Shown here: one piece after another, positions 1 through 25,213 of the stretch | Layout of the letters: every line of letters starts with the position of its first letter | How positions within the stretch are numbered: position 1 is the first letter of the stretch | IMG/VR virus record: IMGVR_UViG_3300021403_000051 | Span: 1 to 25,213 of that record | Length of the DNA stretch: 25,213 nt | Strand: one strand, 5' to 3' | Source of the DNA: a virus | Program-made: the position numbers and the translations under genes | Notes under the pieces: model-generated | Seen by the model: the letters and a program-made list of their open reading frames with translations, nothing else | Database searches by the model: none | What the model was told of the DNA's origin: nothing

Positions 1-45
1 CTGTCGCCTATCTCTCCCTCACACCCGCGCCGTCCCGTCGGTGGT

Positions 46-236
46 GAGATCCCTTGCCCCCCAACGCGTTTCGGTCGGCCGGACCTGTTGCGGCGCAACG
101 GGTTTCGCGGTCGGCGGCGGGCGCGCGGGATCGGTTGGTGCGCAACCGGTTTCGACCGGTGGGAATCGTTGTGGGCCAGGGTGTTTCGGTCCTGATTGGT
201 CGTGATCGGGAGGCGTTGCGGCGCAATCCGTTTCGG
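46..236 (+). repeat. left terminal repeat array, five degenerate units
   Basis: Five copies of a unit of about 28 bases read roughly GAnnTCSSTTGCGGCGCAA followed by CSSGTTTCGG. The TTG of each core starts at 54, 88, 135, 169 and 216, so spacings alternate exactly 34, 47, 34, 47. The core TTGCGnCGCAA is nearly palindromic; the flanks GAGATCC and GTTTCGG give it direction. The units fill the non-coding stretch before the terminase gene; no convincing gene is seen in 1-303. Related units in mostly opposite orientation lie at the right end. A protein-binding array (terminase, replication or regulatory protein) is the most natural reading, but the partner is unknown. Confidence 0.75.
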
Positions 237-303
237 ATCGGCCGCGGTCGGCCAGGATCCGCCCCGATTGGTTGGGGTCGGTCATGATCGGTAGGGGTCG
301 GTC

Positions 304-1755
304 ATGAGCGACGAATGGTGGGGGTTGGAAGATCCGCCGCCGTCGGCGGCGTGGCCACGCCTGGCGTCGGGGCGTCACCCGCGGGCGGTGGGGACGTACG
401 GTCCGGAGGTCCTGGCGTGGGCGTCGGAACGCCGGTTGCACCCGAAACGGTCATCGGTGCGGCGGTGGTGGCAACGGGCGGTGGCTTACCGGGCGTTGGA
501 GTACGACCACGCGGGCGACCTGTGTTGGGGAACGGTGATGGTGTCCGGTCCCCGCCAGACGGGGAAGTCGTGGCTTGAGCGGGACGTGTGCGCCTGGCGG
601 ATCCACCAGGCGGAACGGTGGGGCGAGGAACAGGCGTTACTTCACGTCGCGCATAAATTACCCGCCGCACAAGAGGTTTGGCGCCCCGCGGCGCGGTGGG
701 CGGCGGGGGTGTACGGACCGCGGACGGTGCGGTGGGCGAACGGGGAACAGCAGATCGAACTACCCGACGGGTCGCGGTGGATGATCCAGGCGGCGAACGA
801 CGGATCGGGGGTCGCCTTTTCGTTGTCCCACGTCCTGGTCGATGAGGCGTGGCGGGTCCCGCGGGTGGTGTTCGATGACGCCATCGTGCCGACGATGGCC
901 GAATCGGCGTCGCCGCAAGCGTGGTTGGTGTCGACCGCGGGGACGTCGGATAGCGACCTCATGTTGGGTAACCGCGTCGCCGCCATCGCCATGTTGGGCG
1001 CGGATGATCCTGGCGACCTGGCCATCCTCGAATGGTCGGCGCCCCCGGACCTTGACGTGGACATTGACGACCGCCGCGTGTGGCGGGCGGCGACGCCTCA
1101 TTGGGATGACCGCCGCGAAACGCGGATGGCGTCGGCCAGGTCGATGACGTCGGAACGGGCGTTCCGCCAACAATGGTTGAACCAATGGGTCCCCGCCGAA
1201 AAACCGCCCCTGTTGGGTCCGGACGTGTGGGGTCGGGTGGTGACCCTGGCGGCGCCGTCGGGGCGGGTGTCGTTCGGGGTTGACGTGGAGGCGGACCGCG
1301 CGGCGGCGGTCATCCTGGCGATGGGCGGCGGGGTCCTCGAATTGGTGGAACGCCTCCCGGTCGCGTCGGCGGTGGCCAGGGTGGCGGATCTCGCGGCGAA
1401 CCACCGGGCGTCGGCGGTGGGCGTGGACGCTAGTGGCCCCGCGGCGTCCCTGGTTGGCCCCCTGGCGAACGTTTTGGGTGTCCGCCTTGTCGCCATGTCA
1501 GGCGCGGATACGGCGGCGGCGTCGGGCGACCTGTTCGACAGGATGACCGCGAACCCGCGGGGCGTGGCGTTCCGCGCCCACCCGTTGCTACAGGCGGCGG
1601 TGGTGTCGGCGCGTACGCGGTCCTACGGCCAACGGTGGGCGTGGGAACGGTCGCCCGCCCCTGGGGTGTCGGGGGCGCCCATGGTGGCGGCGTCGTGTGC
1701 GGTGTGGGCGTTCGATCACGCGCCCACCCCCGTCGGTCGGTTCGAGATCCAATGA
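304..1755 (+). CDS. terL: terminase large subunit
   Basis: 483-residue packaging motor that would bind the prohead portal, hydrolyse ATP and cut the DNA. The Walker A motif GPRQTGKS is at about residues 82-89 and the Walker B segment VLVDEA at about 177-182. The C-terminal half has an RNase H-type nuclease look, with acidic positions in GVDVEAD and GVDASGP. Length and domain order fit phage large terminases. The ATG at 304 follows a G-rich stretch (GGTAGGGG) and a short tandem duplication of GGTCGGTCATG; the earlier ATG at 284 is out of frame. The portal gene follows by 16 bases. No small terminase is recognisable on either side, which is unusual; HNH lies upstream only if the ends are joined. 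Confidence 0.93.
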   Translation: MSDEWWGLEDPPPSAAWPRLASGRHPRAVGTYGPEVLAWASERRLHPKRSSVRRWWQRAVAYRALEYDHAGDLCWGTVMVSGPRQTGKSWLERDVCAWRIHQAERWGEEQALLHVAHKLPAAQEVWRPAARWAAGVYGPRTVRWANGEQQIELPDGSRWMIQAANDGSGVAFSLSHVLVDEAWRVPRVVFDDAIVPTMAESASPQAWLVSTAGTSDSDLMLGNRVAAIAMLGADDPGDLAILEWSAPPDLDVDIDDRRVWRAATPHWDDRRETRMASARSMTSERAFRQQWLNQWVPAEKPPLLGPDVWGRVVTLAAPSGRVSFGVDVEADRAAAVILAMGGGVLELVERLPVASAVARVADLAANHRASAVGVDASGPAASLVGPLANVLGVRLVAMSGADTAAASGDLFDRMTANPRGVAFRAHPLLQAAVVSARTRSYGQRWAWERSPAPGVSGAPMVAASCAVWAFDHAPTPVGRFEIQ

Positions 1756-1771
1756 CGGAAGGACGGAACCG

Positions 1772-2896
1772 ATGACGGTGGCGATGGCGGGATCCGGGGT
1801 TACCGGTCGCCTACTCTTCCCACCCCCTGGCGGCGGCGGTGGGCAGGAGACAGGACCGTTCGTGTGGGACGCCAACACCGCCCGTCGGATCCCTGGCGTG
1901 GGGCGCGCCCTGGGGGTGTATTGCGCCATGTTGAAACAGGCGCCCCTAGACGCGTGGCGCGGGTTGACGCCCCTTCCCCGCCCGCGCCTGTTGGAGGCGC
2001 CCGATCCCGATAACGTCCGGTCGTGGTTCGTCCAGGTGTCCGTTGAGGATTACCTACTCAACGGGAACGCGGTGTGCCTGGTGACGTCGCGGGGGTTCGA
2101 CGGGTGGCCCCTGTCGGTGGCGTGGATCCCCGCCCAATGGGTCACGGTGATGTGGACCCCTGGCCAACCCGCGGACTACTACGTGCAAGGGCGCGCCCTT
2201 CCGCGCGGCGACGTCGTCCACGTCAAGAGGGGCGCGGACCGTTGGTATCCGGTCCGCGGTGTCGGGGTGGTGGAGGAATATCTAGGGTCCCTGGACCGGA
2301 TAGCGATGGAAGAGGCGTACGAACGGGGGACCTTGTCGGGCGCGGGTGTCCCGTCGGTGGCGGTCATCGCGCCCAATCCGGACCTGTCGTCCACGGAAGC
2401 GGGGGTGGCTAAGGACCGGTGGGTTGAGAAATTCGCGGGTCCCCGCCGCGAACCCGCCATCCTTCCGTCCGGTACCCAGGTGATCCCGTTGGGTTGGTCG
2501 CCATCGGATAACCAAATGACAGAGGCGCGGCGGGCGTCGTTGCAGGACATCGCGAACATGTTCAACCTGGACGGTTATTGGATCGGGGCGCCGTCGTCGT
2601 CCATGACGTACCGGTCCCCTGGCCCGATGTACCTCAACCTGTTACGGACGTCCATTGAACCGGTCGCGGTCGATATCGAGGACACTTGGTCGCACGCCTG
2701 GTTACCGACCACCACGCGGGTCCGGTTCGACCGGCAGGCGTTGCTACGCGACGATTTGCAGACCACCGCGGACACCCTGGCCACGTTGACGGGCGGCGCC
2801 GCCGTGATGACCGTCAATGAGGCGCGCGCCTACCTGTCGCTACCGGTTGTCGACGGCCAGGCGGCGTCCGTGTGGTCCCCCATTGACACCGTGTGA
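1772..2896 (+). CDS. portal protein (HK97 type)
   Basis: 374-residue protein expected to form the dodecameric ring at the capsid vertex through which DNA passes and to which the connector docks. Portal-like features are the segment DYLLNGNAVCLV at about residues 93-104, and the helix region MTEARRASLQDIANMFNLDG followed by YWIG near residues 250-273, which resembles the stem/clip region of HK97-family portals. The ATG at 1772 is chosen because GGAAGGAC lies just upstream and the terminase stop is 16 bases away; a longer reading from 1697 would overlap the terminase. Position between terL and the prohead protease is canonical. It is slightly short for the family. Confidence 0.9.
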   Translation: MTVAMAGSGVTGRLLFPPPGGGGGQETGPFVWDANTARRIPGVGRALGVYCAMLKQAPLDAWRGLTPLPRPRLLEAPDPDNVRSWFVQVSVEDYLLNGNAVCLVTSRGFDGWPLSVAWIPAQWVTVMWTPGQPADYYVQGRALPRGDVVHVKRGADRWYPVRGVGVVEEYLGSLDRIAMEEAYERGTLSGAGVPSVAVIAPNPDLSSTEAGVAKDRWVEKFAGPRREPAILPSGTQVIPLGWSPSDNQMTEARRASLQDIANMFNLDGYWIGAPSSSMTYRSPGPMYLNLLRTSIEPVAVDIEDTWSHAWLPTTTRVRFDRQALLRDDLQTTADTLATLTGGAAVMTVNEARAYLSLPVVDGQAASVWSPIDTV

Positions 2897-2915
2897 CCCA
2901 GGAAGGGATCGAACC

Positions 2916-3542
2916 ATGACCACCGTTGGTCTGACCGCGTCGGAAGTCCGCACGTTCGGGGCGTTGGAACTACGCGCCGAAAAGGACGCCGCGGGGAACT
3001 ACACCGCCGTTTCGGGGCGGGCGGTCCCGTACGGGGAATGGGCCAACATCGGTTGGTACGCCGAACAATGGGCGGCGGGCGCCCTGGCCAAATCCATCAC
3101 CGAATCCGCCCGCGACCTCCCGTTGCTCATGTTCCACAACGCGCAAACGTGGCCCATCGGGGCGGCGGACGATTGGGATGACAACCGGAACGGGTTGGAC
3201 GGCCATTGGCGCCTGACCGATTCGGTGGAGGCGCAACGCGCCGCGGAACTAGCGGCGGGCGGGTACCTCACGGGGTTGTCGATTGGGTTCGTCCCGATCC
3301 GGGCGGCGTGGGAAATGGCCGACGATTGGAACCCCGATTTGGGGATCGACCACATGGACCGTTGTACGCGCCAGGAGGCGCGTTTAGTTGAGGTATCCAT
3401 GACCCCGACGCCCGCCTATGCGGGCGCCATGGTCGACCTGGTCCGCTCATCGGACCGCCCTGGCCGTTCGCGCGGCGACCGGAAATCACGCGAAATCGAG
3501 GCGTGGCGGCGTTGGGTGGACGGGATCCGCGGCGCGGCGTAA
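2916..3542 (+). CDS. prohead protease (HK97 family, S78)
   Basis: 208-residue maturation protease that would cleave the capsid delta domain and itself inside the prohead. The catalytic pattern is clear: His in LLMFHNAQTWPIG, Ser in GLSIGF, and the conserved acidic strand ARLVEVSMTPTPA. The ATG at 2916 has AGGAAGGG 9 bases upstream and is the first codon of the conserved part. The C-terminal 40 residues are Arg-rich (GRSRGDRKSRE) and probably removable. It precedes the capsid gene, which has a long coiled N-terminus suitable as substrate. A 156-base structured leader separates the two genes, the largest gap in the virion operon. Confidence 0.93.
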   Translation: MTTVGLTASEVRTFGALELRAEKDAAGNYTAVSGRAVPYGEWANIGWYAEQWAAGALAKSITESARDLPLLMFHNAQTWPIGAADDWDDNRNGLDGHWRLTDSVEAQRAAELAAGGYLTGLSIGFVPIRAAWEMADDWNPDLGIDHMDRCTRQEARLVEVSMTPTPAYAGAMVDLVRSSDRPGRSRGDRKSREIEAWRRWVDGIRGAA

Positions 3543-3698
3543 CGTACCGCCCCGAATGGCCCACCACGCCGGAACCAATACGGGGCACGCCGGAACCTAG
3601 CGTCACCACCTGGCCCGTAGCGCGTCACCACCTGGCGGGATGACCCTAGCGAACACACGGTGTTCGCTTTCATCCCTTCCCAATAGGTGGTTATCGAA
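3543..3698 (+). promoter_or_regulatory. structured leader of the capsid gene
   Basis: This gap holds two tandem repeats and one hairpin. CACGCCGGAACC occurs twice (about 3561 and 3585). CGTCACCACCTGGC occurs at 3601-3614 and 3623-3636, 22 bases apart. A perfect 9-bp hairpin, AGCGAACAC/GTGTTCGCT, spans 3648-3668 with a three-base loop and is followed by TT. The capsid SD (AGGTGG, 3685-3690) comes right after. The stretch TGACCCTAGCGAA (3641-3653) recurs at 23633-23645. The arrangement suggests transcript processing, partial termination or stabilisation that tunes capsid expression; which of these is not shown by the sequence. Confidence 0.6.
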
Positions 3699-4982
3699 AT
3701 GAACCCCGTTTTGGTCCGGTTGCAGGCGGAACGCGCCCGCGCGGTCGAATTCATCGACACCCTGTTGGCCCGCGTGGAGTCGGAATCGCGGGACCTGGTC
3801 GACGCCGAACGGTCGAACCTTGAGGCGACCCGCCAAAGGATCGCGGAACTAGACGCCCAAATCGAACCCCTCGCGGCGTTCGAGGACCTGCGGGGCGTCC
3901 ACCACGAATCGTCCGCGCGGGTCCTCGCCCCGGTTGGTCCTGCCCCCGCCGCCGACAACGGGCGGTCCCTGGGTGGCGGCGCGGCGGCGGAGTACCGCAC
4001 CGCGGGCGGCGTCATCGTGGACATCCTCCGGTCCCGTGGTTTCTTCCCCGACCGGACGGCCAACGCGTCGTCGGGTCCCCGGTTCCTGCCACCCGACGCG
4101 GAAGCGGCGTCGCGCCTGGCCCGCGCGGTGGTCAACCAGACCACCGCCGACACGCCTGGACTCCTGCCCACGCCCATCGTCGGCCAGGTGGTCAACCTGA
4201 TTGACGCGTCGCGCCCGTTCATCACATCCCTGGGTGGGGCAAAGCCGATGGGCGGGATCCCTGGGAAGTCGTTCGAGCGTCCGAAGATCACCCAGCACAC
4301 GCAATCGGGGATCCAGGCGGCGGAAAAAACCGCCCTCCCCTCGCGGGCCATGAAAATCGACCCCATCACGTTCACCAAAGCCACCCACGGTGGAACGGTG
4401 GACGTGTCCCGCCAGGACATTGATTGGACCTCGCCTAGCGCGTGGGACATCCTGGTCCGGGACCTGGCCGACGTCTACGCGGTGGACACCGAACAGGACG
4501 CCGCCAATGGTCTGGTCGCCGCCGTCGTCACGAACACCGTGGCCGTGGCCACCGACGATTTGGCGGGGTGGGCGGCGGCGTTGTACACCGCCGCGGGATT
4601 GGTCTACAAGGGCGGCGGGCGCCTTCCTGACCGCGTGTGGTGTTCCATCGACATGTGGGGAATGTTGGGCGCCCTGGTCGACACCGCCCGCCTGGGATTC
4701 CCACCCGCGGGGTTCGCGGCGGGCCAATTGGGCGAGTCGGACCTTACCCAATTCGGCGGGTACGTGTTGCAACTTCCGCGAATCGTCGTCCCGTCGTTCC
4801 CCGACGGAACGTGCATCGTCGGTTCGTCGCCCCTGTTCGAGGTGTACGAGGAAACCATCGGGTTGTTGTCGGTGGTTGAACCGTCGATCCTGGGTGTTGA
4901 GGTCGCCTACGGCGGATATCTCGCCTGGGGCGCCCTTGAGGAAAAGGGATTCGCAAAGATCACCGGACCCGCGGCCCCTTAA
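3699..4982 (+). CDS. major capsid protein (HK97 fold)
   Basis: 427-residue shell protein. Residues 1-70 form a charged, heptad-like helix (RLQAERARAVEFIDTLLARV, then ERSNLEATRQRIAELDAQI) that acts as a built-in scaffold (delta domain), followed by a Gly/Pro-rich linker and an HK97-like core with the typical segments VVNLIDASRPFI, KATHGGTVDVSRQDIDW and the C-terminal LGVEVAYGGYLAWGALEEKGFAKI. The ATG at 3699 is preferred over the GTG at 3687 because AGGTGG sits 8 bases upstream. The gene ends in CCT TAA, with a PKD-like reading frame continuing in the -1 frame without a good start of its own, so a minor extended form is possible. Confidence 0.92.
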   Translation: MNPVLVRLQAERARAVEFIDTLLARVESESRDLVDAERSNLEATRQRIAELDAQIEPLAAFEDLRGVHHESSARVLAPVGPAPAADNGRSLGGGAAAEYRTAGGVIVDILRSRGFFPDRTANASSGPRFLPPDAEAASRLARAVVNQTTADTPGLLPTPIVGQVVNLIDASRPFITSLGGAKPMGGIPGKSFERPKITQHTQSGIQAAEKTALPSRAMKIDPITFTKATHGGTVDVSRQDIDWTSPSAWDILVRDLADVYAVDTEQDAANGLVAAVVTNTVAVATDDLAGWAAALYTAAGLVYKGGGRLPDRVWCSIDMWGMLGALVDTARLGFPPAGFAAGQLGESDLTQFGGYVLQLPRIVVPSFPDGTCIVGSSPLFEVYEETIGLLSVVEPSILGVEVAYGGYLAWGALEEKGFAKITGPAAP

Positions 4983-4996
4983 TCACCGTTAGCGCT

Positions 4997-5380
4997 GTGG
5001 TGGGCGCGCTAGGCCAGGTCGACGCCCACGCTAGCGGTGTAACAGGAACAACGGCCACGTTCGACTACGGGGATTCGACCGCCGCCGACGTCCAGGACGT
5101 CACCGACGGGGAGGCGGATTCCGAGCACACCTATACCGCCAATGGGACGTTCACCATCACGGTTACGGACGACGATTCGGAAGGGACCACCACCGCCACC
5201 GTCGCGGACCTCGCGGCGTTGGAATTCGACCCCGCGGACCACACCGTTCCGGAAGTCCAGGCGTACGTCACCGACAACCCCGATTCGGTGGACGACGTCC
5301 GGGCGTTGGAGGCGGACGGTAAGGCGAGGACGACGCTCCTGGCGTGGTTGGACGCCCTGGACGACGGGGACACCCCGTGA
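4997..5380 (+). CDS. PKD/Ig-like capsid decoration protein, probable -1 frameshift extension of the capsid protein
   Basis: 127 residues from GTG 4997. Residues about 8-66 look like a PKD/Ig domain (ATFDYGDST, then EHTYTANGTFTITVTDD). Residues 72-120 resemble the small helical C-terminal module of actinophage head proteins (TVPEVQAYVTDNPDSV, then ALEADGKARTTLLAWLDAL). No SD precedes GTG 4997 and there is no internal Met. The frame is open upstream and reads L-I-T-V-S-A-V-V from 4979, which would supply the first strand of the PKD fold. That frame is -1 relative to the capsid gene and joins it at CCT TAA. The protein would sit on the capsid surface, alone or as a minority fusion. Independent initiation at GTG remains possible. 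Confidence 0.7.
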   Translation: MVGALGQVDAHASGVTGTTATFDYGDSTAADVQDVTDGEADSEHTYTANGTFTITVTDDDSEGTTTATVADLAALEFDPADHTVPEVQAYVTDNPDSVDDVRALEADGKARTTLLAWLDALDDGDTP

Positions 5381-5691
5381 CGGTTTCCGTTGATATCGGT
5401 CAGGCGCGCGATTGGATCCAGGTATCCGCCGCGCTCCTGACCGATGATCAATTAACCGTCATCCTCAACGCCGAAAAGGCGACCCAGGCGGCGTTATGCA
5501 CCATTGACCCGCTCAACGATCAACCCGCCCTCAACCAGGCGTTGCTACGGCGGGTTGGTCGCGCGGTCAACGCCCGCGGGCTACCGGGCGGGTATGTCGG
5601 GGACCCCACGTTGGGCGTGTCCCGCCTTCCGTCGTACGACGCCGAAATTGAGCGCTACGAACGTCCGTTCCGGTCGGTGGTGTTCGGATGA
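5377..5691 (+). CDS. head-tail connector (adaptor) protein
   Basis: 104 residues, probably the adaptor that docks below the portal. The sequence is mainly helical: TVSVDIGQARDWIQVS, then LLTDDQLTVILNAEKATQAAL and ALNQALLRRVGRAVNARG, followed by a glycine-rich turn and a C-terminal arm. This matches the size and helical pattern of HK97 gp6-like connectors directly after the capsid genes. The GTG at 5377 overlaps the preceding stop (GTGA), like most junctions here; a longer reading from 5344 would overlap the previous gene by more. The call rests on position and pattern, not on a diagnostic motif. Confidence 0.65.
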   Translation: MTVSVDIGQARDWIQVSAALLTDDQLTVILNAEKATQAALCTIDPLNDQPALNQALLRRVGRAVNARGLPGGYVGDPTLGVSRLPSYDAEIERYERPFRSVVFG

Positions 5692-6059
5692 CCACCGCGG
5701 AACAGGACATCGCCGCCGCCCTGGTGGGAATCGACGGGTTGGACCCTGTCGCCTACCGCCCGCGGGTGATTCATCCGGGATCGGCGTGGCCGGAATGGTC
5801 ATCCGCGCTACCCCTCACGGATTGCACCCTCAACGAAACGTTCGACGTCCTGGTGGTCCTCAACGACACCGACCAAAACGGGATGGCCATGGACCGCCGC
5901 CGCCTCATCCCGTTGGTGTGCGACGCCCTACGGGACGTCGGCGGATATATCCAGGGATCGGGTCCGGTCCGGATCGCCCTGGATCCAGGTAACCCCGCGA
6001 TGGGCGGTCCGTCGGGGTTCCGCGTCACCATCCAAATCACTACCCAGGAGGACGAATGA
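5688..6059 (+). CDS. tail completion/terminator-like protein
   Basis: 123 residues, ATGA overlap with the connector gene. The alternating helix-strand pattern (EQDIAAALVGID, ETFDVLVVLNDTD, RRLIPLVCDALRDVGGYI, GFRVTIQIT) matches the small alpha-beta proteins that cap the tail tube in siphoviruses. It lies immediately before the major tail protein; in many phages the gp10-like neck protein comes first, so the order here (terminator, tail tube, gp10-like) is slightly rearranged. No sequence motif is diagnostic. It could also be a head stopper. Confidence 0.5.
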   Translation: MTTAEQDIAAALVGIDGLDPVAYRPRVIHPGSAWPEWSSALPLTDCTLNETFDVLVVLNDTDQNGMAMDRRRLIPLVCDALRDVGGYIQGSGPVRIALDPGNPAMGGPSGFRVTIQITTQEDE

Positions 6060-6490
6060 CAATCGTTGAATCCCGCCTCAAGACAGGGACGTTCACCCTG
6101 GGTGGGACCGTTGAACCCCCCGCCGCGGGGACGTCGTTCGCCTGCCAGGCGTCGAACATCCACGTAACGCCGTCCTACGACGACGACGGGGACGATATCG
6201 AGACGTTGTGCGGCGACCAAATCCCCGCGGGGAAAAAGGAAACGTGGGTCATCGCGGGGACGTCCGTCCAGGATTTCGATGACCCCGATGGGTTCCTGGC
6301 GTATTGCTACCTACACGCCATGGAAACCATCCCGTTCACCTGGACCCCGAACCCCAACGGGTTGTCCTGGTCCGGTAACTGTGTCGTCGTCGCGTTGGAA
6401 GAGGGCGGCGACGTCAATTCGCGCCTGACATCCGATTGGGAATTCGACATCGCGGGGCGCCCGGACCGGACGTACGCGGTCACGCCGTGA
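6056..6490 (+). CDS. major tail protein (tail tube subunit)
   Basis: 144 residues with a beta-rich pattern: FTLGGTVEPPAAGTSFACQASNI, then ETWVIAGTSVQDFDDPDGFL, then a C-terminal strand pair ending in WEFDIAGRPDRTYAV. The predominance of strands, the small size and an exceptionally strong SD (CCAGGAGGACGA directly before ATG 6056) suggest a highly expressed tail tube protein; the position ahead of the chaperones and tape measure agrees. It overlaps the previous stop by ATGA. Short for a major tail protein but within range. Confidence 0.7.
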   Translation: MTIVESRLKTGTFTLGGTVEPPAAGTSFACQASNIHVTPSYDDDGDDIETLCGDQIPAGKKETWVIAGTSVQDFDDPDGFLAYCYLHAMETIPFTWTPNPNGLSWSGNCVVVALEEGGDVNSRLTSDWEFDIAGRPDRTYAVTP

Positions 6491-6867
6491 CCCTGGGTTC
6501 CGTGGAGATTGTCGGCGGCGCCCGGTTGCGGGCGACGTTGAAAAAGGCGGGCGCCGACATGGCGGACCTCAAGGACGCCAACCAGGCGGCGGGGCAAATG
6601 GTGGCGGACGAATCCCGTCCCATCGCGCCGCACCGTACCGGGCGCCTGGCGGCGTCGGTCCGCGCCGCCCGCCAGGTGGGGCGCGCCCGGATCCAGGCGG
6701 GCGGGGCGGCGGTCCCCTACGCCGGTCCCATCCATTGGGGTTGGCCGTCCCGGAACATCCGCCCGCAACCGTTCATATCGACCGCCGCGGTGGCAACCGA
6801 ACCCCAATGGTTGCCCCTATACCTGGACAACGTCCAAACGATTGTCGACACCGTGAGGGGTGCCTAA
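6487..6867 (+). CDS. HK97 gp10-like neck protein
   Basis: 126 residues from GTG 6487 (GTGA overlap). It carries the family pattern of HK97 gp10-like proteins: an N-terminal helix with LRATLKKAGADMADL, then APHRTGRLAASVRA, then the AAVPYAGPIHWGW segment and the closing QPFISTAAV. These proteins sit at the head-tail junction or help tail completion. It lies after the tail tube gene, later than usual. The SD is weak, so it may be translated by coupling to the major tail gene. Confidence 0.8.
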   Translation: MTLGSVEIVGGARLRATLKKAGADMADLKDANQAAGQMVADESRPIAPHRTGRLAASVRAARQVGRARIQAGGAAVPYAGPIHWGWPSRNIRPQPFISTAAVATEPQWLPLYLDNVQTIVDTVRGA

Positions 6868-7160
6868 TGAGGGTACGACGGACATTCCGCCTGGCGATGG
6901 AAGAGGACGGCGGCGAACGATTCACCGTCCAAACCACCGCCCTGGACCTGGTCAAGGCGGAACGCGACGGCCAGGGGTCCATACAACAGGGGTTGCGGAC
7001 CGCACATTTCGCGGCGTTGCGGATGAGGCGACCGGGTGTCCCCGTTAAATTCGATGATTTCTGTTCGGACCTCATCGAATTTACGGACATCACCGACGAC
7101 AACGACCCCGACGAACAGGAGGGCGCGGGGGACATGGACCCTACCCAATTGGAGGGATAG
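6867..7160 (+). CDS. tail assembly chaperone, first part (gpG-like)
   Basis: 97 residues; the start codon overlaps the previous stop (TAATG). It sits exactly where all long-tailed phages keep the tape-measure chaperone and has the usual look: an N-terminal strand region, VKFDDFCSDLIEFTDI near the middle and a very acidic tail (DDNDPDEQEGAGDMD). The -1 frame is open through its 3' end and runs into the chaperone-like sequence at 7166-7291, so a longer G-T fusion by frameshifting is likely in this family. No canonical X XXY YYZ heptamer was seen; GGGGGAC (7127-7133) and the G-run at GAGGGATAG are weak candidates. Confidence 0.7.
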   Translation: MRVRRTFRLAMEEDGGERFTVQTTALDLVKAERDGQGSIQQGLRTAHFAALRMRRPGVPVKFDDFCSDLIEFTDITDDNDPDEQEGAGDMDPTQLEG

Positions 7161-7165
7161 GGGCG

Positions 7166-7291
7166 TTGGCGGTGGCGGTGTCGATCACTACCGGGATTCC
7201 CCACACGGTGTGGCTATCCGACACCCGCGCCCTCATGACCGCCGTTGACCTGATAGCAGACATCGCGGAACGTCGCAAACGGAAGGGGTGA
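7166..7291 (+). CDS. tail assembly chaperone, second part (gpT-like)
   Basis: A 41-residue frame ending at TGA 7289-7291. Its sequence, TVWLSDTRALMTAVDLIADI followed by AERRKRKG, is typical of the distal half of tail chaperones in actinophages (a W-L-x-D start and a basic end). It can be reached by a -1 shift from the preceding gene, with the frame open across the junction, or by initiation at TTG 7166, which has GGAGGG about 9 bases upstream. Both routes may be used. Too short to be confident alone; position and sequence together support it. Confidence 0.6.
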   Translation: MAVAVSITTGIPHTVWLSDTRALMTAVDLIADIAERRKRKG

Positions 7292-7297
7292 CCAATC

Positions 7298-9283
7298 GTG
7301 TCCGTTGGTCCCGCCATCCTTAAAATCGACATCATCACCGACGCGTCCAAAGCCACCGCGGGGTTGGACAAAATCGGGTCCGCCGCTAGTAAGAATTCCA
7401 CCGGGGTCGACAAGGCGTCGTCATCCCTCAAGACGCTAGGCAAAACCGCCGCCCTCGCCGCGGGCGCCGCCGCCGTCGGTGGTCTGGTCGCGGTGTTCAA
7501 GACGGGGGCGGACGAACAAAAAGACTTCCTAGCGGGCCAGGCGCAACTAGCCAACGGGATCAAGTCGACCGGTAACGCCGCGGGCGTGACCGTCGATGGA
7601 CTAGAGGACCTGGCGGGGTCGATACAAGGCTATTCGGGCCAAACGGACGACTCAATTGTGGCGTCGGAAAATCTCCTGTTGACGTTCACTAACCTAAAAA
7701 ACGGGGTTGGCGACGGTAACCAGGTGTTTGACGAGGCGACAAAGATGACCGCCGACATGGCGGCGAAGATGGGCGGCGACGCCTCCAAATATGCGGTCCA
7801 ACTAGGTAAGGCGTTGAATGACCCTTATAAGGGGATCGCCGCCCTGTCCCGCGTCGGGGTCACGTTCACCCAACAGCAAAAGGACCAGATAAAGGCGTTG
7901 CAGGATTCCGGCGACACGATGGGCGCCCAAAAGGTGATCCTCGCCGAACTACAAAAGGAATTCGGCGGCGCGGCACAGGCGGCGGGGCAATCCCTACCGG
8001 GCCAATTGGCCATCGCCAAACGGGGGTTCGAGGACGTATCACAGGGGTTGGTCGCGGGGTTAATGCCGGTCCTAACCACCCTGGTTAACATCCTCAACCA
8101 ATACGTGATGCCCGCGTTTAAAGCGACCATGGGGTTCATATCGGAACACCAAACGATATTCGGCATCCTCGCCGCCGCCATCGGCATCGTCGTGGCCGCT
8201 ATCAAGGTATGGTCAATCGTCCAGGCGATCCTAAATTCGACCCTGTTGGCCAACCCCATCGTGGCCATCATCGCGGGGATCCTGGCGCTCATCGCCGCCC
8301 TGGTCATCGCCTACAAAAAGGTGGGTTGGTTCCGCGACCTGGTCAATGCCGCGTTCGGGGTGATCAAAACCGTTATCGGCGCCGTGATGGCGTTCATCAC
8401 CCAGGTTGTCCCCAACGCGTTCGCCGCCGTCGTCGGGTTCGTGACAGGTCTACCGCGCCGACTCGCCGCCGCGGGCGCGGGGATTTGGGATTGGATCACG
8501 GCCAGGTGGTCGGCGGTGTGGGGCGCGGTCACGGGCGCCATCGGTGCGGCGGTGTCGTTCGTGGGCACCATCCCCCGGAAATTCGCGGCGGCGGCGAGTG
8601 CCGTGTGGGGGTGGATCTCGGAACGATTCGCGGCGGCGTGGTCGGCGGTCACGTCGGCGGTCGCGGGCGCGGTGTCCTGGGTCGCGGGGATCCCCGCCCG
8701 GTTCAAGTCCGCCGCGGGCGACGTGTGGGCGTGGCTAGGGTCCACGTTCCAATCGGCGTGGTCGGCGGTCGAATCCGCGTTCGGGACCGCCCTTAATTGG
8801 ATCCGCGGGATACCGTCGGCCATCGCGTCCGCCCTGTCGGGGTTGTTCGGGATCATCACCCAACCCTTTAGGGACGCGTGGGATTGGATCAATTCCCACC
8901 TGATTGGACCCGTGAAGAACACGTGGAACGGGATAGCCAACGCCATCAACGGGGTCCAATTTTCGGTCACCGTCCCGTCCTGGGTCCCTGGGATCGGGGG
9001 CAAGGGGTGGACGTTGGGTCTACCGGATTTGCCCCTACTCGATTCGGGTGGGTACATCACGTCCGCGACCCTGGCCGTGGTCGGGGAACGCCGCCCGGAA
9101 ATCGTGGCGCCAGAGGACGTCATCCGTCGGATCATCAGGGAAGAGGGCGGCGGCGGCGGACCCACAATCATCGTCCAGGGCGCGCTAGATCCCAACGCGG
9201 TGGCCCGCCAGATTGACGATTTGTTGACGAACCACCATCGCCGCGTCGCGGGCGTTCGGAACATCCGCGGGTCGGTCCGATGA
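7298..9283 (+). CDS. tape measure protein
   Basis: 661 residues from GTG 7298, with GGAAGGGG 9 bases upstream. It sets tail length; by the usual rule of about 0.15 nm per residue the tail would be near 100 nm. The N-terminus holds small-residue helices; a strongly hydrophobic stretch at about residues 287-345 (FGILAAAIGIVVAAI, then ANPIVAIIAGILALIAALVIA) could insert in the host membrane during DNA entry. A Trp-rich 40-residue tandem repeat covers about 386-535. The C-terminus (GGGGGPTIIVQGALDP, then ARQIDDLLTNHHRR) is typical of the family. The ATGA overlap links it to the next tail gene. Confidence 0.93.
   Translation: MSVGPAILKIDIITDASKATAGLDKIGSAASKNSTGVDKASSSLKTLGKTAALAAGAAAVGGLVAVFKTGADEQKDFLAGQAQLANGIKSTGNAAGVTVDGLEDLAGSIQGYSGQTDDSIVASENLLLTFTNLKNGVGDGNQVFDEATKMTADMAAKMGGDASKYAVQLGKALNDPYKGIAALSRVGVTFTQQQKDQIKALQDSGDTMGAQKVILAELQKEFGGAAQAAGQSLPGQLAIAKRGFEDVSQGLVAGLMPVLTTLVNILNQYVMPAFKATMGFISEHQTIFGILAAAIGIVVAAIKVWSIVQAILNSTLLANPIVAIIAGILALIAALVIAYKKVGWFRDLVNAAFGVIKTVIGAVMAFITQVVPNAFAAVVGFVTGLPRRLAAAGAGIWDWITARWSAVWGAVTGAIGAAVSFVGTIPRKFAAAASAVWGWISERFAAAWSAVTSAVAGAVSWVAGIPARFKSAAGDVWAWLGSTFQSAWSAVESAFGTALNWIRGIPSAIASALSGLFGIITQPFRDAWDWINSHLIGPVKNTWNGIANAINGVQFSVTVPSWVPGIGGKGWTLGLPDLPLLDSGGYITSATLAVVGERRPEIVAPEDVIRRIIREEGGGGGPTIIVQGALDPNAVARQIDDLLTNHHRRVAGVRNIRGSVR
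8453..8900 (+). repeat. 120-base tandem repeat inside the tape measure gene
   Basis: Units begin at codons for Pro at 8453, 8573, 8693 and 8813, a spacing of exactly 120 bases (40 residues). The first three units share the plan P-[RA]-[RK]-F/L-x-x-A-A, then W-x-W, then W-S-A-V, a hydrophobic stretch and a closing W/F-V-x-G-I; the fourth is partial and drifts. DNA identity between units is moderate, so the duplication is old. The unit length suggests a repeated helical hairpin; gain or loss of a unit would change tail length by about 6 nm. Confidence 0.8.
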
Positions 9284-11208
9284 CCGCGCCCACCGCCGAC
9301 ATCGCGTGCCAGGTGTACGCGGGCGGGACCCTGTTGGCCGACACCGCCGACGAATTCCTAGCGTCGGTCCCGACGGTCCTGGCGGGGTTGTCGGTCACCT
9401 GGGGGCGTAACACCATCGTTGATCAACCCGCGACAACGGAATGTGCGTTCACCGTCCGCGACAAGGGCGGCGACGCCGACTACCTGGCGCTACTCCACAC
9501 GGGACATCCCGTCCAGATATGGGCGTCGGCGGACCTGTCATCGGGTGACGCGCCCATCAACATCGTTGTTGACGGCGGGTTTGAGGACACCACAATTCCG
9601 GTGGCGAATCGCGCAACGGCGGCGGCGGGGTCCGCCACCTACGCCACCGACGTCGTCCATTCCGGGGTCCGGGCGTTGCGGGTCGACGGCCACGCCGCGG
9701 GCGCCGCCAGGGTGTTCATCGGACCGATCCCGTTTACCGCCGCCGCCGACGGGTGGGACGACACCCCTAAGACGCTCACGGGGCAGGCGTGGACTATCCA
9801 GGCGGCGGTACGTCCCGCCACCGCGGCGGTAACCACGGTGGCCCCCTGGTTGGCCACGTCGCCCGTTCCGGGCGGCGGTGGAACCCACGTCCTGGCGGGC
9901 GGTGTCGTCCCGCCTGGCGGGTGGCAGACGTACGCGCAAACGTGGACGGTGTCGGCGGCGGACCCCGCGGGGACCTGGGTGGGCGTCGCGGTCATCCTGT
10001 CGGGGTTCGTGGCGTGGGCGGATTGGCCCGGTACGTGGGCGGCGCAAACGGGGTCATGGCAGGACCTGGGGACGTCCGTAGTCGATGACGTGGCCATCCT
10101 GGCGCCCCCGGTGGCCCAACGGACGGTCCTGGTGTTCACAGGGCGGATAACGTCCCTCACCCTGCAATCAGGGGGCGGCGGCGGCGTGTCGGTGGACGTG
10201 ACCGCCGCCGATTGGACCGCGGACCTTGCCAACGACGCGATTGGGGATAACCCGTGGTTGGCCGAAAAGGTATCCGCGCGGGTCCCCCGGATCCTCGCCC
10301 TCACGGGATCCGGGGTGACCGCAACCATTGACCCGTTCCCCGCGGGCCAAACGGTGTCATGGGTGGACGTGGATTCCCAACCCGCCATGGACCTGTTGTC
10401 CCAACTAGCGATTTCGACCGATTCGGTGTTGTGGTCCGCCTGGCACGGATCCCGCGGTTTCTATCTGTGGTTTGAGGACCCCGCGAGTCGGTCCGCGTTG
10501 CGGGTCCTCGCGGTCGACCCCGATACGGGGTTCATCGAAATTGTCACGGGGACCCGCCCCTCGAACGGGATCTATTTGCCATCCTGTTCGCTCGCCCTGG
10601 ATCCAATCCAGGTGGTTCAAGACGTGTCCGACATCGTCACCCGCGTTGACGTCGGGTGGCAGGACCAGACACTCAACGACGACGGGCAACCCGACCCCAC
10701 CGACCGGAATTACCTGGTCGTGGATGCCGACGCCGAAACCGAATTCGGGCAACGCCGCGTCCAGGTGTCGACGCAACTAACCACCCAGGCGGCGGCGGTC
10801 GTGATCGGGGATCGGGTCCTCGCGCGGTCCCGCGGGTTGGGGTGGCGGGCGTCGGGGTTCGAATGGGACACGCGCCTCCCCCAGGAATTCACCGACGCCA
10901 ACAGGCGCGCCGCCATGGACCTGTTGGACGGGACGCTACGAATCGGGGCGCCCCTGGTCATTGACGACATGCCCGCGTGGTCGCCGTCGGGTCCGGTCCT
11001 GGTGTCCTACCTAGAGGGCGGGACCTACTCCTATCAGGGCGGGCGTTGGACGTTCGACCTCAACCTGTCCCCGTCGGGGCAATCGGGCGCGTCCACCCGG
11101 TGGGTCGACCTACCGAACACCTGGACGTGGCGGATGTTCGACCCCGGATTGGTCTGGTTGGACCTGTTGGGGACCACCGTCGGGACCACCACCCAGGAGA
11201 CACCATGA
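9280..11208 (+). CDS. distal tail/tail hub protein with carbohydrate-binding-like insert
   Basis: 642 residues; ATGA overlap with the tape measure. The N-terminus (about 1-92) and the part after residue 280 (VFTGRITSLTLQ, then SVDVTAADWTADLAND) resemble actinophage tail hub/minor tail proteins. Between them, at about residues 95-280, lies a jelly-roll-like insert beginning VVDGGFEDTTIP, with SGVRALRVDG and later GGWQTYAQTWTV; this pattern is typical of CBM4/9-type carbohydrate-binding modules. The gene merges functions that many phages divide between Dit and Tal proteins. It probably forms the tail tip and contacts cell-wall glycans. The internal module assignment is by pattern only. Confidence 0.75.
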   Translation: MTAPTADIACQVYAGGTLLADTADEFLASVPTVLAGLSVTWGRNTIVDQPATTECAFTVRDKGGDADYLALLHTGHPVQIWASADLSSGDAPINIVVDGGFEDTTIPVANRATAAAGSATYATDVVHSGVRALRVDGHAAGAARVFIGPIPFTAAADGWDDTPKTLTGQAWTIQAAVRPATAAVTTVAPWLATSPVPGGGGTHVLAGGVVPPGGWQTYAQTWTVSAADPAGTWVGVAVILSGFVAWADWPGTWAAQTGSWQDLGTSVVDDVAILAPPVAQRTVLVFTGRITSLTLQSGGGGGVSVDVTAADWTADLANDAIGDNPWLAEKVSARVPRILALTGSGVTATIDPFPAGQTVSWVDVDSQPAMDLLSQLAISTDSVLWSAWHGSRGFYLWFEDPASRSALRVLAVDPDTGFIEIVTGTRPSNGIYLPSCSLALDPIQVVQDVSDIVTRVDVGWQDQTLNDDGQPDPTDRNYLVVDADAETEFGQRRVQVSTQLTTQAAAVVIGDRVLARSRGLGWRASGFEWDTRLPQEFTDANRRAAMDLLDGTLRIGAPLVIDDMPAWSPSGPVLVSYLEGGTYSYQGGRWTFDLNLSPSGQSGASTRWVDLPNTWTWRMFDPGLVWLDLLGTTVGTTTQETP

Positions 11209-11855
11209 CCGAATATGCCGACGTCCTCACCCGGTTGTCGGGCGCCCTGTCGGCCCGCGAGGACACCGACGCGTTGCGGGAAGAATTGTTCGCCGCCTAC
11301 CTGGCGGGGCGCGCCGCGTCCCTGTTCGGCGGGACGACGCCCGCGGGGTTGCCATGGCCCGCCCCAACGGATCCGGTCGCGGCGGGCGCCGACGCTATCC
11401 GCGCCCTGGCGGAAGCGGTCGACCCCACCGTCCGGAACAACGACCAATATTTGATCTTGAATGGCGCGACGGCGGTCACGTTGGGCGCGGGCGCCTGGTC
11501 CTCGATCTCATGGCCCACCGTCGAAAAGCAAAAGGGAACCGACGTCACCCAATCCGGAAACGGGTTCGTCCTCAACGCGGGCGGCGTGTTCGGCATATCC
11601 GTGATGTTGACGTGGACCACCGCCCTCAACGGGAATTTTTCGATGGGCATTGGCCCATCGGCGGGATCCGGACCCGACGCCCTCTACCGGGCGAGTATGC
11701 CGACGCCCGCGGCGGGATTGACCCTGACCGCCTATTGGGAACGCCCCGTTAACGCGGGGACCGCCTTGTCACTGTTCGTGATCCAAAACGGAACCGGAAC
11801 CCAAACCATCGGCGGTCGCCGCCTGTCGATCCGCCGCCTGTCGAACTACCCCTAA
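11205..11855 (+). CDS. tail tip/receptor-binding protein with C1q-like head
   Basis: 216 residues; ATGA overlap and an upstream CAGGAGA. The N-terminal 80 residues are helical (TRLSGALSAREDTDALREEL, later DAIRALAEAVDPTV) and may trimerise or attach to the hub. The C-terminal 130 residues form a beta sandwich pattern: GNGFVLNAGGVFGISVMLTW, then NGNFSMGIG, LTLTAYWERPVNAGTALSLF and a final RRLSIRRL strand. This is the layout of C1q/TNF-like phage receptor-binding heads. It would determine host range. No chaperone gene is seen beside it. Confidence 0.7.
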   Translation: MTEYADVLTRLSGALSAREDTDALREELFAAYLAGRAASLFGGTTPAGLPWPAPTDPVAAGADAIRALAEAVDPTVRNNDQYLILNGATAVTLGAGAWSSISWPTVEKQKGTDVTQSGNGFVLNAGGVFGISVMLTWTTALNGNFSMGIGPSAGSGPDALYRASMPTPAAGLTLTAYWERPVNAGTALSLFVIQNGTGTQTIGGRRLSIRRLSNYP

Positions 11856-11872
11856 CCCGAACGGGAGACACC

Positions 11873-12142
11873 ATGTCGTATTGGGACATCGCGCAAATGT
11901 CCGCGGACCTCGATCTCACATCGCGGGTCGCGGCGTGTGCGGCGCAAGAGGGCGCCGACAACCCCCGCCAATGGGCGGCGGACAACATGTTGACCGTTGC
12001 GGCGGCGCCCGGTTGGGGCGAGGCGTGGGCGTCGGCCATCGCGGGCGGAAACGAATTCCCAGGACGGGACCCCGCCGTGATCACCGACCCCCAAATCCTC
12101 GCGGAAGTCCAGGCGGAACTAGGCGCGGGCGCGGGCGGATGA
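11873..12142 (+). CDS. conserved small actinophage protein of unknown function
   Basis: 89 residues after a strong GGGAGA SD. The sequence SYWDIAQMSADLDLTSRVAA, then CAAQEG and a Trp/Ala-rich middle, then FPGRDPAVITDPQILAEVQA resembles small proteins commonly found between tail tip and lysis genes in actinobacterial phages. No domain function is known to me. It is acidic, without signal or membrane segment, and could be a tail component. It overlaps the next gene by ATGA. Confidence 0.7.
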   Translation: MSYWDIAQMSADLDLTSRVAACAAQEGADNPRQWAADNMLTVAAAPGWGEAWASAIAGGNEFPGRDPAVITDPQILAEVQAELGAGAGG

Positions 12143-12318
12143 CGGGGACGGTGACCACCGCGGCGTCGGTCATCCTGGCCGTCATCGTCGCCCTGGTCAC
12201 CGTCCTGGCCCGCCTCGCCTACCGCCAGGAACGCGACATATCCGCCCTGGCCCAACGTGTCGCGCGCCTTGAGGGCGCCGCCCGCGAACCCCAACGCCAC
12301 CAGGAGGACGACGAATGA
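12139..12318 (+). CDS. small single-pass membrane protein, possible holin or spanin-like
   Basis: 59 residues. One hydrophobic helix at about residues 8-27 (SVILAVIVALVTVLARLAY) is followed by a short amphipathic, charged helix (ERDISALAQRVARLEG) and a polar tail. The start overlaps the previous stop (ATGA). Its position directly in front of the lysin genes suggests a role in lysis (accessory holin), but a tail-associated membrane anchor is also possible. No family recognised. Confidence 0.65.
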   Translation: MTGTVTTAASVILAVIVALVTVLARLAYRQERDISALAQRVARLEGAAREPQRHQEDDE

Positions 12319-12560
12319 CACCCGAACCGGAATCCGACAACGTCACGCGGTCACTCCTGGTGGACGTCGTCGCCCGCCGCCTCGCCGACGCCGTCGCCAC
12401 CTACGCCACGAAATCCCACGACCCCGACCCGCCGCCCGCCTGGGACGAATTGGACCGCCGCGGGCGGAACAGGTACCGCGCCGCCGTTATCGCCGCCGTC
12501 ACCGACCCCGACACCCACCCCGCGTTGGTCGACCTGGTCCGCCTGGTGATGCCGGTATGA
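12315..12560 (+). CDS. small hypothetical protein in lysis cassette
   Basis: 81 residues, ATGA overlaps at both ends and CAGGAGGACGA as SD. It is mostly helical: an N-terminal helix NVTRSLLVDVVARRLADAVA, a Pro/Asp-rich turn (HDPDPPPAWDEL) and a second helix RNRYRAAVIAAVTDP. Actinophages often carry such a protein close to the endolysin, but I know of no function. No cysteines, signal or membrane segment. Confidence 0.6.
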   Translation: MTPEPESDNVTRSLLVDVVARRLADAVATYATKSHDPDPPPAWDELDRRGRNRYRAAVIAAVTDPDTHPALVDLVRLVMPV

Positions 12561-13252
12561 GCGGCGGGTATTCCTACAACGGGTGGCCCGCGTCGGACGA
12601 TTCGTCCGCCATTGGGGTCAACCGCGGGTTTGAGGTCGACGGGGTCACGTTCCCAGGCGGGTGCAAGTCGGGGGACGTTGAAACGGTATTCCGATACCTG
12701 GTCGAACAATTGGACGGGATCGAACCCCTAGTGCCTGGGTGGTGTTGGGGTTATGAGTACCGCGCCAACGTCAACAACCCCTCTAGCCTGTCGTGCCACG
12801 CGTCGGCCACCGCCCTGGACTACAACGCCCCCGACCACCCGAACGGCGGTCCCGCGTACGGCGGGTGGACCGATGACCAGGTCGACCAAATCCGGGACCT
12901 GTTGGACTACCTAGGCGGCGTCGTTGATTGGGGCGCCGATTTCTCCGGAACCAAAGATCCCATGCACTTCGAAATTTCGGGGGACGCCGCCGACGTCGCC
13001 CGCGTGGCCACCATGATCCGCAACCAGGAGGACGACGACATGGCGCTATCACCAGAGGACAAGGATTGGATTTCGGACACCGTCACCAACGCCATCAATA
13101 AGGCGTTGCGGGTCGATACGTACATCGTCACCAACGACCGCGCGTCCACCCCCAACGACGTCCCCTACTCATTCGAAACGGGGATGGAACGCCTTATCCG
13201 GTTGACGTCCGGGACGTTCGTGGGCGAGACAGGGAAACCCCACGACGACTAA
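12557..13252 (+). CDS. endolysin, M15/VanY-like peptidase
   Basis: 231 residues. The zinc peptidase signature is S79-x-H81...A86-x-D88 in SLSCHASATALDYN, and D134-P-M-H137-F-E139 in DPMHFEI. It would cut peptide stems of peptidoglycan; whether D,D- or L-Ala-D-Glu specific cannot be read. The Gly of the SxHxxGxAxD motif is replaced by Ala84. Residues 1-155 are the catalytic domain. The last 70 residues, starting at Met162, form a separate module preceded by its own AGGAGG. The start overlaps the previous stop (ATGA) with a weak SD, so coupling is likely. A second lysin follows the holin. Confidence 0.88.
   Translation: MSGGYSYNGWPASDDSSAIGVNRGFEVDGVTFPGGCKSGDVETVFRYLVEQLDGIEPLVPGWCWGYEYRANVNNPSSLSCHASATALDYNAPDHPNGGPAYGGWTDDQVDQIRDLLDYLGGVVDWGADFSGTKDPMHFEISGDAADVARVATMIRNQEDDDMALSPEDKDWISDTVTNAINKALRVDTYIVTNDRASTPNDVPYSFETGMERLIRLTSGTFVGETGKPHDD
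13040..13252 (+). CDS. internal in-frame start for the C-terminal module of the M15 lysin
   Basis: AGGAGG at 13026-13031 lies 8 bases before ATG 13040, which is codon 162 of the peptidase gene. Translation from here gives a 70-residue module beginning MALSPEDKDWISDTVTNAIN. The full gene's own start has a much weaker SD. Some endolysins (for example enterococcal Lys170) make an extra wall-binding chain this way, which assembles with the full-length enzyme. The coincidence with the domain border supports the same here; see also 14181. Confidence 0.55.
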   Translation: MALSPEDKDWISDTVTNAINKALRVDTYIVTNDRASTPNDVPYSFETGMERLIRLTSGTFVGETGKPHDD

Positions 13253-13259
13253 CCCCGAC

Positions 13260-13292
13260 GGCGGTGGGCGCCGTATGAGGACGCCCACCGCC
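13260..13292 (+). terminator. 11-bp perfect hairpin between lysin and holin genes
   Basis: GGCGGTGGGCG (13260-13270) pairs perfectly with CGCCCACCGCC (13282-13292) around an 11-base loop. There is no T-run after it, so it is not a classical intrinsic terminator; in high-GC actinobacteria such stems may still slow or stop transcription or protect RNA ends. It lies in the only gap of the lysis cassette, 72 bases, before the holin SD (AGGAAGGGG). Confidence 0.6.
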
Positions 13293-13324
13293 CCAACCGA
13301 ACACCCAACCAGGAAGGGGACACC

Positions 13325-13564
13325 ATGGCCGACCACCACGCCACCACCAGGCGCCCGCCGTGGGTCATCGTCACCGTCGCCGCCCTCGCCGCCATCGTCG
13401 TCGCGTCCCTGGTGGTCGTGATCCTCGCGGGCTACCGCACGGGCGAGATAGTGGCGTTCATCGGGGAAGTCGTCGCCGCCATCGTCGGCGCCGTCGTGGC
13501 CATCCGCGCCGCCGTCCAGGGCATCACGCCCACGCCGCCGACAACGGACGCCACCGATGTCTAG
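13325..13564 (+). CDS. holin (two transmembrane segments)
   Basis: 79 residues with two hydrophobic helices: about residues 13-35 (VIVTVAALAAIVVASLVVVI) and 42-62 (IVAFIGEVVAAIVGAVVAIR), joined by a short Gly-Tyr-Arg turn. The N-terminus is polar with His and Arg; the C-terminus is Pro/Thr-rich. Size, topology and location between two peptidoglycan hydrolases fit a class II holin that permeabilises the membrane. Strong SD AGGAAGGGG before ATG 13325. It overlaps the amidase start (ATGTCTAG). Confidence 0.88.
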   Translation: MADHHATTRRPPWVIVTVAALAAIVVASLVVVILAGYRTGEIVAFIGEVVAAIVGAVVAIRAAVQGITPTPPTTDATDV

Positions 13565-14378
13565 TTGGCAATCCCGATTCGAGGCGGAACTAAGGCGGCG
13601 GTGGCGTGACGTGTCCGCCCCGTCGGGGTGGATCAACCGGAACAACCGAACGGGTTGGATCACGGGCGGACCCATAGGCGCGGTGTTCCACCACACCGCG
13701 TCGTCGTCGGATAACGGGGCGGTCAACACCATCACGAACGGGTGGAGTGGCCACCCCGGACCTGTGTACAACGTCCTGGTCCTGTCCACCGGGGCGGTCC
13801 ACCTGATAGCGGGCGGACCCGCCAACCACGCGGGGCGCGGTAGCGGCGCCGTCCGCGACCGGATCCGGGCGGGCGGTCCACCCGGCGCGACCGGACCCGA
13901 CACGATGAATGGCAACCAATCGTTTTTCGGGGTGTCCGCCCGCCACGTCGGGACGAACCCGAACTACCCCCAGGCGCAACTAGACGCCATCGTTGCGGTG
14001 GGCGCCGCGTTTTGCGTCGCCCGCGGGTTGAACCCCACCACCTGTTTCCACCACCGCGAATGGTCCCTACGCAAAATCGACATGTCATGGCGCGGCGACC
14101 TACGCGGGTTGGTCACCACCGCCGTCCGCGGGTCCACGCCCGCGCCGATCCCACCCACCACACCGCCAGGAGGCGACGACATGAACGATGCCGATTTCGA
14201 ACGGATCCGCGGGATGATCCGATCCGAGATACGCGATTTCTTTTCCGTCCAACGGGTCCGCGTGCAAGGGGACGAGATGAACAACCCCCGTGACTACGAC
14301 GCCACCCGCGACGCGCGGGATATGCGGGCGGTCCGCCTGTCCTCAATCGCCGCCGCCAAAGTGACGGGACGGATCTAG
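13557..14378 (+). CDS. endolysin, N-acetylmuramoyl-L-alanine amidase (amidase_2)
   Basis: 273 residues. Zinc-amidase pattern: FHHT at residues 44-47, NHAGRGSG at 90-97, NQSFFGVSARH at 120-130 and the second ligand region FHHREW...KIDMSW at 164-178. It would cut the bond between muramic acid and the peptide. A Pro-rich linker (PAPIPPTTPPGG) at about 195-206 leads to a C-terminal module starting at Met209, again preceded by an AGGAGG SD. The start overlaps the holin stop by 8 bases. Together with the M15 enzyme it gives two different wall-cutting activities. Confidence 0.92.
   Translation: MSSWQSRFEAELRRRWRDVSAPSGWINRNNRTGWITGGPIGAVFHHTASSSDNGAVNTITNGWSGHPGPVYNVLVLSTGAVHLIAGGPANHAGRGSGAVRDRIRAGGPPGATGPDTMNGNQSFFGVSARHVGTNPNYPQAQLDAIVAVGAAFCVARGLNPTTCFHHREWSLRKIDMSWRGDLRGLVTTAVRGSTPAPIPPTTPPGGDDMNDADFERIRGMIRSEIRDFFSVQRVRVQGDEMNNPRDYDATRDARDMRAVRLSSIAAAKVTGRI
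14181..14378 (+). CDS. internal in-frame start for the C-terminal module of the amidase
   Basis: AGGAGG at 14168-14173 lies 7 bases before ATG 14181, codon 209 of the amidase gene, directly after the Pro-rich linker. The product would be 65 residues, starting MNDADFERIRGMIRSEIRDF with charged helices. The same layout occurs in the M15 lysin: the local sequences CAGGAGGACGACGACATG and CAGGAGGCGACGACATG are almost identical. A separately made C-terminal chain is likely but unproven. Confidence 0.55.
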   Translation: MNDADFERIRGMIRSEIRDFFSVQRVRVQGDEMNNPRDYDATRDARDMRAVRLSSIAAAKVTGRI

Positions 14379-14453
14379 AGGGTTAGGATCCCAACAACCC
14401 CGTTGGCCGTCGATCTCCCCTCAAGGACACCCCGACGCCCACACGGTGGCCAG

Positions 14454-14490
14454 ACGCCGCCGCCCCGCGTAATGCCGGACGGCGGCGTTG
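14454..14490. terminator. hairpin between convergent lysis and minus-strand operons
   Basis: ACGCCGCC (14454-14461) pairs with GGCGGCGT (14481-14488) around a 19-base loop whose ends can extend the stem by one pair; TTGTCCGTTT follows on the plus strand. It lies in the 258-base gap between the amidase stop (14378) and the end of the minus-strand cluster (14637), where a terminator is expected. Other GC palindromes (CCCCGCGGGG near 14562, GGGGCGCCCC near 14604) lie in the same gap. No gene is seen there. Confidence 0.55.
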
Positions 14491-14636
14491 TCCGTTTGGC
14501 GACCAGGTAACGGAGTGTGGCCCCTGTCCCAATCACCGCGTTTCTATGGCGGGTCATCCCCGCGGGGCACCTGGTCGGGGGCAACGTACCCCAAATCGCC
14601 CCAGGGGGCGCCCCAGGGACGGCCGTGGGGGCACGA

Positions 14637-14849
14637 TCACCCGTTGGGTGGTGTAACGGGACCACCCACCAGGGCAACCACCAGGTGGGGGATAACGTCG
14701 TGGAGGTCCGGGCGCCCGCCACGCCTGTCCCGTTCGATCCACCCCGCCAACACCCGTTCGGCCATCGCCCGCGTCGGGACGCTAGTAACCGACGCCCGCC
14801 GCCCGGTTCGTGAGTCGACCCAACCCCATTGACCCCGCGTGGCGGTCAA
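14637..14849 (-). CDS. small hypothetical protein, last gene of minus-strand cluster
   Basis: 70 residues starting from TTG 14849, which overlaps the preceding stop (TTGA) and has AGGAAGG 7 bases upstream. A longer reading from ATG 14888 exists but would overlap the previous gene by 43 bases. The protein reads TATRGQWGWVDSRTGRRASV, then AMAERVLAGWIERDRRGGRP and an aliphatic end (DVIPHLVVALVGG). It is basic and helical in the middle. No family recognised. Confidence 0.6.
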   Translation of the reverse strand: MTATRGQWGWVDSRTGRRASVTSVPTRAMAERVLAGWIERDRRGGRPDLHDVIPHLVVALVGGPVTPPNG

Positions 14850-15208
14850 TGCCGCGCCTTCCTGGACGCCCGAACCCGCGCCACCCATTGGTCGTGGCCC
14901 GCCAACGCCGCCACCGCCGATCCGTAGCGCTCCTGATATCCGTCAAGGTCGCCGCCGAACACCATCGTTTCGAATATCAACGGGACCGGTCCCGGACCGA
15001 ACCTGTGATCTAGTCCCAACCACACCGTGGACACCCGGACGTCCCCCACATCGGTCAACCCGACCCGCCGATAAGCGGGGTCGCGTGCTAGTTGCACGTA
15101 CCGCCTGACGCCGATGGGGCGCCCCTCGCGGTCAAACCACACGGGTTCCTCGAACCACCCTGGATCGGGATTGAACGACCCTGGATCGGGTCGCGGATCA
15201 TCCATCAT
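14846..15208 (-). CDS. conserved actinophage hypothetical protein
   Basis: 120 residues; start overlaps the previous stop (ATGA). The N-terminus is Pro/Asp-rich (DDPRPDPGSFNPDPGWF), the middle has VWFDREGRPIGVRRYVQLARDP followed by STVWLGLDHRFGPG, and the end reads IFETMVFGG then YGSAVAALAGHDQWVARVR. The pattern W-L-G-L-D-H, F-E-T-M-V-F and A-L-A-G-H recurs in proteins of many actinobacterial phages and prophages that have no known role. Single polypeptide without membrane segment. Confidence 0.75.
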   Translation of the reverse strand: MMDDPRPDPGSFNPDPGWFEEPVWFDREGRPIGVRRYVQLARDPAYRRVGLTDVGDVRVSTVWLGLDHRFGPGPVPLIFETMVFGGDLDGYQERYGSAVAALAGHDQWVARVRASRKARH

Positions 15209-15402
15209 CCGAACATCACCACCACCGCCCGGACGACCAACACCAGGAGGACGAGCGTTACCACCGTCAGGGCGACGGCGGCGTGTTGGTACGTCCGCCG
15301 CGCCTGTTCGTGACGCGCCGTCGCCAACAACAGGTCGCGGGTAAGGCGGTCGAAATCGTCGCGGCGAACCATCATCCAATCGTCAGGGTCGGGGTCCATC
15401 AC
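15205..15402 (-). CDS. small tail-anchored membrane protein
   Basis: 65 residues; ATGA overlaps with both neighbours. An acidic start (DPDPDDWMMVRRDDFDRL) is followed by a charged helix and one hydrophobic segment at about residues 43-64 (VALTVVTLVLLVLVVRAVVV), leaving the N-terminus probably cytoplasmic. In a cluster placed for expression from the prophage, a small membrane protein may serve superinfection exclusion, but this is only position-based inference. No family recognised. Confidence 0.65.
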   Translation of the reverse strand: MMDPDPDDWMMVRRDDFDRLTRDLLLATARHEQARRTYQHAAVALTVVTLVLLVLVVRAVVVMFG

Positions 15403-15938
15403 GTCACGGTCAACCCCGCGGACCTCGCGGCGGCGTACGCGTCATCCAACGCGGTCCGGTTGTGGTGGCTCGTCAGGTGCATCCGCGTAGCGAATGAGGA
15501 CGTGAAGTCCTCGCGGCACAGGGGGCACCGTAGCGGTGCCTGGGGGATCGGGGACCCCAGGTGCACCCGGTAGACGTGGGCGGTTAGGGACGTCCGGACC
15601 GCCAACGTCTTACCGCACACCCGACAGGCGGCGGGCGCCATCGACGGGGATGGGCCATCGTCTAGATCCTTCCGCGGGCGCCCCATGACCGCCGTGGGGC
15701 GCGTAGCGGCGGGTAGTTCGGGTGTCTGGCCCACCGACCCCAACAGGTCCGCCAGAGGGGCAACCAACGCCTTAACGTGGTCCCCGCATAGATCCAGGAC
15801 CTTAAGGACGGGGCGCGACGATTCGCCCAACGTGGCGCCGACGGTCCACGATTCGACCGCCTCCACCCGCGTCATTTCCCCATCCCCGCCGTCGGCGGCG
15901 CACACGTCGCACCACCGCAAAACGACAACGTCCCTCAT
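15399..15938 (-). CDS. C2H2 zinc-finger protein with AT-hook-like motif
   Basis: 179 residues. Two classical C2H2 fingers are visible: C105-x2-C108-x12-H121-x4-H126 and C138-x2-C141-x12-H154-x3-H158. An N-terminal zinc site may be formed by C10-x2-C13 and C51-x2-H54. Between them lies MGRPRK at 85-90, which resembles an AT-hook core (GRP). The protein is therefore probably a DNA-binding regulator. Classical tandem C2H2 fingers are rare in bacteria; single Ros-type fingers are the known exception and have different spacing. It lies third in the minus cluster, ATGA-coupled to its neighbours. Target unknown. Confidence 0.78.
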   Translation of the reverse strand: MRDVVVLRWCDVCAADGGDGEMTRVEAVESWTVGATLGESSRPVLKVLDLCGDHVKALVAPLADLLGSVGQTPELPAATRPTAVMGRPRKDLDDGPSPSMAPAACRVCGKTLAVRTSLTAHVYRVHLGSPIPQAPLRCPLCREDFTSSFATRMHLTSHHNRTALDDAYAAARSAGLTVT

Positions 15939-16321
15939 GCCGATTTCACCGCCCTAACCCGCGCGGTCGACAGGTGAACCATCGACGCCAGGCGGACCGC
16001 GTCACGGTCCGACGACGACAGGTGACCCAACCCGTGGATTTGGTACCCATCGGCGTATTCATAGTGTGACGACACCATGGCGCCCGATTCGGAAATCAGA
16101 CGCTCGCGGATGGTGTGACACCGCGTGCAACGTAGTTCCGATGAATACACCCTGTCCTTGTCCAACCATCGGGTCCGCCAGGGGCGCCACGAATGGCCGA
16201 AATCCCGGCATTGAACGAACGACGGTGGCATGTCCTCGACCGCGTCCGATATCGAAACCTTGCGAGGGGTCACGGGCGGGGGTTCCGGATCGGGTGTACC
16301 GACCCGACGGTTACGGGGCAT
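15935..16321 (-). CDS. conserved actinophage protein with Cys/His zinc-knuckle pattern
   Basis: 128 residues; AGGAAGG 10 bases before ATG 16321. Cysteines and histidine at C38, H43, C65 and C68 (VQCRDFGHSWRPW, then LRCTRCHTIRERL) suggest a zinc site. It goes on with SHYEYADGYQIHGLGHLSSSDRDAVRLAS. This arrangement is frequent in actinophage early or lysogeny-adjacent regions, but no function is known. It is the upstream partner of the zinc-finger gene (ATGA overlap), so both are made from one transcript. Confidence 0.75.
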   Translation of the reverse strand: MPRNRRVGTPDPEPPPVTPRKVSISDAVEDMPPSFVQCRDFGHSWRPWRTRWLDKDRVYSSELRCTRCHTIRERLISESGAMVSSHYEYADGYQIHGLGHLSSSDRDAVRLASMVHLSTARVRAVKSA

Positions 16322-16384
16322 AACGGGTGACGCCTTCCTGTTAGGGGGTCCGCCTTGCGGATGGCGCGCAATCTACCGGTTGAA

Positions 16385-16633
16385 TCATGGTGGATCCAGC
16401 AACGTCGGATTGGATCCGTTGGTGTCGTCGGGATCCAGGTAGCCCATGACGTAGTCCCATGGTTCCGCGACTAGGACGGTGGCCCCGCCAACCAACGTGA
16501 TGATGGTGGCGCGAACCCCCGCCGCCTCTAGTTCGCGCGCGGCGATGATCCAGGACGCGCGGAACGCCTGGACGCCTAGCGGGACCCCGGTGGGTCCGTC
16601 CCCGATCCTGGTGAGTAGTAGCCAATCGCTCAT
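16385..16633 (-). CDS. small hypothetical protein
   Basis: 82 residues; start ATG 16633 overlaps the previous stop and has GGAGGG about 10 bases upstream. The sequence DWLLLTRIGDGPTGVPLGVQ, then RELEAAGVRATIITLVGGAT, then AEPWDYVMGYLDPDD predicts an alpha-beta fold with one long amphipathic helix. No family recognised. A 63-base gap follows before the next gene, with a small stem (TCCGC/GCGGA). Confidence 0.65.
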   Translation of the reverse strand: MSDWLLLTRIGDGPTGVPLGVQAFRASWIIAARELEAAGVRATIITLVGGATVLVAEPWDYVMGYLDPDDTNGSNPTLLDPP

Positions 16634-16800
16634 GGGTCGCGCGCCCTCCCTGGTGGGCGCCGTGCGATATGCGCCCATCGCAGCCGATCCAACGCCGCCC
16701 AACAGGACCGCGCCATATGAGGGCGGAAGATCACCCGGACGGTCCCGATAGGGACGGATCGGGCGGGGTATGTGGCCCCCTCGCGCCCCGTTCGGTCCAT
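16630..16800 (-). CDS. small basic hypothetical protein, first gene of minus-strand cluster
   Basis: 56 residues from ATG 16800 (AGGCGG about 11 bases upstream); a TTG at 16827 would add nine residues but lies inside a hairpin. It is strongly basic (RVIFRPHMARSCWAALDRLR, then ARRPPGRARDP) and ends ATGA-coupled to the next gene. The coupling and SD are the main reasons to accept it. No family recognised. Confidence 0.45.
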   Translation of the reverse strand: MDRTGREGATYPARSVPIGTVRVIFRPHMARSCWAALDRLRWAHIARRPPGRARDP

Positions 16801-16824
16801 CGGATGGTTACCGCCTGTTAACGA

Positions 16825-16867
16825 CAACGGCGGACGCCAGGCGCGTCACGCCTACCGTCCGCCGTTG
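16825..16867. terminator. 12-bp perfect hairpin between attP and the minus-strand cluster
   Basis: CAACGGCGGACG (16825-16836) pairs perfectly with CGTCCGCCGTTG (16856-16867). Inside the loop AGGCG and CGCCT can pair again, so the whole 43 bases can fold as one long rod. No T-run flanks it. It separates the integrase side from the cluster at 14637-16800 and may stop transcripts arriving from the integrase or, in a lysogen, from host DNA; a binding site for a recombination protein is the alternative. Confidence 0.6.
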
Positions 16868-16876
16868 ATCATCAAT

Positions 16877-17123
16877 CGTGGGCACTATTTGGGCACATCG
16901 GGGTCCGATGACCGCCTATTGGGCACTACCGGAATCGAACAGGTCCCACATGTCAGGGGGCAGAATTCGAACGGACCTGGCCCTATGAAATTCGTTCACA
17001 CCGAAGAGGACGCCGGTTCGATCCCGGCATCGCCCACCGACATAACACCAGGTCAGACCCCCTAGACATGATCAAGCATGATCACGCTAGATCCGCCGTG
17101 GGCACTATTTGGGCACATCGGGG
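16877..17123. other. attP: attP region with tRNA-Val 3' core and integrase arm repeats
   Basis: The core at about 16989-17038 matches the 3' part of a bacterial tRNA-Val: anticodon arm TTCG-TTCACAC-CGAA with anticodon CAC, variable region, T-arm GCCGG-TTCGATC-CCGGC (17012-17028) and acceptor strand ATCGCCC-A. Integration would rebuild the host gene. A 27-base direct repeat starting CGTGGGCACTATTTGGGC flanks the core at 16877-16903 and 17097-17123, with a further GGGCACTA at 16921; these look like arm-type integrase sites. An inverted pair (CATGTCAGGGGG near 16949, CCCCCTAGACATG near 17058) also brackets the core. The right arm repeat overlaps the integrase 3' end. Confidence 0.85.
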
Positions 17124-18268
17124 GCACCGACCACCCGATTCCGGGGCATCCTGGCGGGCGGTTTCGGGGCACTCGCCGCCGCCGTCGCCGCCGCCGACAT
17201 GCGCGCCGCGACGTCGTCCAAATCGGTGCCCAACAGGTCCGCGTACGTGTCCAATGTGGTGGTCGCGCGGTCGTGGCCCAACATCCGTTGGAGGACCTTC
17301 ACGTTGGCACCCGCCGACACCGCCAGGGACGCCGCGGAATGCCGCAAGTCGTGGGGCGTGACGTAGGGGAACGACGGATCCGCGCGCCGTAGGTGTAGCA
17401 ACGCGCGACGCCAGGCGCGCGCCCGGAAGCGTTGCACCGACAGGGGCGCGCCCATCGGTCCCGCGAACAACCAGGCGTCCGGAAGTCTGCCCTTTGTTTG
17501 CTCGACTAGCGCGGGGACCAGGAAGTCAGGGACGGGCACCGAACGTTCGCCGCCCGTCTTAGTTGTCCCGACGAACCGACGCCCCTTGACTTCCGTCGCG
17601 CCGTCGCGGACCCGCAAACGGCGGCGCGCGGCGTCGAAATCGCCCGCCCGTAGCGCGGACAATTCCCCGAACCGTAGCCCTGTGTAGGCGAGGACCCGAA
17701 CCACCAATCCGTAGGGCGCGAACGACGCGCCACATTCGTCCGCCAGGCGGGCGACCTGGCCGTGATCCAGGTAGTTCCGCCGTTTCCGTTGACGGGTCGG
17801 GCGGGTTACTTCCGGGACCGGATTGGCCGGAATAAGGCGGTCCTCGACGGCCAGCGCCATCACGCCCGACAGGACGTCCAGGGCGGATCCAATCGTCGCC
17901 GCGGACCGCCCGTCCAATTCCATCGCCCGTACCCATTCCTTAACGTCGGACACCCGGACGTTGCGAACCGGGACCGATCCCCATTGACGTTCGACGCGGA
18001 CCCGCCAGGCGGATTCGTAGCGGGCGATGGTGGCGGGTTTGGCGGGGTGGATGGCAAAGAACCGGGGGGCAATCTCGCCCACCGTTCGCCGCCCAACGTT
18101 GGGGTCGGTGTAGGTCCCGCCCGCCATCGCGGTTAGGGTGTCCCGTTCCCATTTTTGGGCGTCCTTTTTGGTGGCGAACCCGCGGACCTTTTTGGGTTGG
18201 TGTAGGAGGTCGCGGTAACGAACCATCCATTGGTCGCCTGTTTTGGTTGCGTAGCGTTCCACGCTCAT
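17105..18268 (-). CDS. int: tyrosine integrase
   Basis: 387 residues. Catalytic residues of the tyrosine recombinases are all present: R199 (TGLRFGE), K237 (TTKTGGE), H306 and R309 (TPHDLRH), H332 (LGHD) and Y342 (LDTYADL). Residues 1-60 form the arm-binding domain (VRYRD, then GFATKKDAQKWER) and about 63-150 the core-binding domain. The ATG at 18268 has AGGAAGGGG 9 bases upstream and overlaps the repressor stop (ATGA), so integrase is cotranscribed with the repressor. The 3' end runs into the right arm repeat of attP, a compact arrangement. It should integrate the genome into tRNA-Val. Confidence 0.95.
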   Translation of the reverse strand: MSVERYATKTGDQWMVRYRDLLHQPKKVRGFATKKDAQKWERDTLTAMAGGTYTDPNVGRRTVGEIAPRFFAIHPAKPATIARYESAWRVRVERQWGSVPVRNVRVSDVKEWVRAMELDGRSAATIGSALDVLSGVMALAVEDRLIPANPVPEVTRPTRQRKRRNYLDHGQVARLADECGASFAPYGLVVRVLAYTGLRFGELSALRAGDFDAARRRLRVRDGATEVKGRRFVGTTKTGGERSVPVPDFLVPALVEQTKGRLPDAWLFAGPMGAPLSVQRFRARAWRRALLHLRRADPSFPYVTPHDLRHSAASLAVSAGANVKVLQRMLGHDRATTTLDTYADLLGTDLDDVAARMSAAATAAASAPKPPARMPRNRVVGAPDVPK

Positions 18269-18753
18269 CGGTTGGTCCCCTTCCTGGGGGTTGTGGTGGG
18301 TAGTTGCGCCTGGACCGCGCGGACCTCTTCCGCGTGGCGTTGCAACAGGTGGGTCATGTGGGCGATGGGGTCCACGGGCACGACGGATTCCGCCATCGCG
18401 CCCGTGGGTCCCGCGCCCACCTGGTGTAGCCACCGCCAATAGGTTTCGGCGGGTATCGGGTCGGCGGACGCCGACGTGTGGACGGGTTGCAGGGGGTCGA
18501 CCGCGGGTGGCATCAACAGGTCCGTCACGGCCACCCCCAACCCCGCGGCGATGGCCACCAAATCGTGGACGGACACCCGACGGTCCCCGCCTTCCGTTTT
18601 GGTGATCATGGTTCGTTGGTAGCGGTGGCCCGTGGTCTGGTGGATCGCCTCCACCAACGCGGGGACGGTCAACCCCCGTAGATCCCGGTAGTACCGGATT
18701 CGGTCGGCCACCGTCTGGTCGGTCGGTCCTGGTCTGATTGGTTCGCGTGACAT
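18265..18753 (-). CDS. immunity repressor, XRE-type helix-turn-helix
   Basis: 162 residues. An N-terminal Cro/C1-type HTH covers about residues 14-82 (TVADRIRYYRDLRGLTVPAL, then MITKTEGGDRRVSVHDLVAI). The rest has a short helical part and a coiled end (HMTHLLQRHAEEVRAVQAQL) that may dimerise. No peptidase motif is seen, so it is not a LexA-like self-cleaving type. No SD precedes ATG 18753; the hexamer TAGTCT ends six bases before the ATG on this strand, so a leaderless transcript is plausible. The gene diverges from the xis-like gene with operator candidates between. Confidence 0.82.
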   Translation of the reverse strand: MSREPIRPGPTDQTVADRIRYYRDLRGLTVPALVEAIHQTTGHRYQRTMITKTEGGDRRVSVHDLVAIAAGLGVAVTDLLMPPAVDPLQPVHTSASADPIPAETYWRWLHQVGAGPTGAMAESVVPVDPIAHMTHLLQRHAEEVRAVQAQLPTTTPRKGTNR

Positions 18754-18892
18754 AGTCCCAGACTAGCACCTAACGAACCAATCGGAATGGACTATTGCGC
18801 AACGTGTTTCATCGGGCATAACGTCCAGGGATCCCCATAGTGGAACCGATCCGGTCCCAGAATGGGACCCAGGACCAGGAAGGGAACCCCAC
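18753..18892. promoter_or_regulatory. divergent control region (operators, promoters) between repressor and early operon
   Basis: Two inverted repeats are visible: TAGTC-CCA-GACTA at 18753-18765, over the likely -10 and start of the repressor gene, and GGTCCCA-GAA-TGGGACC at 18853-18869, before the early SD. They share GTCCCAGA, as expected for sites of one regulator. Between them TTGCGCAACGTGTTTC (18795-18810) matches the terminal repeat family. Promoter hexamers are not clear enough to place. The early gene's SD is AGGAAGG near 18877. Confidence 0.65.
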
Positions 18893-19156
18893 ATGCCCCG
18901 CCGCAACACCGCCGCCGAACCCGCCGCGACCGCCGTATTGGAGGGCGCCGACGGGGACCGCCTCATGACCCCCGATGAGGTCGCGGACCTCATCCGGATC
19001 ACACCGTCGCAACTAGCCCAATGGCGTTATGAGGGCAACGGACCCACGTTCGTCAAGATAGGGCGCGCGGTCCGGTACCGCCGTGACGACGTCATGGCGT
19101 ACGTCCGGGACCGTCGGCGGTCCGGAACGTCCGACGCGTCGCCGCGCCCCGCGTGA
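18893..19156 (+). CDS. excisionase-like/MerR-type HTH protein
   Basis: 87 residues. A helix-turn-helix of the excisionase (HTH_17) type covers about residues 24-72: LMTPDEVADLIRITPSQLAQW, then GPTFVKIGRAVRYRRDDVMAYV. It is the first gene of the early operon, transcribed away from the repressor; the location fits a directionality factor that helps integrase excise the prophage, or a Cro-like regulator. AGGAAGGG lies about 9 bases before ATG 18893. The C-terminus is basic and Ser-rich. It overlaps the next start (GTGA). Confidence 0.8.
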   Translation: MPRRNTAAEPAATAVLEGADGDRLMTPDEVADLIRITPSQLAQWRYEGNGPTFVKIGRAVRYRRDDVMAYVRDRRRSGTSDASPRPA

Positions 19157-19383
19157 CCGCCATGGCCCCCACCTGGATCCGTCTAACCGGGATCTACGAC
19201 GACAAGGCGGTTCCCATCGTCGTCCGCACCACCTGGATTGTGGTGGTCACCGACATGTTGGACCGCGGATCCCGCCTCACCCTGGACGCCGCAAGCGCCC
19301 CCGTCACCCTGGACGTGTTCGAGCGATTCGACGCCGTGTGCGCCCTCCTGGACGTCGCCACGTCCACCGCCGCCGCCGCCTGA
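19153..19383 (+). CDS. small hypothetical early protein
   Basis: 76 residues from GTG 19153 (GTGA overlap); ATG 19162 is an alternative start. Several strands (TWIRLTGIYDDKAVPIVV, then TTWIVVVTDML, SRLTLD) precede a helix (FERFDAVCALLDVATS) and an alanine tail. No known family. It is separated from the next gene by a 91-base gap that holds a hairpin and a C-rich tract. Confidence 0.6.
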   Translation: MTAMAPTWIRLTGIYDDKAVPIVVRTTWIVVVTDMLDRGSRLTLDAASAPVTLDVFERFDAVCALLDVATSTAAAA

Positions 19384-19390
19384 CCGACCC

Positions 19391-19468
19391 GTTATAGGTC
19401 CGCGGGTCGCCGCGACCCCTGACACCTGTTTTGTCCCCACCCCATCCCCACCCCATCCCCAGGAGGAC
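19391..19468 (+). promoter_or_regulatory. leader with hairpin and G-quadruplex-forming tract (minus strand)
   Basis: GTTATAGG resembles a -10 hexamer. A stem GGGTCGC/GCGACCC (19404-19418) with almost no loop follows, then CTGTTTTG. Bases 19435-19460 consist of five C4 runs separated by A or AT; the complementary strand therefore has five G4 runs with 1-2 base loops, an ideal quadruplex motif. The AGGAGG SD of the next gene follows at once. It may be a promoter plus attenuator for the recombination genes. Confidence 0.5.
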
Positions 19469-19474
19469 CGACCC

Positions 19475-19840
19475 ATGCCCCCCACCGAACCCGCCGCCAA
19501 CCCTGGCGGTGTCCGCCTGACCGCGCGCCTTCCGAAGACGACCCACAACGGATTGGCGGACATCGTCGCGGACCTCATCGCGGCGCCCAACCACGTCCGA
19601 ACGGCGGTCATCGCCTACGACTCGCCGCGGTCGATCAAGGACAACGACGACGGATCGGAAACGGCCATCGTCCGGATCACCAGGATTGAACCCCTCACGG
19701 GGAAGGCGGAACGCGACGCCCAACGCCTCATGGCGGGCGCGGCGGGGTCGCGCCTGGGTGACGTCCTGCCCCTGGACGGATTCCCCGAATGGGCGGGGCA
19801 CAACACCGACACCGACGACGACGAACCCGACGACGAATGA
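19475..19840 (+). CDS. conserved hypothetical protein of the recombination module
   Basis: 121 residues; CAGGAGGACC SD before ATG 19475. Pattern: GVRLTARLPKTTHNGLADIV then AAPNHVRTAVIAYDSPRSI, SETAIVRITRIEPL and a long helix (EAERDAQ-like, RLMAGAAG), ending in an Asp/Glu-rich tail (DTDDDEPDDE). Similar proteins sit before the Cas4-like exonuclease in other actinophages; a role in recombination is suggested by linkage only. ATGA overlap with the next gene. Confidence 0.65.
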   Translation: MPPTEPAANPGGVRLTARLPKTTHNGLADIVADLIAAPNHVRTAVIAYDSPRSIKDNDDGSETAIVRITRIEPLTGKAERDAQRLMAGAAGSRLGDVLPLDGFPEWAGHNTDTDDDEPDDE

Positions 19841-20601
19841 GCATCACCCGCCGCAACCACGGGCGGGGTCACTCCTACCGGATCGACGGGGAAAAGGTCC
19901 CAGGCGTAACCACCATCCTGGGGGCGACCCTTCCCAAACCCGCGTTGATCGAATGGGCAGGAAAAACCACCGCGGGCTATGCGGTCGACTATTGGGAGGA
20001 CCTGGCGGACCTACCCCCGTCGAAACGGTTGGACCGCCTCAACCGGGCCAGGTTCGAGGACCGCGACGCCGCCGCCAACAGGGGAACGGAAGTCCACGCC
20101 CTGGCCGAACGCCACATGGCGGGCGATGAGGTAGAGATCCCCGACGAACTAGAAGGACACTTCCGCGCCTATGAATCGTTCCTGGCCGAATGGCGCCCGG
20201 TCGCCACCGCGGTCGAATTGGTGGTGGGCCATCGCACCATGGGCTATTGCGGGACGGTGGACGTCGTCGCGGACCTGGCCGACAACAACCGTTGGCTACT
20301 CGACTACAAGACATCCCGGTCGGGGATCTTCCCCGAAACCGCGTTGCAAGGTTGCGCCTACCGCCGCGCGGAAGTGTTCCTAGACAACGACGGTCAGGAA
20401 CACGACATGGCCGAACTAGGCATCGAACGCGTCGGCGGGTTGCACCTACGCGCCGATGGGACGTTCGACCTCTACCCCCTGGCCACCGACGACGACGTGT
20501 GGGCCTACTTCCGCCACCTGGCGTGGCTGTACCGCCAACAGGACGCCATGGCCGAATGGGTCGGGACCGCCGCCCGCGCCCCCAGGACGGTGGACGCGTG
20601 A
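19837..20601 (+). CDS. RecB/Cas4-like PD-(D/E)XK exonuclease
   Basis: 254 residues. Nuclease motifs are clear: H87 in NRGTEVHALAE, D142 in GYCGTVDVVADL, D156-Y-K158 in LLDYKTSRS, then Q171 and Y175 in ALQGCAYRRA. The enzyme would resect double-stranded ends to give single strands for the annealing protein encoded next, as in two-gene phage recombination systems. ATG 19837 overlaps the previous stop. No iron-sulfur cysteines at the C-terminus, so it is not a full Cas4. Confidence 0.88.
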   Translation: MSITRRNHGRGHSYRIDGEKVPGVTTILGATLPKPALIEWAGKTTAGYAVDYWEDLADLPPSKRLDRLNRARFEDRDAAANRGTEVHALAERHMAGDEVEIPDELEGHFRAYESFLAEWRPVATAVELVVGHRTMGYCGTVDVVADLADNNRWLLDYKTSRSGIFPETALQGCAYRRAEVFLDNDGQEHDMAELGIERVGGLHLRADGTFDLYPLATDDDVWAYFRHLAWLYRQQDAMAEWVGTAARAPRTVDA

Positions 20602-21620
20602 TGGCCCCCGAAATCGAGACGTATGTCCCGCGGGACGAACCCCATCCCGTCGGCGCCCTCGCCGCCTGGGTTAAGGATTTCGAGGGCGTCGCCGCCGTCG
20701 CTATGACCCTCGCCGCCACGTCGTTCATCCCCGATTCAATCCGCGTCTACCGGGATCCCGAACGACGCGAGGGTTACGACGCCGCCGCCACCGCCGCCCA
20801 CGTCGCCGCCGCCATCCTCACGGGCCACGAATTGGGGTTGAACCCCATGGCGTCGTTGCGGTCCATTGACGTGATCAAGGGGACGCCCGCGCTACGGGCG
20901 GTCGCGCTACGCGGAATCCTGCAATCGGCGGGCCACGAACTATGGGTGGAAGAGGCGTCGAACAACCGGGCCACCGTGTGCGGACGCCGCAACGGATCCG
21001 ATCACGTCGCCCGGATCACCTGGACGATTGAGGACGCCCGGACCCGCGGGTTGGCCAACCGCCCGTTGTGGCGCGCCGCCGCCCGAAACATGTTGATAGC
21101 GCGGGCCACCGCCGACGTCGCCCGCCTGGTCGCCGCCGACGCCCTGTTGGGCACGCCGTACACCGTGGAAGAGATCCAGGACGGGGACGCCGAACCCGCC
21201 GCCGACACGCCGACACCGTCACCCCGCAAGGCGCGCCGCCAACCCCTGGTCCTCGACCGCGCCCCGCGGGACGTACCGGAACCACCCGCCGACACGCCGC
21301 CGCCCGCTCGCCGCCGCCCGCCCGCCGACGACACGCCGCCCACCGACGACGAACCCCGCGCGGGGATGGCCACCGCCGAACAGGTAACCGCGGTGCGGCG
21401 CGCCCTGGTCGCGGCGGGGTTGGGAACCACCCGCAAGCAACTAGACGCCGTGGCCCAAATCGTTGGGCGCCAGGTCGAACGACACGCCGACATGACCGCC
21501 GATGAGGCGGTGGCCGTCCTGGACGCCGCCGCCGAACGCGCCATGGATCCCGACGCCGACGCCGCCGACGAATGGGAGCGGATGGGCGGTAACACCGACG
21601 ATTTGGACGGTGCGCCGTGA
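20601..21620 (+). CDS. RecT-like single-strand annealing protein
   Basis: 339 residues; TGATG overlap with the exonuclease. The core at about 25-195 (AATSFIPDSIR, then AAILTGHELGLNPMASLRSI, KGTPALRAVALRG, RPLWRAAARNMLIARATADV) follows the RecT pattern seen in actinophages. A 60-residue Pro/Arg/Asp linker (about 200-260) is followed by a C-terminal helical module (TAEQVTAVRRALVAAGLGTT, then IVGRQVERHADMTADEAVAV) that may contact other replication proteins. It should coat and anneal single strands made by the upstream nuclease. Confidence 0.85.
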   Translation: MAPEIETYVPRDEPHPVGALAAWVKDFEGVAAVAMTLAATSFIPDSIRVYRDPERREGYDAAATAAHVAAAILTGHELGLNPMASLRSIDVIKGTPALRAVALRGILQSAGHELWVEEASNNRATVCGRRNGSDHVARITWTIEDARTRGLANRPLWRAAARNMLIARATADVARLVAADALLGTPYTVEEIQDGDAEPAADTPTPSPRKARRQPLVLDRAPRDVPEPPADTPPPARRRPPADDTPPTDDEPRAGMATAEQVTAVRRALVAAGLGTTRKQLDAVAQIVGRQVERHADMTADEAVAVLDAAAERAMDPDADAADEWERMGGNTDDLDGAP

Positions 21621-21805
21621 CCACCCAACGCCGCGGGCGGTCCACCCCGCGGCGCAAACCCAACCCCGACCCCGCGTGGGCGGAATGGGAGGCGGGCGCC
21701 GCCGACAGGGGCGCCGTCGTCCAGGCGGTCCGCGTCGCCGCCCAACCGGTCGACCCCGACCCGCTACACCCCATCCCCTACCCCACCGACCCCCAACGAC
21801 GATGA
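21617..21805 (+). CDS. small Pro/Arg-rich protein
   Basis: 62 residues from GTG 21617 with GTGA overlap at the start and ATGA at the end. N-terminus basic (TTQRRGRSTPRRKPNPDP), one helix in the middle (AWAEWEAGAADRGAVVQAVR), then a Pro-rich end. Low complexity makes the call weaker, but the exact coupling to both neighbours supports a real gene. No function known. Confidence 0.5.
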   Translation: MTTQRRGRSTPRRKPNPDPAWAEWEAGAADRGAVVQAVRVAAQPVDPDPLHPIPYPTDPQRR

Positions 21806-22008
21806 CCGTAGCCGCGTCCGTGGATTTCCCACTAGCGCTATCGCTCATGTTCGTTGACGGCCACGCCAACGGAAACATCCGCCTAGGGTTTCACTACCTG
21901 GACGCCGACTATTCGGAGGACCTAGCGGAATACGAACAGGAGGCGTTACGCCGCGCCCTCCTGCCCATCGTTGAACGCCTCCTGGCGGAACGGGTGGACG
22001 ACCGATGA
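21802..22008 (+). CDS. small hypothetical protein
   Basis: 68 residues, ATGA overlaps on both sides. A strand-rich start (ASVDFPLALSLMFVDG, then NGNIRLGFHYLDADY) leads into a long helix (AEYEQEALRRALLPIVERLL). The domain is compact and acidic. No family recognised; belongs to the early transcript. Confidence 0.6.
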   Translation: MTVAASVDFPLALSLMFVDGHANGNIRLGFHYLDADYSEDLAEYEQEALRRALLPIVERLLAERVDDR

Positions 22009-22283
22009 CACACCCCGACCAATACACCCGCCGCGCGGACCCGTTGGAGGGCGCCAAAGTGTGTGGTTATTGCGGACGCCTGATAGGTGAGGGCGCCACC
22101 ATCGTCCGCGGGGCGGGACAGGGCGCCTGGGAACACTTGCGGTGTTACCCGACGCCGCGCCCCAACCCGTGCCCCCACGGGCGGAACCGGTACGCGTGCC
22201 TGGTGTGCGTGGGCGTCCTGGCCGAAACCCACCCCGCCGATACACCGTTCATCCCACCGGGCCAACCGGTTCCGACGCCATGA
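22005..22283 (+). CDS. small zinc-ribbon/treble-clef-like protein
   Basis: 92 residues. Two Cys/His clusters: C20-x2-C23 with H44-x2-C47 (VCGYCGRLIGEG, then WEHLRCY), and C56/H58 with C65-x2-C68 (NPCPHGRNRYACLVC). The pattern predicts zinc binding and possibly nucleic acid binding. ATGA overlaps both neighbours. The Pro-rich C-terminus seems disordered. Role unknown. Confidence 0.65.
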   Translation: MTHPDQYTRRADPLEGAKVCGYCGRLIGEGATIVRGAGQGAWEHLRCYPTPRPNPCPHGRNRYACLVCVGVLAETHPADTPFIPPGQPVPTP

Positions 22284-22714
22284 CCACGCCCATCGTGGGG
22301 GCGCCCGCCCTCGCCGCCGCCGTCGGCGCCACCGCCCGCCAGGTCGACTATTGGACCCGCCTGGGATGGATCACCCCCGACAACCCCAACGCGGGATCCG
22401 GGATCAACACCATCTATCCACCCGCCGCCGTTGACCACGCCCGCGCCATGGCCCGCCTAGTGGCCGTCGGGGTCAACCCAGGCGCCGCCCACGAACTAGC
22501 GCGCCGCCTCGAACAGGTCGACCGCCTCGACCTAGGCGACGGATACGCCCTCGAACGGAACCCGCCATGGATCAATGCCGACGGTGTCACGCCCCCATCG
22601 TGTGGACAATCACCGAACGCGGTAAGCGAATGCCCCTCGACCGCGAACCCACCCCCACCGGAAACATCGCCATGTGGACCGACGCCAACGGAATCGACCG
22701 GTCCCGATACCTGA
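22280..22714 (+). CDS. MerR-like HTH protein with long out-of-frame overlap
   Basis: 144 residues. A MerR-type winged helix covers about residues 5-75 (VGAPALAAAVGATARQVDYW, then LGWITPDNPNAGSG, YPPAAVDHARAMARLVAVGV). After about residue 95 the sequence becomes Pro/Ser/Thr-rich without structure and runs 148 bases into the next gene in another frame. The domain is well formed, so the gene is real; the tail is probably a chance extension after loss of an earlier stop. It may be an early transcription regulator. Confidence 0.7.
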   Translation: MTTPIVGAPALAAAVGATARQVDYWTRLGWITPDNPNAGSGINTIYPPAAVDHARAMARLVAVGVNPGAAHELARRLEQVDRLDLGDGYALERNPPWINADGVTPPSCGQSPNAVSECPSTANPPPPETSPCGPTPTESTGPDT

Positions 22715-22851
22715 CCGCGGGGGAACGCGTCAACGCCTACGAACGGCGGATGACGCCGCATATGGCCACCTGTCCCACCTGGGGGCAGGACCGACCCGCG
22801 CGACCCCAACCCGCCACGCCGCCCACCCTGTTCGAAACCCGTGGGCTATGA
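22567..22851 (+). CDS. small zinc-binding protein
   Basis: 94 residues. C4-x2-C7 at the start (MDQCRRCHAPIVWTITERGK) and H65...C69 near the end (MTPHMATCP) can form one zinc site; RMPLDREPTPTGN follows the first pair. This arrangement is common in small actinophage proteins near replication or regulation genes. The cysteine pair requires the ATG at 22567 despite the overlap with the MerR-like gene. ATGA overlap with the next gene. Confidence 0.7.
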   Translation: MDQCRRCHAPIVWTITERGKRMPLDREPTPTGNIAMWTDANGIDRSRYLTAGERVNAYERRMTPHMATCPTWGQDRPARPQPATPPTLFETRGL

Positions 22852-23273
22852 CGTTCATTCGCCCGATCAACAACCCCGCCGACAAAACCCGCGAACGCCA
22901 CATCGCGGACCAGGTCGCCCGCGCCTGGGGATGGGACCTCCACCCGTTCGCCATCCTGGACCGCGTTGACTTTTCCGCCCACCACCGCGGGCGGACCGTC
23001 GCCATGGTGGAAGTCAAATCGAACACCCACCCCTACGGGACCTATCGCTACCTCATGGTGTCCGCCCACAAAGTGATCGCCCTACGCGACGCCGCCCACG
23101 GGTTCCACGTCCGCCCCATCCTGGTCATCGCCTGGACCGACCGGACCGGTTGGGTGGACCTCGACCGGACACCACCCATCGACACCAGGTGGACCGGACG
23201 CGAGGGCGACCCAGACGAACTATGCGCGTTCCTACCGGTCGGGATCTTCCGCCCCCTCACCGACCAACCGTGA
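22848..23273 (+). CDS. PD-(D/E)XK-like nuclease-fold protein
   Basis: 141 residues. After an N-terminal helix (KTRERHIADQVARAWGWDLH) come strand AILDRVDFSAHHRGR and strand AMVEVKSNTH, giving the D...E-x-K triad of the PD-(D/E)XK fold, then a helix SAHKVIALRDAAHG and strand PILVIAWTDR. It may be a structure-specific or DNA-end nuclease, or a small restriction-like enzyme. The fold is suggested by pattern only. Located late in the early operon before an HTH gene. Confidence 0.6.
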   Translation: MTFIRPINNPADKTRERHIADQVARAWGWDLHPFAILDRVDFSAHHRGRTVAMVEVKSNTHPYGTYRYLMVSAHKVIALRDAAHGFHVRPILVIAWTDRTGWVDLDRTPPIDTRWTGREGDPDELCAFLPVGIFRPLTDQP

Positions 23274-23277
23274 CCCG

Positions 23278-23553
23278 ATGGCCCCCGCGTTCCGGGATTG
23301 GGTCGCCGCGATATACGCCGCCAAAATCACCCCCGCCGCCCGCGATACCCTCATCGCCTACGGGTTGCACATGTCCCGGAACGGAACCATCCGAATATCG
23401 CGGGACACCATTGGGGAATGGACGGAACGGGGTAGCCGCGTCCTCGCCCGACATATCCAGGAAGGCACCCGCGCGGGCATCCTCGAACCAATCCGCGGCG
23501 CCGGTCGCGGGCACCCCGCCACCTACCGCGCCACCCTGCCACCCGATGTCTAA
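23278..23553 (+). CDS. winged-helix DNA-binding protein
   Basis: 91 residues, four bases after the previous stop. The pattern is a winged HTH: TPAARDTLIAYGLHMSRNGT, then ISRDTIGEWTERGSRVLARH and IQEGTRAGILEPIRGAGRGH, closing with TYRATLPP. Actinophages use such proteins as replication initiators or regulators. It lies right before the structured non-coding region with long repeats, which would be a natural target. Stop at 23551-23553. Confidence 0.65.
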   Translation: MAPAFRDWVAAIYAAKITPAARDTLIAYGLHMSRNGTIRISRDTIGEWTERGSRVLARHIQEGTRAGILEPIRGAGRGHPATYRATLPPDV

Positions 23554-23931
23554 CTATCTCGGTCGGGACGTATACGAACAGGCGACACGCCGTAACGGGT
23601 GTCGTCCAGGGTCACCCGTTGGGGGTCAACGGGTGACCCTAGCGAAACACGCGACACGCCGTAACGGGTGTCGTCCAGGGTCACCCGTTGTGAACGCCCA
23701 CACATATAGGGATCGCGCGCGCGCGCCCCTTAAGGCGACCACCAACTACGGCACATGCACCGTCCAACCGCACAACCCAGCGTGTCGGCCACCCATCGGT
23801 CCTGCCGCGGATCCCTGGCGGGATCCTTGCCCCCGAACAATGCTGGTCAATTACCGCACAAATGAACCCAATCAATCCCGACCCAGCGCAACCACAAGTA
23901 AGCAACGCGCGCGCGAACGAATGGCGGAACA
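23554..23931 (+). other. structured non-coding region, possible origin or regulatory element
   Basis: No convincing gene in 378 bases. It has a 40-base exact direct repeat (23582-23621 and 23651-23690), a perfect 14-bp hairpin (23608-23640), a hairpin GGATCCC-TGGC-GGGATCC (23809-23826), TATAGGG near 23704 and alternating GC runs (near 23714 and 23906). Base use differs from the coding parts; for example CAGC appears twice. A frame ending at 23935 crosses it but has no codon pattern. Confidence 0.6.
23582..23690 (+). repeat. two 40-bp exact direct repeats with a strong hairpin between
   Basis: Copies at 23582-23621 and 23651-23690 start GCGACACGCCGTAACGGGTG and end AGGGTCACCCGTTG. The base 23627-23640 (CAACGGGTGACCCT) is the exact reverse complement of the 14 bases that end each copy. 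It can thus pair with copy one (5-base loop) or copy two (36-base loop), giving two exclusive folds. Each copy also has a smaller GACAC/GTGTC stem. Confidence 0.85.
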
Positions 23932-24369
23932 ATGACAACGGAATCGGATTCCCTAATCCGCGTGGTGTTCGTCCCAGGTAAACCAATCCCGGAAGGATCC
24001 ACCACCGCCTACGTTCGAGGCGGACACGCCAACACCACCCACGCCAACGCCCGCGTCCTACGCCCCTGGCGGGCAGAGATCCACGCCGTGATCCGCGCCG
24101 CCACCCCCGAACGAACCATCGACATCCCCACCGGACCGGTGGCCGTCGTCCTCACGTTCCTCATGCCCCGCCGCACCGCCGAACCCAAACGGTCCACCCC
24201 GCCGCACACCAGGAAACCCGACCTGGACAAGTTGATCCGCGCCGTGATGGACGCCATGACGGGCGTGGTCTACGCCGACGACGCGCAAGTGATCCACGTC
24301 GCCGCCGACAAGAGGACCGCCGCCATCGGGGAACAACCGGGCGTCCTCATCCGGTGGTGGGAACGATGA
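23932..24369 (+). CDS. rusA: RusA-like Holliday junction resolvase
   Basis: 145 residues. The RusA signature is at residues 95-127: KPDLDKL with D97 and D99, then DAMTGVVYADDAQV with D107, D116 and D117, and K127. The N-terminus (VVFVPGKPIPEGS) is also typical. It would cut four-way junctions made during recombination or replication before packaging. It follows the structured region with no obvious SD (GCGGAAC before ATG). Confidence 0.92.
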   Translation: MTTESDSLIRVVFVPGKPIPEGSTTAYVRGGHANTTHANARVLRPWRAEIHAVIRAATPERTIDIPTGPVAVVLTFLMPRRTAEPKRSTPPHTRKPDLDKLIRAVMDAMTGVVYADDAQVIHVAADKRTAAIGEQPGVLIRWWER

Positions 24370-24614
24370 TCGACCCCCGACCCCGAACTATCTACGCCGA
24401 CGTGTGTTGCCCCATCGTGATCAACGTGGGACCCAAACCCACCCACGGGAACCGACGCGCGGTCCGCGTCACCCACGACGCCGCGTGCCTTGCCCTGTCC
24501 GACGACGACGCCCGCCGCCACGTCAACGCGTGCATCGTCGCCATCCTGACCGCCATCTACCGCCTACCGCCCACGGTGATATTCCGGGCCAGGGATGACA
24601 CGCCGTACACCTAG
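24366..24614 (+). CDS. small hypothetical protein
   Basis: 82 residues; ATGA overlap with rusA. Strand-rich N-terminus with two adjacent cysteines (TIYADVCCPIVINVG), basic turn, then helix-rich part (HDAACLALSDDDARRHVNAC then IVAILTAIYRLP). No family recognised. Last gene of the early operon before the HNH gene. Confidence 0.6.
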   Translation: MIDPRPRTIYADVCCPIVINVGPKPTHGNRRAVRVTHDAACLALSDDDARRHVNACIVAILTAIYRLPPTVIFRARDDTPYT

Positions 24615-24672
24615 GACCTACCATCGGTCAATCCCTCAACCCGACGAAACGCCAACCAGGGAAACAACAACC

Positions 24673-25213
24673 ATGTCGTCCGCGCTCCGGTCCACGGGAT
24701 CGACAACCAGGTGGCGCCGCCTACGCGCCGCCCACGCGCGGACCCTGCCCCGTCCCTGTTGGCGGTGCGGACGAATGATCAACACATGGGACCGCTGGGT
24801 GTTGGGCCACATCATCGACAGGGCAGACGGCGGCGACGACCACCTGTTGGCGCCCGAACACGAACGGTGTGGTTACTCGGCAGGCGCGACCGCGGGCAAC
24901 CGGCGACGCCACGCGAGATCCGTTGCGGCACACCAGGTTCGCTACGGTGAAGATCAATACCGACCCACGCCGGCGACAGGGGAAACCGTTGCGGCGCAAG
25001 GGATCTCGCCCGCCGACAACCGTTGGGGCACAAGCGAACCCCTCGCCCCGCTCGCCGACGCGACAACCGTTGCGGCACAAGCGATCCCGCCGCGCGACGA
25101 CGACGCGAAAAGCGTTGCGACGCAAGCGGTGTCGACGGGCGAAACGCGTTGCGCCGCAACGGATCTCGCCCGCGGGGGGTCCGTTTTTTGTGACGCCCCC
25201 CCGCCGCTGGCAC
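24673..25213 (+). CDS. HNH endonuclease, partial (runs off the right end)
   Basis: Open from ATG 24673 to the window end, 180 codons plus one base. HNH part: C29-x2-C32, G45-H46...D49, GGDD at 53-56, H63-x2-C66 (WVLGHIIDRADGGDDH, then PEHERCGYSAGATAGN). The middle Asn of a standard HNH is not seen; His57 stands there. Such enzymes assist terminase at cos sites. After residue 80 the frame crosses the repeat array, giving low-complexity protein (TVAAQ, SVATQ). If the window ends are joined, the stop is TGA at 45-47 and the product has 195 residues. Confidence 0.8.
   Translation, partial: MSSALRSTGSTTRWRRLRAAHARTLPRPCWRCGRMINTWDRWVLGHIIDRADGGDDHLLAPEHERCGYSAGATAGNRRRHARSVAAHQVRYGEDQYRPTPATGETVAAQGISPADNRWGTSEPLAPLADATTVAAQAIPPRDDDAKSVATQAVSTGETRCAATDLARGGSVFCDAPPPLA
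24915..25178 (-). repeat. right terminal repeat array, six degenerate units, mostly inverted relative to the left array
   Basis: Core TTGCGnCGCAA-like units have their TTG at 24923, 24989, 25023, 25070, 25115 and 25149; spacings are 66, 34, 47, 45 and 34. The first unit has the left-array direction; the others read as its reverse complement, with GAAAC/GACAAC before and GATCTCGCC after the core. They lie inside the HNH reading frame but in different codon phases, so the DNA, not the protein, is conserved. Confidence 0.75.
25172..25204. other. GC-rich hairpin with T6 loop at the right terminus
   Basis: GCGGGGGG (25172-25179) pairs with CCCCCCGC (25197-25204); the loop holds TTTTTT. It lies just outside the last repeat, at the middle of the mirrored arrays if the ends are joined. 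It might be near a cos cleavage site or an assembly break caused by structure. Confidence 0.5.

Follow-up and report, generated by a model that had tools for sequence, protein, structure and literature searches.

Tandem C2H2 zinc fingers linked to an Lsr2-like N-terminal domain in a divergent family of viral proteins: a candidate silencer-type DNA-binding protein

The window, that is, the whole stretch of 25,213 nucleotides analysed here (virus record IMGVR_UViG_3300021403_000051), represents a tailed-phage record with genes for terminase, portal, protease, capsid, and tape measure. Endolysin-type genes are followed by a leftward group (14846-16702), the integrase gene, a gene encoding a helix-turn-helix (HTH) protein, and rightward genes for an exonuclease and RecT (Table 1). 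The two endolysin-type genes (12257-13252 and 13557-14378) belong to different PHROG families, phrog_1512 and phrog_880, within one lysis region. The zinc-finger gene of the leftward group is present exactly as given in the first-pass annotation. Its codon-position GC content (0.66/0.56/0.84) is similar to that of other genes in the window, and the family profile matches it at an E-value of 1.5e-52, the window protein itself being a row of this profile. A sigma-70-like promoter site for the gene was not found. An inverted repeat with 19-nt arms (89%) at 16825-16867 lies in the stretch that separates the leftward group from the att region and might serve as operator or terminator.

Table 1. Genes, protein segments, and sites around the zinc-finger gene of the window
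Feature	Position	Strand	Remarks
Downstream ORF, 65 aa	15205..15402	-	By eye, C-terminus hydrophobic; its start and the stop of the zinc-finger gene overlap; no family match (Pfam, PHROG)
Zinc-finger gene	15399..15938	-	ATG start, 179 aa
C2H2 finger 2, residues 138-158/159	15462..15527	-	C-x2-C-x12-H-x3-H-H
C2H2 finger 1, residues 105-126	15561..15626	-	C-x2-C-x12-H-x4-H
AT-hook-like GRPRK, residues 86-90	15669..15683	-	In low-confidence linker
N-terminal domain, residues 1-70	15729..15938	-	Lsr2-dimerization-like, treble-clef-like
phrog_4480 zinc-ribbon-like partner gene	15935..16321	-	phrog_4480, E 2.1e-20; its stop overlaps the start of the zinc-finger gene by 4 nt
Upstream ORF of leftward group	16385..16702	-	No convincing family (Pfam, PHROG)
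Probable attP	16877..17123	.	Two exact 27-nt direct repeats (16877-16903, 17097-17123) flank a core resembling a tRNA 3' half and ending at about 17038
Tyrosine integrase	17105..18268	-	PF00589, 3.1e-23; phrog_1, 4.4e-69
HTH protein, candidate repressor	18265..18753	-	HTH_31, 1.4e-5, below cut-off; phrog_11503, 9.8e-10

The protein contains seven Cys and six His residues, and three sites take up all seven Cys and five of the six His: C10, C13, C51, and H54 (C10-x2-C13...C51-x2-H54) at the N-terminus, C105, C108, H121, and H126 in finger 1, and C138, C141, and H154 together with H158 or H159 in finger 2. Thus, both the two fingers with the C-x2-C-x12-H-x3/4-H spacing and the GRPRK motif, as described in the first-pass annotation, are found in the sequence, and the classical pattern C-x2-4-C-x12-H-x3-5-H occurs twice. 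When the same residues were shuffled 200,000 times, a looser C2H2 motif matched at least once in 341 shuffles and at least twice in only 12, indicating that the tandem pair is not a product of chance. Both Pfam finger models remain sub-threshold for the window protein (zf-C2H2_4, 26.2 versus a cut-off of 27 bits, E 1.1e-5; zf-C2H2, 23.1 versus 25.2 bits), whereas the relative L016 passes zf-C2H2 with 27 versus 25.2 bits, and the family profile matches solved C2H2 proteins with a best E-value of 1.1e-23. Structure prediction, the check proposed at the outset, likewise yielded well-modelled fingers, with AlphaFold2 pLDDT block means of 93-97, as compared to 40-73 over the N-terminal 70 residues and values below 50 for residues 76-97, including GRPRK. 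The two fingers are separated by an 11-residue linker, which we take not to be of the TGEKP type. The motif GRP[PR] is shared by two relatives, L115 and L139, as GRPP or GRPR. Judged from its sequence, the protein is probably a DNA-binding zinc-finger protein.

Using the window protein as query, no relative was obtained in viral_contigs, genome_contigs, or phages (the latter at E<=1). Weak matches of the protein halves to phages and of the whole protein to plasmids (E<=10) were taken as noise, and an exact two-finger DNA pattern returned four contigs whose ORFs are nearly identical to each other but do not resemble the query; two have a stop inside the motif, and we regard them all as probable shadow ORFs of another gene. 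A looser tandem-finger pattern yielded 85 stretches, from which 80 loci (L011-L090) were parsed; 32 contained an in-frame tandem motif, several being low-complexity or shadow ORFs by eye, and two, L062 and L016, showed the whole layout. The pattern WCDVC...LCxxH gave 15 stretches, of which eight (L114, L115, L120, L122, L124-L126, and L062) were in frame with the same layout; an in-frame match was absent from L116-L119 and L121, and L123 and L127 appear unrelated. An alignment search returned eight loci, among them L139 as a new one. Taken together, the same build, consisting of N-terminal CDVC...LCxxH, a basic linker, and one or two C2H2 fingers, is present in ten further viral records (L016, L062, L114, L115, L120, L122, L124, L125, L126, and L139), two of which, G003 and G005, are near-duplicates. 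Such proteins are rare in phages, as had been claimed, but the window protein is not unique.

The family is divergent. The tail of L115 is like that of the window protein; finger 1 has an x11 instead of an x12 spacing in L115, L125, and L139, L124 contains a single finger, the first finger of L126 is irregular, and the second finger is longer in L114 and L120. Moreover, L114 carries an added C-terminal HTH_17 domain (28.5 bits, cut-off 27) with a match to phrog_66, excisionase/MerR-like, as would be expected of a protein that binds DNA. This HTH_17/excisionase-like domain follows the fingers in L114:1384-2070 and, by eye, in L120:1455-2147. Searching the phages with the relatives by tblastn did not reveal a cultured-phage member with the full layout: Tunturi_5 has fingers and lacks such an N-domain, Ponzi gp67 has the N-domain only, and Burro gp23 the fingers only. 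Ponzi gp67 (L145:901-1092, Streptomyces phage) is a stand-alone protein of 63 amino acids with an intact CxxC...CxxH N-domain. In addition, L040:670-1506, L060, L082, L101 (Tunturi_5), and L146 (Burro gp23) are viral proteins that combine at least two C2H2-like fingers with other partners, and the C-terminal ends of L040 and Tunturi_5 are alike by eye.

The extra N-terminal Cys/His site of the first-pass annotation is likewise present. In an alignment of 13 N-domains, ten from the zinc-finger family and three from Streptomyces phages, the positions of C10, C51, and H54 are invariant, and the position of C13 is occupied by C in ten rows, H in one, and D in two. This ligand set is what a zinc-bearing treble clef would need. 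Comparison of the N-domain profile with six phage Lsr2 N-domains by hhalign yielded an E-value of 4.3e-5 and a score of 27.8. The cleaned real pair scored 29.3 as compared to a maximum of 17.0 in 300 column shuffles, omission of the first four columns left 16.2 versus a maximum of 13.9 in 200 shuffles, and an unrelated profile scored 10.2. PF11774, the Lsr2 dimerization domain, matches two of the 13 N-domains at E<=10 (best 0.0032) and, among the 11 family records, only the zinc-finger gene of G009, below cut-off; the window protein itself has no Lsr2 Pfam match. The full-length L126 protein matches phrog_1223 ('Lsr2-like') at 0.0074 and the N-domain of L062 matches phrog_4061 at 7.5e-8. The N-domain profile gave nothing useful against the sequences of solved structures, the best E-value being 0.04 for a designed protein.

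Structural comparison pointed in the same direction. For an N-domain model built without any Lsr2 row (pLDDT 74.7), the dimerization domain of M. tuberculosis Lsr2 (4e1p) was the first PDB match by Foldseek (prob 0.95, with an E-value of 0.13 that is weak even though the best) and the first match by VIA (Z 5.9, 3.2 A, 54 residues; next Z 3.9). With the model of the window protein, 4e1p again ranked first by VIA (Z 4.7, 2.7 A, 52 residues; next 3.7), while Foldseek ranked a Cas9 chain first and 2wbt, a C2H2 protein of an archaeal virus, second (prob 0.98), both ahead of it. The Z values of 4.7 and 5.9 are modest, and a Z below 8 may reflect merely a common arrangement. Lsr2 4E1P itself is classed, in the survey by Kaur and Subramanian (PMC4999995), as a treble clef whose structure is without a zinc ion. 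Based on models and sequence profiles, the N-domain hence resembles the Lsr2 dimerization domain and appears treble-clef-like rather than a third finger; the two domains may share common descent.

We consider it improbable that the fingers bind protein or RNA and that the N-domain has no relation to Lsr2, being a treble clef of the generic kind. Such folds are common and have more than one origin (PMC4999995), and the second VIA match of the N-domain model, at Z 3.9, is an HNH nuclease with zinc. However, Lsr2 ranks first under VIA for two models and is also found by sequence profiles, and the column-shuffle control of the hhalign score argues against this explanation. The resemblance could also point to a counter-silencer, whose N-domain would form heterodimers with the Lsr2 of the host, poison its filaments, and thereby free phage genes. 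The N-domain does resemble the domain by which Lsr2 dimerizes, and a separate Lsr2 gene was not found in the 11 family records, which are fragments. On the other hand, an antagonist would need neither conserved fingers nor a basic linker, and the ligand positions of the N-domain are absent from the Lsr2 rows, so that we give this possibility little weight.

The gene pair formed with phrog_4480 is conserved: phrog_4480 lies directly upstream on the same strand in 10 of the 11 family records, namely in the window, in G038 (L139), and in eight of the nine others, being absent only from G004; because G003 and G005 are near-duplicates, the count becomes 9 of 10 when these are merged. The distance from the phrog_4480 stop to the next start ranges from -8 to +3 nt in nine of ten cases and is 275 nt in L128. 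Both genes are probably on one message. In L128, a second small protein with CDVC...DLCxxC (711-1028) is encoded just upstream of the pair; it has no Pfam or PHROG match at E<=0.01. In a hand-picked control set of 28 other viral records, which was not host-matched, phrog_4480 did not occur. Among cultured phages, 84 records contain a match, and in 6 of the 13 loci viewed (Reindeer, Nedarya, Anon, EagleEye, Luchador, and Bongo) phrog_4480 adjoins an Lsr2-like gene, whereas it does not in Finch, ReqiDocB7, P3.1, E3, Erutan, GMA6, and MacGully. The gene order differs, with Lsr2 first and then phrog_4480 in cultured phages, and phrog_4480 first in the family of the window. In the cluster M mycobacteriophages Bongo (NC_041970, 1224-1475) and Reindeer (NC_053516, 1246-1512), the phrog_4480 match beside Lsr2 lacks an annotated gene.

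All 84 records with a match to the partner gene belong to phages of Mycobacterium, Gordonia, Rhodococcus, or Nocardia, and the terminase matched 614 records, most of them from actinophages, with less than 30% identity in the 20 listed. Based on these matches and on the GC content of the window of 0.67, the host is probably an actinobacterium.

The zinc-finger gene had been placed between lysis genes and attP. The endolysin and integrase genes are supported by family matches, and attP is likely. The att core is only inferred: presumably it corresponds to the 3' half of a tRNA-Val; the Rfam tRNA match at 16957-17036 is sub-threshold (17.9 versus 29 bits, E 0.33), a full tRNA was not detected in the window, and genome_contigs gave no exact match to the 44-nt core. 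If the attP assignment holds, integration would leave the zinc-finger group and the integrase at opposite ends of the prophage. Such a position, also claimed before, is likely in the window but may not apply to every record of the family: besides the window, five of the nine other family records contain an integrase (both integrase families tested), all of these records being possibly fragments. If expressed in the lysogen, the protein might also alter host genes or exclude other phages, as the first-pass annotation proposed. In five relatives of the integrase, the zinc-finger gene is absent from the stretches examined.

The location in the integrase/repressor arm would also suit an ordinary sequence-specific transcription factor, with fingers that bind one or a few operators, for instance of phage early or lysis genes, and an N-domain that merely dimerizes, without bridging or global silencing. 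Two fingers can confer sequence specificity, and the excisionase/MerR-like HTH added in L114 fits as well. Nevertheless, family members differ in how many fingers they have and how these are spaced (finger 1 with x11 or x12; one finger in L124), and the Lsr2-like N-domain better fits a nucleoid-type protein. We therefore regard a conventional transcription factor as rather unlikely, albeit deserving consideration.

Compared with the Lsr2/CgpS-type bridging proteins of phages, the family shares the N-terminal fold, as suggested by the models, the DL[C/T/S]xx[H/N] region, the two-part layout with a DNA-binding C-terminus, and, in some phages, the phrog_4480 neighbour. In contrast, its N-domain zinc-ligand positions are filled, while those of the Lsr2 rows are not, and C2H2 fingers take the place of the Lsr2 C-terminal DNA-binding domain with its RGR hook (PF23359), which was not matched at E<=1 in the window protein but was in Reindeer gp3 as positive control. 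Since this domain is absent, the protein is not a member of Lsr2. Likewise, it is not a member of the Ros/MucR silencers of alpha-proteobacteria because spacing and profile fail: their finger has the spacing C-x2-C-x9-H-x3-H, as opposed to x12 in the window and x11 in some relatives, PF05443 gave no match at E<=1 in the window protein, and the N-domain and the number of fingers, two, differ. Shared features would be the combination of oligomerization with C2H2 fingers and the silencer function, which are described in PMC8857273 and PMC9779718 for MucR, whereas for the present family oligomers and silencing are suppositions.

Among proteins of Streptomyces phages, Loofah gp29, Haizum gp28, and their counterpart in Endor2 contain a CD[VI][CD]...DLCxxH domain and a basic tail; this likeness rests on weak tblastn matches (E 0.4-0.9) and on the alignment. 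In the three phages, the gene with this motif lies, on the opposite strand, between the lysis and repressor genes, a location comparable to that of the zinc-finger gene in the window, but the tail is rich in lysine and alanine and devoid of fingers. Loofah gp29 and Haizum gp28 are annotated as 'Lsr2-like' or 'DNA binding', one record saying Lsr2-like. Archaeal-virus C2H2 proteins (AFV1p06; 2wbt) also provide classical fingers in a virus of prokaryotes; an Lsr2-like N-domain is not described for them in the available part of PMC3541406. Although a member of neither group, the zinc-finger protein probably functions like Lsr2 and Ros/MucR, the likeness to MucR probably being due to convergence.

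We lean slightly towards a DNA-binding protein of the nucleoid-associated or silencer type, encoded by the phage, with a mode of action like that of Lsr2 but a different build. Resembling the dimerization fold of Lsr2 while bearing zinc, the N-domain would pair or chain the protein, the basic GRPRK linker would contact the minor groove of AT-rich DNA, and the pair of C2H2 fingers would read the major groove, linker and fingers together standing in for the C-terminal RGR domain of Lsr2. Subunits linked in this manner might bridge DNA segments or coat them and so keep promoters silent, the likeliest targets being promoters of the prophage itself or of DNA that lies nearby or enters the cell. As suggested by the gene order, the phrog_4480 protein may be a partner or modulator. 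Several observations weigh against this reading: the window protein has no Lsr2 Pfam match, the Foldseek E-values and the Z values are low in significance, the hhalign score drops on omission of the first four columns, phrog_4480 has no Lsr2 neighbour in seven of the 13 loci, the finger linker differs from the TGEKP type, and a promoter was not found. There is precedent for the single elements: MucR, an oligomerizing zinc-finger protein, is a silencer that binds to AT-rich DNA (PMC8857273, PMC9779718), the Lsr2-like prophage protein CgpS holds its own prophage in the lysogenic state (PMC7650747), and in cluster J mycobacteriophages the Lsr2 DNA-binding domain is fused to Ku (PMC8612146), indicating that parts of Lsr2 are exchanged in these phages. 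A literature search limited to titles and abstract openings, with preprints and closed papers outside its scope, did not bring up an Lsr2-like domain combined with C2H2 fingers.

More tentatively, and with considerable doubt, phages may have kept a zinc-bearing Lsr2 dimerization domain, possibly the ancestral state of the zinc-less Lsr2, and combined it with C2H2 fingers to give silencers that can be aimed at sequences, the phrog_4480 partner also serving true Lsr2. If right, this would join Lsr2-type silencing, the proposal of a zinc-less treble-clef Lsr2, as put forward in PMC4999995, and the C2H2 fingers of bacterial viruses, and would provide small proteins with which the zinc-to-no-zinc history of Lsr2 could be tested, as well as, for phages of high-GC bacteria, a candidate silencer that is aimed by sequence. 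Should the reading as a silencer with a zinc-bearing Lsr2 domain prove true, the family would represent a second, convergent class of zinc-finger silencers beside MucR.

Follow-up and report, generated by a model that had tools for sequence, protein, structure and literature searches.

A predicted cos site nested in an HNH endonuclease gene and flanked on both sides by mirrored arrays of palindromic boxes in an actinobacterial-type phage genome

Introduction

The detailed anatomy of cos sites rests on a few coliphages. In phage lambda, cosB holds three sites for the small terminase subunit (TerS), one of them inverted; lambda, 21 and N15 are not alike in their packaging specificity (PMC4669245). 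In HK97 cos cleavage is stimulated by an HNH protein, gp74, and the TerS binds close to the cut (PMC9410871, PMC11331095). Extensions of 9 and 10 bases at the 3' end have been reported in Gordonia phages, that of McGonagall being 10 bases long (PMC5559632). In Firmicute phages the Ltr/Alt regulators bind four repeats upstream of the late promoter (PMC13123087). The layout described here bears on how cos phages that lack a recognisable TerS beside TerL find their own DNA.

The window analysed is the whole of IMG/VR record IMGVR_UViG_3300021403_000051 (25,213 nt), and "joint" denotes its end at 25213 joined to position 1. The record is best explained as a temperate siphovirus of actinobacterial type with a cos-ended linear genome, whose 3' overhang, probably of about 9 nt, was lost in assembly. 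The strengths attached below to the cos site, the HNH frame, the binding sites and the packaging role are judgements, not computed values.

Genome Content and Relatives

The window encodes terL, portal, capsid, tape measure, endolysin, a repressor, an excisionase-like protein, RecE/RecT and RusA, with an integrase on the minus strand and the HNH gene at the right end. When TerLs are compared, identity is 53-60% with 16 aligned metagenomic relatives and <30% with phages of the annotated collection; no DNA-level match to the window was found among the records of that collection, and a blastn search for annotated phages carrying the window unit gave chance matches only. A scan of genome contigs with the TerL alignment returned one match, which was irrelevant; single-protein scans of viral contigs with the MerR-type and HNH proteins did not find confirmed relatives, and Rfam and tRNA scans found nothing. 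By eye, a minus-strand protein at 15399-15938 appears to begin with an Lsr2-like region and to carry two C2H2 fingers after it.

The cos Site and the HNH Gene

The window almost certainly starts and stops at a cos cut. The features concerned are as follows.

304..1755, plus strand: terL, terminase large subunit (phrog_9, E 2.9e-38; TerLs of relatives)
24673..25213, plus strand: HNH endonuclease gene, 5' part, continuing over the joint to 47
1..47, plus strand: HNH gene, predicted 3' part; frame from position 3, ending ..LTPAPSRRW, TGA at 45-47
25184..25189, plus strand: T6 tract of the predicted cos core, 24 nt from the right end and at the same place in relatives
25206..25213, plus strand: right half of the predicted cosN dyad (CTGGCAC) and right virion end, from alignment with relatives
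1..10, plus strand: left virion end and left half of the predicted cosN dyad (CTGTCGCCTA); contig ends of independent relatives are equidistant from the CTCTCC-type box
11..18, plus strand: TCTCTCCC box of the predicted cos core, with a start at position 11 in eight contigs

The genome ends are fixed and adjoin the terminase genes, with terL from 304 and HNH from 24673. A CTCTCC-type box starts at position 11 in the window and in contigs L031, L033, L035, L036, L013, L040 and L208, and at 9-12 in four further contigs of relatives; words of this type occur in 4 of 5432 background windows. Joined relatives share a core made up of a T tract, about 20-25 nt, a GGACA...TGTCC dyad and CTCTCTCC; homologous joined cores are present in L018, L021 and L022, and the record of the isolated phage EricDab ends inside the dyad. 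Relatives have a T tract with C/G-T-GAG-like sequence behind it in the corresponding position, the T6 tract of the window doubling as the tail of a terminator-like hairpin (25158-25185), and the right cosN half aligns with CGGACACCCCGCGCC/GTGTCCG of EricDab and with L018, L021 and L042. The alignment of related phages that the first-pass annotation had proposed as a check finds the T tract, dyad and CTCTCC-type box recurring at the joint. Alignment with joined relatives points to 8-10 nt missing there and the HNH frame needs a gap divisible by 3, so the missing overhang is most likely 9 nt; a single-stranded stretch of about this length, presumably a 3' overhang, would be absent after the right end.

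The HNH catalytic domain occupies approximately 24673-24920, and the linker that follows it contains the right array as well as the right half of cos. The assignment comes from a weak match to the HNH endonuclease families phrog_589/338 (E 1e-4), and the domain is 53-58% identical to HNH proteins of the closest relatives. The reading frame is open to the right window end and re-enters the left end for a gap of 0, 3, 6, 9 or 12 nt, where it reaches the tail APSRRW and a stop; relatives' HNH proteins end in APSRDW, PSREW, PPSRAW or PPSRRW, a conserved motif PSR[DERA]W directly before the stop. This conserved tail, together with the joined homologous cores, indicates that the ends are joined inside the cell, and the HNH frame very probably crosses cos. 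The joint had been placed between HNH and terL, but the frame passes over it and ends only with the stop at 45-47, so that the HNH gene would contain the cut together with the T tract and the right array. In the records of the Gordonia phages Emperor and SallySpecial the HNH gene is likewise annotated as split by cos. An HNH gene so split would be intact only on circular or concatemeric DNA and broken by each cut, which ties the supply of nuclease to the joined state of the genome.

Common contig ends, a conserved core, an HNH frame over the joint and adjoining HNH and terL genes strongly support the earlier proposal of a cos site here; the further suggestion that the repeats are a packaging signal stays plausible.

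Box Arrays at the Joint

The units that flank the joint are listed from the outermost right unit to the outermost left one.

24914..24942, minus strand: R6, orientation opposite to the other right units
24980..25008, plus strand: R5 (GGGAAACCGTTGCGGCGCAAGGGATCTCG), flank-scored unit
25014..25042, plus strand: R4, flank-scored unit
25061..25089, plus strand: R3, flank-scored unit
25106..25134, plus strand: R2, flank-scored unit
25140..25168, plus strand: R1 (CGAAACGCGTTGCGCCGCAACGGATCTCG), flank-scored unit
45..73, minus strand: L1, overlapping the HNH stop codon
79..107, minus strand: L2, flank-scored unit
126..154, minus strand: L3, flank-scored unit
160..188, minus strand: L4, with a degenerate core
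207..235, minus strand: L5, flank-scored unit

Six right units (cores 24923-25149) and five left units (54-216) are present, as the first-pass annotation had it; the TTG of the right cores stands at 24923, 24989, 25023, 25070, 25115 and 25149 (1-based) and that of the left cores at 54, 88, 135, 169 and 216, some of the cores being degenerate. The spacings it gave, 66, 34, 47, 45 and 34 on the right and 34, 47, 34 and 47 on the left, are reproduced, as is the mirrored orientation when the flanks are scored: R1-R5 read CGAAACC..GATCTCG towards the joint and all five left units run the opposite way, with small score margins for L2, L4 and L5, and the single right unit excepted is the outermost, R6. 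The cores are of the type TTG-N5-CAA, and the unit as first described needs correction: in its symmetric form it reads CGAAACC-GTTGC-NNN-GCAAC-GGTTTCG, and in the window units GATCTCG takes the place of one arm, the one nearer the joint.

The repeat array is far beyond chance. Within the 900 nt around the joint there are 9 copies of TTG-N5-CAA, compared with 3 in the remaining 24.3 kb (Poisson p 2.7e-12, uncorrected for the approximately 13,000 patterns). The joined region of 539 nt reaches a best gapped-palindrome score of 18.4, while 300 dinucleotide shuffles score no higher than 8.2 and 134 windows elsewhere in the genome no higher than 7.0. At the threshold used, 9 boxes of the window lie near cos and 0 far from it. 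The units do not fit a CRISPR array, as degenerate 29-nt units at a spacing of 34-47 nt leave gaps of 5-18 nt, in contrast to near-identical repeats with unique spacers of about 30 nt. The arrays are predicted with high confidence to be functional protein-binding sites.

The HNH frame covers the right units, several of which translate to VAAQ/VATQ-like peptides, as would be expected of a coding repeat of the HNH protein (a VAAQ-type linker) with no function at the DNA level. Their codon phases, however, are 0, 0, 1, 0, 0 and 1, so that two phases are used and the earlier observation of differing phases is upheld; the left array stands outside the HNH frame, and in the relatives G028 and G029 units are wholly outside HNH. 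A purely coding origin of the repeat is refuted by this placement and can practically be dismissed.

Arrays around cos in Other Phages

Judged from the sequences compared, the box layout recurs around cos in distant phages, with words that differ between relatives; the pairing of boxes with cos was judged by enrichment near cos and by eye, and the words were not all set against one common null. A scan for the core pattern gave 43 stretches, most of them chance, from which G028, G029, G031 and L195 stood out on reading. G029 has arrays on both sides of cos (4+4), with four boxes CTACAACCGTTGCGCTGCAACGGTTGTAG on the right and four with the inner core GTTGGTACCATTGG on the left, and none elsewhere; at its ends (L206 1-300, and L207) outer arms CTACAACCGTTG are common to both arrays, and the inner core is GCGCTGCAAC in one and GTACCATTGG in the other. 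G028 carries window-type boxes at cos (3+2). In G008 the boxes are arranged 3+5 with the word TGTTCGAACA, and the exact word TGTTCGAA occurs 8 times near cos and 0 times in the other 34 kb; the TTCGAA word is also used by G004, G006, G007 and L050, the boxes of G004 being on both sides of cos. CAATTC-like words lie near cos in G009, G018 and G001.

Cultured phages display the same plan. In GMA5 and McGonagall, TGCATA-type palindromes (TGCATANNTATGCA) flank cos on both sides, and Coeur has two-sided boxes (3+2) with the word CGAAAACCGTTG, the boxes of Coeur and Rahul being CGAAAAnCGTTG; the spacings in Coeur are 45 and 33 before cos and 34 after it, similar to the 45 and 34 before and 34 after that adjoin cos in the window. 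The HNH gene lies before cos in G028 and Coeur, across it in the window and after it in G004 and G008, with boxes on both sides throughout. There is no such array at cos in EricDab, Emperor, SallySpecial, Schiebs, G015, G016, G023 and G025; these relatives have the order HNH-cos-terL, a finding of the kind that the first-pass annotation had named as refuting, and it speaks against an obligate packaging site.

Two further sites resemble the arrays. G031, an otherwise unrelated 59.6-kb phage, has four units such as CGAAACCGTTGCAGCGCAACGATCTC, nearly the window unit, at L212:3067-3223, downstream of tail-fibre genes and approximately 15 kb from the portal gene. L195, a 7.5-kb contig, has at 4868-5060 two pairs of GTTG..CAAC boxes, 33 apart within a pair, which flank a 113-nt gap with G-rich sequence; it looks like another cos-type site.

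Outside cos, G028 has 11 further window-type boxes (L208, L213, L214, L209) where a permuted-consensus null gives a mean of 0.08; many are inside genes, mostly early and structural ones. Such scatter would suit sites of a repressor, stoperators or operators, that cluster most densely around cos. The dispersal of Cluster A-type stoperators is not seen in the window, which has no good match at 18754-18892, and G028 differs in this respect; in the window, G029, Coeur and GMA5 the boxes that pass the threshold all lie at cos and none in a repressor region, and related repressors occur with unrelated boxes or none, which makes stoperators a very improbable account of the arrays.

Candidate Binders and Late-Operon Control

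Of the genes in the window, only terL, HNH and, in some cases, RecE/RecT have counterparts in most array-bearing phages, and no binder was found; phmmer likewise found no regulator shared among the array-bearing phages. No TerS was recognised among the window proteins scanned, and there is no gene between cos and terL. Two small proteins of the window were considered.

22280..22714, plus strand: MerR-type winged-helix protein (PF13411, E 2.2e-5)
23278..23553, plus strand: small protein, winged helix by eye, with no family match of note

The MerR-type protein has a weak match to the Nu1-type small terminase phrog_57 (E 0.019), and the quality of its AlphaFold model (mean pLDDT 56.5) is too low to search by fold; since G004, G007, G028 and G029 lack this protein, it is not favoured as the common reader of the boxes. 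The small protein at 23278-23553 is only a lead as an array or origin binder. The small terminase of the Gordonia phages was rejected as the reader: one TerS family (phrog_15169) occurs among the small Gordonia phages with different boxes or with none, and therefore does not need them. RecE/RecT are encoded in the window, G004, G007, G008 and G029, but also in the array-less Kuleana, and were not seen in Coeur or GMA5.

The boxes might instead bind a late transcription regulator in an Ltr/Alt/RinA-like role, at a promoter between cos and terL with which cos is merely co-located. The arrays always stand in front of the late operon, the Ltr/Alt regulators set a precedent in binding repeats upstream of a late promoter (PMC13123087), and the dispersed boxes of G028 are as expected of a regulator or stoperator system. 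However, a promoter needs no boxes beyond cos, and here they lie on both sides of it, mirrored, with the right half in HNH coding sequence; none turned up at the repressor/early promoter regions of the window, Coeur, GMA5 or McGonagall, and no window protein tested came out as an Ltr/ArpU-type regulator. Late-operon control, the main rival to a packaging role, is held to be unlikely, if far from negligible.

Nucleotide Skew and a Possible Origin

In the window, compared by genome eighths, both skews change sign at the joint, GC skew from -0.16 to +0.11 and AT skew from +0.21 to -0.11, although the genes on both sides run in one direction; the GC skew switches likewise in G029, G004, G007 and G008. 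This is consistent with the boxes being iterons of an initiator, in an origin that overlaps cos, and in the unrelated contig L167 iteron-like TTGCGCCGCAA repeats lie inside an initiator-like gene (940-1115, where TTGCGCCGCAA and TGCGGC alternate in what looks like an iteron origin with a similar word). The array-less G016, however, has the same skew switch, and Coeur, GMA5, McGonagall and G028 have boxes and no switch. The window also holds another origin-like element at 23577-23690, in which two 45-nt direct repeats (98% identical, 69 nt apart) have between them a long hairpin, AGGGTCACCCGTTG-GGGGT-CAACGGGTGACCCT; it adjoins the small protein at 23278-23553, is a candidate origin or structured element, and is near enough to the joint to account for the skew switch. 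An origin formed by the boxes is regarded as distinctly unlikely.

Proposed Packaging Role

It is hypothesized that the arrays form an enlarged, two-sided cosB-like recognition site for a putative dimeric protein, a packaging role to which an even chance is given. A role of this kind is favoured because the arrays follow cos and not a gene, wherever HNH lies. The scattered boxes of G028 weaken a purely packaging role, and further points against packaging are the G031 unit away from the portal region, the relatives with cos and no array, the late promoter expected in the array region and the skew switch there.

Under the proposed mechanism, both arrays would constitute one site of approximately 540 bp centred on cosN, its 11 palindromic boxes pointing in opposite directions on the two sides and sparing the central 100-120 bp, where the T tract, the cosN dyad and the CTCTCCC box lie; any one box would suit a dimeric protein. 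The binder would be phage-specific, a packaging protein resembling a small terminase or else a protein that partners TerL/HNH. Bound on both sides, it may fold the flanking DNA into a nucleoprotein complex by which TerL and HNH are positioned on cosN. Each end made by the cut would retain its own set of boxes. The mode of action would resemble that of lambda cosB, with recognition from two sides.

A broader proposal is made tentatively and is judged less likely than not: in several actinobacterial-type phage groups, cos may be the centre of a two-sided palindromic array for a dedicated, fast-changing DNA-binding protein, instead of a cut with cosB on one side. The box word would switch among relatives whose TerL, TerS and HNH stay similar, and a phage would thereby package or control its own DNA alone. 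If true, the array would encode specificity, be it of packaging, of late-gene control or of replication control, and could be read in the cultured phages Coeur, GMA5 and McGonagall.

Comparison with Known Systems

The lambda cos (cosQ-cosN-cosB, with R3, R2, R1 and an IHF site) resembles the window site in having several partly inverted sites within approximately 160 bp of the cut, in adjoining the terminase genes and in site words that vary from one relative to another (lambda, 21 and N15; PMC4669245); GTTTC words stand at 53, 115 (inverted) and 155 of the lambda record, and the 11 boxes of the window are similarly copies of one word beside cosN, some of them inverted. In lambda, however, the three R sites lie on one side of cosN only, the binder gpNu1 is encoded next to TerL with no HNH, and the overhang is 5' (PMC9410871), whereas the window has 6+5 boxes on two sides and no TerS gene next to terL. 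Since 6 boxes lie on the non-terminase side, the window site is not classed as a lambda-type cosB.

HK97 shares with the window an HNH protein (gp74) as a packaging component, encoded beside the terminase genes and cos, and the gene order terL, portal, protease, capsid, together with the 3' overhang proposed for the window. Its TerS, encoded next to terL, where the window has no such gene, has one 15-bp site, 15-29 bp downstream of the cut, and the part of that source drawn on here mentions no repeat arrays (PMC11331095). Late regulators of the Ltr/Alt/RinA type also have repeat clusters in front of the late operon, but these are four direct repeats on one side only, while the window repeats lie upstream of terL and beyond cos.

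The small Gordonia phages (Coeur, Rahul, GMA5 and McGonagall; cluster CW and relatives) share with the window the order HNH-cos-terminase, a core of the T-tract/CTCTCC type and two-sided palindromic boxes; they differ in using other box words and fewer boxes, in having a TerS gene and in an array that does not cross HNH, and the boxes of Coeur are unmirrored where those of the window are mirrored. Emperor and SallySpecial have an HNH gene split by cos as in the window, but no arrays near cos. The first-pass annotation had matched the repeats to no packaging site, which holds for the two-sided mirrored plan of 11 units, although multiple partly inverted sites are known from the one-sided cosB of lambda. 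The window site is therefore regarded as a site of a known kind, a cos, in a new layout: its box array is two-sided and mirrored and is nested in the HNH gene.
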